A stretch of DNA of 64,000 nt. Source: Natrarchaeobius chitinivorans (lineage in GTDB: Archaea; Halobacteriota; Halobacteria; Halobacteriales; Natrialbaceae). The stretch spans positions 1-64,000 of the forward strand of contig NZ_REGA01000002.1 of assembly GCF_003841505.1 (NCBI RefSeq), written 5' to 3'. This document shows, piece after piece, positions 1-64,000 of the stretch. The position numbers were made by a program, and so were the translations under genes. The notes under the pieces are model-generated. The model saw nothing but the letters and a program-made list of their open reading frames with translations. It searched no databases and was not told the origin of the DNA. The number at the start of each line of letters is the position of its first letter. Position 1 is the first letter of the stretch.

Positions 1-382
<382 letters not shown>

Positions 383-578
383 GGTCCCCGAGCAGAGCTC
401 GGGGGGTCTGGCGGTGAATGCTATGCACTCACACAAATATGGGTCCACGTTCGATGACGACCGATCGCCGACCGATCTGGCGTCACCGAACTACCAAGGC
501 TCACATCAGATCCCATCTGTACGGAAGACCGCAGGGGTAGGATCCTCATTTCCTTCGGACCAAATCGTACGCCATCTG

Positions 579-595
579 GGGTATAAAACCCCTTC
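579..595 (-). promoter_or_regulatory. Putative rRNA promoter, most 16S-proximal TATA box
   Basis: On the minus strand GGTTTTATAC (581-590) follows GAAGG, a TATA box with a purine-rich BRE-like prefix. It is ~200 bp upstream of the 16S start. It differs from the three boxes further upstream, which share GACG(C/G)CCTTA, so it may be the internal or processing-region promoter seen in some haloarchaeal rRNA leaders. Assignment is by motif only. Confidence 0.55.
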
Positions 596-669
596 GGACG
601 CCGACGGTCCAGTCCGGCTCGCCGGCGATGCCGGCGAGCCGTCGATTGCATTCACATCCGAAACACCTC

Positions 670-690
670 GAGTACTTAAGGGCGTCGGAT
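670..690 (-). promoter_or_regulatory. Putative rRNA promoter box (CTTAAGTACT)
   Basis: On the minus strand GACGCCCTTAAGTACTCGAG matches the GACGCCCTTA-type box typical of haloarchaeal rRNA promoters. It lies ~290 bp upstream of 16S and ~85-90 bp from neighbouring boxes on either side. Confidence 0.75.
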
Positions 691-750
691 CGATCCCGCG
701 CCGAAAACCGCATCCGGCGAGGGATTGTGCGCAACGTAGAAGACGCGCCC

Positions 751-770
751 TGTCTATATAAGGGCGTCGT
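751..770 (-). promoter_or_regulatory. Putative rRNA promoter box (CTTATATAGAC)
   Basis: On the minus strand GACGACGCCCTTATATAGAC carries the same GACGCCCTTA core as the box at 670-690 with a strong TATATA. It is a member of the tandem promoter array feeding the rRNA operon. Confidence 0.75.
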
Positions 771-911
771 CCTCAATGCGCCAAATCCGACGCGGCTTCG
801 CCCCGTGGCGAGGCCGACCCGAGTGGCGTGGATGTACTGTCCTCCGTGCCGGAGTTCGGCCGGAGGCGCGGCGGGGTACGCCGCGTCTGTTGCATTCAAT
901 TCGAGGACCGG

Positions 912-932
912 GTCCATACATAAGGCCGTCGT
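912..932 (-). promoter_or_regulatory. Putative rRNA promoter box (CTTATGTATGG), most distal
   Basis: On the minus strand GACGACGGCCTTATGTATGG repeats the shared core. It is the most distal of the four boxes, ~165 bp from the next one and ~540 bp from 16S. Confidence 0.7.
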
Positions 933-1099
933 CTCGAGTGCCGTCTGAACCACGTTGATCAGTCTCGAGGGACGGTTCGACACGGGTGAGTGTCACACCC
1001 GAATGTGATCCTCGATTACGTGCGAAGGTGAACGGCGAGTCGGTATCGGTATCGCGGCGAGTCGGTATCGATTTGACCACCGCACGCGTGCGTGCAGGT

Positions 1100-1321
1100 A
1101 TGGATCAATCGGGGTTCGTCCGACTCGCGATCGTCGCGATCGGTCTCGTGATCGCGAGCTTCTTCGTCCGCGGGTTCGGACAGTTGGTCTTCGGACGCGG
1201 CGTCGCCGAGATGCTTCAGGCACCGATCGTCGTCGTGGGGTTCGGGTTGCTCGTCTACCTTTTCGTGCGGGCGACACTCGACGCCGTCGGTCTCTGGAAG
1301 ATCGAGCGTTCGGACGCATAG
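1100..1321 (+). CDS. Small two-helix membrane protein, unknown function
   Basis: The 73-residue protein starts MDQSGFVRLAIVAIG. It has two hydrophobic segments, roughly residues 8-24 and 40-58, joined by a short loop with a few charged residues, so it should be a small integral membrane protein. The ATG at 1100 was chosen because upstream in-frame sequence is arginine-rich and lies in a region of short direct repeats (CGGCGAGTCGGTATCG twice near 1033-1070). It lies 42 bp upstream of hisD on the same strand and diverges from the rRNA operon. I do not recognise a characterised family; similar small proteins are annotated as hypothetical in haloarchaea. Confidence 0.65.
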   Translation: MDQSGFVRLAIVAIGLVIASFFVRGFGQLVFGRGVAEMLQAPIVVVGFGLLVYLFVRATLDAVGLWKIERSDA

Positions 1322-1363
1322 CGGAAGGAAACCGTTTTTCGGCCTCCACGCGAACGCTGGGGT

Positions 1364-2656
1364 ATGAGTATGGACGTGCGGAAGATCGCCGATCTCGGAC
1401 CGGCAGACCGGACCGCCTTCTTCGAGCGCGATGCCGGCATCGACGAGGTCGCTGCGGACGTTCGGGAGATCGTCGACCGGGTTCGAGAGGAGGGAGACGT
1501 CGCCGTCCGGGAGTATACGAGCGAATTCGACAACGTCTCGGTCGGAAACCTCGAGGTCACGGACGAGTGCGAGCGGGCGTACGACGGCCTCGAGGAGGGA
1601 ATTCGAGAGGCGATCGAGGACGCGATAGCGAACGTCAGGGAGTTCCACGAGGCCCAGGTGCCCGAAGACTGGCGGCGGGAGTTCAGCGACGGGCGGGAAC
1701 TCGGACGGCGATTCCGGCCGATCGATCGCGTCGGGGTCTACGTCCCCGGTGGATCCGCGGCGTACCCCTCGAGTGCGATCATGGGCGTCGTGCCGGCGGT
1801 CGTCGCGGGCGTCGAACACGTCGCGGTCGTGACGCCGCCGGCCGACGAGATCAACCCGGCGACGCTCGGGGCGATCCACGCGGCCGGTGCCGACGCGGTG
1901 TACAGCGTCGGCGGCGCACAGGCGATCGCCGGACTCGCGTACGGAACGGAGACGATCGACCGGGTCCGAAAGATCGTCGGGCCGGGCAACAGATGGGTTA
2001 CCGCTGCGAAAGCGGAGGTCCGCGGCGACGTCGAGATCGACTTCCTCGCGGGGCCAAGCGAGGTGGTCGTCGTCGCGGACGAGACGGCGGATCCAGAACT
2101 CGTCGCGACGGAACTACTCGCACAGGCCGAACACGATCCGAACGCTTCGGTCGTCGCCGTCACCGACGACGAACCGACAGCGACGGCGGTGGCCCAGGCC
2201 GTCGAGGACCAGATCGACGCGCGCGAGCGCGAGGACGTGATCAGAAGCGCGCTGGAACACGACGCGAGCGGCGTGTTGCTCGCCCGGTCGATGAGCGAGG
2301 CGATCCTCTTTACCGAGGAGTACGCGCCGGAACACCTCGCGATCGTCGCCGACGACGACGAGTCGATCGGAGAGCGCATCGACAGCGCCGGAAGCGTCTT
2401 CCTCGGTCCGAACACCCCTGTCGCGGCCGGCGACTACGCGAGCGGGACGAACCACGTCCTCCCGACCAACGGCGGGGCCCGCGTGACCGGCGGCCTCTCC
2501 GTCGAGACGTTCGTCCGGTCGACGACGGTCCAGCGACTCTCCGCCGACGGACTCGCCGAGATCGGCGACACGATCGTTACCCTCGCCGACGCGGAAGGGC
2601 TCGAGGCCCACGCTGAGAGCGTCCGCAAGCGCCTGGAAGACGACGACGACCGCTGA
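1364..2656 (+). CDS. hisD: Histidinol dehydrogenase
   Basis: The 430-residue protein has normal family length. It catalyses the last two steps of histidine synthesis, the NAD-dependent oxidation of histidinol to histidine via histidinal. Recognisable family blocks are YVPGGSAAYPSSAIMGVVPA near residue 125, the GGAQAIAGLAYGTE segment near 183, and GPGNRWVTAAKAEV near 207, followed by DFLAGPSEVVVVAD. The C-terminal part keeps TNHVLPTNGGAR. The start could be the first ATG (1364) or the second two codons later (1370). No other his genes are adjacent, which is normal for haloarchaea where his genes are scattered. A HisG-like protein of unclear role is encoded at 48850-49776. Confidence 0.97.
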   Translation: MSMDVRKIADLGPADRTAFFERDAGIDEVAADVREIVDRVREEGDVAVREYTSEFDNVSVGNLEVTDECERAYDGLEEGIREAIEDAIANVREFHEAQVPEDWRREFSDGRELGRRFRPIDRVGVYVPGGSAAYPSSAIMGVVPAVVAGVEHVAVVTPPADEINPATLGAIHAAGADAVYSVGGAQAIAGLAYGTETIDRVRKIVGPGNRWVTAAKAEVRGDVEIDFLAGPSEVVVVADETADPELVATELLAQAEHDPNASVVAVTDDEPTATAVAQAVEDQIDAREREDVIRSALEHDASGVLLARSMSEAILFTEEYAPEHLAIVADDDESIGERIDSAGSVFLGPNTPVAAGDYASGTNHVLPTNGGARVTGGLSVETFVRSTTVQRLSADGLAEIGDTIVTLADAEGLEAHAESVRKRLEDDDDR

Positions 2657-2818
2657 GACGGTCCGCTGTGCGTCATTTCCGGTGGTACCGCAACCCGTCC
2701 CCGTCCTGACGGTAACGGCGGCCAGTAGACCGCACGAATCGAGCCGCAACTGGAAATTGCAGCCCCCTCAAAGATTTGGATGCTGGTTTTACGTCACTCG
2801 AGGGTGAAACCCGGACGG

Positions 2819-3034
2819 ATGAAACCGCGTGATGTCGACCCGACCGACGTGCGCGTCCTCGAACGCAACTACGACTACGCCCAGAAGAACGTGTGGCTAC
2901 TCGCGATGTGGTACGAGTGTGAGACGAAACGCATGGTCGAGTTACTCGCAAAACACGGGATCGAGCTGTCGAGAAACGATCGACGACAGTTCGGGGCGTA
3001 CTACCGTTCGCTTCAGCGCTCGAGAGAGATGTGA
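2819..3034 (+). CDS. Small conserved-looking protein, unknown function
   Basis: The ATG at 2819 gives 71 residues starting MKPRDVDPTDVRVLERNYDY; an upstream ATG at 2780 would add 13 residues. The body is mostly helical, with many Arg, Glu and aromatic residues (NVWLLAMWYECETKRM), and it has no cleavable signal or strong membrane segment. It has good haloarchaeal third-position GC bias. It lies between hisD and a repeat-rich gap and has no obvious partner. I do not recognise the family. Confidence 0.55.
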   Translation: MKPRDVDPTDVRVLERNYDYAQKNVWLLAMWYECETKRMVELLAKHGIELSRNDRRQFGAYYRSLQRSREM

Positions 3035-3042
3035 GTGACCGA

Positions 3043-3089
3043 AGCTAGGGCGAGCAGGTGGCAACAGCTGGGGCGAGCAGGCGGGTAAC
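3043..3089. repeat. Two-copy tandem repeat, unit about 23 bp
   Basis: Two adjacent units both carry AGCT(A/G)GGGCGAGCAGG, one starting at 3043 and one at 3066. The repeat starts a few bases after the stop of the small gene ending at 3034. Confidence 0.7.
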
Positions 3090-3130
3090 GGCCCACCTCG
3101 CACGTAACCGGGTTCGGTGACAGAAGACGT

Positions 3131-3214
3131 CATACGGACTGCTGTAACTGCTTACCGCCACACCCGGGACCCGTTTCACCGGGGTGGCGGTAATGACGTA
3201 CAGCAGACCGTATC
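3131..3214. repeat. Dispersed palindromic repeat, copy B
   Basis: This is a long imperfect inverted repeat. The left end ATACGGACTGCTGTA matches the reverse complement of the right end TACAGCAGACCGTAT at 14 of 15 positions. Inner arms TTACCGCCACACCC and GGGGTGGCGGTAA also pair. Ends and centre are related to the copies near 9255, 22660, 45617 and 62080. This copy is in the gap between the 2819-3034 gene and the Fe-S carrier and is not docked on a stop codon. Confidence 0.85.
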
Positions 3215-3340
3215 GGAGGGAGACACGTGTCCGATCGCACGACGATGAGACGAGTGTGCGGAAATCGCGTCGTCGTCGGTGTCGATCGAGACGCATCCGA
3301 GGGCGTCAAGGTTAACATCGTCGGGACGGAATAGGGAGCT

Positions 3341-3715
3341 ATGAGTACGGACAGTCTGGACGGTGGGGAGTCGTCGACCCGCCCCGAGATCGAAGTGACG
3401 GAAGCGGCGGCCGAACAGGCCCTCTCGTTGCTCGAGAGCGAAGGACTCGACGAGAACGAAGCCGGGCTTCGACTCTTCGTCCAGCAGGGCGGTTGTGCGG
3501 GTCTCTCCTACGGGATGCGATTCGACGACGCGCCGGACGAAGACGATACGATCTACGAACACCACGAGCTTCGGGTGTTCGTCGATCCGGCGAGCCTGAA
3601 GTACATCGGCGGGAGTGTGCTCGATTTCGAGAGCGGCCTCCAGGCGGAGGGGTTCCACGTCGAAAATCCGAACGTCGTCAGCGAGTGTGGCTGTGGCGAA
3701 TCGTTCCGGACCTAA
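3341..3715 (+). CDS. A-type iron-sulfur cluster carrier (HesB/IscA/ErpA family)
   Basis: The 124-residue protein has the family fold. After a ~20-residue acidic leader comes IEVTEAAAEQALSLLES, then QQGGCAGLSYGM with the first conserved cysteine (about residue 51) and the C-terminal CGCGESF with the other two cysteines. These three cysteines bind the cluster or iron for transfer to client apoproteins in the cytoplasm. It has its own start 26 bp after a putative TATA-like AAGGTTAACATC, and is convergent with the dodecin gene, with only 3 bp between the two stops. The paralogue (ErpA, IscA or SufA) cannot be settled from sequence alone. Confidence 0.93.
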   Translation: MSTDSLDGGESSTRPEIEVTEAAAEQALSLLESEGLDENEAGLRLFVQQGGCAGLSYGMRFDDAPDEDDTIYEHHELRVFVDPASLKYIGGSVLDFESGLQAEGFHVENPNVVSECGCGESFRT

Positions 3716-3718
3716 CGG

Positions 3719-3919
3719 TTAATCCTCGAGTTCGAAGGCGACGGTCACTTCGGCCTGGTACTCCCGGTCGTCGGCGCTTGCGATTTCGACGCCGAGTTCG
3801 TCGACCTCGGCCCAGTGAACGTTCTGGAGCGTCGACTCGGCCCGGTCGATCGCGTCGTCGGCAGCGGCGTCGAAACTCTCGGTACTCGTCCCGATGAGGG
3901 TGATCTTCTTGAAAACCAT
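3719..3919 (-). CDS. Dodecin (flavin-binding protein)
   Basis: The 66-residue protein starts [20 protein letters not shown] and closely matches the Halobacterium salinarum dodecin. It forms dodecameric shells that bind riboflavin or lumichrome, buffering free flavin. The flavin-stacking tryptophan is in NVHWAEV (about residue 36) and the conserved glutamine is in [11 protein letters not shown] (about residue 55). A longer reading frame begins 12 codons upstream at 3955, but family length supports the ATG at 3919. It is convergent with the Fe-S carrier gene. Confidence 0.93.
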
Positions 3920-4038
3920 CGCGGGTGTCTCTACATGACAGCCTAACTTAAACATATGCGGTCGTTCTCCCGCCGACGGCGGGGATCGAGACGACAGTAG
4001 ACCTGAACTTTTTCACGGTTCGACGCCTCTGTGAGCCC

Positions 4039-5244
4039 ATGACAGCAGGTGGAGGTTCAGTCGACGTCTCGGAGATCGGTGAACTGGTGCCGCCGGATCG
4101 GACCCTCATGGGACCCGGCCCGAGTGACGTGCATCCGCGGGTGCTGAAAGCGATGAGCACGCCGCTGGTCGGCCACCTCGATCCGTCGTTCATCGAAATC
4201 ATGAACGACGTCCAGGAGCTACTGCGGTACACGTTTCGGACGGACAACCGGTGGACGATCCCGGTGTCGGGAACCGGCTCGGCCGCGATGGAAGCTGCGA
4301 TCGGAAACCTCGTCGAACCGGGTGACACCATGCTGGTTCCGACGAACGGCTACTTCGGCGGCCGGATGGCCTCGATGGCTCGACGGGCGGGCGGAGACGT
4401 GGTCGAGGTCGACGCGCCGTGGGGCGAACCGCTCGAGCCGGACGACGTCGCCGACGCGCTGGCCGAACACGATCCCGACGTCTTCGGATTCGTCCACGCC
4501 GAGACGAGCACCGGCGTCCTCCAGCCGGACGTCCCGGAGCTGACGGCCGCGGCACACGACCACGACGCCGTAGTGATCGCCGACACGGTCACCTCGATCG
4601 GCGGGGTCGAACTGCGCGTCGACGAGTGGGGGATAGACGTCGCCTACGCCGGTCCACAGAAGTGTCTCTCCTGTCCGCCCGGCGCGAGCCCGCTGACGCT
4701 GTCCGACGACGCGATGGAGAAGGTGCTTTCGCGGGAGGAACAGTCCCGGTCGTGGTATCTCGATCTCTCCTTGCTCGAGGGGTACTGGGGGGACGAACGG
4801 GCCTACCACCACACCGCGCCGATCACCAGCGTCTACGCGATTCGGGAAGCGCTCAGGCTGGTCGCCGAAGAGGGGATCGAGCAGCGCTGGGCTCGCCACG
4901 AGCGGCTGGCGGGCGCACTGAAAGCGGGCGTGGAAGCGATGGGTCTCGAGATGAACGCGCCCGACGCCTACTGGTTACCGAGCCTGAACGCGGTTCGCGT
5001 CCCGGAAGGAATCGACGACGGCGACGTCTGTACCGAGTTACTCGAGCGCTACGATCTCGAGATCGCGAGCGGACTCGGCGACCTGGACGGCGACATCTTC
5101 CGGATCGGGTGTATGGGCCACTCCGCTCGGCCGGAAAACGTCATCTACGTCCTGACGGCGCTGGGCGACGTTCTGGAGGGGATGGGTGCCGACGTCGATC
5201 CGGGACGCGGCGTCACGGCGGGTCGGCGAGCGCTCGGAGAGTGA
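4039..5244 (+). CDS. Class V aminotransferase (alanine-glyoxylate / serine-pyruvate type)
   Basis: The 401-residue PLP enzyme belongs to the fold-type I class V group. It has LMGPGPSDVHPRVLKAM near residue 30, a small-residue PLP phosphate block (PVSGTGSAAMEAAIGN), the substrate/cofactor aspartate in VIADTVTSIGG, and the Schiff-base lysine at about residue 208 in AGPQKCLSCPPG. It transfers an amino group between alanine or serine and glyoxylate or pyruvate. The C-terminal DIFRIGCMGHSARPENV contains the usual carboxylate-binding arginine. It may work in glycine/serine metabolism or photorespiration-like salvage. Substrate assignment is by family only. Confidence 0.92.
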   Translation: MTAGGGSVDVSEIGELVPPDRTLMGPGPSDVHPRVLKAMSTPLVGHLDPSFIEIMNDVQELLRYTFRTDNRWTIPVSGTGSAAMEAAIGNLVEPGDTMLVPTNGYFGGRMASMARRAGGDVVEVDAPWGEPLEPDDVADALAEHDPDVFGFVHAETSTGVLQPDVPELTAAAHDHDAVVIADTVTSIGGVELRVDEWGIDVAYAGPQKCLSCPPGASPLTLSDDAMEKVLSREEQSRSWYLDLSLLEGYWGDERAYHHTAPITSVYAIREALRLVAEEGIEQRWARHERLAGALKAGVEAMGLEMNAPDAYWLPSLNAVRVPEGIDDGDVCTELLERYDLEIASGLGDLDGDIFRIGCMGHSARPENVIYVLTALGDVLEGMGADVDPGRGVTAGRRALGE

Positions 5245-5251
5245 GTAACCG

Positions 5252-5575
5252 CTAGGCCGAAACTCGCGGCCCCGGCGGTGCGCGTTCGACCTGATACTCC
5301 TCGCCGTCGACGACGATGATCGCCCACTCGTAGTTCGGATCGGCGCTTTTGAGCCTCGTCTCGAGGTCGTCCGCGTCGTCCGGTTGAGCGACGAAGCAGT
5401 GAAACTGCCCCGAGGACGAACTCGGAAGCGTCCGATTCTCGAGAACTGTGTTGACGTGGACGACTTTCCACGCGCGTTCGGCCCGAAACTCCGGACCGTC
5501 TCCTTCGACGGTGTATCCGAGGTCTGCGAAAATCGACCTGGCCTGCTCGACGAGTCGCATGTTAACAGGACCCAT
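5252..5575 (-). CDS. Conserved haloarchaeal protein of unknown function (DUF7116-like)
   Basis: The 107-residue soluble protein starts MGPVNMRLVEQARSIFADLG; an ATG five codons later at 5560 is equally possible. It has alternating strands and helices and no cysteine pairs beyond a single Cys. The pattern is YTVEGDGPEFRAERAWKVV, then FHCFVAQPDDADDLETRL, then YEWAIIVVDGEEYQVER. I remember similar proteins in haloarchaeal genomes annotated as DUF7116, but the number is from memory. It is convergent with the aminotransferase, with a 7-bp gap. Confidence 0.75.
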   Translation of the reverse strand: MGPVNMRLVEQARSIFADLGYTVEGDGPEFRAERAWKVVHVNTVLENRTLPSSSSGQFHCFVAQPDDADDLETRLKSADPNYEWAIIVVDGEEYQVERAPPGPRVSA

Positions 5576-5756
5576 TCGATACGAGTGTACACGGCCCACC
5601 GGCATAAAGGTTCGTACGTGCCGGAAAATGGGGTGATCGAATGGACGTATTCGAAGGGACACCGACGAGAGGTGGCAGTTGTTACAGGCGGGGCCACTGG
5701 AAGACTCGCCCGCGAGGGCAGTCGGTAATAGACACTTACACCGACTGGTTCCGGTG

Positions 5757-5996
5757 TCACTCGTGGGCTGCGTCCCACTCTGTCGGCTTGCGAAAGTTTC
5801 CGCAGCCGTTGCACTTGATTCGTCCCATCGAATCCATCGCGTTATCGAAACTCTCGCAGTTGGTACAGAACCAGCCGTAGCGCCGGTCGCCGGCGCGAGA
5901 TTCGTATGCGACGAGAAACGGCCCCTTCGAGCCCCGGTCGCCGTCGGTCTCCGAGACGAAGACCGTTTCACCGTCTTCGGTCTGGGTCGGTTGCAT
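5757..5996 (-). CDS. Small zinc-ribbon protein
   Basis: The 79-residue protein starts at ATG 5996 (MQPTQTEDGETVFVSETDG). Two CxxC knuckles, WFCTNC (about residues 43-47) and IKCNGCGNF (about 61-66), are spaced for one zinc ribbon in the C-terminal half, while the N-terminal half is a beta-rich segment. The long upstream extension of the open frame is arginine-rich and not coding-like. It may bind nucleic acid or protein. It stands alone between two intergenic regions and has no operon partner. Similar proteins in haloarchaea carry DUF names I cannot fix with certainty. Confidence 0.8.
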   Translation of the reverse strand: MQPTQTEDGETVFVSETDGDRGSKGPFLVAYESRAGDRRYGWFCTNCESFDNAMDSMGRIKCNGCGNFRKPTEWDAAHE

Positions 5997-6159
5997 GGTT
6001 CGGCCTACCCATCCGTTCGATAAATGATTGTCCGTCAAACGGTGGTTTCCGCTCGAGGGAGACACGGATCTTCGTCTCCGGAACGGGTATGCGATGGTTA
6101 CCCACCGCACGCAGGTTCGACTGAAAAGTTTACCAGCACGGGTATCGTTCGATTCGCTA

Positions 6160-6570
6160 ATGGCGCTGGTCGTGGTTCCCGTTCGATATCCCCTGACGAA
6201 GCACTCGCGACGAACGCTCGAGCGGGCGATAGAGGTCGCCCGCGAGCGTGAGGCGGCGTTGACGGTCCTCCACGTCGACCTCTATCAGAACGGGCGAAAG
6301 GTGACCCGGATCGACCTGAAAAACGCGGTCGAACAGATGTTCGGACCGCTCGAGAACGTCCGGTACGTGGTTCGAACCGGCTTTCTGGTCGAGGAGAGCA
6401 TTCTCGACGAGGTCGCCGCCGAGAACGCCGACGCCGTCGTCATCGGCGGACAGCAGGCCAGTCGCCTCCGGCGGATCTTTCGACGGTTTACCGACAATCC
6501 GGACATCGACGGATATCTGCGAACGCACCTCGACTGTGAGGTCATCACGGTCGAGAGCGCGACCGCGTAG
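6160..6570 (+). CDS. Universal stress protein family (UspA-like)
   Basis: The 136-residue protein begins MALVVVPVRYPLTKHSRRTL. The first strand, a helix of ~20 residues, the strand LTVLHVDLY and the C-terminal ADAVVIGGQQASRLRRIFRR follow the Usp alpha/beta fold. The classical ATP-binding GxxGxxG(9x)GS(S/T) motif is degenerate (only GGQQASR), so it may not bind ATP. It is convergent with another Usp gene whose stop is 12 bp away. The start at 6160 is chosen because upstream in-frame sequence spans the promoter of this and the previous gene. Confidence 0.82.
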   Translation: MALVVVPVRYPLTKHSRRTLERAIEVAREREAALTVLHVDLYQNGRKVTRIDLKNAVEQMFGPLENVRYVVRTGFLVEESILDEVAAENADAVVIGGQQASRLRRIFRRFTDNPDIDGYLRTHLDCEVITVESATA

Positions 6571-6581
6571 CCGCGACGGGA

Positions 6582-7031
6582 CTACGCGGCGTCGTTCGGC
6601 GAGATCTTTCGAACGACGAACACCGGGGTCGAAGCGTTGTCGACCACTCGTTCGGAGACGCTTCCAAGCGACGTTACTTTCTCGCGCGGGCTCTTTCCGC
6701 TGGTGCCGATGACGATGAGGTCGATTCCCTGCTCGTCTGCGTACTCGAGGATCGACTTGGCGGGTGTTCCGCTGCGAATCTCGGTCGCCGTCTCGAGTCC
6801 CGCGTCGGACGCGCGCTCTTCGACGGCCGTGACCGCTTGCTGGCCCTCCTCTTCGAGCGTGGCCTCGAGCGTCGGAGCGTTTTCGCTGCCGGCGGCTGCG
6901 GTAATTCGGCTGTCGACGACGTACAGCGCGTGGACCGTCGCGTCGTTGTCGGCTGCGATCGGTAGGGCGTGATCGAGCGTCTGGGAGATCGTCTCGCTGC
7001 CGTCGGTTGGGACGAGAACGTCTTCGTACAT
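6582..7031 (-). CDS. Universal stress protein UspA family
   Basis: This is a 149-residue single-domain Usp. It starts MYEDVLVPTDGSETISQTLDH, the standard first strand plus loop, and ends with LIVIGTSGKSPREKVTSLGSVSERVV, which contains the GxSG...GS(V/S) ATP-binding pattern near residues 110-130, then a strand VFVVRK. It is therefore a canonical ATP-binding Usp, unlike its convergent neighbour. Halophiles carry many paralogues, so the specific stress cannot be told. Confidence 0.93.
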   Translation of the reverse strand: MYEDVLVPTDGSETISQTLDHALPIAADNDATVHALYVVDSRITAAAGSENAPTLEATLEEEGQQAVTAVEERASDAGLETATEIRSGTPAKSILEYADEQGIDLIVIGTSGKSPREKVTSLGSVSERVVDNASTPVFVVRKISPNDAA

Positions 7032-7105
7032 CGGTGATCGGTTCGGAATTGGACCGGTGACGAAATAAAAGGCTACCTCCTCGAGGCACCACCCCACCCA
7101 CGCCG

Positions 7106-8035
7106 TTATCGATTTTCCTCCTCGGGAGGTCGCTCCGGACCGTCGACAGCCACCTGACCGATGCCGCTGGTTTCGTCGAAGACGTGGTGGCGGTGGGGGT
7201 AGGCGAACTCGACGTCGGTGTCCAGAAATCGCTCTCGGATCGCCGTCAGGACTGCCGACCGGGTTATCGACTGTTTGTACGGGTGGTTGATCCAGAAAAA
7301 CAGCTCGAGGACGATACCGTCGTCGGCGTACTCCGAGATCGTACAGACCGGTGCCGCCGCGTACCGAGCGCTTCCGATCCGGATGTCGGGGCCGCCTGAG
7401 ATGACGTTATCGACGCTTCGAGCGGCCCGTTCGGCGTGGCGGCGAGCGCCCTCGAGGTCGCTTTCGTACGTGATCTCGAATTCGACGGAGATACGCGTCC
7501 GTTCGTCCTCGGCGGAGTAGTTGATCACGTCTCGCTCCTGAATTTCGGAGTTTGAAATGACGATGAACGTATTCTGCAACGTGAATATTTTCGTGTACCG
7601 AATCGTGATATCCTCGACGAACCCCCTGTGACCCTCGTCGGTGACTTCGATCATGTCGCCGATCTCGTAGGGCTGATCGGAGAGAACGAAAAACCCGTTT
7701 ATCAAGCTACCAACCAGCGGCGCGAGAACGACGGCGATCACGGCCGATATGACGGTGACCTGAAGGAGGATTTGGCCGCCACTGAGACCGAGGGTCGCGG
7801 CGGCGACGACGAGCGAAACGCTCAGAATAGCCACTTTTAGGCCCCGCAACACGGTCCGGGTGACGCTCGGGCGCTCGATCCGGCGGGCGACCGTCCGCCC
7901 GGCGAGTCGAACGGCGAGTTTCGAGAGAAACCACCCGGCGACGAGAACGGCGAGTGCAAGCGCGATTTCGGTCAGACTGGGAAAGGTCGGCGGGAGAACT
8001 CCGTTGACGGGCTCGTCTTGCAAAATCCCGCGCAT
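7106..8035 (-). CDS. Small-conductance mechanosensitive channel (MscS family)
   Basis: The 309-residue protein starts MRGILQDEPVNG at 8035. Transmembrane helices are near residues 18-38, 58-80 and 85-115. The third has the glycine/alanine-rich pore pattern SAVIAVVLAPLVGSLINGFFVL, followed by the beta domain DQPYEIGDMIEVTDEGHRGFVEDITIRYTKI that defines MscS, and a mixed C-terminal domain. It releases solutes on hypo-osmotic shock. A longer frame up to 8248 overlaps the divergent promoter region and is rejected. The gene is divergent from the TrmB-type regulator. Confidence 0.93.
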   Translation of the reverse strand: MRGILQDEPVNGVLPPTFPSLTEIALALAVLVAGWFLSKLAVRLAGRTVARRIERPSVTRTVLRGLKVAILSVSLVVAAATLGLSGGQILLQVTVISAVIAVVLAPLVGSLINGFFVLSDQPYEIGDMIEVTDEGHRGFVEDITIRYTKIFTLQNTFIVISNSEIQERDVINYSAEDERTRISVEFEITYESDLEGARRHAERAARSVDNVISGGPDIRIGSARYAAAPVCTISEYADDGIVLELFFWINHPYKQSITRSAVLTAIRERFLDTDVEFAYPHRHHVFDETSGIGQVAVDGPERPPEEENR

Positions 8036-8195
8036 AGCAACACACTCAAGGCCGTGAGGGTTAAGGGTTCTGACCCGCTCACTGCCGTCGGTTTCGGTCG
8101 CAGACCGGACGACGTCGAGTAGTAACGTAATTTCGAAAATGGGTGCTACTCGTTGTATAATAAATTCTTTATCTATCCAGTTCGTGTCCTCTCGT

Positions 8196-9258
8196 ATGGC
8201 ATCTGACGAACTGCGCTCGACGGTCGAGCGCGTGGGGGATCGGTTCAACCTCGGCGAGTACGAGATCGACGCTTACCTCACCGTCCTCGAGCAGGGGCAG
8301 TTGACGGCGAGCGATATTTCGGATCGGACGGACATCCCACAGCCGCGCGTCTACGACACCGTTCGCAGTCTCAGCGACCGCGGGCTGGTCGAACTCCGCG
8401 AGTCGCGACCGATGAAAGTCGTCGCGCTCGATCCCGGAGATGCGTTCGACGACGTTCAGGACGCCCTCGAGCAGATGATCGACGAACTCGAGGCACGGTA
8501 TACGGCGCCGGCCCGAGATACCGAGGCGGTCTCGCTGGTCAAGTCCCGGTCGACGATTCTCCGGTATCTCGAGGAGATCATCACCGCTGCCGAGTACGAA
8601 CTGTCGCTCTCGTTGACACCGGACCTGCTGGTGCGATTCGAGACGGACCTTCGAGCGGCCGTCGACGCCGGTGTGAGCGTCGATCTAATCGTCACGCCCG
8701 CAACCGCTGCACCAGATCCCGAGGAGTTCGAATATCTGGACGTCGCGACGTCCGCGCGCGCGACGCGGGATCACGACGCCGGTTCTCGCGGTTGCGGACG
8801 GGAACTACTCGATTTACGCGACCCAGGATGCCCTTCGAGACGACCAGGACCGGTACGGCGTCATCTTCAACCGATCGGCGCTCGGCTTTCTCGTCTCCGG
8901 GTTCTTCGGAACGGTGCTCTGGACGACCGCAGAACAGGCGCTTGGTGAAGACGAGTCGATTCGTTCGTATCCGCGGCGGTACGCGTCGATTCGCCGCTGC
9001 GTAAAAGACTTAATCGACGGCGGCGGCGAGTTTTACGCTACGATCGAGGGGCGCGACGTCGAAGTCGGTCGCTCGCGCGTCGTTCGCGGCCGGGTTCTCG
9101 ACGTTTCCTTCGAGGTGAGCGAGGAGGTCGCGAGCCTGACGCTCGAAACGGAAAGCGGCGAGGAGATCACGGTGGGCGGACGCGTCGCTTCCCTCGAGGA
9201 GATCGAGGCTCACGAGATCCGCATCGGTCGTCACGAGCCACCGGCGCTCGAAGACTGA
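8196..9258 (+). pseudogene. TrmB-family transcriptional regulator, broken by a frameshift
   Basis: Frame 1 from ATG 8196 gives an N-terminal winged helix ([19 protein letters not shown], then [20 protein letters not shown]) and the start of the TrmB effector domain ([16 protein letters not shown]). Around 8740-8761 the homology moves to another frame, which runs [20 protein letters not shown] through [20 protein letters not shown] to the stop at 9258. The break is at an alternating GC run (8753-8760). Adding two bases or removing one would restore a protein of about 353-354 residues, the normal TrmB length. TrmB proteins sense sugars and control nearby ABC transporters; a sugar ABC operon follows directly. 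It may be a true pseudogene, a sequencing error or a slippage site. Confidence 0.85.
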
Positions 9259-9353
9259 TACCGGCTACTGTCGTACGGATTCCTGTACCGAATACCGGCG
9301 CACCCGCCGCCCGGGACGCGAATGTGCCGGCAATGACGCGCAGTGAACCGCAT
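9255..9353 (+). repeat. Dispersed palindromic repeat, copy A (starts at the trmB stop codon)
   Basis: It begins with CTGATACCGGCTACTGT, whose TGA at 9256-9258 is the stop of the TrmB frame. A second head follows, TACGGATTCCTGTACCG, then the centre CCGGCGCACCCGCCGCCCGG, and the tail TGTGCCGGCAATGACGCGCA continues with GTGAACCGCATCGG. Arms CCGGCGCAC and GTGCCGG pair. It is related to copies at 3131, 22660, 45617 and 62080. The rest of the gap to 9602 holds only the promoter region of the ABC operon. Confidence 0.85.
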
Positions 9354-9602
9354 CGGTCGTTTTCGGAGACCGGGCCACGTCGAGCGGTCTCCAGGAGACA
9401 GGGACAGCAATCCGTACGAACCGCCCGGAGTTCGAGGTGACGGCCACCGATCACTCGACGACTGTTCTTCGGCCGGTATACTGCGATCGATCCCGTCGCT
9501 CGCAACGATACGTTAGACCAGTCTTTCGCGACAACAGTCCTCATTAATTGCAAATGTGCAGGCACACGATTAAAGACGTAAAAGGGCGTGGTACTGTATC
9601 CG

Positions 9603-11078
9603 ATGGAGAAGGCGAACGCAGGTCGTGGCGGTTACAGCGGGCCGACGCGACGAGCGTTTCTCGCGTCCGCGTCGACGACGGCGGGCGTGGCCGGAGTGAC
9701 CGTCGCCGGCTGTCTGGGGCAGGCCCGGGACGAGGGAACGATCGTGATGTCCGGCGATACCGATTTCCAGGACATCATGCACAGCGACGACGACGAACCG
9801 TCGGTCCAGCAAGCGCTGTGGGACGCGGGCCTCGACGACGACGTCACCGTCGAGGTGCAGGCGAGCGTCGATGACTCCGCCCAGCGGATGCAACAGTATC
9901 AGTCCGCGCTCCAGGCGGGTCGGTCTCCCCCCGACATCTTCATGATGGACAGCGGGTGGACGATCCCGTTCGTGCTGCGCGAGCAGACCACGAACCTGAG
10001 CGATCGGCTTCCGGAGGACGTCCGCGAGCGGGTCGAAAGCGAGTACCTCGAGGCTACGCTGGAGACGGCACGCCACCCCGAAACAGGCGACCTCCACGCG
10101 ATTCCGCTGTTTCCGGACTTCGGAACCATGCTGTACCGACGCGATCTGTTCGAAGAGGCCGGCTACGGGACGGACGACTGGGGGACCGATCCGCCGTCCT
10201 GGCAGGAGTTCGCCGAGGCGACGGCCGCGGCGCGAGACGAAGCCGGCACCGACTTCGGGTTCACGACGCAGGCCGCCGCGTACGAGGGGCTTTCCTGCTG
10301 TTCGTTCGTCGAAGTGATGTCGTCCTGGGGTGGCAGTTACTTCGGCGGAACGGAGAACCTGTTTACCGCCGGTGACCGACCGATCACCGTCGACGAGGAA
10401 CCGGTCCTCGACGCGATCCGGATGATGCGAGCGTTCGTCCACGGCGACGGCGACGAGCACGCGCTCGAGGGATACCCGCAGATCTCTCCGACCGCGATCG
10501 TTCAGTGGTCCGAACAGGAGTCACTCGACCCGTTCGTAAACGGGAACGCGGTCGCCCACCGAAACTGGCCGTTCGCGATCGCCGAAACGGGTTCGGAGGA
10601 CGCCTTCGGTGAGGATCTCGGCGTGATGACGATGCCCTACGCCGTCACGGAAGACGACGCGGAGTACGAGGGCGTCGGCGGGACGGCCGCCGCACTCGGC
10701 GGCTGGCACCTCGTGCTCAATCCCAACACCGACCGGAGCGAGCGAGCCCTCGAGGTGCTCGAGGCGTTCACTCACGACGACGTCATGCTCACGATCTTCG
10801 AACTCCAGGGATTTCTGCCGCCGATACTCGACCTCGTCGACGAAGCCGATCCCGACGAGATCGGTCCCGTCGCGAGGTACGCCGATCAGATCCAGGCAGC
10901 CGGCGAGAACGCCGTTCCGCGGCCCGTAACCGACGTCTGGCCCGAGCAGTCGGCGGTCATCTTCCAGGAAGTCCACGCCGCCTACCGCGGCGCGAAGACC
11001 CCCGAAGCGGCGATGAGCGATCTGTCCGAACGACTCGCACGAAGCGAGGCCGACGTGGAGGGACAGGATGGGAACTGA
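9603..11078 (+). CDS. Sugar ABC transporter substrate-binding lipoprotein (Tat-exported)
   Basis: The 491-residue protein, from ATG 9603, starts with a twin-arginine signal TRRAFLASASTTAGVAGVTV ending in the lipobox AGC (about residues 33-35), so it is Tat-exported and lipid-anchored. The mature part has the extracellular solute-binding family 1 (MalE/UgpB-like) layout: SALQAGRSPPDIFMMDSGWT, PLFPDFGTMLYRRDLFEEAG and a C-terminal domain with VGGTAAALGGWHLVLNPN. It is the first gene of an operon with two permeases and an ATPase. A GTG five codons upstream (9588) is the alternative start. The sugar is not identifiable from sequence; TrmB-linked systems often take glucose, maltose or trehalose. 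Confidence 0.93.
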   Translation: MEKANAGRGGYSGPTRRAFLASASTTAGVAGVTVAGCLGQARDEGTIVMSGDTDFQDIMHSDDDEPSVQQALWDAGLDDDVTVEVQASVDDSAQRMQQYQSALQAGRSPPDIFMMDSGWTIPFVLREQTTNLSDRLPEDVRERVESEYLEATLETARHPETGDLHAIPLFPDFGTMLYRRDLFEEAGYGTDDWGTDPPSWQEFAEATAAARDEAGTDFGFTTQAAAYEGLSCCSFVEVMSSWGGSYFGGTENLFTAGDRPITVDEEPVLDAIRMMRAFVHGDGDEHALEGYPQISPTAIVQWSEQESLDPFVNGNAVAHRNWPFAIAETGSEDAFGEDLGVMTMPYAVTEDDAEYEGVGGTAAALGGWHLVLNPNTDRSERALEVLEAFTHDDVMLTIFELQGFLPPILDLVDEADPDEIGPVARYADQIQAAGENAVPRPVTDVWPEQSAVIFQEVHAAYRGAKTPEAAMSDLSERLARSEADVEGQDGN

Positions 11079-12111
11079 TACCGACGATCGAATCGACGTG
11101 TTGACCGGAAGCGACCGACCCACCGACCGGGAACGGACCGGGAACGCGGTACTCAACTGGATGGAGAATTTGAGCGAGGCGGCCTACGCGTACCTGCTTC
11201 TGGCGCCGGCGTTCGCCCTCCTGGCGTTGATCGCGTTCTACCCGCTCGTCATGACGTTCGTCATGTCGCTGCGTGAGGACCGAACGCGAGGGCTCGAGCC
11301 ACTGGGCGGCTTCGTCGGTCTCGAGAATTACGCGGACATCCTGACCGGAAACGCCCGACTCGCCCGCCAGTTCGTCGACGTCTCGGTCTCCGCGTCGTTC
11401 CCGTTCGTCGACTTCGGCGTCCCGTTCCTCCAGCAGGCGCTGTTCGTCACCCTCGCGTTCGCGGTTATCAGCGTGATTCTCGAGACGGTGATCGGGTTCG
11501 GACAGGCGTACGTACTCGACCAGGACTTCCGCGGTCGTCGCTGGGTCCGGGTGGCGATCATCTTGCCGTGGGCGGTTCCGATCGTCATCCAGGGGATGAT
11601 CTTCTTTCTCCTGTTCCAGCCGACGGTCGGCTTCGGCAGCGATCTGATGCAGTGGCTCGGACTGTTCGGCCCCGACCCGCTCGCCGACAGCCAGGACGCG
11701 TTCGTCATCATCCTCGTCGCCGATATCTGGAAGTCCGCGGCGTTCATGGCGCTTTTGATCCTCGCGGGGCTCCAGAGCGTCGACCGGAGCCTGTACAACG
11801 TCGCGCGGGTCGCGGGCGCATCTCCCTGGCAGCGCTTCAAGATGATCACCCTGCCGCTCGTGATGCCGGCGTTGCTGGTCGCGATGTTGTTCCGGACGAT
11901 GGACGCGATGCGGGTGTACGGGCTGATCGAGTCGACCGCAGGCTGTACGACCGTACCGTCACTGACGTGTCTCGTCGTCGAGGCGATGTTCGGCGGGACG
12001 CGCATCTACGGAACGGCGGCTGCCGTCGCCTTCACCACCGCGCTCGTGATCGGGCTGATCATCTCCGTCTACGTCTTCTTCTTCCGCGATACAGAAGGAG
12101 GGCTCTACTAA
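11068..12111 (+). CDS. Sugar ABC transporter permease (MalF/UgpA type)
   Basis: The 347-residue membrane protein starts at ATG 11068, overlapping the end of the binding-protein gene by 11 bp, which suggests coupled translation. About six transmembrane helices are visible, from YLLLAPAFALLALIAFYPLVM near residue 38 to a C-terminal GLIISVYVFFFRDTEGG. The EAA loop, which docks on the ATPase, is near residue 250 (VARVAGASPWQRFKMITLPLVMPAL). It pairs with the next gene, which is the MalG-type partner. Confidence 0.93.
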   Translation: MGTDTDDRIDVLTGSDRPTDRERTGNAVLNWMENLSEAAYAYLLLAPAFALLALIAFYPLVMTFVMSLREDRTRGLEPLGGFVGLENYADILTGNARLARQFVDVSVSASFPFVDFGVPFLQQALFVTLAFAVISVILETVIGFGQAYVLDQDFRGRRWVRVAIILPWAVPIVIQGMIFFLLFQPTVGFGSDLMQWLGLFGPDPLADSQDAFVIILVADIWKSAAFMALLILAGLQSVDRSLYNVARVAGASPWQRFKMITLPLVMPALLVAMLFRTMDAMRVYGLIESTAGCTTVPSLTCLVVEAMFGGTRIYGTAAAVAFTTALVIGLIISVYVFFFRDTEGGLY

Positions 12112-13196
12112 TGACCGACGAACCGACGAACCGAAACGACACGAGCGTCGAGCGGACCGGTGACACCGCCGAGCCGACGGAAACCGGTTCGAAATCCGAT
12201 TCAGCGCTGGGTCCGTTGCCCGACGGCGGTCGAACCGAAGCCGAACGCCCGGGGCGAGAGGGGATATTCGAAGACGACCGAGAGGTCGAACTCGACCGCG
12301 GCCCCTTCCAGCGCTGGGTCGCGAACGCGATCACGAACCCCCGCCGGGTCTACCGGTCGCTTTTCTACGTCGCGACGGTCTTCTTTCTGTTTACGACGCT
12401 CTTTCCCTTTTACTGGCTTCTCATGGTCGCACTCACTCCCGAAGGACGCCAGCAGGACATCGTCCTCACGCCGAACGGGTTCAACCCCGGTGCGTTCGTC
12501 GAAGTCTTTCAGGTCATTCCGTTTCACTGGTATATGTTCAACAGCTTCGTGATCGCCACGGCCTCGACGATCGTCGTACTGGTCATCGCCAGCCTCGCGG
12601 GCTACGCGTTCGGCCGCCTCGAGTTCCCGGGAAAGGTCCCGCTCATGTTGTTAGTGCTGGTGATCTCCTTTTTCCCGCCGGCGGCGTTTTTCATCCCGCT
12701 GAACGACCTGTTCAACACCCAGTTTGCCGTCCTCGAACCCATCACCGGTGACGGAAGCCTCTACAACACGCCCGGTGCGATGGTGTTGCCGCTGTCGGCG
12801 ATCTTCATGCCGCTCGCGATCTTTATACTCACGACCTTCTACTCGCAGATCCCCGACGGACTGGAGGATGCGGCCCGCGTCGAGGGGACGACCCGTCTGG
12901 GCGCGCTGTTCCGGGTGATCGTTCCGCTGTCGGCCCCTGGCGTCGCGACAGCGGGTGTGTTAACGTTCATCGCCGTCTACAACGAGTTCTTCTTCTCGTT
13001 TCTGATGACCGACGGCCAGCCCGAAAACTGGGCTCCGATCCTGGAGGGGATTCTGGGGTACCAGGGACAGTACGAAGTGATGTACCACCTCATGGCCGCC
13101 GCGAGCATCATCGGCGTCATTCCGGTGGCGATCCTCGTGATCGTCGCCCAGGAGAAGATCGTCAGCGGCCTGACCGCAGGCGCACTCAAAGAGTAA
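12111..13196 (+). CDS. Sugar ABC transporter permease (MalG/UgpE type)
   Basis: The 361-residue protein starts at ATG 12111, sharing one base with the stop of the upstream permease (TAATG). An acidic, unstructured, cytoplasmic N-terminal extension of ~75 residues precedes the first helix (SLFYVATVFFLFTTLFPFYW). The extension is unusual for MalG-type permeases. The EAA loop is near residue 260 (DAARVEGTTRLGALFRVIVPLSAPG). It forms the heterodimeric channel with the MalF-type partner. A long in-frame extension upstream to 11568 is a shadow of the previous gene. Confidence 0.92.
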   Translation: MTDEPTNRNDTSVERTGDTAEPTETGSKSDSALGPLPDGGRTEAERPGREGIFEDDREVELDRGPFQRWVANAITNPRRVYRSLFYVATVFFLFTTLFPFYWLLMVALTPEGRQQDIVLTPNGFNPGAFVEVFQVIPFHWYMFNSFVIATASTIVVLVIASLAGYAFGRLEFPGKVPLMLLVLVISFFPPAAFFIPLNDLFNTQFAVLEPITGDGSLYNTPGAMVLPLSAIFMPLAIFILTTFYSQIPDGLEDAARVEGTTRLGALFRVIVPLSAPGVATAGVLTFIAVYNEFFFSFLMTDGQPENWAPILEGILGYQGQYEVMYHLMAAASIIGVIPVAILVIVAQEKIVSGLTAGALKE

Positions 13197-13202
13197 GATA
13201 TC

Positions 13203-14390
13203 ATGGCACGAGTACGACTCGAGAACGTCACGAAACGCTACGAAGACGTCACCGCCGTCGACGACGTCAGCCTCGAGGTCGAAGACGGCGAGTTCGTCAC
13301 GTTCGTCGGCCCCTCGGGATGTGGGAAGTCGACGACGATGGAGACGGTTGCAGGACTCACGCGTCCGACGGAGGGTCGGGTGTTCATCGGCGACGACGAG
13401 GTCACCGATCTCGCGCCGAAAGACCGCGGCGTGTCGATGGTCTTCCAGAACATCGCGTTGTTTCCCCACATGGACGTCTTCGAGAACATCTCCTTCGGTC
13501 TGCGGCTTCGGACCTACGACGACGACGAGATCAGACGTCGCGTCGAAGGTGCCGCGGAAATCGTCCAGCTCGAGGGAATGCTCGAGCGGATGCCCGACGA
13601 GCTATCGGGCGGTCAACGCCAGCGCGTCGCGATCGCTCGAGCGATCGTTCGGAACCCGAACGTGTTCCTGATGGACGAACCACTCGCGAACCTGGACGCC
13701 AAGTTGCGAGTCCACATGCGAACCGAGCTGCAGCGTCTCCACCGCGAACTCGGAACGACGATCATCTACGTCACGCACGATCAGGCGGAAGCGATGACGA
13801 TGTCCGATCGCATCGCGGTCCTGAACGAGGGACGACTCCAGCAGATCGCGCCCCCGTTGACCTGTTACAACGAGCCGTCGAACCTGTTCGTGGCGGGTTT
13901 CATCGGATCTCCGTCGATGAACTTCGCCGACGGAACGGTCGTCGGTGACGGGATCGAAACGCCACATTTCGACGTCGACGTCGATCGAGAAACGCTCGCC
14001 GGCGCGACCGACGGCGACGAGATCACCGTCGGAGTGAGACCGGAAGACGTCCACCTCGCCGAAAACGCAAGATCGATCGAGGCGGCGTCGGATCCGATCG
14101 ACGTCCGGACGGACGTCCTCGAGCCGATGGGTGATGAAGTGTTCGTCTACCTGTTGCTTACGGAGAGTGCGGAACGATCGATGGAAGAAGATCCCGCATC
14201 GTCGTCCGATCAGTTGCTGATGAGCGTCACGCCGGATACGGAGATTCGTGAGAACCAGACGGTCGAAATCGTCCTGGATCGGTCGAAGATCCACCTCTTC
14301 GAGACGCAGACCGGCGAGGCGATCGTCCACGGGATCACCGACCGTCCGGACCGAGAGTCAGAATCAACTACCGAGGAGGTCGATAGTTAG
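13203..14390 (+). CDS. Sugar ABC transporter ATP-binding protein (MalK/UgpC/MsmX type)
   Basis: The 395-residue ATPase has Walker A GPSGCGKST (about 36-44), signature LSGGQRQRVAIARAI near 138, Walker B VFLMDEPLANLD and switch histidine THDQAEAMTMSDR. The second half is a TOBE-like regulatory domain of ~150 residues ending EEVDS. It energises the two permeases encoded directly upstream; the gap is 6 bp. This is the last gene of the tight transporter operon. Confidence 0.95.
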   Translation: MARVRLENVTKRYEDVTAVDDVSLEVEDGEFVTFVGPSGCGKSTTMETVAGLTRPTEGRVFIGDDEVTDLAPKDRGVSMVFQNIALFPHMDVFENISFGLRLRTYDDDEIRRRVEGAAEIVQLEGMLERMPDELSGGQRQRVAIARAIVRNPNVFLMDEPLANLDAKLRVHMRTELQRLHRELGTTIIYVTHDQAEAMTMSDRIAVLNEGRLQQIAPPLTCYNEPSNLFVAGFIGSPSMNFADGTVVGDGIETPHFDVDVDRETLAGATDGDEITVGVRPEDVHLAENARSIEAASDPIDVRTDVLEPMGDEVFVYLLLTESAERSMEEDPASSSDQLLMSVTPDTEIRENQTVEIVLDRSKIHLFETQTGEAIVHGITDRPDRESESTTEEVDS

Positions 14391-14519
14391 CGGACCGATT
14401 CCGGCCGAACTGGAAACCGACATCTCCGTTTGGCGACGGACAGAAGGTACTGGAGCACCACATTCAATATAGCACTATCAGGTATATGGGTACGAAATGA
14501 GACGGGGAATTCGGTACTG

Positions 14520-15587
14520 ATGAAACGGAACAGACACGACGTGCGAACAGGTATCGTCGGGCTCGGCAACATCGGCCAGTTTCACGCCGAACGGCTCGTG
14601 GAACTCGACGTCCCCCTCGTCGGCGGAATGGACGTCGCCACCGAGGCGCGAAAACGCTTCGCTCGGCGGTACGACGTCGACGTCTACGACGACCACCAGG
14701 AACTCTACGATAGTGTCGACGCCGTCATCATAACGACGCCGAACAAGTACCACGAAGAGTACGCGATCGACGCGTTCGAACGCGACCTCCACGTTCTGCT
14801 CGAGAAACCGCTCGCCCACTCGATCGAGAGCGCACGTCGGATCGCCGAGGCCGCCGCGGCGAGCGATGGCCACTGTACGGTCGGATTCAACAACCGATTT
14901 GCGAACACCGTTCAGATCGTGAAAAATCGAATCGACCGCGGAGACCTCGGGGACGTTACACACGTCGAGGCGAACTACGTCAGACGGCGTGGAATCCCGG
15001 GCCGTGGATCGTGGTTCACTCGACGGCAGATCGCCGGAGGGGGTGCGCTCATCGACCTCGGCGTCCACGCGATCGATCTCGCGCTCTATCTCCTCGAGTA
15101 CCCCGACGTCGAAGAGATAAGCGGCGTCACCCGCAGCGAGTTCGGCTCCCGCGAGGAGTACGCGTACCTGGAGATGTGGGCAGGGGATTCGGGGCCCGGT
15201 GGCTTCGACGTCGACGACTCTGCGAGCGCGTTCGTCCGCTGTGAGAACGACAACACGATCAGCCTCGAAGTGGCCTGGGCAACGAACCGACCTGCGAATC
15301 ACGAGTTCGTCGTCCACGGAACGGAATCGGCAGCCGTTTTCGATCTACTCGATGGAACCTTAAGCTTCTACTCGGCGAGTTCCGTTGGGCCGAGTCACTT
15401 CGAGGATACGGCCGTCGAAACGAATCAAAACGACACACATACCGACGAGCTACGGGCGTTTTTCGACGGAATCGCGAGTGGTCGTGACGCAGACGACAGC
15501 GTGGAGGAGGCGTTCGTCGTCCAGCAGATCATCGATGCGATCTATCGCTCGGGCGAGAGCGGCGGGACGATTACCCTTCCCGAGTGA
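14520..15587 (+). CDS. Gfo/Idh/MocA family oxidoreductase
   Basis: The 355-residue protein from ATG 14520 has the NAD(P)-binding motif GIVGLGNIGQFHAERL at about residues 11-26, then VIITTPNKYHEEYAIDAF and the catalytic-lysine block LLEKPLAHSIESARRI near residue 96. The C-terminal domain has GGGALIDLGVHAIDLALYLL, the substrate-pocket histidine region. Family members oxidise sugars or inositols with NAD(P). It lies 129 bp after the transporter ATPase on the same strand and may act on the imported sugar; that link is inference from position. Confidence 0.92.
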   Translation: MKRNRHDVRTGIVGLGNIGQFHAERLVELDVPLVGGMDVATEARKRFARRYDVDVYDDHQELYDSVDAVIITTPNKYHEEYAIDAFERDLHVLLEKPLAHSIESARRIAEAAAASDGHCTVGFNNRFANTVQIVKNRIDRGDLGDVTHVEANYVRRRGIPGRGSWFTRRQIAGGGALIDLGVHAIDLALYLLEYPDVEEISGVTRSEFGSREEYAYLEMWAGDSGPGGFDVDDSASAFVRCENDNTISLEVAWATNRPANHEFVVHGTESAAVFDLLDGTLSFYSASSVGPSHFEDTAVETNQNDTHTDELRAFFDGIASGRDADDSVEEAFVVQQIIDAIYRSGESGGTITLPE

Positions 15588-15704
15588 TGCGGTCCGTTGT
15601 ACCGACGGCCCGGTGAGATCGCCCCCGTCTACGGCCTCACCAGAAATGGCTCCCAGTAGCCCGTATCGACCCCACTTTTTTGTCTCAGGAGTGGTACGGC
15701 GACT

Positions 15705-16025
15705 ATGCGAGTCGAACGACCGCTCGTCCTCGAGATCGATCGACGCGAACCGAGAGTCGGGAAGGAGATCACCGTACGAGTCCGGGATCGGTCGAACCGA
15801 CCGGTCGAAGACGCAATCGTCGAGGCCGGATCGAAACGGGTGCGAACGGACCACCGCGGGAGATGTACGCTAACTCTCCGTACGCCGGGGTTCTGGAAGA
15901 TCCTCGCAACCAAACCGCCGACCGGGCGTGTCGCGTACGAACCGGCGACCGCGCTGATCAGAGTCGTCCCGGGCCGAGCGGCGAGTCGATCCGGACGACG
16001 GATCAACAGGGGATTGTCGGGTTGA
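15705..16025 (+). CDS. Small protein with carboxypeptidase-regulatory-like (Ig-like) fold, predicted
   Basis: The 106-residue protein starts MRVERPLVLEIDRREPRVGK. It has a beta-rich pattern: VGKEITVRVRDRSNRPVEDA, then SKRVRTDHRGRCTLTLRTPG, then FWKILATKPPTGRVAYEP. This matches the seven-strand pattern of carboxypeptidase regulatory-like domains, where a short strand with a (V/I)xDxxG(R) turn is repaired by the next strand. There is no signal peptide, so it is probably cytosolic. The arginine-rich C-terminus may be a tail. The call is based on the strand pattern only. Confidence 0.6.
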   Translation: MRVERPLVLEIDRREPRVGKEITVRVRDRSNRPVEDAIVEAGSKRVRTDHRGRCTLTLRTPGFWKILATKPPTGRVAYEPATALIRVVPGRAASRSGRRINRGLSG

Positions 16026-16046
16026 GCCGTCCGAGAGTGACGAAGA

Positions 16047-16358
16047 TCAGTCGTCGATAGGGTCACTGACGGAATCTGTAGACGGTGAAGCGCGATCTAC
16101 CTCGACGCTGCCGTCGCCGTAGACGACGATATCGTATCCTGCGTACTCGAAAACGACCCGGACGGTTTCGGGTGAACCGGTGGCTGTTCTGAACAGCTCA
16201 TCGAGTGCTTCGGGGTTGACGACCGTATACAGGGGGGCGTAGTCCGGCGGTTCGATATCCGTTACGTCGACGCCTTCCTGTGCAGCAACCGCTTCGATGA
16301 TCGCCTGGGAAGGTGAGCCGACATCACCGGCTGACGACGTATTGTCCGGGAGGGACAT
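16047..16358 (-). CDS. HalOD1-like output domain protein
   Basis: The 103-residue protein from ATG 16358 (MSLPDNTSSAGDVGSPSQAI) resembles the short haloarchaeal output domain HalOD1. A helix (IIEAVAAQEGVDVTDI) leads to PPDYAPLYTVVNPEALDELF and then a two-strand end VRVVFEYAGYDIVVYGDGSVEV. In haloarchaea such domains occur alone or after bacteriorhodopsin/PAS modules and are thought to be signalling outputs. It is convergent with the small beta protein gene at 15705. The family assignment is from remembered motif shape. Confidence 0.78.
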   Translation of the reverse strand: MSLPDNTSSAGDVGSPSQAIIEAVAAQEGVDVTDIEPPDYAPLYTVVNPEALDELFRTATGSPETVRVVFEYAGYDIVVYGDGSVEVDRASPSTDSVSDPIDD

Positions 16359-16610
16359 ACTAATATCTAACACGTTCAGCGGGATAAACATGGTGGCAGT
16401 GGTGGGCCACCAGCCACATTTCTACGGCCGAACTCTCGTCCCGTTTTGACCCGTATAGCGGCCGAAAGGGGCCCGACCCCGTCGTTCGCGAAGCTCGATC
16501 GATGAGGGCCACCGGAGATACGACCCCCTCTTGCGGATAGTTCGTTCCACCGATCCCAGGGAGTGGGATCGGTCCCGTCTCGAGTGTCACACGAGTTACA
16601 TCAATCCGCA

Positions 16611-17486
16611 TCAGTCCCCGTCGACCCGGTCGGATCGGTCGAGGCGAGTGTTGAGGTATCGCCGGGCAGACCCAGCGGTTTCCCGAATAGTGAAGTTTCG
16701 AGCGATGTAGACGCTGACGAGTGCGAGAATCGTTCCGGCAACGACGTCGGAAAACCAGTGAATTCCGAGGTACATCGTCGAGATGACGACGCTGACGGCG
16801 AAAAATCCGGATATCGGAACCCAGAGTGGGTACTTCTCCCGGCTCAACCACGCCAGAAAGAACACCGTCATCGACAGCGAGGTGTGAAGCGACGGGAACA
16901 CGTTCGTGCTCTGGTTCACCTGGTTCGTCAGCATCCTTGCCTGTGGAAACGCATCGTAGAGAAGGCCCTCGAACAGAAGCGGGTCGTAATTTCTCGGCCC
17001 GAATGCGACGAAGAAAATGTAACAGATCAAACCGATCCCGTAGTTTGCGGCGAACGCGAGAATGAGCGTTCGCAACTCGTCGATTTCCTCGAGAGCGAAG
17101 TACGCGATAAACGGGAACAACAACAGAAACGCGTATCCGTAGATGTAGACGAAAACGAAAAACGAAGTCAGTTCCGGGGATTGAAACGACTGCAGTATCA
17201 CGACCGGGTTTTCCGGAAAGATCGATTGCTCGAGTTCGAACAGAAACCCGGAGATCTCGATCCCGAGTACGCGACGTTCGAGTCGAACGACGATGTCGAC
17301 CGTCGACCACCTGAGAGCGAGCACGAATACGAGTACGGCAAGCGGGAGCGTACATCGGCGGAGTCGCCATCGAAAGTCACGAGTCGAACTCGCCACTCGT
17401 CGTGGCCCGACCAGGACGAGCGTGGCGACGACGAGCATCGTCGTGACGACGAGTGCGAGTTCGAGGACGACTCCAACGAGCGACAT
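16611..17486 (-). CDS. PAP2-family membrane phosphatase / inositol phosphorylceramide synthase-like
   Basis: The 291-residue polytopic protein has about six membrane segments. The lipid-phosphatase catalytic motif is split: the second part is VFPSLHTSLS (about residues 195-204) with the nucleophile-assisting histidine, and the third is MYLGIHWFSDVVAGTILA near 238. The first part (KxxxxxxRP) is weak and in its place is FGPRNYDP. This pattern is that of the AUR1/PAP2-superfamily group acting on lipid-linked phosphates. The substrate is unknown. It has its own promoter; the upstream 134-bp gap separates it from the peptide-binding protein. Confidence 0.85.
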   Translation of the reverse strand: MSLVGVVLELALVVTTMLVVATLVLVGPRRVASSTRDFRWRLRRCTLPLAVLVFVLALRWSTVDIVVRLERRVLGIEISGFLFELEQSIFPENPVVILQSFQSPELTSFFVFVYIYGYAFLLLFPFIAYFALEEIDELRTLILAFAANYGIGLICYIFFVAFGPRNYDPLLFEGLLYDAFPQARMLTNQVNQSTNVFPSLHTSLSMTVFFLAWLSREKYPLWVPISGFFAVSVVISTMYLGIHWFSDVVAGTILALVSVYIARNFTIRETAGSARRYLNTRLDRSDRVDGD

Positions 17487-17620
17487 GGGGGTGCGTCTAA
17501 CTACGCCGTCCGGGACATTAATAGCGACCGGTTACTGTACCTCGTCGACATCGGTTTCAACGCCGAGCGTGTCGTCGGTTCAACGCCGAACGTGTCGTGG
17601 AGTTCGAGATGGACTGGTGC

Positions 17621-19354
17621 TCACTCGAGCAGCGATCCGTTTTCGTACTGATAGCCGGCGTCTTCGAACAGTGTGCGTACTTGCTCGACGTCGATTTCGC
17701 CATCGGTTCCGGGAAACTGCGGGAGTATCGGATCGGTTCTGTGCTCCCATCGATCGTCGCGAATACCGACCAGAGAACTAAACGAGTTCGCCGGTTGTGC
17801 AAAGCCGTCGAACAGCTCGGAAACCGTGTATTCGCGATCTATCAGCCGAGATAGGACTCGTCGAAAACGGGGGTTTCCGAGTTCCGAGTGGTGGACGTTG
17901 TATCCGATCATGTAAAACGAGTCCGTCTGGACGCTGGTCAGGCGGATCTCGTCGTGTGCGACGATAGGGGCGGTCTCTCCCGGTGGGATAGTCGTTGCAG
18001 TGAGATCTATCTCGCCGTCGAGGATCGCGTCGATCATCGCACCCGGATTCGGATCGATTCTGAACCGTATCCCCGAATACTGGGAGAACCCATCGAGGAC
18101 GAAAGGCCGGTCGGACGAAGAGTCACGAAACACGTGCTCGTCGAACGGCACCAGCTGGATGGCAGTGTCCGTGACCTCTCCGAGTTCGAAGGGGCCCGAT
18201 CCGATCAGTTCTTCGTCCTCGACCACGAGCGCCTCGGTCTGTCGCTGAGCGATTACTTCTGAACGGGGTTCCCAGATATGCTCGGGGAGAATCGGAATCG
18301 TAAGCGACCGAGTGCTAGCGGACCGAACGGTATTGCCGAACGAGAACCTGACCGTTCGAGAGTCGACACGGGTGACGTTTTCGGCGATGGTCTGTCGCCC
18401 TCGATATCGCGGAGCTGGAAGTCCGCCGTCGATATCTCCCATCGACGTATCCTGGATGAATCGATACGTAAACACCACGTCGTCTGCATCGATATCGGTT
18501 CCATCGTGCCACGACAGTCCATCCCGGAGCGTAATCGTCGCGGAGGTGCGTCCGGATTCCTCCCAGGTAACGTCCGATGCCAACCACGGGATCGACTCAC
18601 CCGACCGACGACGAACGAGCGGGTCGTACAGTAACCCGAGCAATCCGTCGATCCGATTGCGATCGACGATGATCGGGTTCAATCGCTCGGTTAGTCCCTC
18701 GCCGAAGACGCCAACCTCGAGCGGTCCGTCACGCGGCCCGTTCTCAGTTTCAGTCGACAGGATTCGGTAGAACTCGAGCGGTTCACGTGGACTGCTCGTG
18801 ATCGGGATATCCGCACTAACTGCGCCGATGTGGTGTGGGAAAACGACGACCGTATAGGGGGCAGTTTCTTCCAGATATTCGACGAGTTCGGCCATTGCGT
18901 TGTGGCGATCGCCCCTCGACGTTCGTTGTGACTCGAGGTGTTCGTCGGCGGTAACGTCCGAGTAGTGAAACGGGTTTTGCCATCCCCGTCCGCTGACGAA
19001 CTGCGAGTGAAGCAACTCGAACAGCGCATCGTACTCGTCGAAGCCGGGGTGACGAACGACGAAAACGTCGTAATCGCCCTCGAGGAGAATGTCACGGTAC
19101 AGTTCCGCTTTTGCGATCGGTTCGTGCGTCGCATCGATACCCGCTGCCTGATAATTTTCCCGCAGGTGACTCATGATCTTTGCTGCCGCCGCATCGTCGT
19201 CCGCAGGGACCGTTTTGATCGTGAGTTCCACCTGCTCGGGGGCAGTGTTTTCCGCACGCGTCCACAGCCGTTCGGAACAGCCGGCGAGAGCGCTGGCGGC
19301 GATTCCGCTTGCCCCAGCAAGCAGATTCCGCCGCGTCGGGTCGCCCTCGTCCAT
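17621..19354 (-). CDS. Peptide/nickel-type ABC substrate-binding lipoprotein (SBP family 5), orphan
   Basis: The 577-residue protein starts with a Tat signal TRRNLLAGASGIAASAL and lipobox AGC near residue 25. The mature part has the family-5 signature region ATITLRDGLSWHDGTDIDAD, then DVVFTYRFIQD, and the C-terminal FYMIGYNVHHSELGNPRFRR-type segment. It should bind peptides or other small solutes at the membrane surface. No permease or ATPase lies beside it, so it is an orphan binding protein that may share membrane partners from elsewhere. It is followed by a ~500-bp gap and a divergent CetZ gene. Confidence 0.9.
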   Translation of the reverse strand: MDEGDPTRRNLLAGASGIAASALAGCSERLWTRAENTAPEQVELTIKTVPADDDAAAAKIMSHLRENYQAAGIDATHEPIAKAELYRDILLEGDYDVFVVRHPGFDEYDALFELLHSQFVSGRGWQNPFHYSDVTADEHLESQRTSRGDRHNAMAELVEYLEETAPYTVVVFPHHIGAVSADIPITSSPREPLEFYRILSTETENGPRDGPLEVGVFGEGLTERLNPIIVDRNRIDGLLGLLYDPLVRRRSGESIPWLASDVTWEESGRTSATITLRDGLSWHDGTDIDADDVVFTYRFIQDTSMGDIDGGLPAPRYRGRQTIAENVTRVDSRTVRFSFGNTVRSASTRSLTIPILPEHIWEPRSEVIAQRQTEALVVEDEELIGSGPFELGEVTDTAIQLVPFDEHVFRDSSSDRPFVLDGFSQYSGIRFRIDPNPGAMIDAILDGEIDLTATTIPPGETAPIVAHDEIRLTSVQTDSFYMIGYNVHHSELGNPRFRRVLSRLIDREYTVSELFDGFAQPANSFSSLVGIRDDRWEHRTDPILPQFPGTDGEIDVEQVRTLFEDAGYQYENGSLLE

Positions 19355-19380
19355 GTGGCGGCATGTACGCCATCGCCGTG

Positions 19381-19852
19381 TATAGGACTTACTCTCGCGG
19401 CCGTTCCGACGGGCGGTTTGGCCTTTCCCTACCCGGACACGTTCGTAGACACTCAGAGTGTGAAGACGAGTATCGACTCCGTTCCGGGGAGAACTGTTCC
19501 TCGATTTCGATTCACGTCGTCCCGAACGGATCGTCTAGCGGAGTACATACCCAGGAGAAAGTCAGTGTCGCTGAACGGTCGTTAATCGACGACTATACCG
19601 ACATCTGGTACGACCACTGGACCCTGATAGTGTCGAGTTCAGGGGGTAGACGGAATGAGTGGCCGGTATCGATATTGAATGAAAAACGGGTCGATAGGTA
19701 GTTCGAACTGATTCTCTTTCCCTCGTATGTATGTAGTCCATAACAATGGTAGACATCGGCATCCATCGTGATGTGACATCAGTTTCCACGGTCAGCCGGT
19801 CCGTACTGTAGCCGGTACCGCCTGACCCAGGAAACGGTCACGAGAGATAATC
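19381..19852. other. Intergenic region upstream of cetZ and the peptide-binding protein gene
   Basis: About 470 bases without a supportable gene. Short open frames here have poor codon bias. It should hold the divergent promoters of the two flanking genes. TTTCCCTCGTATGTATGTAG at 19718-19737 and the run around 19740-19790 are the most AT-rich part. No inverted repeats or known motifs were recognised. Confidence 0.6.
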
Positions 19853-21013
19853 ATGAAACTCGCACTAATCGGCTTTGGTCAAGCTGGCGGGAAAATCGTC
19901 GACGAGTTCCTGACGTACGACGACGCGATCGGCGGCGGATTCATCGAAGCCGCTATCGCTGTCAATTCTGCGACGACGGACCTTCACGGCCTCGAACAGA
20001 TTCCCCAGAGTAATCGCGTTCTCATCGGACAGGCACGCGTCAAAGGTCACGGCGTCGGTGCCGACAACGAACTCGGCGCTGAAGTCACCGAAGAGGACAT
20101 CAGCGAGATTCAGGGTGCGATCGATCGGATTCCAATCCACGAAATCGACGCGTTCCTGATCGTCGCGGGAATGGGTGGTGGTACCGGCTCCGGTGGTGCC
20201 CCGGTCCTCGCAAGTCACCTCAAGGAAATCTACACCCAGCCCGTCTACGGGCTAGGAATCCTTCCAGCGACGGACGAGGGCGGAATATACACGCTCAACG
20301 CCGCCCGTTCGTTCCAGACGTTCGTTCGAGAAGTGGACAATCTGCTCGTCTTCGACAACGACGTCTGGCGCGATGCCGGCGAAACCGTCTCCGGCGGTTA
20401 CGATCGGATCAACAGAGAGATCGTCGAACGATTCGGACTCCTGTTCGCAGCGGGTGAGGTCAACCAGGGTGATCACGTCGCCGAGAGCGTTGTCGACTCC
20501 TCGGAAATCATCAACACGCTCGACGACGGCGTATCGACGATCGGGTACGCACGTGAAACCGTCGACACCTCAGGAAACGGTCTGCTTTCGTCGTTCCGAG
20601 AGACAGAAACGTTCGACGAAGGCGCTGCGACCAACCGCATGACGAGTCTCGTCCGAAAGGCAACGCTCGGTCGACTCACGCTCCCGTGCGACGTCGGCAG
20701 TGCAGACCGAGGCCTCGTCGTCTCGACGGGACCGCCGGAGCACCTGAACAGAAAAGGCGTCGAACGGGGGCGACAATGGCTCGAGGACGAAACCGGGAGC
20801 ATGGAGATACGGGGTGGAGACTATCCGATTCCGGATCGCAACGAAGTCGGGGCGATCGTCCTCCTCTCGGGCGTAACCGACGTCCCCCGAATCGACCAGC
20901 TCCAGCAAGTCGCGATCGAAGCACAGGACACGACCGAAATGGTCCGCGCACAGGCCCAGGAGGACTTCGCGTCGCTGGTCGACACCGGTGACGAAATCGA
21001 CGCCCTGTTCTGA
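19853..21013 (+). CDS. cetZ: CetZ, tubulin-superfamily cell-shape protein
   Basis: The 386-residue protein is a GTP-binding tubulin/FtsZ superfamily member of the haloarchaeal CetZ group, which controls cell shape and motility. The N-terminal MKLALIGFGQAGGKIVDEF is the CetZ type. The tubulin signature is VAGMGGGTGSGGAP at about residue 104, followed by APVLASHLKEI. The T7-like catalytic loop is around VFDNDVWRDAG. It lacks the long C-terminal tail of FtsZ. Its promoter must be in the preceding gap. It sits with no other cytoskeletal gene; the salactin-like gene is ~35 kb away. Confidence 0.95.
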   Translation: MKLALIGFGQAGGKIVDEFLTYDDAIGGGFIEAAIAVNSATTDLHGLEQIPQSNRVLIGQARVKGHGVGADNELGAEVTEEDISEIQGAIDRIPIHEIDAFLIVAGMGGGTGSGGAPVLASHLKEIYTQPVYGLGILPATDEGGIYTLNAARSFQTFVREVDNLLVFDNDVWRDAGETVSGGYDRINREIVERFGLLFAAGEVNQGDHVAESVVDSSEIINTLDDGVSTIGYARETVDTSGNGLLSSFRETETFDEGAATNRMTSLVRKATLGRLTLPCDVGSADRGLVVSTGPPEHLNRKGVERGRQWLEDETGSMEIRGGDYPIPDRNEVGAIVLLSGVTDVPRIDQLQQVAIEAQDTTEMVRAQAQEDFASLVDTGDEIDALF

Positions 21014-21377
21014 GAGGCCGATTGACGACCCCATTCTCACTCGAGCGGTTCCGTCGACTTCTGAGACGTCTCCCGTCTCTCGTTGCCGTGTGATCCCAGC
21101 CTGTTTGGAATCGCACTGACACGTCGCTCCACCAGAGCGTACGACAGGAGAGTACGGAGACGAGCAGCGTGACGGAAGGTGAACCTGTCCCACGGGCTAT
21201 TGTGTGAACGTCGCCGTTCGAGTTCGGTCGCCGAAGTGCGTTACGTTGTACCAAACGCTGTAAATGAGTTATTTCGACGCGTTTCGGACGTCAGTATTCT
21301 CGAGAAGAATGTCTATTATTCGTGTTATTCACGGTAGCACGACAATAACGAACTACGATATCGAAAACGGTTGGATC
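21014..21377. other. Intergenic region downstream of cetZ
   Basis: About 360 bases with no supportable gene. The first part is GC-rich trailing sequence and the last ~100 bases (21260-21377) are AT-rich, with CTATTATTCGTGTTATTCACG, a likely promoter for the zinc-ribbon gene at 21378. Confidence 0.6.
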
Positions 21378-21569
21378 ATGAGTAGTCAACGACGTTCGAG
21401 CCAGAAATCGCAATCGACGATGCGACGAGCGGTCAAATCGGTTCTCTTTCGAACCGACGACTCGACGACGGTCGAGGAGTGTCGTCGGTGCGGAAAGACG
21501 ATCGAAAGCACGCAGAGTGAGTGTCCCCTCTGTGAGTGCGAGGATATCGTTACGTATCGAATACGGTAG
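21378..21569 (+). CDS. Small zinc-ribbon protein
   Basis: The 63-residue protein starts MSSQRRSSQKSQSTMRRAVK and ends with one zinc ribbon: CRRCGKTIES and CPLCECEDI, with CxxC knuckles about 15 residues apart. The N-terminal half is basic and Ser/Gln-rich, suggesting nucleic-acid contact. An in-frame upstream ATG at 21264 gives a longer product, but that part is less coding-like. Its last 20 bp overlap the end of the convergent mptE gene. Confidence 0.72.
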   Translation: MSSQRRSSQKSQSTMRRAVKSVLFRTDDSTTVEECRRCGKTIESTQSECPLCECEDIVTYRIR

Positions 21570-22242
21570 CGATATCGTCGCGTCTTCCGTCGAGAATCTC
21601 GAAGCGTTCGTCCCGCCGCCGCTCGAGTACGTACAGCAACCGCTTTGCCCACTCCAGCTTCCGGGCTTTCCTCGGACCGACGGTCGGATCTTCGAAGTCC
21701 CAGCCCGCGAATACGATCCGGTCTGCACCCAAGTAGTCGGCGAGAAACGCGGCCCTGTCGCCGTCGGTGAAGCCGCCGAAATTCCGGACCGGTCCCCGGG
21801 GTTTCGCCTGCGTGGTCGGGAGAACGTATTCGCCGTTACACTCGGGAACGACGCGGCGAACCCAGGGAATGTTGTCGCCGTGTGCGTGTATCGCGACCGG
21901 GACGCCGCGTTCGGTGAGTCGGCGTACCGTCTCCGGGTTCTTGTCGAGGTCCGTCACCATACAGTTGGCGTCGATACCGCGGCGTTCCAGATCGTCCGTG
22001 GCGGTCGATGCGGTGAAGACGACGTCGGCATCGCGGGCCCGATCGAGTTCCACCGCTTCTCCGAGTGACGGGCCTGCGCCGACGACGGCGACCGTTTTCT
22101 CTTTTACGCTCGAGAGGGTGTCGAGGTCGAACGGCTCGGTCAACGATGCGAGCAAATCCCGGGCTCGTTCGTCTTCCGCCCGGTCGAACCCGAAGTCGTC
22201 GACGATCGCCTCGTACAGCGGCTCCCACTCCTCGAACTCCAT
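21550..22242 (-). CDS. mptE: 6-hydroxymethyl-7,8-dihydropterin pyrophosphokinase, MptE type
   Basis: The 230-residue protein belongs to the archaeal MptE (DUF115) family, which transfers diphosphate from ATP to 6-hydroxymethyldihydropterin in place of bacterial FolK. It has VAVVGAGPSLGEAVELDRA near residue 50, then DVVFTASTATDDLERRGI, TDLDKNPETVRRLTERG and GGFTDGDRAAFLADYLGA. Pterin and folate synthesis are supported by folP, the next gene on the same strand. A 615-bp repeat-rich gap separates the two, so co-transcription is uncertain. Confidence 0.92.
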   Translation of the reverse strand: MEFEEWEPLYEAIVDDFGFDRAEDERARDLLASLTEPFDLDTLSSVKEKTVAVVGAGPSLGEAVELDRARDADVVFTASTATDDLERRGIDANCMVTDLDKNPETVRRLTERGVPVAIHAHGDNIPWVRRVVPECNGEYVLPTTQAKPRGPVRNFGGFTDGDRAAFLADYLGADRIVFAGWDFEDPTVGPRKARKLEWAKRLLYVLERRRDERFEILDGRRDDIATVFDT

Positions 22243-22301
22243 TACGATCGAACACTCGTGCTCGAGCCGTGAGTGTGTTCCTATCCCGGACGGAATCTAG
22301 C

Positions 22302-22359
22302 GATCCCGCCACTACGGGAACGTCGGTGCCGATATCGCCACTACGGGGACGTCGGTCCG
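22302..22359. repeat. Two-copy tandem repeat, unit 29 bp
   Basis: Units at 22302 and 22331 share GAT(C/A)(C/T)CGCCACTACGGG(A/G)A. The repeat lies between mptE and folP and is not in a gene. Confidence 0.75.
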
Positions 22360-22659
22360 ACGATCGACAGACGAGCTGCACCGCTCACAGCGTACACTGT
22401 CGGCACTTGTCGACGTAACACCACAATAATTCCGTGTTGTGGGCCGGGAATTGCCTCCAAAGTACCCCTACCCGGGAGGCCGCCCGGCGTCCACTCCCTC
22501 ATTTCGAAGCCTCCGCCATAAGCTTTCTCTTACTGCAGCAAGTTGTCGAGTTCGTCCTCGAGCGATCCGATCGGGCTAAATCACGGCAATAGTCGAGGTA
22601 TCGAACAACTGCACCGACTGACACCCTCATCGGTGATCAGCCCGGCGGTCAGGCGTGAA

Positions 22660-22747
22660 CTGATACGAATTACTGTACCGATGTCCCGGCGTACCTGCCG
22701 TCCGGGTCGCGGGTACGACGGCAATGACGTGCAGTAAACCGTCTGAC
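22660..22747 (+). repeat. Dispersed palindromic repeat, copy C
   Basis: The head is CTGATACGAATTACTGTACC. The centre, CCGGCGTACCTGCCGTCCGG, pairs in part with GTACGACGGCAATGACGTGC, and the tail GCAGTAAACCGTCTGAC shows the family end. It is not docked on a gene's stop codon. A 22-bp copy of its tail (GACGTGCAGTAAACCGTCTG plus AC) recurs at 22774-22795. Confidence 0.85.
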
Positions 22748-22773
22748 ATGAGTTACCGTGTACCGTCTGATGT

Positions 22774-22795
22774 GACGTGCAGTAAACCGTCTGAC
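22774..22795 (+). repeat. Exact 22-bp duplication of the copy C tail
   Basis: Positions 22774-22795 are identical to 22726-22747, the last part of palindromic repeat copy C. The intervening ~26 bases again read ACCGTCTGATGTGACGTG, suggesting partial internal expansion. Confidence 0.85.
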
Positions 22796-22857
22796 GTGCT
22801 GTGGCTCCCATATCGTTCGGACCTGAACGTGGGTCCTACCGGAGGCGGTCGATCACA

Positions 22858-23751
22858 TCACGACGATTGAGATTCTCGGTACGCGCTCGAGCGGTCGGAA
22901 AAGGCCCACCCGATACGTGCCGCGTCACGCGTTTCGGCGACGTCGTGCGTTCGAACGACGTCCGCCCCCCGCTCGACGGCCAGCGAGGTAGCCGCGAGAC
23001 TCGCGGGAAGTCGCTCGTCCGTCTCGCGATCGACGATTTCACCGAGGAAGTTCTTCCGGTTGATCGAAACGAGCATCGGTTGCTCGAGCGTCCGGAACTC
23101 GGAGAGTCGGCGGAACGTTTCGCGGTCGTCCTCGAGTGTCTGCGCGTCGCTCCACCGGCCGAAGGCGGGGTCGACGATCGTCTGGTCCGTGATACCGTTC
23201 TGTTTCAACGCTTCGAGGACTTGATCGACGTAATCCGCACTCTCCGCCCACTCGGGAGTGTTTCTCGCCGCCCAGTCAGTCTCCTCGACCGCCCCGGGCC
23301 GCTCGAGGTCGGGTGGACTCGCCATCTTCACCACGGCGGCGTCGTACTCGGCACAGACGGTCGGCATCTCCGGGTCTGCGAACCCACAGATGTCGTTGAC
23401 CATGTCGAACCCCCGTGAGAGGGCCTCCTCGGCTACTTCCGCATACCGGGTTTCGATCGAGAAAATCGTATCAGCCGACACGCTCTCGATCGTTTCGAGA
23501 GCGATCCCGAGTCGTTCGAGTTCCTCGTCGGCCGAACAGACGTCGAACCGTTTATTTGCGGACTCGAGGCCGATGTCGACGATGTCCGCACCTTCGGCGA
23601 TCAACTCCTCGTCGACGTATCGAGCTGCTTCGGCTGGGTCGTCGTAGACGCTCGGGTCGTACGGTGACTCCTCGCTAACGTTCAACACGCCCATGATCCG
23701 GGGCGGGTACTCGTCTCCGATACCGAGCCCCGCTGCATCGACGCTGTTCAT
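22858..23751 (-). CDS. folP: Dihydropteroate synthase
   Basis: The 297-residue protein is a TIM-barrel dihydropteroate synthase. The N-terminal PRIMGVLNVSEESPYD has the NVxxxS loop, GADIVDIGLESANKR is the (phospho)pterin binding region, and DMVNDICGF follows. VSINRKNFLGEIV provides the basic loop near residue 232. It joins 6-hydroxymethyldihydropterin diphosphate to p-aminobenzoate. The ATG at 23751 gives normal length. The open frame continues 47 codons upstream through a 30-bp tandem repeat, giving three near-identical GASTEGLFRI blocks; I treat those as untranslated. Confidence 0.92.
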   Translation of the reverse strand: MNSVDAAGLGIGDEYPPRIMGVLNVSEESPYDPSVYDDPAEAARYVDEELIAEGADIVDIGLESANKRFDVCSADEELERLGIALETIESVSADTIFSIETRYAEVAEEALSRGFDMVNDICGFADPEMPTVCAEYDAAVVKMASPPDLERPGAVEETDWAARNTPEWAESADYVDQVLEALKQNGITDQTIVDPAFGRWSDAQTLEDDRETFRRLSEFRTLEQPMLVSINRKNFLGEIVDRETDERLPASLAATSLAVERGADVVRTHDVAETRDAARIGWAFSDRSSAYRESQSS

Positions 23752-23816
23752 AGGGCCGATTGGAGGAGAACGGTGATAGGGGAACCGATTGCGGTGAACG
23801 ACGACAGCACCGGCTC

Positions 23817-23900
23817 CAGTGGATGCCCCAATACGAAATAAGCCCTCAGTGGATGCCCCAATACGAAATAAGCCCTCAGTGGATGCCCCCACCCGAAAAG
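23817..23900. repeat. 30-bp tandem repeat, two full units and one partial
   Basis: Two exact units at 23817-23846 and 23847-23876 each start CAGTGGATGCCCCAATACGA, and a degenerate third follows at 23877-23900. It lies in the ~150-bp gap between the Orc1/Cdc6 stop and the folP start. Read on the minus strand, each unit is an exact 10-codon in-frame block. Confidence 0.95.
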
Positions 23901-23904
23901 TCCC

Positions 23905-25161
23905 TTACCCGAGTTTCGTTCGATCCTCGGTCTCCTCGGCGTCCTCGAGGACGGCGAGACGCGAGTCTCGAAGCAGGACTTTCTTGACGATCGACGGGTT
24001 CTCGAGCAAGCGATGTTTCGCGTGCGCGCCGCGTCCGCGACCCCGTCCTTCCCGCTCGGACTGAATAACGTTGAGGAAGTTCTGTTCCTGGAGTATCTCC
24101 TGGACGCGTCGTTCCGAAAGAACGTCGAAATCGAGTCGGCGAGCGATCTCTTTGTACTGGTTGTAGATGATCTTCGTCGGAAACTCCTTCTGGCTGCTGT
24201 TTTCGGTAAGCAGTGTCAGCGAGTAGAGGATCGCCTTCGCCTGTTGGGGAGAACCCTCGATCAGTTCGTTGAACCTATCGGCTTCGGTCTTCTCTTTGGC
24301 GTCTCGGACGTGCTCTGCCGTTACACGGGTATCCGTTCGCTTTTTCGCGATCCGTCCCGCGTTGCGGAGGATATCGATCGCTTTCCGCGCGTCGCCGTGT
24401 TCCTGTGCGGCGAGTGCAGCAGTCAGCGGGATTACGTCGTCCGAGAGAACCCCATCGTGAAACGCGTCCCGACGCTTCTCGAGAATTTCGACGAGTTGAT
24501 TGGCATCGTACGGCGAAAAGACGAGTTCGTCGCGCGAGAGACTCGACTTGACCCGTTCGGAGAGGTGATCTGGAAAGTCGATCTTGTTCGAGATTCCGAT
24601 GATGCCGATGCTCGAGTTCGAAATCCGTCGGTTCTCCCCCGCCCGAGAGAGTTTCCGGAGGACTTCGTCGTCCTCGAGCATATCGATTTCGTCAAGGATA
24701 ACGATCGTGACGTCGGTACAGCGGTCGACGGCCTGCCAGAGCCGTTTGTAGTAGTCGCCGGTGCCGAGTCCTCGGTCGGGAACGGAGACCCCGCTTTCCG
24801 TCGAGTCGTTGACGATCTGGGCGATCGTCTTGATGATCGACGCCTCCGTGTTCTGCTCGCCACAGTCGATGAAGGCGTACTTTACCGTGACGTCGTCGCG
24901 TTGAGCCTCGGAAATCACTCGCTTGGTGACCGACCGCGAGATGAGTGATTTGCCGGTCCCCGTCTTGCCGAAGATAAACAGGTGGTTGGGCTCGCTCCCG
25001 AAGATAGCCGGGTTCATGGCGTCCGCGACTCGTTGCATCTGCTCGTCGCGTCCGACGATTCGGTCGGGACCGGGCAGGTGCGTGATCTCGAGCAATCGCT
25101 CGTCTGCAAACACCGGATCGTCGTACCGAAAGAGGGGATCACGTTCGTCGTTGGCGGACAT
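23905..25161 (-). CDS. Orc1/Cdc6-type replication initiator
   Basis: The 418-residue protein is an AAA+ ATPase with C-terminal winged helix. The N-terminal PGPDRIVGRDEQMQRVADAM is the family entry motif. Walker A is FGKTGTGKSLISRS near residue 66, Walker B VTIVILDEIDMLEDDE near 150, sensor 1 IGISNKIDF and sensor 2 GDARKAIDILRNAG. The C-terminal half is the DNA-binding winged helix (KIIYNQYKEIARRLDFDVLS). It should recognise origin DNA; the upstream 1.2 kb carries inverted repeats consistent with an origin. Which paralogue this is cannot be decided from the sequence. Confidence 0.96.
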   Translation of the reverse strand: MSANDERDPLFRYDDPVFADERLLEITHLPGPDRIVGRDEQMQRVADAMNPAIFGSEPNHLFIFGKTGTGKSLISRSVTKRVISEAQRDDVTVKYAFIDCGEQNTEASIIKTIAQIVNDSTESGVSVPDRGLGTGDYYKRLWQAVDRCTDVTIVILDEIDMLEDDEVLRKLSRAGENRRISNSSIGIIGISNKIDFPDHLSERVKSSLSRDELVFSPYDANQLVEILEKRRDAFHDGVLSDDVIPLTAALAAQEHGDARKAIDILRNAGRIAKKRTDTRVTAEHVRDAKEKTEADRFNELIEGSPQQAKAILYSLTLLTENSSQKEFPTKIIYNQYKEIARRLDFDVLSERRVQEILQEQNFLNVIQSEREGRGRGRGAHAKHRLLENPSIVKKVLLRDSRLAVLEDAEETEDRTKLG

Positions 25162-25213
25162 TCCAGTGTCCCACGTCTTTCAACCGGACTGGTATAAAGG
25201 TATAGGGTTCGAT

Positions 25214-25229
25214 CGCGGATGTAAATTCC
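25214..25229 (+). repeat. ORB-like partial repeat E
   Basis: CGCGGATGTAAATTCC at 25214-25229 shares the core with the copies at 25571, 25911, 26013 and 26064. It is the closest to the Orc1/Cdc6 start and lacks the GGGGACACACC half. Confidence 0.45.
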
Positions 25230-25459
25230 ACTGGTGAGCAGCTAAACCCACTGTTTTGGTCATATCGGTGGAGTGAGTGTCGAATCGCCCACATCGCGCT
25301 TGTGACCACGGGTTTGGGGACCGATCGATGGAACCGCTCGTGCTGATGTTGTGCATCGTCGACGCACGAGCACGACCGTCCGGTCGTCCCACCTGCAATC
25401 CGGTACGAGCAGACAGCGCCGGTCGTTACAGCGGTAGCGAGGCGAAATCCCTCCCCTTC

Positions 25460-25524
25460 ACAGTAGTTGCTGATTCGATCAGGAAAGTCAGTGAGGATTG
25501 AAGTCTCGTATCAGCAACTACTGT
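25460..25524. repeat. Perfect 15-bp inverted repeat in the origin region
   Basis: Arms ACAGTAGTTGCTGAT (25460-25474) and ATCAGCAACTACTGT (25510-25524) are exact inverses separated by 35 bp. Confidence 0.9.
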
Positions 25525-25570
25525 TTAGGGGTGGGAGGAGGTCAATATCGGTCGAAACGCATCCCACGCT

Positions 25571-25594
25571 GACACCCCCCTCGCGTATGTAATA
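25571..25594 (+). repeat. ORB-like repeat A
   Basis: The copy reads GACACCCCCCTCGCGTATGT followed by AATA. It matches the larger copies, with CACCCCCCTCGCG shared with the copy at 25911. Confidence 0.6.
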
Positions 25595-25848
25595 CAAAAC
25601 CGTACGCAGGCTATCTCTACGGTATGCGCGATATTTCCACAGTGCGCGGGCTATCTTCACCAGCGACGATAGGTCGGCCATTTTTCTCCAACCGCTTCCG
25701 GAGCGGAGTGTGTGTCAGAGAGCCACGGACGAAAACAGACGGGAGTGGCTCGCTCGAGCGATCGGTAGTCCCACGCTCTGGTTTGCACACCGAACGTGGT
25801 GATTGGCATCCGAAATGGTGATTGTCCCAATGTGGGCGTGGGCGTAGC

Positions 25849-25912
25849 GACCGTCGATGGCTACTATCAGTACGGATGCTGACCGTCGATGGCTACTATC
25901 AGTACGGATGCT
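25849..25912 (+). repeat. 32-bp tandem duplication in the origin region
   Basis: Two adjacent identical units, each beginning GACCGTCGATGGCTACTATC, occupy 25849-25880 and 25881-25912, directly before ORB-like copy B. Confidence 0.9.
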
Positions 25913-25944
25913 CGAGGGGACACACCCCCCTCGCGGATGTAACG
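25911..25944 (+). repeat. ORB-like repeat B (full length)
   Basis: A 34-bp element starts CTCGAGGGGACACACCCCCC and ends CGCGGATGTAACG. Its reverse complement is matched at 26064-26097 with 30 of 34 positions identical, so B and C form a convergent pair. Confidence 0.7.
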
Positions 25945-26012
25945 TCGAATCCGTGGGGTGGGGCCGAACAGACCAGCAATAGAGGTCAAGTGGCGAACTA
26001 TTTCGAGCGTAT

Positions 26013-26035
26013 TTACATCCGCGATGGTGGTGTGT
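26013..26035 (-). repeat. ORB-like repeat D
   Basis: On the minus strand it reads ACACACCACCATCGCGGATG then TAA, matching the ACACACC..CGCGGATGTAA core of copy B. Confidence 0.6.
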
Positions 26036-26063
26036 TGCGAAACAGTACTACCGTACGAAACAC

Positions 26064-26097
26064 CGTTACAAACGCGAGGTAGGTGTGTCCCCTCGAG
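26064..26097 (-). repeat. ORB-like repeat C (full length)
   Basis: On the minus strand it begins CTCGAGGGGACACACCTACC and ends CGCGTTTGTAACG. It differs from copy B at 4 of 34 positions (two doublets) and is in the opposite orientation ~120 bp away. Confidence 0.7.
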
Positions 26098-26347
26098 GCG
26101 AGTTCGCCAACAGCTTGTACGACGGACGGCGGCCGGTTGGTACGGTAGTCAGTGACGAACCGATAGCAACGGCCCGATGATACCGTCATTCTAGATTTCT
26201 TACTAGATACCTAGTCGAGTCAGAGACAGAGAGAGGACAGACGAAGAAACACCAACACGCTCACGAACTCGACGCGTACCGGCTTCGACGTCCGCTCGAT
26301 CGGAAAACCGAAACCGGTAACCGATTCTCGGTCCGATTTCGAACCGA

Positions 26348-27112
26348 ATGTGCGAGCAGTCGCCCGCCGCCGATCCGTCAGCGCAATCCGCAGCTCCAGC
26401 CGTTGCAGTCGTCGACGCTCACTCGCCGGGTAACGTCGGGACGATCGCGCGAGCGATGAAGAACTTCGGATTCGAAACCCTCCTGCTGGTCGACCCACCC
26501 GACCTCGATCCCGACGGCGAGGCGTACGGGTTCGCCGGTCACGCTCGAGAGGACGTGTTGCCGAACGCGACGGAGATCACCTTCGACCACCTCGTCGAGA
26601 CCTATCACACGATCGGCTGTACGGCAGTCACGAACGAAGACGATCGCAGTCACGTCCGGTTTCCGTTCTCGACCCCCGCCGACCTCGCCGACCGGCTTCC
26701 GACCGTCGAGGCTCGAACGGCGCTCGTCTTCGGCCGCGAGCGCGTCGGTCTCACGAACGACGAACTGGCCCGAATCGACGAGATCTGTTCGATTCCGGCG
26801 AGTTCGGAGTATCCGGTTCTCAATCTGGGACAGGCAGCCACGGTTACGCTGTACGAACTCCGCACGCTCGCTTTGGGTGACGCCACTCAGCTTCCCGACG
26901 TCGAACGAGTCCGTGCATCACCATCGAGTGAACGACGACTCTACGGCCAGTGGGAGACACTGCTCGAGGAACTCAACCACCCGGAGGAAAAACGGGAGAA
27001 AACGATGCGAATGATCCGACGCGTCTACGGCCGGGCTGATCTGACCGAACGCGAAGCGAACACGTTCATCGGACTCCTGCGGCGAGCGGCCGAGCGGCCG
27101 GACCTCGAGTGA
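26348..27112 (+). CDS. SPOUT-class RNA methyltransferase, TrmJ/TrmH type
   Basis: The 254-residue protein is a SpoU/TrmH-family 2'-O-methyltransferase. The SAM-binding knot is recognised by AHSPGNVGTIARAMKNFGFE near residue 26, ALVFGRERVGLTNDELARID near 129 and SEYPVLNLGQAATVTLYELR near 152. Archaeal TrmJ methylates C32 (or U32) of tRNA. The C-terminal ~80 residues form a helical dimerisation-like tail. It reads away from the presumed origin and follows it by ~250 bp. Confidence 0.9.
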   Translation: MCEQSPAADPSAQSAAPAVAVVDAHSPGNVGTIARAMKNFGFETLLLVDPPDLDPDGEAYGFAGHAREDVLPNATEITFDHLVETYHTIGCTAVTNEDDRSHVRFPFSTPADLADRLPTVEARTALVFGRERVGLTNDELARIDEICSIPASSEYPVLNLGQAATVTLYELRTLALGDATQLPDVERVRASPSSERRLYGQWETLLEELNHPEEKREKTMRMIRRVYGRADLTEREANTFIGLLRRAAERPDLE

Positions 27113-27214
27113 AACGGGCTGCAATGAGTCGTGTGTGAATGCGGTGATAGGCGGCAAAAAACCCAACTCGAGCGAGGTCCGCGTTGGACTATCGAGGGCA
27201 CGAACAGATTGCGA

Positions 27215-28039
27215 CTATCCTTCCAGGACGAGACGTTCGTCGGTCGCCGTGATCGTGAGATCGAACAGTTCGCCGATCAAATTGATCGTCGGTTTCGATC
27301 GTGCCTCTGGATTACAGTAGTAGTGTGAAAGCGCGTTCGCGCTCTCGATCCGCGAGTTCAACAGGTGGATGAACCGAAACACTCGCTCTAGCTCGAACGT
27401 ATCGATGATTTCCGAGAGAACGTCGAATTCGACGGAGACGTCCACGTCCGGTCCGTTGTGCTCTGCGATTACGCGCGAAATCGTCTCGCCGAGACCCGCA
27501 AGACCCAGTCCCTTGTCCAGTTGGACCACCTCGAGAGGTATTCCGGAGACGTCGAGATCGTCGAGATTCGCCAGGGGATCCCCACTCGTCGTCACGACGA
27601 TCGTACGTTTCGGCCACTCCTGGAGGCGTCGGTTCAGGAGGTGCAACCGTTTCGAGACGTTCATCGTGACCAGTATTGCGACGTCGTCTGGAGAGAGAAA
27701 ATGTGCTCGAGCGGTGTCCGCGCCCGTACTCTCCGGAGCTGAGAGTACCAGCACGTTACCGGTTCCACCGATCTCGTCCGAGACACGAGCACCCGTCTTC
27801 GTGGCCTGCTTTGCGTGACCGAAGAGATGGCTCCTGAACGTCTGGAGGGCCGTCGCTTTGTCGTGATCGATCCCCGTCGAATCGCAGTACGGACAGCTCC
27901 AGCTCACCTGGAATCCTTCCTTCGAGAGACGCTGGCGATGGTGGTCGAGCAGGTGATCTTGGACCGTATCGCGTATTTCGCCGCTGTTCGCTGACCAGAC
28001 GGCGAACTCACACTGTCGACATCGCCAGTTGTAGACCAT
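27215..28039 (-). CDS. Zinc-finger plus RecA-like domain protein of unknown function
   Basis: The 274-residue protein from ATG 28039 (alternative start four codons upstream at 28051) has two Cys2-His2-like units: YNWRCRQCEFAVWSANS with DHLLDHHRQ, and SWSCPYCDSTGIDHDKATAL with RSHLFGHAKQ. After them is an alpha/beta domain (NVLVLSAPESTGADTARAHF, then VAILVTMNVSKRLHLLNRRL, then RTIVVTTSGDP) that resembles KaiC/RecA-type signalling domains without a clear Walker A. This combination suggests a signal-transduction adaptor. It is upstream-linked to a HEAT-repeat protein on the same strand, 93 bp apart. I do not recognise a characterised member. Confidence 0.72.
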   Translation of the reverse strand: MVYNWRCRQCEFAVWSANSGEIRDTVQDHLLDHHRQRLSKEGFQVSWSCPYCDSTGIDHDKATALQTFRSHLFGHAKQATKTGARVSDEIGGTGNVLVLSAPESTGADTARAHFLSPDDVAILVTMNVSKRLHLLNRRLQEWPKRTIVVTTSGDPLANLDDLDVSGIPLEVVQLDKGLGLAGLGETISRVIAEHNGPDVDVSVEFDVLSEIIDTFELERVFRFIHLLNSRIESANALSHYYCNPEARSKPTINLIGELFDLTITATDERLVLEG

Positions 28040-28132
28040 ACGACCTGACACTCACTCGTTCGTAAACGACGATATATATTGTGGGCGACCTGTCTCCTGA
28101 CTGGTGCCGACTCGAGGGGTCTCGGCCGGGAA

Positions 28133-29392
28133 TTACCCGTCTCCGGAGTTCGACGCTTCCTCGCGTTTTTTCTCCGTGTAATCGGCCGGATCGCTGACGT
28201 ACGTAAACTCGACGGAGTTCGTCACGACCTCGCGGGACGGAGTCGCTTTGATCCGCTCGAGAACGAATTCGGCCCGCCGCTTCGTCGGCGACGAACTCGA
28301 CTCGTTCCGTATCAGCCGACGCAATCGAGCCTCGAGCGACGGCTCGCCGAACTGAGCGAGTGCGGACATCGCGAACTTGGCGGTTATTTCGTCCGGGTCC
28401 TCGAGCGTGCGGAGCAGACACTCCTGTACGTCGTCACGGGTTTCGGCGTCGGCGACTCGTCCAAGCAACCACGTCCCGTTTCGCCGGACGTACTGGGGCG
28501 GATTACCGCTCAGGATCGTAATCAGTTGGGTCACGAGCGGTGCCGTATCGGTCTCCGTGAGTTCGGCCGAAACCGCTTCACGGATCTCGTGACTCCGGTC
28601 GGACGGGGCGTTTGCGAACAACTCCAGAAGCGACCGCGTCGCCGTTCGCCGGACCAGTTCGGAGCCATCCTCGAGGGAGTCGACCAGAACTGGAACCGGC
28701 TCCATACTGCCGAACCTGCCGAGTTCTCCGACTGCGATCACGCGAACCGATTCGCTGTCGGACCGGGCGGCCGGGAGCAACGCCTCGAGCGCCGCTTCCG
28801 TTCCGATCTTCGCAAGTGCGGCTGCCGCCGCCCGCCGAACCTGATCGTTTCTATCCTCGAGTCGATCCGCGAGTACCTCGACGCTGCGGGAGGACCCGAT
28901 CGCTCCACACGAGCGGACGGCGCGAGTCCGAACGCGGACGTCCGGATCCGTACAGACGTCGTGTAGGGCCGAAAGCGCGCGTTCGTCGCCGATTCGACCG
29001 ACTGCGGCCGAAGCGAGCAGTCGAAATTCGGCGTGGTCGGCCTCGAGCCACTCGGTGGGCCGATCGATACCCGTCCAGTCCGGCGCGTCGTCGATACCGG
29101 CCGCGGTGAGTTCGCCGATCAGGCGGTCGAGACTGTCCTCGTCACGAAGGTAAATCGCGTCAATCGCGGCCGCGCGGACCGAATCGTTCTCGTCGCGTCT
29201 GGCCGTGCGAACGAGCGCTTCGACGACGCGCTCTCGAGCCTCGTCGTTCTGGCTAGATGCGAGACTCCCGAGAATCTCGGCTGCGCGATATCGGATGAGC
29301 GGTTTTTCCGACTGCGTCAGGTACTCGAGTAGTGCTAGCTCTTCGGAGTTGCGTGCGAGTTCGTACAGAAACGTCGGTTCATCCTCTGGCAT
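28133..29392 (-). CDS. HEAT-repeat protein
   Basis: The 419-residue protein from ATG 29392 (four codons after an alternative start at 29404) is mostly helical and made of about 9-11 HEAT-like repeats. Each has paired helices, for example PLIRYRAAEILGSLASS, DSVRAAAIDAIYLRDE, PDVRVRTRAVRSCGAIGS, DQVRRAAAAALAKIGTEAA and ELVRRTATRSLLELFAN. Such proteins are scaffolds; a few haloarchaeal ones regulate chemotaxis. It reads toward the zinc-finger gene at 27215 and may form an operon with it. Confidence 0.85.
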   Translation of the reverse strand: MPEDEPTFLYELARNSEELALLEYLTQSEKPLIRYRAAEILGSLASSQNDEARERVVEALVRTARRDENDSVRAAAIDAIYLRDEDSLDRLIGELTAAGIDDAPDWTGIDRPTEWLEADHAEFRLLASAAVGRIGDERALSALHDVCTDPDVRVRTRAVRSCGAIGSSRSVEVLADRLEDRNDQVRRAAAAALAKIGTEAALEALLPAARSDSESVRVIAVGELGRFGSMEPVPVLVDSLEDGSELVRRTATRSLLELFANAPSDRSHEIREAVSAELTETDTAPLVTQLITILSGNPPQYVRRNGTWLLGRVADAETRDDVQECLLRTLEDPDEITAKFAMSALAQFGEPSLEARLRRLIRNESSSSPTKRRAEFVLERIKATPSREVVTNSVEFTYVSDPADYTEKKREEASNSGDG

Positions 29393-29404
29393 TCGAGCGA
29401 TCAT

Positions 29405-29689
29405 CGGCCCGCGGGCCGTTCTCCTTCAACTCCGATGGGAGTGCGACGATTTCCCCCCGCCGCCGACTCCACATCTCGTGAAGGTCTTTCACACACAAGG
29501 TACGTGTTCGTTCACATAACAGTTTGGATTCGAAACATGGGCCGCCAGCAGAGTCCGTCACGGAGCGGTTCCGTTCCGAGATGAATCAGCCGCTCCCTGC
29601 CGTGGCCGCTCCCTCGAGTCCTTCGACCTCCTCGAGGGTGTTGTCCCCCCTTAGAAGAGGTAGCCACCGCTTCAGAGATGTTGCCCCTC
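29405..29689. other. Intergenic region between two minus-strand genes
   Basis: Roughly 285 bases with no supportable gene. It contains quasi-repeated stretches around 29620-29705 (TTGTCCCCCCTTAGAAGAGG and TTGCCCCTCTTAGAGGGCG) that look like short imperfect repeats, perhaps a terminator region for the zinc-ribbon gene. Confidence 0.5.
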
Positions 29690-30340
29690 TTAGAGGGCGT
29701 TTCCAACCTCCTCGAGAGCGCCGTCGCCCGACCCTTTCCCGGACGGCTCCGAGCGAACGTACTCACCTGAGCTGGTCGACGTGCCGACCCAGTCACAGTC
29801 CGAACAGGCGAACAGACCCTGTCCGTCGGTCAACTCGCCACCGCAGTCCGGACACGCGTCGTCGACCGATTCCGTCCGCGTGGGCGGAGGCGATCCAAGT
29901 GGCGTCAACCCCCCACCTGTTCGCACGTTCGCGATGGCCTCGTCTGTCGTGTACGTCTCCTCACCTTCGGAGTGGGGAAAGACGCCGACGAACTCGTCGT
30001 CTGCGTACACCTCGAGACAGAGAAGCGGCGTCACGAGCAACTCCTTCGTCTCGCCGGTCACCGGTGACGTACTCGTGCGCTCTCGAAACGGTGGTCGGAC
30101 GCTCACTCCGCGGCGGTCGGCCCACCGCTTGACCCGGTCGAACGTCTCGAGGACCTCCTGGTGTGGACTCTCAGTCGACCGGCGGACCTCTTTGGGCCAG
30201 CTGCGAATCAACAGGTCGTCGATCGCTCCGTCCGATTCACAGGCCTGGAGGGTTTCGATCTGCCTGTCGACCGGCTCGAGAAGCAACGGTGCGCGGACGT
30301 GACACACGACGGTCGCTGGCGGGCGTTCCCCTTGGCTCAT
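29690..30340 (-). CDS. Conserved haloarchaeal protein with C-terminal zinc ribbon
   Basis: The 216-residue protein starts MSQGERPPATVVCHVRAPLL. An N-terminal alpha/beta part (VDRQIETLQACESDGAIDDL) is followed by an arginine-rich PPFRERTSTSPVTGETKELL block, a strand-rich segment, and a zinc ribbon CPDCGGELTDGQGLFACSDC near residue 160. The linker and tail are low-complexity Ser/Gly. Haloarchaeal genomes carry similar proteins annotated as HTH-domain or hypothetical. The role is unknown, but nucleic-acid contact is plausible. Confidence 0.75.
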   Translation of the reverse strand: MSQGERPPATVVCHVRAPLLLEPVDRQIETLQACESDGAIDDLLIRSWPKEVRRSTESPHQEVLETFDRVKRWADRRGVSVRPPFRERTSTSPVTGETKELLVTPLLCLEVYADDEFVGVFPHSEGEETYTTDEAIANVRTGGGLTPLGSPPPTRTESVDDACPDCGGELTDGQGLFACSDCDWVGTSTSSGEYVRSEPSGKGSGDGALEEVGNAL

Positions 30341-30526
30341 CGTTTCACCTCGCACAGAGGACCCACGCCCCTCCTAATAACTGTTGTCCGACGTGGCAAC
30401 CGGACCGACAGTCGGGACGAGCACGCTCGTAACGGACGAAAAGACCACGCCCTCGAGCGTCAGCACCGAGCGTGCCGGTCGATGATTCGCGACCGAGGAG
30501 TTCGAAACTGGGACGACGCTATCGGA

Positions 30527-32449
30527 TCAGGCGCGTTTCTGGATCTCCTCGCGCAGGAGTTGGCTAACGAGGTCGCCGTCGGCCTTTCCGCGAAGCGCAC
30601 CCATACACTCGCCCATCAGCGCCGAGAACGCACCCATTCCTTCCGACTCGACCTGTTCTTCGTTTTGCTCGACGACGTCGACGACCGCCTCCCTGACGTC
30701 ACTTTCGTCGGCCGAGCCGAGTCCGGCCGCCTCCGCGGCTTCCTCGGCGGTTCTGTCCGGATTCTCCGCGAGCGCCGCCAGGAGATCCGGAATTCCCTCT
30801 CGAGCGAGGTCCCCGCTTTCGGCCATCGCGAACGTCTCGCGGAGGTTCGTCTCGGTCAGGTTCTCGACGGGAACGTCGTCGCGTCGGAGTTCGGTCAGCG
30901 TCGACTCGAGGGTCGTCGCGGCCAGCGTCGGATCGACGCCGTCGGATCCGTCCGACGAACCTCCGCTCGCGTCGCTCGCGGAGACGCCGTCCGCGACGAC
31001 CTCCTCGAAGAGGGGCATCCGCCGGCCGTAGGCGACCTGATTCGCCAGGCCTTCGTCCAGACCGTACTCCGCCTGGTAGCGGTCGACTTTCTCGGTCAGC
31101 AGTTCGGGTTCGGGGACGTCGGCCGGATCCGGTTCGACGGGCGGCACGTCGGTTTCGGGGTACATCCGCGCCGCACCGGGAAGCGGACGCAGGTAGCGGG
31201 TCGTCCCGTCGTCGTTTGCACCGCGTGTCTCCTCGGGGACACCCTCGAGCGCTGTCTCGGCGCGTTCGGCGGCGGCTTCGATCGCACCTGCCGCGACGTC
31301 GTCTCCGGCGGCGACGATGGCGACGGCGTCGTCGGGACCGGCTCCGACGGCGTCCCGGAGCGCGGAGACTTCCTCGTCCGTGATGCCGTAGGCCGGGAGT
31401 TCGTCCGTGTGGAAGATGCCACCTGCGCCGTGGCGCTTCGCGTGATCCGAAAGTTCGGTTCCGAGCCGGCGATCCGGCGAAATCTCGCGGCCGACCAGTC
31501 CATCGAAGCCGTACAGGGCCACCGCCATCACCGATCCGCCGTCGTTCAGCGCACCCGCGACGACGCCGCTTTCGGTCCCTTCGAAGACGTTGGTGACGTC
31601 GCGAACGTCGCCGATCGACGCCCCACGCTCTTCGAGTTCGGCGGCGATCTCGACCAGTTCGGCCTGTCGACCGACCTCGTTGCGGACGATGTCGTCGATG
31701 TCGTCGAGGCTCTGGACGCCTTTGATCTCGACGCGCGCGCCGTCGGCGATCGAGACGTTGACGTCCTGTCGGATCGTTCCGAGTCCGCGTTTGACCTTCC
31801 CCGTCGAGCGCAACAGCATCCCGATCCGTTCGGCGGCCTCGAGCGCCTGTTCGGGCGAGGCGATGTCGGGGCTCGTGCCGATTTCGACCAGCGGAATACC
31901 GAGCCGATCGAGGCTGTACCGGACGCCGTCGTCGGTCTCCTCGACCCGCTGGGCGCTTTCTTCCTCGAGCAGCAGGTCCTCGACGCCGACCGGCCCGTCG
32001 CTCGTCTCGATCTCGCCGTCGGTGGCGATCAGCGTCGAGCGCTGGAAGCCGGTCGTGTTCGAGCCGTCGACGACGATCTTGCGCATGACGTGGGCCTGGT
32101 CGACCGGCTTCATGTCCATGAGCTGGGCGACCTCGAGGGTCGTCTCGAGCGCTTCGGCGTCGAGTTCGTGGGGCGGCTCGTCGTCCTCTTCGACGAGACA
32201 GGTCGTGTCGTAGGCGAGGTACTCGAACTCGCGGTCGACCTTGCTCTCTTCGACGGCGGCAGCGTCGAGTTCGCCCAGTTCGCTCCGCGTGGGGTGGAGA
32301 TAGCGGGTAAACGTTCGCGTCGCGGCGTCGGGCTCGCGAAGGTCGGTCGGACACTGACAGAACAGCTTCGTCGCCGTGTCGAGTTGCTGGTGAATCTCGA
32401 GGCCGGCGACGAGTCCGAGTTCGTCGTACTCGTACTCGGTTTCGCTCAT
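30527..32449 (-). CDS. gatE: Glutamyl-tRNA(Gln) amidotransferase subunit E
   Basis: The 640-residue protein is the archaeal GatE, the tRNA-binding and kinase subunit that turns Glu-tRNA(Gln) into Gln-tRNA(Gln) together with GatD. It starts MSETEYEYDELGLVAGLEIH. GatB/E signatures include GLEIHQQLDTATKLFCQCPT, VRKIVVDGSNTTGFQRSTLI-like, GIPLVEIGTSPDIASPEQAL and GLGTIRQDVNVSIADGARVE. An AspRS-like insert lies mid-protein and the helical C-terminal tail ends with LMGECMGALRGKADGDLVSQ. GatD is not in the window. Confidence 0.95.
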   Translation of the reverse strand: MSETEYEYDELGLVAGLEIHQQLDTATKLFCQCPTDLREPDAATRTFTRYLHPTRSELGELDAAAVEESKVDREFEYLAYDTTCLVEEDDEPPHELDAEALETTLEVAQLMDMKPVDQAHVMRKIVVDGSNTTGFQRSTLIATDGEIETSDGPVGVEDLLLEEESAQRVEETDDGVRYSLDRLGIPLVEIGTSPDIASPEQALEAAERIGMLLRSTGKVKRGLGTIRQDVNVSIADGARVEIKGVQSLDDIDDIVRNEVGRQAELVEIAAELEERGASIGDVRDVTNVFEGTESGVVAGALNDGGSVMAVALYGFDGLVGREISPDRRLGTELSDHAKRHGAGGIFHTDELPAYGITDEEVSALRDAVGAGPDDAVAIVAAGDDVAAGAIEAAAERAETALEGVPEETRGANDDGTTRYLRPLPGAARMYPETDVPPVEPDPADVPEPELLTEKVDRYQAEYGLDEGLANQVAYGRRMPLFEEVVADGVSASDASGGSSDGSDGVDPTLAATTLESTLTELRRDDVPVENLTETNLRETFAMAESGDLAREGIPDLLAALAENPDRTAEEAAEAAGLGSADESDVREAVVDVVEQNEEQVESEGMGAFSALMGECMGALRGKADGDLVSQLLREEIQKRA

Positions 32450-32558
32450 TGTCGGCCACTCGGAGGCGGAGGGGTAAAAAACCGTCCAGTTGCGATTTCG
32501 CTCAGTTCACCGCTCGATTGCGACCCGGCGTCTCCCTCGAGACTCCCGGTGAGAACGC

Positions 32559-33890
32559 CTACTCGAGTTCCGCGTCGATCGCCTCGAGGAGCCCGTCCAT
32601 CGGTGTCTTTCGGGCCCGTTCGCCCCATCCACCTCCCAGCCGGTCGCTCGCTCCGTTCTCGTCGGTCCGGCTCCCGCCCGACTCGGGTTCGACGACGACC
32701 AGCGACGACGCCGACTCGAGGGACTCGAGGTCGTCCGGACCGACGGCCGGCAGAGCGGATCCGACGACCACGGTGACGTCCGCGTTTCGGATCCGGGCGT
32801 CGACGGCGGCCCGCACGTCCGACGAGATCGGTTCGAACGGCTCGACAGCAAGGTAGTCCACCTCGAGACGTCGGGCCGCTTCTTCGGCGACCCCGCCCGC
32901 GGGAACCGGTCCGACCGAGACGTCGACGCCGGCGCGCTCGAGTCGTTCGAGGACTCCGGCTGCCGCCGTTCCCGACCCGATCACGTGAACCGGGAACGCT
33001 GCAAAGCGGTCGCCCCCGTCGGCCCGTCCCGATCCGATTTCGCTGTCAGCGCCGGCGAACGGCGTCCGATCGGAGAGCGCAGTCACCGTGGGGGTTCCCG
33101 TGACCGGATTCGGCGTGACCGCCGCGTTCGCCTCGAACGTCTCGGCTATGGTTTCCCGGGTCAACACCGATTGCGGTGGGCCGTCGCTGTGGACCGTTCC
33201 GTCGGCGAGCAGAACGAGCCGATCGCAGTACCGGGCCGCCAGATCGAGGTCGTGGATGGCCGCGACCACCGTCCGTCCGTCGTCGACGAGTTCCCGGACG
33301 AGTTCGAGGGTTTCGATCTGGTGGTTGATGTCGAGACTCGCCGTCGGCTCGTCGAGCAAGAGGACCGGCGTCGCCTGCGCGACGGCGCGAGCGAGGACGA
33401 CCCGCTGGCGCTGTCCGCCGCTCACCTCGTCGATTGGGCGGTCGGCGAGATCCGTGGTTCTCGTCCGCTCGAGCGCGCGCTCGACCGCGTCGCGGTCGTC
33501 GACCGTCGGCGACGAGAACCGCGACCGGTGGGGGTGACGCCCCATCTCGACCACGTCGCGGACGGGAAACGAAAACGACAGCGAGGTGTCCTGGGGAACG
33601 ACGGCGACGAACCGACTCGACGCACGCGAGGAGACGTCGTGGACGTCTGTCCCGCCGATTTCGATCGTCCCCGAACTGGGTTCGAACGCGCCGCTTATCG
33701 AACGCAACAGCGTCGTCTTACCCGCACCGTTGGGGCCGACGAGCCCGACGAACTCGCCGGGGGAGACGGTCAACGAGACGTCCTCGAGGACCCGAAGATC
33801 GCCGAACGAAAGCGAGACGTCCCTGACGGCGATCGTCGCGGGGTCCGGACGGGACCGGGCGGTCGGCTCGTCGGCTGACCCGTCGCTCAT
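32559..33890 (-). CDS. btuD: Corrinoid/heme/siderophore-type ABC ATPase with C-terminal extension
   Basis: This is a 443-residue protein. The first ~265 residues are a FecE/BtuD-type ATPase with Walker A GPNGAGKTT (about 52-60), signature VSGGQRQRVVLARAV, Walker B VLLLDEPTASLD and switch histidine AIHDLDLAARY. The last ~180 residues are unusual for the family: a Rossmann-like segment FPVHVIGSGTAAAGVLERLE, then SSDVRAAVDARIRNADVTVV and VGSALPAVGPDDLESLESAS. It overlaps the permease gene by 4 bp, and the divergent BtuF gene starts ~60 bp from the permease start. The substrate is most likely cobalamin, but heme or siderophore is possible. Confidence 0.9.
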   Translation of the reverse strand: MSDGSADEPTARSRPDPATIAVRDVSLSFGDLRVLEDVSLTVSPGEFVGLVGPNGAGKTTLLRSISGAFEPSSGTIEIGGTDVHDVSSRASSRFVAVVPQDTSLSFSFPVRDVVEMGRHPHRSRFSSPTVDDRDAVERALERTRTTDLADRPIDEVSGGQRQRVVLARAVAQATPVLLLDEPTASLDINHQIETLELVRELVDDGRTVVAAIHDLDLAARYCDRLVLLADGTVHSDGPPQSVLTRETIAETFEANAAVTPNPVTGTPTVTALSDRTPFAGADSEIGSGRADGGDRFAAFPVHVIGSGTAAAGVLERLERAGVDVSVGPVPAGGVAEEAARRLEVDYLAVEPFEPISSDVRAAVDARIRNADVTVVVGSALPAVGPDDLESLESASSLVVVEPESGGSRTDENGASDRLGGGWGERARKTPMDGLLEAIDAELE

Positions 33891-34987
33891 ACCGAATGCA
33901 CCTCCCGGCGGACGAGCAAAAAGAGGAAAAACGGAGCCCCGAGCGCCGCCGTGACGATGCCGACCGGCACTTCGGCGGGACCGGCTCGAGCGAGCGTATC
34001 AGTCGCCACCAGAAACGACGCTCCAGCGAGTGCGCTCGTCGGGAGCAAGATCCGGTGGTCCGGCCCGACGATCAGCCGCATGATGTGTGGGACGACGAGG
34101 CCGACGAATCCGATGACGCCCGCGACGGCGACCCCGGCGGCGGTCACGAGACTCGAGAGGGCGAGCAAGAGGAGTTTGGTTCGCTCGACGTCGACGCCGA
34201 GGTGGTGAGCGTCCTCCTCTCCCAGCAGGAGGACGTTCAGGTCGCGGGCGTACGTAAACAGAACGAGGACACCGATCAGTGCGACGGGCAGGGCGAACTG
34301 GACGTCGCCCCAGGTGCTGTTGTGGAGGTGGCCCATCATCCAGATGACCGCCTGTCTGAGGTCGTCGCCGCTGTGAACGAGCATGTACGAGATCATCGCA
34401 CCGAGGAAGGCCTGGATGGCGACGCCGGCCAGCAACAGCGTCGCGACCGGCGTCCGTCCCCCTTCGGTCGCGATCGCGTAGACGAGAAACGCCGTCACGA
34501 GCGCGCCCGCAAACGCCGAGAGATGAAGACTTCCGAACGGAACGAGCGCGGGGAACGCGATCGCGGCGACCGCACCCGCGGCCGCCCCGGAGGAGACGCC
34601 GATGATCGAGGGATCGGCGAGCGGGTTTCGAAAGAACCCCTGCATCACCGTTCCCGCAGCGGCGAGCGCGAACCCGACGACCGCCGCGAGAACGATCCGC
34701 GGCAGTCGAATACCCGAGACGATCGTCTGGTGGGTGTCCGGAACGTCGAACCCGAACACGGGTGCGTACCCGAGGCCGGGAACCGGAACGTGCCGATCGA
34801 CGAGGGGAACGGCTCTCGCGTTCCCGGTGACGATCTCGGTCGGGATCACAACGGCGTTGAGAATCGCTTTCGCGACCGTCACCGGATCGATCCTGACCGG
34901 ACCGAGCGCCGCGCTGACGACGGTAACGACGGCGAGGACGACGAGGAGACCGGCCGTCCACGAGAGCGTCCGGGCCGGGCGCATCAT
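33887..34987 (-). CDS. btuC: BtuC/FecCD-type ABC transporter permease
   Basis: The 366-residue membrane protein starts MMRPARTLSWTAGLLVVLAV at 34987. It has about ten hydrophobic helices with the family segments RLPRIVLAAVVGFALAAAGT, NPLADPSIIGVSSGAAAGAV and the C-terminal GFVGLVVPHIMRLIVGPDHR that contacts the ATPase. The longer frame upstream to 35083 overlaps the start of the divergent binding protein. The stop overlaps the ATPase start by 4 bp (ATGA). Confidence 0.93.
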   Translation of the reverse strand: MMRPARTLSWTAGLLVVLAVVTVVSAALGPVRIDPVTVAKAILNAVVIPTEIVTGNARAVPLVDRHVPVPGLGYAPVFGFDVPDTHQTIVSGIRLPRIVLAAVVGFALAAAGTVMQGFFRNPLADPSIIGVSSGAAAGAVAAIAFPALVPFGSLHLSAFAGALVTAFLVYAIATEGGRTPVATLLLAGVAIQAFLGAMISYMLVHSGDDLRQAVIWMMGHLHNSTWGDVQFALPVALIGVLVLFTYARDLNVLLLGEEDAHHLGVDVERTKLLLLALSSLVTAAGVAVAGVIGFVGLVVPHIMRLIVGPDHRILLPTSALAGASFLVATDTLARAGPAEVPVGIVTAALGAPFFLFLLVRREVHSV

Positions 34988-35046
34988 GGTAACAACCTCG
35001 ATTGCAGCAGCCAAATATTTGTTGAAGTAGGTGCTCGTACGCACCG

Positions 35047-36252
35047 ATGAGACACTCACGGACGATACTGCTGACGGTCGCACTCGTGATCGGATCGATC
35101 GCCTTCGCGTCTGGCGGCGTCGTCGGAGCCGGTTCGTCGTCGTCCGCGGCGACGGCGACGCAAGCGATCGACGCCGACTGCGAGTATCCGATCGAGCGAA
35201 CTGACGCCCGCGGAGAGACGATCACGATAGATGACGAACCCGAGGAGGTCGTCACGCTCTATCCAGGCGATGCACAACTCGCCTATCAGATCGGCGCCGA
35301 AGACCGCGTCGTCGGAATGCCCGTCGGACCCTACACCGACTCGCTCGAGGCGGGCGATCGAACCGACATCACCGAAGACGACGGCGTCACGCCGGTCGCA
35401 GAGGAGATCGTCGCACTCGATCCCGACGTCGTCCTCGCGGCGAACGTCGCGCTCGCAGAGGAAGATCTGATCGACCAACTCGAGGACGCCGGAATCACTG
35501 TCTACGTCCTCGACACTGCGACGTCGATCGACGACGTGCGCGAGAACGTCGAGGCGACGGGCGAACTCACCGGCGAGTGCGCAGGTGCGGAGGAAACGGT
35601 GTCGTGGATGGACGACCGTCTCGAACTGATCGAGGGCGCACTCGAGGACGAGGACGAGCCACTGGCGCTCTACGCGATGGGAGAGGATGGAACGACGCCC
35701 GGCACCGCCACGTTCCAACACGAGGTGTTGACGACCGCGGGCCTCGAGAACGTGGCCGAACGCGCCGGCATCGAGGGGTGGCAGGAGATCAGTGCGGAAG
35801 TCGTCGTCGAAGAGGATCCGGAGTGGATCGTCTACCCTGACTGGGCGGACGAACCGCCCGTTGCCGAAAGCGTCGAGGAGACGACCGCGTTCCAGGAGGA
35901 CAACGTCGTCGCGGTCGACGACAACGCGATGAGCCAGCCGGCACCAGGCGTCGTAGACGTGATCTTCCACCTCGTCGAGACGGTCCACCCCGACGTCTAC
36001 GCTGACATCGAGGCGGACGTCGAAGCCGTCGACGAAGCGCACGGACTCGAGGGTGGGGACGGAACAGACGAGAGCGAAGACGACGCGGCAGACGGAACTG
36101 ACGAGATGGAAGCGACGATGGACTCGGATGACGAGTCCGACGCGGCGACTGCGGACGGCGCGGACGACGGCGCGTCTCCGATCCCCGGGTTCGGTGCGGT
36201 CGGTGCGATCGTCGCTCTCCTGACCGTCGGTGTGATGAGCCGATTGCGCTGA
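35047..36252 (+). CDS. btuF: PGF-CTERM-anchored ABC substrate-binding protein (BtuF-like)
   Basis: The 401-residue protein has a Sec-type signal ([20 protein letters not shown]) and a type III periplasmic-binding fold: [28 protein letters not shown]-like [20 protein letters not shown], and [20 protein letters not shown]. After an acidic Asp/Glu/Thr-rich spacer it ends in [20 protein letters not shown] then MSRLR, a PGF-type C-terminal sorting signal with a single helix and basic tail, so it is probably processed by archaeosortase and anchored to a lipid. It is divergent from BtuC; only 59 bp separate the two starts. Ligand is likely cobalamin or another metal chelate. Confidence 0.93.
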
Positions 36253-36376
36253 CGACGGACGATTATCGCCACGCCGATCACACCCCGATTGTGGGGGCGA
36301 CCGAACGACTCGAGTCGGCCTCGCCGGACGTCTCGTTTTGAAAAGGGTTTACTCGTCGGCCTGTCGAGGTGAACGC

Positions 36377-36658
36377 ATGGTCGAGAACGTCATCTGGCCC
36401 GCGTATATCGACGTGGAGTGTTCGCGGGCCGACGGTCGGCGCGTATCGGAGGATCTCGCGGTCGAGGAACCGACGGTCGACGAGATCGCCAAGGCGGTCC
36501 AGCAGATCGGGTACGACGCCACGATCGAACGGGAGAAGGCGTACTCGAGGGAACCGTGGGCCGATAGGGGACGCGTCGTCGTCCGCGGTGCGGACGACTC
36601 CTCGAAGAACGACCTCGTCCAGGCCGTCGCGGCGTACGTCGCGGCGATGCGGGACTGA
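36377..36658 (+). CDS. srp19: Signal recognition particle 19 kDa subunit
   Basis: The 93-residue protein from ATG 36377 starts [20 protein letters not shown], with the SRP19 signature ([20 protein letters not shown]), then [20 protein letters not shown] and the basic RGRVVVRG. It binds 7S RNA of the SRP and helps load SRP54. Its stop overlaps the start of gar1 by one base (TGATG), so the pair is likely translated together. Confidence 0.95.
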
Positions 36659-36918
36659 TGCACCGAGTCGGATCGGTCGTCCGCACGGCACAGGGACTCG
36701 CGATCCTCCGGACGGACGACGACGTCGACGAACCCGGCGACGATCGACGAGAGGCACACCGGGACGAGATCGGAACGGTCGTCGTCGACGATTCCCTCGA
36801 GGAGGTCGGCCGCGTCGTCGACGTGTTCGGTCCCGTGGGTCAGCCGTACCTCGCGGTGACCCCGGACGACGGCGTTCACCTGCCCTCACTGGTCGGATCG
36901 ACGCTGTACGCGAGGTAA
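36658..36918 (+). CDS. gar1: H/ACA RNP protein Gar1
   Basis: The 86-residue protein begins [20 protein letters not shown]. Gar1 is the small beta-barrel subunit of the H/ACA pseudouridylation complex. The family core is GTVVVDDSLEEVGRVVDVFG then PVGQPYLAVTP. It follows srp19 with overlapping codons, a pairing known in archaeal genomes. Confidence 0.93.
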   Translation: MHRVGSVVRTAQGLAILRTDDDVDEPGDDRREAHRDEIGTVVVDDSLEEVGRVVDVFGPVGQPYLAVTPDDGVHLPSLVGSTLYAR

Positions 36919-36935
36919 GACTCGAGCACCGTCGA

Positions 36936-37036
36936 ACCGGGCGAAACTTTCGAATCGGACGAGTATCCTCGGACCGAGCGGGCACCCTCGGACCGACCGA
37001 AACTTTCGAACCGGACGCACCCTCGGACCGACCCCG
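36936..37036. repeat. Interleaved short direct repeats
   Basis: Two copies of CGAAACTTTCGAA(T/C)CGGACG and three of CCTCGGACCGA(C/G) are interleaved between gar1 and the presenilin-like gene. They are not in a gene. Confidence 0.75.
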
Positions 37037-37116
37037 GCAAGTCGAAGACGGTGCCGCCTCGAGACGGCCGGCGGCGAGAAGAAAACACCCATAGGATCGG
37101 AGTTCGAACGGCGGGC

Positions 37117-38157
37117 ATGAACGATCGGACGCGGGTTTTCGTGGCCGTCGGGGTGACCGTGTTGCTCTTTCTCGGCGTGCAGATCGGTGCGCTTGCACTG
37201 ATCGAGCCGTTCCACGAATCCGAACGACAGGCGGTCGAGAACCCGGAGGATCCGACGAATAGCTTCATCTACTTCGGAATTATTCTGGTCGCGACCGCCC
37301 TCATGCTCGCGGCATTTAAATACGACCTCCAGTGGCTCATCCGGGGGCTCATCGTCTCCATTAGCGTCATGCTCGCCTGGTTCGTCTTCACCGAGTTCGT
37401 TCCGCCCGTGGTCACCGCGGGTCCGGCGAACGTCCCCGCCGTTCTGGCGGCACTCGCGGTTGGGGTTGCACTGCTCGCGTACCCTGAGTGGTACGTGATC
37501 GACGCCGCGGGGGTGTTGATGGGGGCCGGAGCGGCCGCCCTGTTCGGCATCAGCTTCGGGCTCCTCCCTGCGATCCTTTTGCTCGCGGTACTCGCGATCT
37601 ACGACGCGATCAGCGTCTACGGCACCGAACACATGCTCGACCTCGCCGAAGGCGTGATGGACCTCAAGATACCGGTCATCCTCATCGTCCCGATGTCGCT
37701 TTCGTACTCTTACCTCTCGGACGGGGGCACCGACGACGCTGTCGACGGTTCCGGAGACGTCACCGGCGAAGCGGCACCCGAGACGGGAACGCCGAACGGT
37801 GGAACGGAACTCGAGACCGACGACGGCGGTCGAGAGACGGGTGACTCCGACGAGCGCGAGTTCGACCGCGACGCGCTGTTTATCGGACTGGGCGACGCCG
37901 TCATTCCGACGATTCTCGTCGTGAGCGCGGCCTACTTCGTCGACGCCGGCACGCTCGAGGTGCCGGGGATCGCGCTCAACGTGCCGGCTCTCGGCGCGCT
38001 GGTTGGAACGCTCGTCGGACTGGTCGTCCTCATGTACATGGTGATAAAGGGTCGGGCTCACGCCGGGTTGCCGCTGCTCAACGGTGGCGCGATCGGCGGC
38101 TACCTGATCGGTGCGCTCGCGAGCGGGCTGTCGATTCTCACTGCACTCGGCCTGTAG
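37117..38157 (+). CDS. Presenilin-like A22 family intramembrane aspartyl protease
   Basis: The 346-residue protein starts MNDRTRVFVAVGVTVLLFLG. About nine membrane segments carry the two aspartates of family A22: YDAISVYG near residue 166 and IGLGDAVIP near residue 255. The PAL motif of presenilins is represented by GLPLLNGGAIGGYL. An acidic, low-complexity loop of ~55 residues (GGTDDAVDGSGDVTGEAA onward) separates the two aspartate helices. It should cleave membrane-embedded peptides. The gene follows gar1 after ~200 bp of short repeats, without obvious coupling. Confidence 0.9.
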   Translation: MNDRTRVFVAVGVTVLLFLGVQIGALALIEPFHESERQAVENPEDPTNSFIYFGIILVATALMLAAFKYDLQWLIRGLIVSISVMLAWFVFTEFVPPVVTAGPANVPAVLAALAVGVALLAYPEWYVIDAAGVLMGAGAAALFGISFGLLPAILLLAVLAIYDAISVYGTEHMLDLAEGVMDLKIPVILIVPMSLSYSYLSDGGTDDAVDGSGDVTGEAAPETGTPNGGTELETDDGGRETGDSDEREFDRDALFIGLGDAVIPTILVVSAAYFVDAGTLEVPGIALNVPALGALVGTLVGLVVLMYMVIKGRAHAGLPLLNGGAIGGYLIGALASGLSILTALGL

Positions 38158-38230
38158 CCCCCACTCACGTTCGACGATAGTCGGACTCGGGACATCCCGA
38201 ACCACGAGACGGTATCGGACTCGAGCGTCT

Positions 38231-38935
38231 CTACCCGTCCGGATCGGGTTCGGCGTCGTCCGTCAATTCGATCAGCACGTCCTCGCCGTGCTCGACCCCG
38301 TCGATCAACGCATCGATCCGCCGGGCTTCCGCCTCCGCTTCGATGCCACCGGCGTCCGGATACGCGCCAGCGATCACGAGGTGATCGCCGTCGTGATCGC
38401 GCTGGGCGACGTCGAGGAATACGTCGACTCCGTCGACCCCGAAAACCGTCGCATCCCCTTCGAACGTGTCGACCGAGACGGATTCGCCGAGCATCTCGAC
38501 GGGTCGTTGTCCCGACGTATCGTCCTCGAGAGAGATCTCCTCGTACTGATCCTGGGCGTGATCGGCGATTTCGGCGTGGGACATCTCCGCGACCGGATTG
38601 AACGTCTCACCTCCGACAGTGATCTGGGGAGTGGATACGATCCCGAACACGCCCGCTTCCGTCTCGCCGTCGACGACGTCAAGCGGAATCTCGATCGACC
38701 GGCTGTACGTACTGGCGTAGTTCGTCGTCTCGACGGATCTGCCGGCAACGTCGTGTTCGTGAACGATCTCCTCCGTTCCCTGATACTCGTATTCGGCTTC
38801 AGTCACCGAGTCGTCGGAGACGATCGCTGGCGCGGCCGAAAACGACGTGGCGTCGTCGAGTATCTGGTCGAGACAGCCTGCCGTTGCACCCACACAACAC
38901 GTCGCAACCGTGGCAACGAACAGCCGCCGATCCAT
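38231..38935 (-). CDS. Lipoprotein of the haloarchaeal DUF6517 type
   Basis: The 234-residue protein has the signal MDRRLFVATVATCCVGATAG with lipobox GCLDQ, so it is lipid-anchored outside the cell. The body is acidic and beta-rich (SDDSVTEAEYEYQGTEEIVH, GVFGIVSTPQITVGGETF). I remember similar haloarchaeal lipoproteins as DUF6517. Function unknown. It is a single gene, convergent with the presenilin-like gene. Confidence 0.8.
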   Translation of the reverse strand: MDRRLFVATVATCCVGATAGCLDQILDDATSFSAAPAIVSDDSVTEAEYEYQGTEEIVHEHDVAGRSVETTNYASTYSRSIEIPLDVVDGETEAGVFGIVSTPQITVGGETFNPVAEMSHAEIADHAQDQYEEISLEDDTSGQRPVEMLGESVSVDTFEGDATVFGVDGVDVFLDVAQRDHDGDHLVIAGAYPDAGGIEAEAEARRIDALIDGVEHGEDVLIELTDDAEPDPDG

Positions 38936-39017
38936 ACGCCGTCGACCACACTCCGGCGCATAAGTCCAGTGCCTACATTCGCGTTCTGATGGACGCCTCG
39001 ACGATCAGTGCCTCGAG

Positions 39018-40526
39018 TTATTCCCCGGAGGGGAGACGGTACGTCGCTCCTTCGTCAGTGTCTTGCACTTCGATCCCGAGGGCCTCGAGTTCGTCGCGTA
39101 ATTCGTCTGCACGCTCGTAGTTTTCGTCCTCCCGTTCTCGGTCCCGGACGTCGAGGACGAGTTCGACCACGTCCCCTGCGAGATCCGCGGTTCCGGTCGT
39201 CTCTCCGACGAACGACAGTCCCAGTACGTCCCCGAGTTCCTCGAGTGCTTCGATCGCCCGGTGGAGTCCGCGGTAGTCGTACTCCCCCTCGCTGTCGTCG
39301 TCGGCCGATCCAACGTGCCGGTTGATCGCCGTCGCGATCGAAAGCAGTGCAGACTGGGCTTCCCGCGTGTTGAAGTCGTCGTTCATCGCCGCCGTAAACT
39401 CCTCGCGAGCGTCAGAAACCGCCGATCGGAGATCGTCGTCTTCGACTTTGGTCCGCGCGTCGGGTGAGTCGACCGCTTCCACCGCCGAGCGGTGCGCTCG
39501 CTCGAGCCGGTCCCAGCGCTCTTCGGCCTCGTCGATCGTCTCGTCGGAGTAGAGCTGTTTGCTGTTGTACGATCCCGCCGTCAGGAACGTTCGGAGGACG
39601 TTCGTCCCCCAGCGCTCGACTGCGTCTTCGACGGTGACGAAGTTCCCCAGACTCGAAGACATCTTCTCGTCGTCCATCTGAAACAGTTCGCAGTGAAGCC
39701 AGTAGTTCGCGAATACCTGGCCGGTCGCGGCTTCGGACTGGGCGATCTCGTTTTCGTGGTGGGGGAAGACGAGATCCCGTCCGCCGACGTGAACGTCGAG
39801 CGTTTCGCCGAGGTGGGTCATGCTCATCGCCGAACACTCGATGTGCCAGCCCGGTCGGCCTTCACCCCAGGGGGAGTCCCAGGTTTCGGCTTTCGTGTGG
39901 GCACAGCCGAGGTCGACGCCGTCGTGACGGTGCTCGAGGACGGCGTTTTCGTCGACGCCGCCTGCCTTCCAGAGCGCGAAGTCCGCGGGATTGCGTTTCT
40001 CCGAGCGCTCGTCGGGATCGCCCTGAGACTCGATCTCCTCGAGTTCCTGATTCGAGAGTTTGCCGTACTCCTCGAAACTCGTTACGTCGAAGTAGACGGA
40101 TCCGTTGGATTCGTACGCGTAGCCCCGGTCGACGAGCGTTTCGACGAGGTCGATAATCTCGGGGACGTGTTCGGAGACGCGTGGATACACCTCTGCCCGG
40201 TGGAGATTGAGCGATCGCATGTCCGCGAGCGTGCGTTCGATGTACGTCTCCGCGACTTCCTGTTCGTCCTCCCCGAGGTCGTCTTCCCCGACGCGGGCGA
40301 CGATCTTCTCGTTGATATCCGTGAAGTTCTCGACGTGACGAACGTCGTAGCCGAGGTGCTCGAGCCACCGGTGCATGACGTCGACGTGGACCCACGAACG
40401 GGCGTGGCCGAGGTGAGGCGGATCGGATACCGTCAGTCCACAGTAGTACAGAAGGACGTTCTCCGGATCCTGTGGCTCGAACGGCTCCGTCTCGCCCGTC
40501 AACGTGTTCGTCACGTGCAGGGTCAT
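39018..40526 (-). CDS. cysS: Cysteinyl-tRNA synthetase
   Basis: The 502-residue class I synthetase has the HIGH motif in [12 protein letters not shown] near residue 36, zinc-binding residues ([23 protein letters not shown]), and the KMSSS loop at EKMSSSLGN near residue 273. The start is ATG 40526; a GTG two codons upstream (40532) is less likely. It charges tRNA(Cys) in the cytoplasm. A single promoter region separates it from a DUF gene. Confidence 0.96.
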
Positions 40527-40607
40527 TACCACGTTCTACCGGCGGCCCGTAGTTAAACGCTATCAACTTTGCTCTCGCATTCACGGTCGAAATCCGTCGA
40601 CTCGCAC

Positions 40608-41108
40608 TCACTCGGGACCGATCCGGGGTGCGTTCTCGAGGCCTTTCTCGACTGAACGGACGGCGTTTGCGCCATCGAGACGGTCGACGACGACGACCAG
40701 ACTATCCTCGCCGACGGCCGCCGCCACCGGATCGATGTCCTCGAGGGCGAGTCGACCCAGTACCACGGTGAGCGCCCCGGCGTCGACGTCCCCGGTCGCG
40801 ACGATCGCGGTCTGTTCGCCGCCGCCGGGGCCCAGTGCGGTGCCGGCGACCGAGACGAACGCCGTCCCGTCGCTCGGGTCGACGGGACCGATTCCGCTCT
40901 CCATGCGCACCCGTACGTCGCGAGGATTCGTTTCGTAGGCAGGCAGTTCGTCGGCGTAGCGCCGAAGCGCTGTCGCGATCGCGTCCGTCTCCCCGTCCAC
41001 CTCGAGAAATCGGGCGGCGGCGGTGTAGTTGACCACGCCCGCCCGAAGGGCCGCAACGAGAAACGGGTGCTCGTCGGCGGCCCGGCGCGTCTTTGCTGCC
41101 AGTGACAT
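40608..41108 (-). CDS. Conserved haloarchaeal protein of unknown function (DUF7523-like)
   Basis: The 166-residue protein starts MSLAAKTRRAADEHPFLVAA. Two alpha/beta modules each contain AARFLEVDGETDAIATALRR-type helices followed by strands (TAFVSVAGTALGPGGGEQTA and DSLVVVVDRLDGANAVRSVE). The tandem-like structure may bind a small ligand. I remember DUF7523 for this family but cannot verify the number. It is divergent from the BolA-like gene at 41211. Confidence 0.75.
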   Translation of the reverse strand: MSLAAKTRRAADEHPFLVAALRAGVVNYTAAARFLEVDGETDAIATALRRYADELPAYETNPRDVRVRMESGIGPVDPSDGTAFVSVAGTALGPGGGEQTAIVATGDVDAGALTVVLGRLALEDIDPVAAAVGEDSLVVVVDRLDGANAVRSVEKGLENAPRIGPE

Positions 41109-41210
41109 GTTCTCGTAGGTGTGCTACGGGAGTATAAGCGCGACGCCCGTTCACCGACCGGCCTCCGGCGGACCGCGGCGTTTTTGCCGCGAGCGCCCGT
41201 TCGGTCCAGT

Positions 41211-41462
41211 ATGAAACCCGACGACGTCGAACGGCTCATCGAATCGGAACTCGAGGACGCCGACGTAACTGTCACGCACGCACGCGACGAGCAGGACGAC
41301 GACCACCTCGCGGCGACGGTCGTCTCCCCGGCGTTCGAGGACCTTCCACTGGTACAGCAACACCAGACGGTGTACGACGCGCTGGACGGTCACATGACGA
41401 CAGACATTCACGCTCTCGAACTGTCGACGTACGCGCCCGAGGAGTACGAGGGCCACGACTAA
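41211..41462 (+). CDS. BolA family protein
   Basis: The 83-residue protein starts MKPDDVERLIESELEDADVT. The BolA fold (class II KH-like) appears as LIESELEDADVTVTHARDEQ, then HLAATVVSPAFEDLPLVQQH, then MTTDIHALELSTYAPEEY. A histidine is in the BolA helix (LPLVQQHQTVYDAL). BolA proteins interact with monothiol glutaredoxins and iron-sulfur carriers. Confidence 0.9.
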   Translation: MKPDDVERLIESELEDADVTVTHARDEQDDDHLAATVVSPAFEDLPLVQQHQTVYDALDGHMTTDIHALELSTYAPEEYEGHD

Positions 41463-41582
41463 CGCGTGTCGAGCACCCGCTCACCCCGTCGGACCGAACC
41501 GACGCTTCGAGACGGCTTTCGAACCGTCTCACGCGAAGAACGGAACCGCAGGTTTATCCTGCGGTGCTGATAGGATACTCGT

Positions 41583-42044
41583 ATGGAATCGCTACATCCG
41601 CGGATCCGGCTGCTCTGGATCGGACAGGGGGTGATCACTGCGGCCGTTCTCGGTGCGATCGTCGTGGCCGTCGATCGATTGCTCCTCGACGTTCCGACGA
41701 CACTCCAGTGGGGTGTGATCGCTGCCGTGATCGTGATCGGACTCGTCTACGCGATTCGACTCTATCAGGTCTGGCAGTTCGAAATTGAGCCAGATGCGCT
41801 CTACCTAGAACGCGGCGTGATCACGTTCGTCGAGACGGCGGTTCCGTTCGTCCGGGTCCAGCACGTCGATACCCAGTTCGGCCCGATCGAGCGAGCGCTC
41901 GGCCTCTCGAGCGTAGTCGTCTACACGGCGGGATCGCGAAACGCGGACGTCAGAATCCCCGGATTGACGCCGGATCGTGCACGGGAACTCCAGGATACGC
42001 TCCGGGAACTCGCCGTCGAGAGCGAGGCCGACGACGCCGTCTGA
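41583..42044 (+). CDS. PH domain-containing membrane protein (YdbS-like, bPH2)
   Basis: The 153-residue protein has two N-terminal membrane segments (IVVAVDRLLLDVPTTLQWGV region) followed by the bacterial PH-like domain (EIEPDALYLERGVITFVETA, then FVRVQHVDTQFGPIERALGL). It ends AVESEADDAV. The gene is followed after one base by the larger PH-domain protein, so they are surely co-transcribed. Such proteins form membrane complexes of unknown substrate in many prokaryotes. Confidence 0.9.
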   Translation: MESLHPRIRLLWIGQGVITAAVLGAIVVAVDRLLLDVPTTLQWGVIAAVIVIGLVYAIRLYQVWQFEIEPDALYLERGVITFVETAVPFVRVQHVDTQFGPIERALGLSSVVVYTAGSRNADVRIPGLTPDRARELQDTLRELAVESEADDAV

Positions 42045-42045
42045 T

Positions 42046-43692
42046 ATGAATCGACTCCATCCATTCAGCGCGGTGTCGATGGCCCTTCAGCGGGCGATCA
42101 CCGGTTTCACTCTCCCGTTTTTCCTCGTCATCTTTCTCGCGAGCGTCGTCGACGTCGTCGACGCCAGCTGGGCGTTCGTGCTCGGCGTGATTGGGCTATT
42201 GGCCGGCGTCGCGTACGGACTTGCCTACTACTACCGCTTCGAGTACGGAATTACGCCGGACACGTTCGACGTCCAGTCCGGCGTCATCTCCCGGCGCTCT
42301 CGAGAGATTCCGTACGGTCGAATTCAGAACGTCGACGTCGCGCGAGGCGTCGTTCAGCGATTGCTCGGGCTCGCGGTCGTCTCCATCGAAACCGCAGGGG
42401 GTGGAAACACCGAAGCAACCCTCCGATTCGTCAGCGAAAGCGAAGCCGATCGGCTCCAGCACCAGATCCGTCGCCGGACGGCCGAAATCAAGGATCGCCA
42501 ACGAAGCCGCGAACGCGACACCGAGACCGATCAGCGCGGGGAATCCACCGACGCTACGCCCGGTTCGGAGGCTCCATCGCCGGATCCGGACCCACGATCC
42601 GAACGAGAGGAACACGTCGACCCCACTCGAGTCGAGACGGGATATCGGAGCAGACGTCAACGGCTGTTCGACCTCCAGTCCAGGGAACTGCTCCTCTACT
42701 CGTTTACGACGTTTCGGCCCGCAGCCATCGCGGCAGTGCTGTTCGTCTTCTTTCTCGCGACCGATACGATCCTCGAGTACATGGTGACGGTCGCAAATCC
42801 GGTCGGCGGCCCCGAAGACCTCGAGAACGGAGACACCGGTAGTTACGGCATCCTGACGGTCGTTTCGATGATCAACGGCCTCCTCATCACGTATCTGTTG
42901 AGCGTCGCCTACACGTTCGCGACGTACTACGATTTCCGGCTCGGCAGGGTCGACGAGGACTTCGTCTACGAGCGGGGACTGCTCCAGCGATACAGCGGCT
43001 CCATTCCTGCGGAGAAAGTCCAGTCGGTGACGGTTACCGCAAATCCGATCCAGCGACTGATCGGGTACGCCGGGTTGTGGATCGAAACTGCGGGGTACGG
43101 TCCGGACAGTAGCGCGGGAAGCCAGTCGGCCGTTCCGTTCGCGGTCCGTCGACGCGTCTACACGTTCACGGAAAACCTCACCGGCGTCGAACGGCCGAAA
43201 TTTCAGAAGCCGCCGACGATCGCTCGTCGGCGGTATCTGGTCCGCTATTCGATCGTTGCCGCTCTCTTCGTCGCGGTTGTATACGGGATCACACGGATCT
43301 CCCCGCTCGAGGGCTGGTATTTCGCTGCAGCCGTCTTCGTCGTCGTCCCGCCAGCGGCTCACCTCCGGTACGTCAACCTGGGGTACTACGTCGGCTCGGA
43401 CCACCTCGTGATCCGCCGTGGATTCTGGCGGCGACGGACGACCGTTATCCCGTACTACCGAATTCAGACCCTTTCGACTCGGCGGTCGATCTTCCAGCGT
43501 CGCCTCGGAATCGCGTCGCTCGTCGTGGACACTGCGAGTTCCCGAACGTTCTTCTGGGCGACGCCGACCATCTACGACGTCGATCTCGAGGACGCGCGTG
43601 ACGTCCAGGGTACCGGTCGAAAACGCCTCCAGTCCGCCCTCCGCGAACGGGCCCGATCGGACGACGTCGACATCTCCGTCGATTTCACCTGA
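42046..43692 (+). CDS. PH domain-containing membrane protein (YdbT-like, multi-domain)
   Basis: The 548-residue protein carries three bPH2-like repeats: EYGITPDTFDVQSGVISRRS, then FRLGRVDEDFVYERGLLQRY, then GYYVGSDHLVIRRGFWRRRT. Each is preceded by paired hydrophobic helices. An acidic/polar linker of ~80 residues (REREHVD-like) follows the first unit. The ATG at 42046 is one base after the stop of the smaller gene (TGATATG). This matches the YdbS/YdbT arrangement of many bacteria. Confidence 0.9.
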   Translation: MNRLHPFSAVSMALQRAITGFTLPFFLVIFLASVVDVVDASWAFVLGVIGLLAGVAYGLAYYYRFEYGITPDTFDVQSGVISRRSREIPYGRIQNVDVARGVVQRLLGLAVVSIETAGGGNTEATLRFVSESEADRLQHQIRRRTAEIKDRQRSRERDTETDQRGESTDATPGSEAPSPDPDPRSEREEHVDPTRVETGYRSRRQRLFDLQSRELLLYSFTTFRPAAIAAVLFVFFLATDTILEYMVTVANPVGGPEDLENGDTGSYGILTVVSMINGLLITYLLSVAYTFATYYDFRLGRVDEDFVYERGLLQRYSGSIPAEKVQSVTVTANPIQRLIGYAGLWIETAGYGPDSSAGSQSAVPFAVRRRVYTFTENLTGVERPKFQKPPTIARRRYLVRYSIVAALFVAVVYGITRISPLEGWYFAAAVFVVVPPAAHLRYVNLGYYVGSDHLVIRRGFWRRRTTVIPYYRIQTLSTRRSIFQRRLGIASLVVDTASSRTFFWATPTIYDVDLEDARDVQGTGRKRLQSALRERARSDDVDISVDFT

Positions 43693-43741
43693 ACGGACCC
43701 GTTTCGGTGGATTTTACCTCGCCCACCGTGAGCCTCCGCCT

Positions 43742-45157
43742 ATGGGAGACGAAGCCAATTATCGAATCGAAGCGGATAGCCTCGGGGAGATGAAGGTCCC
43801 GGCAAACGCCTACTGGGGAGCCCAGACCCAACGTGCCGTAGAGAACTTTCCGATTTCGGGCATCTCGTTCGGCCGACGCTTCGTCCGTGCGCTCGGCGTC
43901 GTCAAGAAAGCGGCCGCACAGGCCAACCGCGATCTCGACCTGATCGACGACGACGTCGCCGAAGCGATCGTCGCTGCCGCTGACGAGGTCATCGCTGGTG
44001 AACTCGACGATCAGTTCCCGGTCGACGTCTTCCAGACCGGCTCTGGCACCTCGTCGAACATGAACGCAAACGAGGTCATCGCCAACCGCGCCGCGGAGAT
44101 CATGGGTGCCGATATCGGCGACCGCGTCGTCCACCCCAACGACCACGTCAACTACGGCCAGTCGAGTAACGACGTGATCCCGACCGCGATGCACGTCGCT
44201 TCCCTCGAGGCCGTCGAGAAAGACGTCATTCCGGCCCTCGATACGCTTCGGGAAGCGCTCGAGGAGAAAGAAGAGGAGTTCGACGACGTCGTCAAGACCG
44301 GACGAACCCACCTTCAGGACGCGACCCCGGTCACCCTCGGTCAGGAGTTCGGTGGCTACCGAACCCAAATCGAGAAGGGACTCTCCCGCGTCGACAAAGC
44401 TCGCGAGCACCTCGCCGAGCTCGCACTCGGCGGAACCGCGACCGGGACGGGCCTCAATACCCACGAGGAGTTCCCCGGGCGAGCCGCCGAGTACATCACG
44501 AAAGAGACCGGCGTTCAGTTCCGCGAAGCCGACGATCACTTCGAGGCGCAGGCGGCCCACGACGCGATGAGCGAAGCACACGGTGCGTTGCGCGTCGTCG
44601 CCGGCTCGCTCAACAAGATCGCAAACGACCTTCGACTGCTCGCGTCCGGACCGCGAAACGGACTGGGCGAACTCGAGCAGCCCGAAAACCAGCCCGGGTC
44701 GTCGATCATGCCCGGCAAGATCAACCCAGTCGTCGCCGAGGCGGTCAACCAGGTCCACAAGCAGGTCGTCGGGAACGACGCCGCCGTCTCGGCGGGAGCC
44801 GCGGAAGGACAGATCGACCTCAACCTGTACAAACCCGTCCTCGCGCACAACTTCCTCCAGTCGGCCGAACTGATCGCCAACTCGAGTCAGGTCTTCGCAG
44901 AGCGATTCGTCCGCAAACTCGAAGCCAACCGAGAACACTGTGCGGACGCCGTCGAGCAGTCGATGGCGCTCGCCACCTCGCTGAACGTGCACATCGGTTA
45001 CGACAAGGCGAGCGAAGTGGCGAAAACAGCACTCAAAGAGAACAAGACGGTCAGAGAAGTCGTCCTCGAGAAAGGGTACCTCGACGAATCGGAGGCCGAC
45101 GAGGTACTCGACCCCGCGAAGATGACCGAACGCGGCATCCTCGGTCGAGACGAGTAA
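43742..45157 (+). CDS. fumC: Fumarate hydratase class II
   Basis: The 471-residue tetrameric lyase has all class II motifs: TGSGTSSNMNANEVIANRA near residue 100, the active-site GQSSNDVIPTAMH and the fumarase signature GSSIMPGKINPV near residue 320. It catalyses fumarate to malate in the TCA cycle. The ATG at 43742 gives the usual length, while the longer in-frame upstream part lies inside the PH-domain gene and is rejected. It has its own short upstream gap (49 bp). Confidence 0.96.
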   Translation: MGDEANYRIEADSLGEMKVPANAYWGAQTQRAVENFPISGISFGRRFVRALGVVKKAAAQANRDLDLIDDDVAEAIVAAADEVIAGELDDQFPVDVFQTGSGTSSNMNANEVIANRAAEIMGADIGDRVVHPNDHVNYGQSSNDVIPTAMHVASLEAVEKDVIPALDTLREALEEKEEEFDDVVKTGRTHLQDATPVTLGQEFGGYRTQIEKGLSRVDKAREHLAELALGGTATGTGLNTHEEFPGRAAEYITKETGVQFREADDHFEAQAAHDAMSEAHGALRVVAGSLNKIANDLRLLASGPRNGLGELEQPENQPGSSIMPGKINPVVAEAVNQVHKQVVGNDAAVSAGAAEGQIDLNLYKPVLAHNFLQSAELIANSSQVFAERFVRKLEANREHCADAVEQSMALATSLNVHIGYDKASEVAKTALKENKTVREVVLEKGYLDESEADEVLDPAKMTERGILGRDE

Positions 45158-45386
45158 CCCCCTGTCGCCGATATCGGACCAATAGTATTATTTCTGTCAC
45201 ACTCACAGAACCCCGATTTTCGAACTCGGTTTCGAGTCAACCTGACATGGAACGAGACGTCTGTACGCATCCGGTCTCGATGCCAGCCGGCGGGTATTCG
45301 ATCGCCGCATCTACCCGAACCAGCGACTTTCCCGGCGCAATAAAAGAACCCAAGCAGTTTTGAGGGATGGTCGCGTCAGACAAAAT

Positions 45387-45620
45387 ATGCACACCTGTCG
45401 CAACTGCAACCAGTCGTTCCAGACCGAACTAGCACTCGAGTTACACCGGGACACATGTAAGAAAGGACAACTATTCTGCCAGGTATGTGGGGACCGATTC
45501 CGGGAAGGAGAAGCGACCCAGGACGGCTGGCACTACGAGTGTCCGAGCAACGAATGTGACGGTAACGGACTGCAGGAAGACCTATATCACGTCGAAGACG
45601 TTCGAACGGCAACGCACTGA
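45387..45620 (+). CDS. Small zinc-finger protein with C2H2-like and CxxC sites
   Basis: The 77-residue protein begins MHTCRNCNQSFQTELALELH. The first module is a C2H2-type finger (CRNCNQSFQTELALELHRDT then C). It continues with FCQVCGDRFREGEAT and YECPSNECDGNG, a second metal-binding site. It should bind nucleic acid or protein. The TTG at 45360 would extend it by nine residues. Its stop codon is the start of palindromic repeat copy D. Confidence 0.82.
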   Translation: MHTCRNCNQSFQTELALELHRDTCKKGQLFCQVCGDRFREGEATQDGWHYECPSNECDGNGLQEDLYHVEDVRTATH

Positions 45621-45702
45621 TACGGTTTCCTGCCCCGACGTACCGGCACACCCGCCGCCCGGGTCGCTGGTACGCCGGAACTGATGGACAGTAATCCGTC
45701 CC
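45617..45702 (+). repeat. Dispersed palindromic repeat, copy D (starts at a stop codon)
   Basis: CTGATACGGTTTCCTGCCCC begins at 45617, and its TGA at 45618-45620 is the stop of the small zinc-finger gene. The centre is CCGGCACACCCGCCGCCCGG and the tail ends ACAGTAATCCGTC. Confidence 0.85.
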
Positions 45703-45998
45703 CTCGAGTGCTGTCCGGTCACCTCTGATTCGACACGAACGGGCGTGAGTGCCTGTCTGCCCCTGACTCGGATCCGTCTCACTACCGTGGCCGTTTTCGA
45801 CCGATCGAGGACCATTGTGTATATCACTATGATGTTTATGAGTTCGGCCTGAGACAGTACCATCCGGAACAACAGCGGGGCCTCAGATGAACGTCGTGGG
45901 GGATTTCACCCGATTACGACGTTGCTCCTGGTGGGTCCTGCAACGATCCACACACCGACTGCACAGCCCCGTATGGCCCGATGTGCAGTGACGTGGCG

Positions 45999-46333
45999 TA
46001 GTAACCAGAAAAGAACTGAAACGGTTTAGACGTCGATCGCACAGCTCACAAGTCACTACGTTTCCCGTTCGCTGTTCCGTGGTTCTCGCTCACTTCGTTC
46101 GCTCACGGGTCGTTCCTCCCTGTTCGCCGATCCGCGGTTCTCGCTCACTTCGTTCTGCTCACGGGTCGTTCCTCCCCGTTCGCCAATCCACGGTTCTCGC
46201 TCACTTCGTTCGCTCCGAACCGCGTACGCTCCGAACCGCGTACGCTCCGAACCGCGTACGCTCCAAACCGTGCCCTCCGGACCTCGCTCTCGTCGTGCGA
46301 TCGGGTGTGTGCTGACGTTCAGTGACTACTATA
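45999..46333. mobile_element. MITE-like element, longer copy
   Basis: Left end TAGTAACCAGAAAAGAACTG continues through GATCGCACAGCTCAC and CGTTTCCCGTTCGCT. Right end reads GTGCGATCGGGTGTGTGCTG and ACGTTCAGTGACTACTATA. Both ends match the 156-bp element at 54817-54972 in reverse order. The interior is expanded by tandem repetition of GGTTCTCGCTCACTTCGTTC (three times) and CGTACGCTCCGAACCG. No coding sequence. Exact boundaries are approximate. Confidence 0.75.
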
Positions 46334-47163
46334 GAGACCACCCGCTCGAGCCGTACTACCGGCACGAAATGCTCGTGAGTGTGGACATACCCTTTCTCTC
46401 GGAGTCCAATCCCTCGAGTGGCGCTGACAGACGTATTTCCGGACGGTGACTGCGACTGTCCACCGAAATTCCCGACCGACGACGGTCGAGCGGACTGTCC
46501 CAGCTGGCCTCGACATCAGACACCTCGTTGCAGGACCCGCTTCCAGTAGCCGAGGGGATGTCTATGGGCCAATGAGCCCCGCTTTCTCGTGGTTTTGCGG
46601 CGGATGACTGCCTTTCACCGCGCTCAGGCCGGCCTGAGCTCGTATCGGACGCGGTTTCTCGAGTGGTTGTTTGTCTCGTTCGTCTCGTGTTCTGTCAGCG
46701 GCGCTACCGATGGAATCGATCAGTCGTCGTCTGTGCGTTCGAACGCGACCGCGAACACCATCGATCGCGTTTCATTCCCTGGTTTCTTTCAGGGCTAGCA
46801 CGCTGTGAGAAGTCACTCGGCGGGGTCCGGATTCAATCTTCTGTTGGGTTTGGCTTCGCCCAGTAGTCGACGCGTCGAAAGCCAGTTGCGGTCGTTCCGG
46901 GAGGAGAACTAACTGATCAGTGACTCGTTTGAACCGGCCAGTGGCGATGATACGGGAGACAGAATACCCGGCACTACGTCTACTTATCCAAACTTGTGTC
47001 CCGCAGATGGGGGATATTATATCTTGACTAATGGCCCTGAAGAGTATATTATCCAAACTAATGGAGACAATTGCGTCGCAAAACTATTCATAGAAATCAA
47101 GATAAGGTCACTTAGATGGATTGGTGGGGAAGGTTGAAGGTCGTCCGATATGATGGGTTCTGT
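46334..47163. other. Gene-free stretch in the accessory region
   Basis: About 830 bases with no supportable gene. AT content rises at the right side (46990-47110). Two copies of TATCCAAACT, at 46984 and 47050, with related ACTAATGG repeats nearby precede the DUF5805 gene and could be regulatory. Nothing else recognised. Confidence 0.5.
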
Positions 47164-47556
47164 ATGAGCGATTCCGCGGATACCTCTCGAAAATCCATCA
47201 AGACGTACCTGCCCGCGTACCAGAAAGCCGAGTGGCAATCTCACGCCGACGAACTGGATATGAGCCAGAGCGAGTTCGTTCGAACCATGGTTCAGGCCGG
47301 ACGAAAGGGGTTCACATCCGGCCACGAGGAACCTACTTCTCCCGGGTCAGACCCTGGGGGTAACGCCCTCGAAACACGGGTGCTAAAATTACTCGGTAAT
47401 GACACGTACTCGTGGAACGAGTTACTGGAAGCGGTCAGTGACGACGTGGAGTCCCGACTCGAGGATGCCCTCGAGGAACTGCAGTCGAACAATCGCGTTC
47501 GATACAGCGGACGCCACGGCGGATACACGCTGGTGGAGGACGGCGATGGCAACTGA
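47164..47556 (+). CDS. DUF5805-type protein with ribbon-helix-helix-like N-terminus
   Basis: The 130-residue protein from ATG 47164 starts MSDSADTSRKSIKTYLPAYQ. The N-terminal part has a strand KTYLPAY followed by two helices (KAEWQSHADELDMSQSEFVR then TMVQAGRKG), an RHH-like DNA-binding pattern. The C-terminal half is winged-helix-like (ALETRVLKLLGNDTYSWNEL then LQSNNRVRYSGRHGGYTLVE). In haloarchaea DUF5805 proteins are regularly coded just upstream of a tyrosine recombinase. Here the overlap is 11 bp. It may control or assist the recombinase. Confidence 0.85.
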   Translation: MSDSADTSRKSIKTYLPAYQKAEWQSHADELDMSQSEFVRTMVQAGRKGFTSGHEEPTSPGSDPGGNALETRVLKLLGNDTYSWNELLEAVSDDVESRLEDALEELQSNNRVRYSGRHGGYTLVEDGDGN

Positions 47557-48583
47557 AGCGACGGTCGCGGACGTGGACGATCCGATCGCGTACTTTCTCG
47601 ACGACCAGCGCTATCACGGGAAAAGCGAACGGACGCTTGAGGCCTACGAACGGGTCCTCAGAGAGTTCGAAACGTTCGTCGACGGGGAGTTTTCGATCGC
47701 GGAACTCGAGGCGGCCAGCAGACGGGAGTGTATGGCGTGGGTGCACTCGCTTCGGGGCCGGTACGAATCGAGTACGGTCGCGACCTACGCGTCGTATCTC
47801 AACCGGTTTTACGACTATATGAATCGCATCGGGGCGTTCGACGACAATCCGATGGCACTCGTCATGGAGGAGATGTCGGAATCGATCGATTCGAACCCGA
47901 CCCGTCGGGACATCTCGGTCGCCGAAATGCGCTCGTTCGTCGAATCGATCGCCCACCCCCTCGAACGAGCGATGGTTGTGACGCTGTTGAAGACCGGTAT
48001 GCGTGTCGGAGAGCTCTGTAACCTCGATCTTCGCGATCTCTTTCTCGAGGTCGACGAACTGGAGTTCGGGTGGGACGCCAGGGTCGAACTCGATCATCGC
48101 CAGTCGTCGCTTTTCGTGTCGGCTGCACCCTCGCGAGGGGAGGCACTCAACGACGAGAAACGGACGGCCTCAAACAAACGAAAGCGGGATACCGTCGTCC
48201 CCGTCGACGGCGAACTTCGGACGGCCCTGCTCGAGTGGCTCGCGATTCGCCCGGATCCCGTGTCGCCGGCGGATCCACTGTTCGTCGATACGCGAAATTC
48301 CTGGGGGCAACGGGTTAAGCCCTCGGACGTCCGGTACGTCGTCGAAAAGCACGGTCGAGAACACGGCTGGTATCGGACCGGCGGCGGAACGACGGAAAAC
48401 GTAACGCCACACTACTTCAGACACTTCTTTACGACTCACTTGCGCGATCGGACCGGTGATCGGGGTATCGTCCAGTACCTTCGCGGTGACGTCGCCAGCG
48501 ACGTGATCGATACCTACACGCACGACTGGGGAGACCGCGTTCGAGCAACGTATCTCGACCATATTTACTCGATAGTCGAATAA
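47546..48583 (+). CDS. Tyrosine recombinase/integrase (XerC/D-like)
   Basis: The 345-residue protein from ATG 47546 has an N-terminal SAM-like helical domain (RYHGKSERTLEAYERVLREF) and a catalytic domain. The catalytic first arginine is in KTGMRVGELCNLDLRDL near residue 153, H-x-x-R in TPHYFRHFFTTHL near residue 295, and the nucleophile tyrosine lies in TYLDHIYSIVE at the very C-terminus. Length and layout are complete, so it is probably active. It overlaps the DUF5805 gene by 11 bp. The region around is gene-poor and repeat-rich, as expected for an integrated element, but no attachment site was found. Confidence 0.92.
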   Translation: MATEATVADVDDPIAYFLDDQRYHGKSERTLEAYERVLREFETFVDGEFSIAELEAASRRECMAWVHSLRGRYESSTVATYASYLNRFYDYMNRIGAFDDNPMALVMEEMSESIDSNPTRRDISVAEMRSFVESIAHPLERAMVVTLLKTGMRVGELCNLDLRDLFLEVDELEFGWDARVELDHRQSSLFVSAAPSRGEALNDEKRTASNKRKRDTVVPVDGELRTALLEWLAIRPDPVSPADPLFVDTRNSWGQRVKPSDVRYVVEKHGREHGWYRTGGGTTENVTPHYFRHFFTTHLRDRTGDRGIVQYLRGDVASDVIDTYTHDWGDRVRATYLDHIYSIVE

Positions 48584-48849
48584 TATTCGACACAAATCCG
48601 GATTGTGTCTGTTGTCTCTCGAGCGAATAAACTACATTACGATATATCAATTGATGGCGGTGGTCTCCCACTTGTCCGGAATCGAAACTTCGCCACAACA
48701 ACGATCTCCAGACTGATCGGGTTAGAAAAGCGCGTCGCTGTGGATACCTTTCGTCAAAATAGTAAATGGACCGGCAGTCATTTTCCCCGTAATCCTCGAC
48801 GAGGGTCGGTCCCAACTCGAGTCTGCTCTCGAGAGACGGGCCGATCCGT

Positions 48850-49776
48850 TCAAGAACTGACGGCGAGTTCCGTCTCGAGGTCGGCTCCGTTCAGTAGGCC
48901 GCGTATCGTTTCGACCGTTTCTGTGACTTCCGGCGTGTTTTCGAGGAGAACGGTTTCGCTCGGAAAGAGCCGTTCACCGAGTACCAGACCGTGTTCCCGG
49001 GCTGTCGATCCGGTCATCGTCAGGTAGACGCCGATTCCGGTCTCGGCGATGGCCGCCTCCTCTTCGCGGCCGTCGGCCGGGTACTGGAACTCTATCCCGG
49101 CAAGCGTTTTCGTTCCGAGAACGGCTCGAACCAGGCGTTCGTACCGTGGCTCGATACACAGCGGCCCCTCGTAGCGCTCGAGAAACGCGCGGTCGATCGA
49201 TTCCGCCGAGGGTGTCACGTCGGGTGTCGCCATCAGCGTATGAAAGACTGTGTCACCGAGTCCAGTCACGACCCGGACGTCGGAGTCGGCAGGATCGATC
49301 CGCGCGTTTACGTCCGCGATTCGGTCGAGCGGTTCCGGACGGAGTTCGACGACCTCCTCTAAGACGAGATCGGCGCTGTCGAATCCGAGAGCGAACTCGT
49401 GGGTTCTCAGCGCACGGAACGGTTCCTCCCTGCCGACGAGCTGGACGACGGTATCGGCCGGGACGCCGTCGACATCGTCGAGCGGGATCGTCACGCTATC
49501 GAAGACGATGCGGCGGGGTTTCCCGGCCCGGTCGTCGCGGACGAGCGTGTACTCGGGCAGTCTCGGATCGGTGACCGTGCTGTACTCCGCGAGGCGGCGG
49601 TAGACGTCGTCTCCGTCGGATTCGAGGGTTCCTTTCGTGACCGCTTTCTCGTGACGGAGAGTCGACGTAATCTCGTCTGCGAGGCCTTCGACGCCGAACC
49701 GGCGAGCGAACCGATCGAGTACCGACTCGAGAGGTCGTCCTTTTCGGGGTACGGCGATCGGAATCGTCTCGCCCAT
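48850..49776 (-). CDS. HisG-like (ATP phosphoribosyltransferase-fold) protein of unknown role
   Basis: The 308-residue protein starts MGETIPIAVPRKGRPLESVL, matching the start of HisG (RIAVPNKGRL type). Further parallels are LRTHEFALGFDSADLVLEEV, GLGDTVFHTLMATPDVT and the C-terminal region EEEAAIAETGIGVYLTMTGS then TAREHGLVLGERLFPS, which follows the D-x-I-x-D...TG(T/S)T pattern where HisG binds PRPP. Several positions differ, and the residue that normally contacts PRPP pyrophosphate is uncertain, so true HisG activity is doubtful. It is convergent with the recombinase gene after ~265 bp of non-coding DNA. Confidence 0.6.
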   Translation of the reverse strand: MGETIPIAVPRKGRPLESVLDRFARRFGVEGLADEITSTLRHEKAVTKGTLESDGDDVYRRLAEYSTVTDPRLPEYTLVRDDRAGKPRRIVFDSVTIPLDDVDGVPADTVVQLVGREEPFRALRTHEFALGFDSADLVLEEVVELRPEPLDRIADVNARIDPADSDVRVVTGLGDTVFHTLMATPDVTPSAESIDRAFLERYEGPLCIEPRYERLVRAVLGTKTLAGIEFQYPADGREEEAAIAETGIGVYLTMTGSTAREHGLVLGERLFPSETVLLENTPEVTETVETIRGLLNGADLETELAVSS

Positions 49777-49827
49777 CGGGAGAAGTTCGATCGGCGACGG
49801 ATAAACGAGTTGCGTTTCAAAGAGGGG

Positions 49828-51573
49828 TCAGCTGTCGGAGAACATCGAGCCGAGCTGTTCGCGCCAGTCCTGAATGTCGGTCACGTCCGCGCGAACGTCC
49901 TCGAGATCGGATTCGACGGTCTCGAGTGTGTCCGTTACGGATTCGACGTCGTCTTCGACGGATTCGAGCCCGTCTTCCAGTCCGTCCACGTCGTCTTCGA
50001 CCGTCGTGACCGTCTCCTCGAGGTCGTCGACGTCGTCCGTCACGGTTCGGACGTCGCCTTCGACCGACTCGAGGTCGTCGGCAACGGCTTCGAGGTCGTC
50101 TTCGTTCGCATCCGTCCGCTCGGAGACCTCCTTGACGTCGCCTTCGAGATCGGTCACCCACTCGGTTAGCGTCTCGGCTTCGGATTCGACCTCGTCGATC
50201 CTGGTACCGTTGGTTCCCAGTTGCTCTTCGACCGAGTCGAGCTTTTCGTCGAACTCGGCGACTTCGTTTCGGAGGTTCTCGATGATCTCCTGTCCGGTGC
50301 CGTGCTCACCGATAAACTCCTCGAGTGCACCCGCATACGCGGCGACTTCCTCGACTCGAGACTGGAGGTGGCCGATCTTCACCTGGTCGAGGTTAGACGG
50401 CTCGGTCTCGAATTCCGACCGGAGAACCGAGAGGTCGTCGTCGTCGACGGTGCCGTCGCGAATCTCCGTTGCGAGGCGCGCGCCGAGCGATTCGGGCGGT
50501 GCTGTGTCTGTCGTCGTTTCCTCGGGTTCGTCGACGTCTGCTGGTTCCGATTCCGTATCGCCTTCTAATACGGCCGCTGCGTCGGCGTCCTCCTCGGCCG
50601 ACACGGCTTCGGCGTCGGTCTCAGTATCCGCCGCCTCGGCATCGGCGTCGGGTTCCGATTCCGTATCGGCTTCCGGGGAGTCCACAGCGGTTCCGTCGTC
50701 GGGTTCCGCCGACTCCGCCTCGAGTTCGCTGTCAGCCGGCTCTCCGCCGTCGTCGGCCGCAACGTCGTCCTCGGAGTCGACGGGTTCGTCGGCCTCCGCG
50801 AGGTCGTCCGATAAATCTCCCGTCGATTCGGTCGGCGGCTCCTCGTCTGCGAGGTCAAGTGTAATCTCCGGTTCGTCGTCGCTCGTCTCGGACTCGGAGG
50901 CCGTATCGTCGGGTTCGGGTATCTCCTCTTCGCCGAAGTCGAGGTCGATGTCCGGTGTGTCGTCGGTCGGTTCCTCGTCCGTGACCTCGACCGGTTCGGT
51001 GTCGACGTCTCCCAGGTCGAGATCGAGATCGAGGTCCTCGTCGCCATCGTCGTCGGCGTCGTCGGTGTCGTCCTCACCTTCCAGCCCGGGGACTGACTCG
51101 GAGTCGCCCGCGAGCATATCCTTGACCGGCTGGTTTCGATCGTCGGAGACGATGCTGTCGATGACGCCGTCTTCGACTTGCTCCCGATTCGAACTCGAGT
51201 CGTCTTCGGAACTTACCTCGACGATCGTGGGTTCGGTCAGAAATCGATTTGCGGTCTCGGGATCGTCGATTCGGATTCCGTACACCGTTACGAGCAGGTC
51301 GTCGGGATCGAGCGTGCCGGTGAACTCGACGTGGTTGTCCTGAAACGCGGTCCACTCGTCGCTGTGGTAGTCGGGGTGGAACCCGACCTTGTCCATTGGG
51401 AACGATTCGGGAATGTCTTCGGAGAGTCGAAACGCGACCTGTTCGTCACGATCCGATTCGATCTCGAATTTGATTGCGGGTACTGGAAACTCGTCCGCCG
51501 TGAACGATTTCCGGACGGCCAACCCGTCGGAACTGACTTCGATCACGTCGTCCGTGTCGGCGGTGCTACTCAT
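49828..51573 (-). CDS. Large acidic coiled-coil protein
   Basis: The 581-residue protein from ATG 51573 (a GTG at 51579 is the alternative) starts MSSTADTDDVIEVSSDGLAV. The N-terminal ~125 residues are a beta-rich domain (FPVPAIKFEIESDRDEQVAF, then FTGTLDPDDLLVTVYGIRID). The middle ~230 residues are Asp/Glu/Ser/Thr-rich low complexity. The last ~180 residues are a long coiled coil with repeated VES/LE-V-D-D blocks (ESVEDDVESVTDTLETVESD). Such proteins are probably surface or cell-division scaffolds; function unknown. A perfect palindrome covers the putative TATA box 16 bp upstream. Confidence 0.85.
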   Translation of the reverse strand: MSSTADTDDVIEVSSDGLAVRKSFTADEFPVPAIKFEIESDRDEQVAFRLSEDIPESFPMDKVGFHPDYHSDEWTAFQDNHVEFTGTLDPDDLLVTVYGIRIDDPETANRFLTEPTIVEVSSEDDSSSNREQVEDGVIDSIVSDDRNQPVKDMLAGDSESVPGLEGEDDTDDADDDGDEDLDLDLDLGDVDTEPVEVTDEEPTDDTPDIDLDFGEEEIPEPDDTASESETSDDEPEITLDLADEEPPTESTGDLSDDLAEADEPVDSEDDVAADDGGEPADSELEAESAEPDDGTAVDSPEADTESEPDADAEAADTETDAEAVSAEEDADAAAVLEGDTESEPADVDEPEETTTDTAPPESLGARLATEIRDGTVDDDDLSVLRSEFETEPSNLDQVKIGHLQSRVEEVAAYAGALEEFIGEHGTGQEIIENLRNEVAEFDEKLDSVEEQLGTNGTRIDEVESEAETLTEWVTDLEGDVKEVSERTDANEDDLEAVADDLESVEGDVRTVTDDVDDLEETVTTVEDDVDGLEDGLESVEDDVESVTDTLETVESDLEDVRADVTDIQDWREQLGSMFSDS

Positions 51574-51588
51574 GGACACAACGTTGCT

Positions 51589-51610
51589 GTACCATTACTA
51601 TAAATGGTAC
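51589..51610. promoter_or_regulatory. 22-bp palindrome over the TATA box of the coiled-coil protein gene
   Basis: GTACCATT (51589-51596) and AATGGTAC (51603-51610) are a perfect 8-bp inverted repeat around ACTATA. On the minus strand the TATA-like TTTATAGTAAT is centred ~27 bp before ATG 51573, the leaderless spacing usual in haloarchaea. A repressor or activator bound to the palindrome would block or position TBP. Confidence 0.6.
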
Positions 51611-51652
51611 GGACAGTATCAAATATGAGTCATTACCGGCCGGTGACCCGAC

Positions 51653-52495
51653 TCACTCGAGGTCGATGCGATCGCCGATTTCGATGACGTCGACCTGCCT
51701 CGGGTGTTCGAAGCTCTTGGCGTGGTGATAGAGCACCTTCGGATCCGAGGTGAGTCCTCGCCACATGTCCCAGTGACTCGGCAGGAGGCGATCCAGTTCC
51801 AGGGCGCTCGCGATCTCGATGATCTGGTTCTCGTCGTTGTACCAGCGGGTTCGCTTTGGCTCTCCCGTCTCTTTGTCCGCGATCTGGCCGACGGTTCCGA
51901 ACGCGAGGATGCCGACGTCGATGTCGTACTCCGTGCCGATCCGTTCGAACTCGTCGTTCGGTTTCGTATCGCCGCCGTGAAAGAGGGTTCCCGCGTCGTG
52001 TTCGAAGACGTAGCTTACCGGATGGGTGGCGTCCGGATCGTGTGCGTCCTCGACGTGTACCGTAAACTCGCCGATCTCGAGGGTGTCACCTTCGGTGACT
52101 TCGGAGAACTGCCCGTCGTCGACGTCCCACGCTTGCGTCCATTCCTCTTCGTCACGTGCGACGTCGAGGCTATCGTCCGGGGCGTAAAACGTCGCGTCCG
52201 TATTCTCCAGGATCGGGGCCTGACTCGGGCCGTGTACGTGATCGGTGTGTTCGTGGGTCGCGAGCACCGCGTCGGCGTCCGTCACGTCCGCGGGGTCGAA
52301 CGGAACGGGGATCATCCGAACCGTCCGCGGTGGATATCCGAGCCCGACGTACGGATCGACGTACACCGTCGTCCCTTCGCTGCCTTTGAGGATGAACCCG
52401 TTACAGCCGAGATACCAGACTGCCACGCCGTCAGGGGTCGCATCCTCGACGTCACGGACGAGCCAGTCGCCCCAGTCGCTTTGAATCTCCGTCAT
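51653..52495 (-). CDS. MBL-fold metallo-hydrolase (UlaG-like)
   Basis: The 280-residue protein from ATG 52495 starts MTEIQSDWGDWLVRDVEDAT. It has the metallo-beta-lactamase metal site THEHTDHVHG (HxHxDH) near residue 82, then HVEDAHDPDATHPVSYVFEH and FHGGDTKPN with metal ligands, and a final LLPSHWDMWRGL. The overall shape matches L-ascorbate-6-phosphate lactonase-type hydrolases, but the substrate is not established. An in-frame extension upstream to 52561 overlaps the tandem repeats and is rejected. Confidence 0.88.
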   Translation of the reverse strand: MTEIQSDWGDWLVRDVEDATPDGVAVWYLGCNGFILKGSEGTTVYVDPYVGLGYPPRTVRMIPVPFDPADVTDADAVLATHEHTDHVHGPSQAPILENTDATFYAPDDSLDVARDEEEWTQAWDVDDGQFSEVTEGDTLEIGEFTVHVEDAHDPDATHPVSYVFEHDAGTLFHGGDTKPNDEFERIGTEYDIDVGILAFGTVGQIADKETGEPKRTRWYNDENQIIEIASALELDRLLPSHWDMWRGLTSDPKVLYHHAKSFEHPRQVDVIEIGDRIDLE

Positions 52496-52566
52496 ACTCG
52501 ACGGTGTGCGCACCGACCGGGTAAACGTTGTCGTATCCGGACGGCCAGTCGCCGGCGTCACTGGGT

Positions 52567-52620
52567 GACTGCACGGAATCGGGCCACGAGCTCGACTGCA
52601 CGGAATCGGGCCACGAGTTC
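52567..52620. repeat. Two-copy tandem repeat, unit 27 bp
   Basis: Units 52567-52593 and 52594-52620 begin GACTGCACGGAATCGGGCCA and differ at one base near the end. They lie immediately after the stop of the DUF7344-like gene. Confidence 0.9.
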
Positions 52621-52623
52621 CGA

Positions 52624-53361
52624 CTACGCGTTTCCGCGCCCACTGACGGCGGCTGCTAACGGTGTCGACTCGTCGTCACCATCGGTGTCAGCCGACTCGT
52701 CGGTGAGCCGGTCGACGGCCAGTATCGGGTGGCCGTCGTAGGAGATGTGATTCTCAGCGTGGTCGTACTCGAGGAGCCCCGCGTCGTCGAGGAGGGGAAG
52801 GTGTACGTGGACGAGGTCGGCCTGTACTCGATCCACCCGTTTCGCTGAAACCGCGTGGACCGTCGTTTCGGCTTCCCGGGCCGCCACGCTTCGAGCGAGT
52901 GTTTCGACGGAGACCGAACGGTTCCAATCCTCGAGTACGGACAGGAGAGTCCGACGACGCGAGTCCGCGATCACGCCGAATATCGTGCTCAGTACGTCGT
53001 CGGATTCGTCCGTGTGGCCCACGAGGACCGCTTCGATCTGGGGCGTCCCGAAAAACCAGTGATCGGTCGTGACGACGCGCTCGTCGCCGTCGATCTCGAG
53101 GAGGCCCGCGTCGATCAACGCCGGGAGCTGTCGGTGTCGACAGTCGACGAGGGCGCGTTGACGTTCGTCGTCGGTGACCGAACCGGGTGGTTTATCGTTC
53201 GTTACCGCGGCAAACTCGACCGAAAGCTCCGTTTTCTCGATGCCGTCGGGCGATCGATCGTGAACGATCGCCAGGAGAGTCCGTCGGTGGTCGTCTGCAA
53301 GCGAGCGGAACGCGGCGTCGCGGGACCTGGTCGATCGGTCGGTGGGTGCGGTGGTATTCAT
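52624..53361 (-). CDS. Two-winged-helix regulator (DUF7344-like, tandem domains)
   Basis: The 245-residue protein has two copies of one winged-helix domain: AAFRSLADDHRRTLLAIVHD with RHRQLPALIDAGLLEIDGDE, and FGVIADSRRRTLLSVLEDWN with VHLPLLDDAGLLEYDHAENH. Haloarchaea use tandem domains of this DUF7344-like type as transcription regulators. Upstream (53362-53420) an inverted repeat GTTTGGG...CCCAAAC occurs 8-34 bp before the start and could be an autoregulatory operator. Confidence 0.82.
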   Translation of the reverse strand: MNTTAPTDRSTRSRDAAFRSLADDHRRTLLAIVHDRSPDGIEKTELSVEFAAVTNDKPPGSVTDDERQRALVDCRHRQLPALIDAGLLEIDGDERVVTTDHWFFGTPQIEAVLVGHTDESDDVLSTIFGVIADSRRRTLLSVLEDWNRSVSVETLARSVAAREAETTVHAVSAKRVDRVQADLVHVHLPLLDDAGLLEYDHAENHISYDGHPILAVDRLTDESADTDGDDESTPLAAAVSGRGNA

Positions 53362-53625
53362 CGACTACTGGTCCGTGCGGTTTGGGCAAAAGGACTTCCC
53401 CAAACAGATTTGGATTCAACGTCGTATTACTGGATGTTCGTGGCTTATCTAGTGTCTCTGCTCGAATAACGTTACTATTTGCAGAGCGATCCGTTCAAAT
53501 TGATAGATGGTCACTCTGGATTGTCAGTTCCGCGAGAGAGAGGTCGACGAGGTCGTCGGAGCCCTGTCGACCAGGTGCCGCCGACACACCGCGGGGAACT
53601 GGGCTTCGTGAAGGCGACTGACCGG

Positions 53626-54675
53626 TTACCAGGTGCCGTGGAAGGTATCGAACGAGAGGTTCTCAAGCGGTTCGTTTCCGACGGCGATTTCGTACTCGCC
53701 GGGAGTGAGCATCGGCTTGTGAAACTGTGGGCCGTCGTCGGTCGTAATTCGTGGACAGCCGGTGTTGACGAACGCGTCCATGTCGAAGTTGCGGAGTCTG
53801 TCGGGGGTCACCTCGTCCATCGTGATGAGGTAGGCGTCGTCGTTGTCGTCTATGATCTCCTGTGCCTGCTCCCAGCGTCCCTGTCCGATTTTGGTACAGA
53901 AGATAACCCCCCACTTCTCGGCGTCCATCGCCCGGTGGACCGCACCGTAGCGCTGTTTCAGGAACTTCTCCGTATCCGCGACGGTGACGACGTTGTTGAC
54001 GGGATCGGCGATGACGACGTGTTTGTCCGGATGCTCCATCGCCAGTCCGAGGGGGTGAAACTTCCCGCCGCCGACGTACAGTACCTGATCCGCGGGAACG
54101 TCCGCGCTCGCGTAGTTACATCCGAGCACCTGTCCTTCGTGGGTCAGCCGATCGTCGCCACGACGGCTGTGGACCTCGTACCCTCGCTCTTCGAGGAACT
54201 CGGTCATCTCGTCGTACCGGTTCATGTGCTGGGCCGTAGTGACGAGGCCGACGTCACCCGTCTCCTCGGGCGACTCGAGGGTCTCGAGGGCCTCCGTCAT
54301 GATCGGCAACACGTCGACGTTCGAGAACAGCGGCACGTAGATCACCTTGTCCGTGTCCTTCATCGGGGAGTGGCCGAAGTGGACGAAGACGTCGGTGCGT
54401 TTCATCAGGTAGGTGTCGAGGTCGCACGCGCCGTAACACGGCTGTCCCGAGAGCATGAACGTCACGTCGTCGTCCGCAAGGGCACGCAGATCGTCCGCGA
54501 CGGCCGGGCCGCGTCGCTTCAATCCCTCGGGGAACTGCAGACCGACCTTCGTCGCGTCCCGCTTTTCGATCGCCTCGATGATCCGCTCGAGTTCGTAGTC
54601 CCACTCGCGATCGTGTTTGAGACGCATCCCCGTGTTCCGGAGGTCTCCCTCGGTCTGCTCCGACTCCTGACTCAT
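53626..54675 (-). CDS. dph2: Diphthamide biosynthesis enzyme Dph2
   Basis: The 349-residue protein from ATG 54675 starts MSQESEQTEGDLRNTGMRLK. It is the archaeal Dph2, an iron-sulfur enzyme that transfers the aminocarboxypropyl group of SAM to the histidine of elongation factor 2. The three conserved cysteines are in SGQPCYGACDLDTYL near residue 90, VLGCNYASAD near 190 and NTGCPRITTDDGP near 304. Upstream in-frame sequence to 54828 is arginine/alanine-rich and not coding-like. Confidence 0.95.
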   Translation of the reverse strand: MSQESEQTEGDLRNTGMRLKHDREWDYELERIIEAIEKRDATKVGLQFPEGLKRRGPAVADDLRALADDDVTFMLSGQPCYGACDLDTYLMKRTDVFVHFGHSPMKDTDKVIYVPLFSNVDVLPIMTEALETLESPEETGDVGLVTTAQHMNRYDEMTEFLEERGYEVHSRRGDDRLTHEGQVLGCNYASADVPADQVLYVGGGKFHPLGLAMEHPDKHVVIADPVNNVVTVADTEKFLKQRYGAVHRAMDAEKWGVIFCTKIGQGRWEQAQEIIDDNDDAYLITMDEVTPDRLRNFDMDAFVNTGCPRITTDDGPQFHKPMLTPGEYEIAVGNEPLENLSFDTFHGTW

Positions 54676-54816
54676 TGACCGCCCTAACGGCCACGAACGT
54701 ATAACGGCGGCGTTTCTTCGCCCCGTCGCCCGAGGGCCAAGGTGGTTCGAAGTCGCCGCTCGACAGTCGCCGCTCGCCTCGCGTAATTCGCGCAGGCGTT
54801 CGGTAAGTCGGGGAGA

Positions 54817-54972
54817 TATAGTAGCCACTGGAAGTCAATGCACACCTGATCGCACGACGAGAGCGCGGTTCGGAGTGAGTGTAACGAACGAGAACCGCGA
54901 TATAGCGAACGGGGAACGCAGTGACCCGTGAGCCGTGCGATCAGTGTGTAAATAGTTCCAGTTGTTACTATA
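54817..54972. mobile_element. 156-bp MITE-like element with terminal inverted repeats
   Basis: Left end TATAGTAGCCACTGGAAGTC then AATGCACACCTGATCGCAC and right end (inverse) TATAGTAACAACTGGAACTA then TTTACACACTGATCGCAC form imperfect ~38-bp terminal inverted repeats. It carries no coding sequence. Both ends and parts of the interior match the longer element at 45999-46333. The right end is ~45 bp before the ATG of the membrane protein gene at 55018, so it may supply part of its promoter. Confidence 0.85.
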
Positions 54973-55017
54973 ATTTCAACCCAACAGTCATAGTACTGGA
55001 GTGTAAACAGGGTGTTA

Positions 55018-55923
55018 ATGGCAGCGGAACCGCTCGGTAACGGTTATCTCTTCGACCTCTATCGCCGGTATATCGGCGAACCGGAGGACCGGACCGACGT
55101 CTACCTCGGCTTCGGCCTGTTCCTCGGTGGAATCGGACTGGCAGTCGTCGCGCTCGTGTTGTTTCTCTGGAGTAGCACGATCGAGGGGGGATCGCCCTCC
55201 TACCAGTGGGCGGAGCCAGCGTACGCGCTCGTGTTAGTGTCTCTTCCCGTCACGATGCTCGGGATAGTCGTCCTGTTGCCGTCCGAACGGCGGGTGCTGT
55301 ATACGTCGATCGCCGGCGTCGCAATCACGCTTGGGGCAACCGCTGGCTTCGTCTACGCGTATCCGGCAGACTGGTACTTCCACGGCGAGGACTACACCGT
55401 CCAGGTCGTCGTAACGTACGCCGTTGGACTCGCGGCCATCTCCGCGTCGACGGGCACCGCACTCATCGCCCACTATCTCGACATGGCCCGTGCGGCCGAC
55501 CGAGTCGACCTCGAGAACGAGGACGACTCGGACGCCGACACGGAGTCGTACTCCGACGAGGAGATTCAGGCGGACATCGACGAGGCGATGGAGGACGTCG
55601 AACTCTCCTGGGGCGGGGTCGAAAAGACCGAACACAGTCGGCTGAACTTCTCGGGCAACGAGTTCGACGACGTCGACGTCGACGTCCAGGCCAAGACGAC
55701 TCGTTCGTCCGGCGTGGACGACCAGGTGGCGGGTCTCAAGGGGCTGAAAGGCGGAGAGACGAAGACGACGACCTCGAGTTCGACGGTCGACGATCAGACG
55801 GCGAAACTGAAACAACTCCGCGAGCAAAAGCAAGCAGAGGAGACGGCGTCTGCCGCCGGAGAGTCCGATTCGCTCCTGTCGACGGTGGTCGATCGGTTTC
55901 GGTCGGCTTTCGGGAGAGATTAA
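55018..55923 (+). CDS. Four-helix membrane protein (DUF7139-like), partner of the salactin gene
   Basis: The 301-residue protein from ATG 55018 (a GTG two codons earlier at 55012 is possible) has four hydrophobic segments, roughly residues 30-50, 68-88, 95-115 and 130-150. A ~145-residue cytosolic tail holds the acidic EEIQADIDEAMEDVELSW block and two related repeats, SSGVDDQVAGLKGLKGGETK and SSTVDDQTAKLKQLREQK. The gene is 97 bp upstream of the actin-like gene on the same strand. I recall DUF7139 for this family. A membrane anchor or partner for the filament is an attractive but untested idea. Confidence 0.82.
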   Translation: MAAEPLGNGYLFDLYRRYIGEPEDRTDVYLGFGLFLGGIGLAVVALVLFLWSSTIEGGSPSYQWAEPAYALVLVSLPVTMLGIVVLLPSERRVLYTSIAGVAITLGATAGFVYAYPADWYFHGEDYTVQVVVTYAVGLAAISASTGTALIAHYLDMARAADRVDLENEDDSDADTESYSDEEIQADIDEAMEDVELSWGGVEKTEHSRLNFSGNEFDDVDVDVQAKTTRSSGVDDQVAGLKGLKGGETKTTTSSSTVDDQTAKLKQLREQKQAEETASAAGESDSLLSTVVDRFRSAFGRD

Positions 55924-56020
55924 TCGCTGTTTACTCCCGGAAATATAATATTGATCGCATATCTTTTCAAATAGAATTAAGGCACATAGATTTATAATCC
56001 GTCGGCCACCTTGCCCAACT

Positions 56021-57049
56021 ATGGCCAAAGGCCTAGACGTCGGAACGATGAACATCCTGTCTGCACAGCAGGATGGGAACGACACGGTCTTCGTGCAACA
56101 GCGCAACTCCTTCGTGGAGATTGAATACTCGGATATGGCCGAGCAGATGCTCTCGCGAAGCGAAGTCCTTCACATTCGCAAAGACGACAAGGTGTACGTC
56201 GTCGGCGACGACGCCCTCAACTTTGCGAACATTTTCAACAAGGAAACCCGCCGCCCGATGAAACACGGGATCCTCTCGAACGACGAGAAGAGCGCGATTC
56301 CGATGATGAAACTCATCATCGAACAGGTCGTCGGCGAACCCGCCTATCCGGACGAGAAACTCTACTTCTCGACGCCGGCAGATCCGATCGACTCCGATCT
56401 GTCGACGCTTTACCACCAGAAAACCATCGAGTCGTTCCTCAACGACATGGGGTACGACGCGGAGCCGATCAACGAAGGGATGTCTGTCATCTACTCCGAA
56501 CTGGCGGACAACAACTTCACCGGACTCGGGATTAGTTTCGGAGCCGGCATGACGAACGTCTGTCTGGCGTACTACGCAGTCCCCGTCATGAAGTTCTCCG
56601 TCGCCCGCGGTGGCGACTGGGTCGACGAGCAAGCCGCCCGCGCGACCGGCACGCCGGTCGACAAAGTCACCTCGATCAAAGAGGACGACTTCGAACTCGA
56701 CTTCACGACCGACGTCGGCGGCGTCGAGGGCGCACTCTCGATTTACTACGAGAACCTGCTCGACTACGTCATCGAGAACATCGTCGACGAAGTCGACGAG
56801 GAAGACGTCGAAGAGGGACTCGACGTCCCCGTCGTCGTCACCGGCGGGACCTCGAGTCCCGACGGCTTCGAGGCGCTGTTCCGCGATCACCTCGAGGACG
56901 CGAACATTCCGTTCTCGATCAGCGGCGTCTCACACGCCAGTGAGCCCCTTTACAGCGTCGCCCGCGGTGGCCTGGTCGCTGCCCGTTCCGACGAAGACGT
57001 CGACCACGACGACGAAGAAGAAGCCGAAGCCGCTGCCGCAAGCGAGTAA
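56021..57049 (+). CDS. Salactin-like archaeal actin homologue
   Basis: The 342-residue actin-superfamily protein starts [20 protein letters not shown], with phosphate-1 GLDVGTMN, phosphate-2 [20 protein letters not shown] near residue 170, and adenosine motif [20 protein letters not shown] near residue 275. It ends with a very acidic tail ([19 protein letters not shown]). Sequence style matches salactin of Halobacterium salinarum, a dynamic filament forming from cell poles. A TATA-like TTTATAAT at 55990 is ~30 bp upstream of the ATG, typical of a leaderless transcript. It probably acts with the membrane protein encoded directly upstream. Confidence 0.92.
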
Positions 57050-57085
57050 CGGCCGCGTTTCTTTCTCGCCAGAAATATCCGTCCG

Positions 57086-57256
57086 CTACGCCTCGTAGAA
57101 CCGATTGAATGCGTCCTGCCAGGATTCGGATTCGGCCGGCGCGCTCTCGTGTTCGACCGGGATGTCCGCGTAAGCACAGTGAGGACAGGCGACGGTCGAG
57201 ACGTCTCCGAGCGCGAGCCGTTCGAGCGAACCCTGACATCGAGGGCACTCGTCCAT
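57086..57256 (-). CDS. Short zinc-ribbon protein, 56 residues
   Basis: Reverse-strand reading gives MDECPRCQGSLERLALGDVS then TVACPHCAYADIPVEHESAP and ends WQDAFNRFYEA. Two CxxC knuckles (residues 4-7 and 24-27) form one zinc ribbon. It is downstream of, and convergent with, the salactin gene. Codon use is typical of real haloarchaeal genes. Function unknown. Confidence 0.75.
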   Translation of the reverse strand: MDECPRCQGSLERLALGDVSTVACPHCAYADIPVEHESAPAESESWQDAFNRFYEA

Positions 57257-57421
57257 ACGGAATCTTCTCGGGGCCCGTCCTTAACTCTATTCGAACGTAT
57301 CGTGAAACATACGATTCGCCCTGGACTGACCTCGAGGTACGCTTTCTCCTGTCGAACCACGAGCGTATTACTACTGTGCATTTACAAAGGTTTTTGTATG
57401 CAGTTCATGTATTCGGTGGTA

Positions 57422-57823
57422 ATGAGTACGACCACGTCTTCCGAGTTCGAACCGACGATCGAGCGCTGTCGGCCCGCGGACGTCACGCCCGTTGCACTCG
57501 AGGCCGCCGCCCTCGAGTCGACGGCACCCGAGTACCTCCGTGACCTCAAACGCGAGTTCGCAGCGGAGGGACTCGTCCCTGCCGGGCTGACGGTCGAGGC
57601 CCGTTTCGACGAGGACTGTTCGCTCGCAACCCAGGAGGAGATTGACCGGATTCGCGGCTACGTCCGCGCCGGTGCCTTCCTCGGCGTCGGGTCGGTTTCG
57701 GTCACCGTCGACGACGTCGCGAACCCGGAGAAGGTTCGTCCGGCACTCGCCGCCTGTGCAGAACGGGCGGAACGCGAAGGAATCGTTCTGGATCTCGAGG
57801 CACCGCTCGCGGTCGAGAACTGA
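57422..57823 (+). CDS. Conserved haloarchaeal protein of unknown function
   Basis: The 133-residue protein from ATG 57422 starts MSTTTSSEFEPTIERCRPAD; an ATG eight codons upstream (57398) is possible. The segment VTPVALEAAALESTAPEYLR leads to strands LTVEARFDEDCSLATQEEID and GSVSVTVDDVANPEKVRPAL. It is followed by 9 bp and then a METTL5-like methyltransferase, so the two are likely co-transcribed. No family is recognised with certainty. It may assist the methyltransferase. Confidence 0.72.
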   Translation: MSTTTSSEFEPTIERCRPADVTPVALEAAALESTAPEYLRDLKREFAAEGLVPAGLTVEARFDEDCSLATQEEIDRIRGYVRAGAFLGVGSVSVTVDDVANPEKVRPALAACAERAEREGIVLDLEAPLAVEN

Positions 57824-57832
57824 TCGGACGGG

Positions 57833-58471
57833 ATGGCGGGACTCTCGCGGCGACAACTGGCTCGAGTACTCGAGTCACTCGAAGATTTTGCCGATCCTTC
57901 GGTCGAACTCGAACAGTACCTCACTCCGCCGGACCTCGCCGCCCACCTTACTCATCTGGCGAATTTACAGGGAGACCTCGATCGGCGGGTGATCGATCTC
58001 GGCACCGGGACGGGGATGCTCGCGATCGCGGCGTCGCTCGCAGGAGCCGAACGGGTCGTCGGGATCGACGTCGATCCGAACGCACTCTCGTTGGCGCGAC
58101 ACAACGCGTCCGTCGTCGATTCGGACGGGGGTCGCATTGACGGCCTCGAGTGGGTTCGCGGCGACGTAACGCGCCATCCGTTTTCCATCACCGGCGCGAC
58201 GGTGGTCTCGAACCCACCGTTCGGCGCACAGCGGGGCAATCGCCACGCGGATCGAGCGTTCCTCGAAACGGCACGAGAGCTCGCGGGCGTCTCCTACACG
58301 ATCCACAACGAGGGAAGCCAGGCGTTCGTGGAGTCGTTCACGGCTGACGGCGACGGCGAGGTGACCCACGCGTTCCGGGCGACGTTCCCGATCGAGCGAC
58401 GGTTTGACTTTCACACCGCGGACCGGGAGACACTCAAGGCGGAGGTGTTTCGGATCGAGTGGAACCGGTAA
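57833..58471 (+). CDS. METTL5-like RNA methyltransferase
   Basis: The 212-residue protein starts MAGLSRRQLARVLESLEDFA. The SAM-binding motif I is RVIDLGTGTGMLAIAASLAG near residue 52, and the amino-group catalytic motif is VSNPPFGAQRG near residue 125 (NPPF). METTL5-type enzymes make N6-methyladenosine in SSU rRNA. It follows a small unknown gene by 9 bp. The exact RNA site is not deducible here. Confidence 0.92.
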   Translation: MAGLSRRQLARVLESLEDFADPSVELEQYLTPPDLAAHLTHLANLQGDLDRRVIDLGTGTGMLAIAASLAGAERVVGIDVDPNALSLARHNASVVDSDGGRIDGLEWVRGDVTRHPFSITGATVVSNPPFGAQRGNRHADRAFLETARELAGVSYTIHNEGSQAFVESFTADGDGEVTHAFRATFPIERRFDFHTADRETLKAEVFRIEWNR

Positions 58472-58512
58472 TCCGGCCTCCAGAGGCCGGCCGGTCACCC
58501 CTCGGTCGGTCA

Positions 58513-59745
58513 CTACTCCTCGAGATGTTCGATCCGCGCGTATTGGCCGGCTCGCCAGCCGGTGACGGCCGCGACGACCGCTCCGAGCCCGATCGCGAGT
58601 CCGAGTCCAACGGCGTACACCTCGAGGGGCGTCTGAAGTAACTCGTCGAACCCGACGACAGACGCCGAAAGGTAGTTGAGTCCGGCAGCGAGCGGCGGCG
58701 TCGCTGCGAGCCCGATCAGCCCCCCCAGGACCCCGATAACGACCCCCTGCGTGCCGATCGTCCCGGCGAGCAGCCACCGCGACAGACCGATCGCACGCAA
58801 CGCCGCGAGTTCGGTTCGTTGCTGGTAGGTCACGAGCGCGAACAGGTTGACCGTGAGGACGGTCCCACCGAGAATCGCGAGCCCAACGAGCGTGAAGCCA
58901 CTCGCGATCACGACGGGCCGGTCCGCCAGCATCGCGCCGATCTGTTCGTCGCTCGTGTGGACGTCGTACTCCGGATACTCCGCCTCGAGGTCGTCGCGGA
59001 CCGCGTCCTGGTCGGCGTCGTCGGTGACGTTCGCGGTGATGAACGTCGCCCTGTCCGTCCCCGTGGTTCCGGTGATAGCCTGCAGATCCGTGAGCGCGAG
59101 CGTCGCCGTTTCGGATCCGAGAAACTGTGAGTAGTACGACGACGTTCCGACGACGGTAAACTCGGCGTCCGGTGCCGTCTCCCGGCTGGTGCCGACGTAG
59201 ATCGTGTCACCGACGGAGACGCCGAGTTCGTCTGCGACCGCGGGATCGAGAACGATCTCTTCGGTCGCCGGCTCGGTCGTTCGTCCGTCGGCGAACGCGT
59301 CCTCGGACGTCTCGAAGCCGCCGCCCTCTTCGAAATCGAAGCCGGCGTGGGTCCGCTGGACGCCGACGGCGGGGAGCCGTCGTAACTCGTCCGGTTCGGT
59401 GCCGACGTATATCTCGTGCATCGCGATCGGCGAGGCTCCGCTGACGTCCTCGCGTTCGGAGACGTCTCTGGCGATTTCGTGTGATCCGACGATCGAGTTC
59501 TCTCCGCCCCCGGTCGACGTATCGACGGGGTCACCCGAGATCCAGATGTCGCGACCGGCGGTGTCGAGCCCGTCTTCGCCCGCGTCGACGACGCCGGCTC
59601 CCAGACTCGCGAGCAGCGTCACGGACAACACCGCGATTCCTACCGCAAGAACGGCCAACAGCGTTCGACCGGGTGACCGACGTAGTTGTGCGAACGCGAT
59701 GCTGGCCACCGCTCGCGGCCGAACGGTCCGGCCACGCGAGGTCAC
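58513..59745 (-). CDS. ABC transporter permease, FtsX/MacB type (second permease)
   Basis: The 410-residue protein starts at GTG 59745, overlapping the stop of the upstream permease by 4 bp (GTGA). One N-terminal helix (LLAVLAVGIAVLSVTLLASL), a long extracytoplasmic domain (DELGVSVGDTIYVGTS, SSYYSQFLGSETATLALTDL) and three C-terminal helices (VVIASGFTLVGLAILGGTVL region) follow the MacB/LolC layout. It forms a heterodimer with the previous permease. An upstream in-frame extension to 60249 is the shadow of that permease. Confidence 0.88.
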   Translation of the reverse strand: MTSRGRTVRPRAVASIAFAQLRRSPGRTLLAVLAVGIAVLSVTLLASLGAGVVDAGEDGLDTAGRDIWISGDPVDTSTGGGENSIVGSHEIARDVSEREDVSGASPIAMHEIYVGTEPDELRRLPAVGVQRTHAGFDFEEGGGFETSEDAFADGRTTEPATEEIVLDPAVADELGVSVGDTIYVGTSRETAPDAEFTVVGTSSYYSQFLGSETATLALTDLQAITGTTGTDRATFITANVTDDADQDAVRDDLEAEYPEYDVHTSDEQIGAMLADRPVVIASGFTLVGLAILGGTVLTVNLFALVTYQQRTELAALRAIGLSRWLLAGTIGTQGVVIGVLGGLIGLAATPPLAAGLNYLSASVVGFDELLQTPLEVYAVGLGLAIGLGAVVAAVTGWRAGQYARIEHLEE

Positions 59746-60995
59746 TGTCCCACCTCCTCGAGAGCGGAGGTTCGGGCGGCCACGGCGAGCGGGTACGGGA
59801 CCGCGATCAGTGCGGCGACGAGTGCGACGGCGACCGCGTACGGAACGAGCAGCGGATGGCTGGCGGCGACGCCGTCGACGGCGACGGCGGCTCCGCTTAC
59901 GGCGTTGACGAGGCGAATGCCGACCAGACCGAGGGCGGCCCCGATGAGTGCTCCACACACCGTCGTCGCCAGCGTCGAGACCGCCACTATCGCGAGGCGG
60001 CCACGCGTTGGAACGCCGACAGACTCGAGAATCGCGAGCGTTCGTCGGTCCTCGTTGACTGTCATTCCGGCGGTCGTCGCGACGAACGACGCACAGATGG
60101 TCACCCCGACGATCAGCGCGAGCAGTCCGGTCGCAAACGCCAGTCCGTCGTCGAACACCGCCGACGGATCGTCGCCGCCGGCGCTGTCGACGCTCCCGTG
60201 GGGATAGGCGTCGGTGGCGGCCGAGTGAGCCGCTTCCTCCTCCCCCCACACCAGTATCTCGTCCGCGAGTTCGCCGTCACCGCTGCCCGTGAACGTCTGC
60301 AACTCGCTCAGGTGAACGAGGGCGATCGGAACGCTCGAGTCCGGACCGTCGTCGACGGCTGTAACCGTTCGCGAGAGATGTGGTGATCCCCCCTCGAGGT
60401 GTGCGGCCGGGACTTCGAGTTCGTCACCTTCGTTCGCCTCGAGCTGGCGTGCTGCCGCCGATGAGAGGACGATGTCTCCGGTCGGCGGGCCGTCGTAGGA
60501 GCCGTTTGCGTAGTGGGGATCCCCCGGCTCGAGGCCGTCGGTCGGCAGACCGGCGACCGTACGGCGCTCGTCGTCGGGGACGACGCCGACGAGGAGAACG
60601 CTGTGTTGATCGCTTCCGTCGGCAGTTTCGAGCCGACCCAGTTCGACGAGGACCGGCGACGCGTGCTCGACCCCTTCCTGTGACCGGATCTCGGCCGCCC
60701 GGTGTGAACTATCGCCGAAACGGGGTTCCTCGACGCCGTCGATACTCGCGAGGGTAGAACTCTCCTCGGGTGCAATCCGGACGTCCGCGTCGGTATCGCT
60801 CGTGACGCCCCCCGCAAGCGCGAGCGCGACGCCGGTTACGATCACCAGCAACGCGATCGTCAGCGCGACTGCGCCGACCGTGGCGACGGTTCGACGCGGC
60901 CCGGTTCGCGTCGCCCGGTTCCAGACTCTCACGAGCGAGAGGCCAGTGAGCCCCCGCCACCGCGATCGTCGATTGGCGTCCCCGTCAGACCCCAT
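59742..60995 (-). CDS. ABC transporter permease, FtsX/MacB type (first permease)
   Basis: The 417-residue protein has the helix TVATVGAVALTIALLVIVTG near residue 40, a long extracytoplasmic domain (RIAPEESSTLASIDGVEEPR then DIVLSSAAARQLEANEGDEL) and three C-terminal helices including FATGLLALIVGVTICASFVA and AIVAVSTLATTVCGALIGAA. It starts at ATG 60995, overlapping the ATPase stop at 60985-60987 by 11 bp. Exported substrate unknown; such systems move lipoproteins, peptides or drugs in bacteria. Confidence 0.87.
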   Translation of the reverse strand: MGSDGDANRRSRWRGLTGLSLVRVWNRATRTGPRRTVATVGAVALTIALLVIVTGVALALAGGVTSDTDADVRIAPEESSTLASIDGVEEPRFGDSSHRAAEIRSQEGVEHASPVLVELGRLETADGSDQHSVLLVGVVPDDERRTVAGLPTDGLEPGDPHYANGSYDGPPTGDIVLSSAAARQLEANEGDELEVPAAHLEGGSPHLSRTVTAVDDGPDSSVPIALVHLSELQTFTGSGDGELADEILVWGEEEAAHSAATDAYPHGSVDSAGGDDPSAVFDDGLAFATGLLALIVGVTICASFVATTAGMTVNEDRRTLAILESVGVPTRGRLAIVAVSTLATTVCGALIGAALGLVGIRLVNAVSGAAVAVDGVAASHPLLVPYAVAVALVAALIAVPYPLAVAARTSALEEVGQ

Positions 60996-61791
60996 CCGAG
61001 ATCACCGCCCCGTCGCGAAGCGTAATCACCCGATCCGCGACCGCCAGCGTATCGTCGTCGTGAGAGGCGAGCACGACCGCACGCTCTCGGCCGACGTCGG
61101 TCAACAACTCGAGAACGTCCGATCCCGTCGCCGTATCGAGTTCGCCCGTCGGCTCGTCCGCGACGACGACGTCCGGATCGGTCGCGAGGGCCCTGGCGAT
61201 CGCGACCCGCTGACACTCGCCGCCGCTCAACTCGCCCGGGAGGTGGTCGGTCCGATCCTCGAGACCGACCTCTTCGAGGAGCGTCTCGGCCCGGTCTCGC
61301 CTCGTCGACCTGGGGACGCCGGCCTGGACGAGCGGCAGTGCGACGTTCGCCCGCGCGGAGAGCGACGAGAGGAGGTGAAACCGCTGGAAAACGATCCCGA
61401 CGTGTCGCCGACGGAGCCGCGTTCGGTCGCGGTCCGTCACCGACGTGAGATCGGTTCCCAGCAGTTCTACGGTCCCGTCTGCCGGAACGAGCAACCCGGC
61501 GATCGCGTGGAGGATCGTCGACTTTCCGCTCCCGCTCGGGCCCTTCAGGCCGACGATATCGCCAGCCTGACACTCGAGCGTGACGTCCCGGAGTGCGGTC
61601 ACCGTTCGGTCACGGTCGGTGCGCAACTGGCCGCCGGCCGAGCCGTAGCTGTGGGTGACGCCCTCGAGACGAACGGCGACCGCCGAATCGCTCTCCGTGC
61701 CCGTATCCGAGTCCGTCGTCGGTGATCGCCGTAGTACGCGTTGGATCATCTCCAGTTTCGACCCAGTACTCACCTCGAGCGGGCGAGCCAT
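60985..61791 (-). CDS. ABC transporter ATP-binding protein, LolD/MacB type
   Basis: The 268-residue ATPase from ATG 61791 has a ~40-residue variable leader, then AVAVRLEGVTHSYGSAGGQL, Walker A GPSGSGKST (about 84-92), signature LSGGECQRVAIARALATD and Walker B VVVADEPTGELDTATG. The GECQ signature variant is the LolD/MacB type. It is the first gene of a three-gene operon with the two permeases. Confidence 0.93.
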   Translation of the reverse strand: MARPLEVSTGSKLEMIQRVLRRSPTTDSDTGTESDSAVAVRLEGVTHSYGSAGGQLRTDRDRTVTALRDVTLECQAGDIVGLKGPSGSGKSTILHAIAGLLVPADGTVELLGTDLTSVTDRDRTRLRRRHVGIVFQRFHLLSSLSARANVALPLVQAGVPRSTRRDRAETLLEEVGLEDRTDHLPGELSGGECQRVAIARALATDPDVVVADEPTGELDTATGSDVLELLTDVGRERAVVLASHDDDTLAVADRVITLRDGAVISDGV

Positions 61792-62079
61792 TGTTTCAGT
61801 CCGGCTTCCGATTCGGCCCCGGTCGTTAATCGCTGCCCGAGTCGGTCGTCCGGGACCGCTCGGCCTCGAGCGGCGCGGAGGGTTCATCCGGCCGTATACC
61901 GGCCGTACACCGGGTGTAGACCGAATCAAATGGAAATAACGTCGTCCACAACCGCCGAAACGTACACGTACAGCCGACTGTCCGGAAAAGAATCAGCCGT
62001 GCGGACTACCGTCCGTCGATTCCGGATCTTCTGCGACCGACGTTCGGCCGGGCCGGTGAACAGTCTCGCCGTTCCTTCT

Positions 62080-62165
62080 CAGACGGTTTACTGTCCGTCA
62101 TTACCGGCTCACCCGACGCCCTGGTCACGGGTGAGCAGGTACATCGTAACAGCAATCCGTATCAG
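62080..62165 (-). repeat. Dispersed palindromic repeat, copy E (starts at the rhomboid stop codon)
   Basis: On the minus strand it begins CTGATACGGATTGCTGTTAC at 62165. The TGA (62162-62164) is the stop codon of the rhomboid gene. The centre is ACCTGCTCACCCGTGACCAG and the tail ends GACAGTAAACCGTCTG. Arms ACCTGCTCACCC and GGGTGAGCCGGT pair. The gap 61792-62079 otherwise holds the promoter of the ABC operon. Confidence 0.88.
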
Positions 62166-64000
62166 CTGTACGTCTCCGCGCTCGCGACCGCGACCTCGGT
62201 CCCGTTCGACGTCGCGTAGATCGTTCCCTCGTCGTGCTCGAAGGTAATGCCCCCAGTCTCGACCGACTCGTTCGCTGCCGGTATCGCCGCCGTCGAGACG
62301 GCCCCCGTCTCGAGCGACTCGACCGCGAGCAGAAACTCGCCGTCGTCCGGTTCGATCGTCACGGTACTCCCGTCTATCAACGCGTCCACGCGACCGGGAT
62401 CGGATTCGTACACGTGTCGGGGCGACTCACCCTCCTGCCACAGCCAGACCTGATAGACGGTGTCGTTTCCGACGGGTTCCCACCCGGCGCGCTCGACGTA
62501 GACGGTTTCGCGCCACCCCACTCCACCGACGGTAATTCGTTCGGATCCGGAGAACGCGAGGTGTTGGCTCGTCACCGCCTCGAGCCAGAGGTGACGTTCC
62601 TGGCTCGAGACGACGACGCCGCTGGCCGTGAGCCCGGCATCGTCTTCGATCGCATCGATGCCGATCCCGGAGACGAGTTCGTTCTCGGCTTCCTCGACGT
62701 ACTCGACGGTGTACTCTTCGACCTCGACCGTCGGCCGCTCGGAGTGGGCGTCGCCCTCGAGGACGAGCAGGTTGGCGGGGATCGCCACTCCGGTGAGCGT
62801 CGCGAGGACGAGGGCGACGACGAGGACCGCACCCTTCCGTCCGTCCGCACGCTTCCGACGCAGACGACCGCCCGATTCGACGCCGGTTCCGATCTCGCGA
62901 ACGCGCTCGAGGCGATCGATCGAAGGGTGCGAGTCCCTCCCGCCGCCGGAACCCGACAGCCGCTCGAGGAGCGTCTCGCTCGTCGACGGCCGGTCGGATC
63001 GCCGAATGCGACCGAGGGCGCGATCGACTCGCCCCGGAACTGGTATCGTATCGGGACCGGCGACTGCGAACGTGATCACGAGCGCGAGCGTCGCGACGAC
63101 GACGACGCCCGGTCCTCGAAAGAGCAGGAAGGAGTTCCCCTCGCCGAACCAGTAGATCTGCCAGAGTCCTTTCGAGAACGCATAGAGGAGGACGGCGATC
63201 CAGATTCGAAATGCGCTCGGACGGACCCCACGGCGCTCGAGCAGGACCAGCCCGAGGACGAGGCCGACGAAAAAGCCGAGCGCGTGGCTCTGGATGGCGA
63301 CTTCGGCCCACGACGGTGCCGACGGCGGACGCGGCTGAGCGACGTAGACGAAAATCGGCCTGCGAACCGAGTTGTAGATCGTCACCAGCGCGCCCTGTAT
63401 CCCGATCGTCGCGATCAGGGTCGCGATCGGATAGCGGACGATCGCGAAGCCGGCGAACGCGAAGACGACGCCGGAAAAGCCGATCACGGGGCCGAGTGCG
63501 AACAGGCTCGTGAAGATGCCGACGGCGAAGACGACCAGCGGGAAGACCACGAGCGCACGGATCCAGGGAGTCTCGAGCCACGAACGTCCGTCTCCGTCGT
63601 TGGCCGGCCGAACGCGTTCATCGTCGTTCGATTGGTCGTCCCGATCGCCGTTCGGATAGTGGCCCCAGGCGTACTCGGCGATGGGTGCGACGACGATCGC
63701 AGCGATCACGTTACCGACGAGGTGGCCCAGGCTCGCGTGTGAGACCGTCGAGGTAACCATCCCCAGGGGATAGAAGTACGACCACGCCCGAAACGGGATC
63801 GTCACGGGGTCGGACAGGTCCGAGATTCCGTCCTGGACGAACAGATAGACGGCAACGACGACGGTGAGGACGACGACCGTCCCCCACGGCACCCCGTAGA
63901 CGAACCGTTTTCGGGGGATACCACGGAGCCGTCGACCCGTGGGGTCGATACGGGTCACGACCGCAACGGAACCGACGAGTACCCCGACGACAGCAATAGC
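62162..64000 (-). CDS. Rhomboid-family intramembrane serine protease with long C-terminal part (5' end beyond window)
   Basis: The frame from the stop at 62162 is open to the window edge at 64000. It reads AIAVVGVLVGSVAVVTRIDP before the GTG at 63958, so the true start may lie outside. About six to seven membrane segments precede the catalytic serine in GFSGVVFAFAGFAIVR near residue 160 from the GTG, and the histidine is in QSHALGFFVGLVLGLVLLER. The last ~200 residues contain one more hydrophobic segment (VLVVALVLATLTGVAIPANL) and an extracellular beta-rich domain ending AVASAETYS. It should cleave membrane substrates. The extra domain is longer than in simple rhomboids. Its stop codon lies inside repeat copy E. 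Confidence 0.85.
   Translation of the reverse strand, partial: AIAVVGVLVGSVAVVTRIDPTGRRLRGIPRKRFVYGVPWGTVVVLTVVVAVYLFVQDGISDLSDPVTIPFRAWSYFYPLGMVTSTVSHASLGHLVGNVIAAIVVAPIAEYAWGHYPNGDRDDQSNDDERVRPANDGDGRSWLETPWIRALVVFPLVVFAVGIFTSLFALGPVIGFSGVVFAFAGFAIVRYPIATLIATIGIQGALVTIYNSVRRPIFVYVAQPRPPSAPSWAEVAIQSHALGFFVGLVLGLVLLERRGVRPSAFRIWIAVLLYAFSKGLWQIYWFGEGNSFLLFRGPGVVVVATLALVITFAVAGPDTIPVPGRVDRALGRIRRSDRPSTSETLLERLSGSGGGRDSHPSIDRLERVREIGTGVESGGRLRRKRADGRKGAVLVVALVLATLTGVAIPANLLVLEGDAHSERPTVEVEEYTVEYVEEAENELVSGIGIDAIEDDAGLTASGVVVSSQERHLWLEAVTSQHLAFSGSERITVGGVGWRETVYVERAGWEPVGNDTVYQVWLWQEGESPRHVYESDPGRVDALIDGSTVTIEPDDGEFLLAVESLETGAVSTAAIPAANESVETGGITFEHDEGTIYATSNGTEVAVASAETYS

Follow-up and report, generated by a model that had tools for sequence, protein, structure and literature searches.

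Does the non-coding DNA beside an orc1/cdc6 gene of Natrarchaeobius chitinivorans serve as a chromosomal replication origin, as a first-pass annotation of the window (the whole 64,000-nucleotide stretch of DNA analysed) had proposed from its inverted ORB-like repeats? We find that positions 25200–26100 are very probably a chromosomal origin of replication that depends on Orc1, and one of several origins in this genome of the Natrialbaceae. The proposal of a candidate oriC is supported by initiator-linked inverted ORBs, C/G tracts and conservation, but the locus is not oriC1.

The stretch in question (25162–26347; 1186 bp) lies between a full-length orc1/cdc6 gene on the minus strand, which directly adjoins it, and a divergent SpoU/TrmJ-like gene, and it holds no convincing gene, in keeping with its earlier description as 1.2 kb of non-coding DNA upstream of the initiator gene. 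The orc1 product contains the Pfam domains Cdc6_lid (8.5e-26) and Cdc6_C (1.2e-21) and is homologous to the Orc1 structures 2qby_A and 2v1u_A, from Sulfolobus and Aeropyrum. Upstream of orc1, the stretch carries five copies of one box, ACACACCnnnnTCGCGnnTGTAA, which are placed among the other features as listed here.

23905–25161, minus strand: orc1/cdc6 gene for the initiator (418 aa, with AAA+ ATPase, Cdc6 lid and C-terminal winged helix)
25193–25199, minus strand: orc1 TATA box (CTTTATA on the minus strand), aligned in relatives
25212–25226, plus strand: ORB element 1, a half-box that lacks the C/G tract and lies beside the TATA box, 53 bp ahead of the orc1 ATG
25422–25553, no strand assigned: inserted repeated element with inverted arms (25448–25478 and 25506–25536) and an 85% identical copy elsewhere
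25566–25596, plus strand: ORB element 2 (matrix score 29.6 bits)
25849–25912, plus strand: 32-bp perfect tandem duplication, in this genome only among the fetched loci
25911–25944, plus strand: ORB element 3, which forms the left arm of the convergent pair (44.4 bits; matches element 5 at 88% in inverted orientation)
25953–25965, plus strand: G-rich tract directly inside element 3, with a G-run in 49/49 sequences
26013–26035, minus strand: ORB element 4, inside the convergent pair (23.4 bits)
26064–26097, minus strand: ORB element 5, which forms the right arm of that pair (35.5 bits)
26348–27112, plus strand: SpoU/TrmJ-like RNA methyltransferase gene (Pfam SpoU_methylase), the divergent neighbour

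Elements 3 and 5 face each other at a core-to-core distance of 144 bp: the TGTAAC ends point inward and the C/G tracts outward, and this polarity is the same as that of the classical boxes at oriC1 of the same genome. The G-string CACCCCC (GGGGGTG on the other strand) is found in elements 2 and 3, is weaker in elements 4 and 5, and is absent from half-box 1. The repeats described in the first-pass annotation are borne out almost to the base: the two opposed 34-nt arms at 25911–25944 and 26064–26097 are 88% (30/34) complementary, shorter copies are found at 25213–25224 (+), 25572–25592 (+) and 26013–26035 (−), CGCG..TGTAA is common to all box copies, and both a 15-bp perfect inverted repeat (25212–25226 and 26011–26025) and a 32-bp perfect tandem duplication (25849–25880 and 25881–25912) are present. 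One amendment concerns the copy placed at 25214, which is a genuine box copy but only a half-site, located at the orc1 promoter.

The number of box copies at this locus is far beyond chance. TCGCGKATGTAA occurs five times in the 4.57-Mb genome, four of them in the window stretch, while the fifth copy (C20:24242), inside what we read as a serpin-like coding sequence, looks like a chance match; all four genomic occurrences of ACACCNNNNTCGCGNNTGTAA lie in the window stretch, and its reversed control pattern has zero matches in the genome. A weight matrix trained on the relatives' elements 2, 3 and 5, with the window sequence left out, assigns the four full boxes the scores listed above, and the next best site in 400 kb of contig reaches −1.6 bits. 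Matches in 19 viral contigs, considered as a possible spread of the box to viruses, are single in each contig, form no cluster and look like background.

The same specificity extends to other genomes, where the box follows the initiator. Within the 145 genomes of the class examined, an orthologue of at least 81% identity is present in 32 of the 37 from the same family; members of two other families have orthologues that are 64–74% identical, next to which the box is kept, and below these there is a gap down to about 52%. In 30 genomes chosen for testing out of the 145, the box is present in all 17 with the orthologous initiator and in none of the 13 without it. Nearly every box site (57/58) adjoins an orc1 orthologue or, in genome G064, lies just across the start of the circular record, the sole exception being G046:C3:4739. 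The gene context at the window locus consists of folP, trmJ, DUF7504 and HEAT repeats, and the SpoU/TrmJ-like gene is adjacent to the orc1 orthologue in 43/48 Natrialbaceae; at loci L056–L059 the folP/trmJ neighbours are gone and the initiator and boxes are still together. The motif is a variant that belongs to one initiator family, in line with the earlier guess of a lineage variant. This linkage fits the published rule by which ORB sequence and initiator family are coupled in haloarchaea (PMC3528665).

These findings bear directly on the possibility that the boxes are chance or mobile repeats that merely happen to lie near orc1. An inserted repeated element and a local tandem duplication do occur in the stretch, but the boxes lie outside both, and their strict conservation, scored with the relatives-only matrix, together with the co-occurrence just described refutes this explanation, which we regard as vanishingly improbable. 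The insert itself (25422–25553, arms of 31 nt) sits between boxes 1 and 2 and looks like a small non-autonomous transposable element: a 129-bp copy, 85% identical, is found at C7:5656–5784, about 0.9 kb upstream of another orc1, and other matches are to its ends only, with the left end resembling C1:41194, C13:44144 and C1:18729. The inverted repeat at 25448–25536 belongs to this repeated insert and was rejected as an origin element, as was the tandem duplication as a part of the origin, which has no match in any fetched relative locus.

One scan of genome contigs yielded 71 loci with relatives of the initiator, and the arrangement of the boxes recurs in the 48 Natrialbaceae orthologues, so that the conservation of the motif beside orthologous orc1 genes, which the first-pass annotation had named as a check, is confirmed. 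The box order is ++--- in 38 and +--- in 8, with two variants found once each, and the consensus of element 3 in the 48 relatives is GGacACACACCCCCgTCGCGtaTGTAACG, the other elements being element-specific variants. The distance from element 3 to element 5 is 145.3 bp (SD 2.1, range 137–148), and element 4 sits 52–56 bp from element 5 in the 40/48 relatives where it matches the pattern, whereas the distance from element 3 to element 2 varies from 77 to 602 bp, which identifies a rigid core in a region that is otherwise free to change. The insert and the tandem duplication of the window fall in such free segments, as expected for this partition. Since the orthologues are kin, these counts are not independent events, yet other spacings in the same region drift freely.

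Element 1 has a constant place of its own. It lacks a C/G tract, lies directly upstream of the TATA-like sequence, and is found 52–53 bp from the orc1 ATG in 46/48 relatives; TTTA[TA][TAC] is present 24–40 nt upstream of the ATG in 46/49 sequences, window included. Because the position of the half-box is fixed, these alignments suggest that Orc1 acts on its own promoter. A broader version of this idea is that the boxes are all operators, through which Orc1 regulates the transcription of orc1 and trmJ in the way that the non-initiator Sulfolobus Orc1-2 acts at its targets; the half-box at a fixed distance beside the orc1 TATA box, and the location of the stretch between divergent genes, would fit. 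We consider this quite unlikely, as only the half-box is tied to the promoter, while the convergent pair, with its fixed spacing, lies 300–500 bp away from orc1 in most relatives and is kept when trmJ is not the neighbour, and there are replicons on which the orthologue is the sole Orc1.

Those replicons provide the best indirect evidence that the module, understood as an origin, can drive replication, by virtue of their persistence. Two complete circular plasmids of Haloprofundus, NZ_CP083665 (48.5 kb) and NZ_CP083670 (49.3 kb), have as their sole Orc1, by tblastn with nine Orc1 queries, an orthologue of 64–65% identity, which is near ParA and accompanied by matching boxes; no initiator domain was detected in the nine hypothetical-annotated proteins among ten scanned from NZ_CP083665. 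The 417-kb NZ_CP101160 of Natronosalvus amylolyticus likewise has the orthologue (81.5%) as its only Orc1 match, and its boxes show the same distances of 54 bp, 145 bp and 53 bp. An Orc1 titration site, comparable to the region rich in boxes that lies downstream of Haloarcula hispanica cdc6E, with the real origin elsewhere, is highly improbable: titration by boxes is known (PMC3936714) and several boxes are present here, some outside the core pair, but the geometry of the convergent pair is that of an origin core, and the genome has no other box location, which leaves nothing else at which the Orc1 of the window could initiate.

A different question is whether the locus, although an origin by structure, is dormant and held in reserve, firing only if other origins fail. 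Some predicted haloarchaeal origins are dormant (PMC3528665; PMC4595724), the genome holds over ten orc1-like genes, and large-scale GC skew is absent. The first-pass annotation had named a GC-skew inflection as a further check, and at genome scale we find none: the five genomes tested, which share synteny, show a step (−0.020 to −0.028 at 25 kb) that is local, does not extend beyond about 25–50 kb, and is gone by 100 kb in the four that have sequence on both flanks. On contig C2, cumulative GC skew peaks at 26246, a position to which we attach little weight since it has just 25 kb on one side. Dormancy is also compatible with the behavior of Natrinema sp. J7 predicted oriC9, carried by the vector pFJ5, which replicated but transformed at <10 cfu per microgram (PMC5350488). 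Its cdc6, about 1230 nt as deduced from a table, equals the Natrinema gari, pallidum and altunense orthologues in length, and its 914-bp intergenic region compares with 893–942 bp in the Natrinema orthologues, so that it is a probable counterpart of the window locus, matched by size only; unlike here, just one ORB was counted there. If it is indeed the counterpart, its low transformation would also count against the origin reading itself, together with the lack of a genome-scale skew switch and the weak AT enrichment of the core spacer. Set against dormancy, it was proposed that the dormant origins of Haloferax were acquired recently and vary in their context, whereas the window locus is conserved across the family, mostly in synteny, and some relatives have a replicon with no other Orc1 system. 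We therefore judge a dormant origin to be unlikely, though far from negligible.

The composition of the core was examined for G-rich tracts and for AT-richness. A G-run is found inside element 3 in 49/49 sequences, compared to a shuffled mean of 27.9, and inside element 5 in 38/49, compared to 11.9, although the latter is missing in the window. The core is 43.9% AT against 37.7% for the window, with no pronounced AT block, and the core spacer averages 45% AT over relatives; being only mildly AT-rich, the spacer offers no clear unwinding element.

For the origin that we favor, we infer that Orc1 from the adjacent gene would bind the boxes, its winged helix reading TTACAnnCGCGA and its AAA+ domain the G-tract, by analogy with solved Orc1-ORB complexes. 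The convergent boxes at 25911–25944 and 26064–26097, with their G-tracts outward, probably define the core at which MCM would be loaded and the DNA unwound, with the internal box and the G-rich tract assisting there and the remaining boxes perhaps tuning occupancy. The half-box at the orc1 promoter, the most interesting detail of the locus and possibly autoregulatory, would probably let Orc1 control its own transcription. We tentatively propose, as possible rather than probable, that it is a switch bound by the winged helix alone, which couples initiator supply to the occupancy of the full boxes, and that the rigid 145-bp pair and the third box form a family-wide assembly platform. Such a switch would be the archaeal counterpart of the DnaA boxes in the dnaA promoter; a literature search found no archaeal case of such a promoter half-box arrangement among the titles and abstracts listed, and the proposal yields a specific hypothesis on archaeal initiator autoregulation that can be tested.

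Comparison with known systems gives good support to an ordinary kind of origin, a further member of the known haloarchaeal class with family-specific ORBs, for which origin function was shown in Haloarcula hispanica and Haloferax mediterranei (PMC3528665; PMC3936714; PMC4595724). Like the orc/cdc6 origins of Wu et al. (2012; PMC3528665), the locus is intergenic and upstream of orc1, with inverted G-string boxes of initiator-linked sequence; unlike them, its box family is unmatched to the named families oriC1, oriCa and oriCb, and the consulted text of that paper mentions neither a pair fixed at 145 bp nor a half-box at the promoter. Haloarcula hispanica oriC1-cdc6A shares two inverted G-string ORBs with G-rich tracts directly inside the pair, where a G-rich inverted repeat acts as an enhancer (PMC3936714), but its initiator family and box are different, and the oriC1 homologue of the present genome is on contig C8. 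Sulfolobus oriC1 with Orc1-1 (ORB2-DUE-ORB3) likewise has convergent boxes, between which MCM is thought to be positioned (PMC12141716); its box sequence is different, and the window locus has no strongly AT-rich DUE. The locus would add a second, well-delimited family of origins, separate from oriC1, whose box is precise, whose geometry is fixed and which most Natrialbaceae examined share, and the joint inheritance of box and initiator, also on replicons where this is the sole Orc1, makes it a clean natural system for the problem of keeping several initiators and origins apart.

The window locus was also considered as the ancestral oriC1 and rejected; it is one of several origins and distinct from oriC1, which maps to C8. 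The C8 locus has classical ORBs (CCCCCACCCCTTCGTTTCAGGTGGA) and a divergent GTPase, with PolD DP1 and a signal-peptidase-like gene in the vicinity; its initiator matches Sulfolobus Orc1-1 (2qby_A) with 365 bits, compared to 214 bits for the window Orc1. Neither the classical ORB (TTCCAGTGGAAACGAAGGGGT type), from which the box here differs, nor the PolD DP1, GTPase and signal peptidase context is present at the window locus; a divergent GTPase has been described at the major origin of Natrialba magadii (PMC3403918). The C8 initiator (L094:6817–8601) is 594 aa long, with a long AAA+ insertion relative to the 386-aa Sulfolobus protein.

Other orc1 genes of the genome carry different boxes, e.g., ACACACCCCATTTCCGGTGGAA on C13 and ACACCCCCCGTTTTCGAGTTGTAAG on C23. 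In at least four more orc1 genes (L095–L098; on C13, C7, C7 and C23) each gene has its own box of the same build, ACAC and a C-tract followed by a gene-specific half, so that several distinct initiator-box codes seem to coexist in one cell. The surroundings of the orc1 on C23 are another strong origin candidate, with a 28-bp perfect inverted box pair (L098:4912–4939 and 5274–5301) 334 bp apart and further box copies on both sides of the gene. Downstream of the orc1 on C5 are tandem 30-bp repeats (L099:4099–4472), which may be coding.
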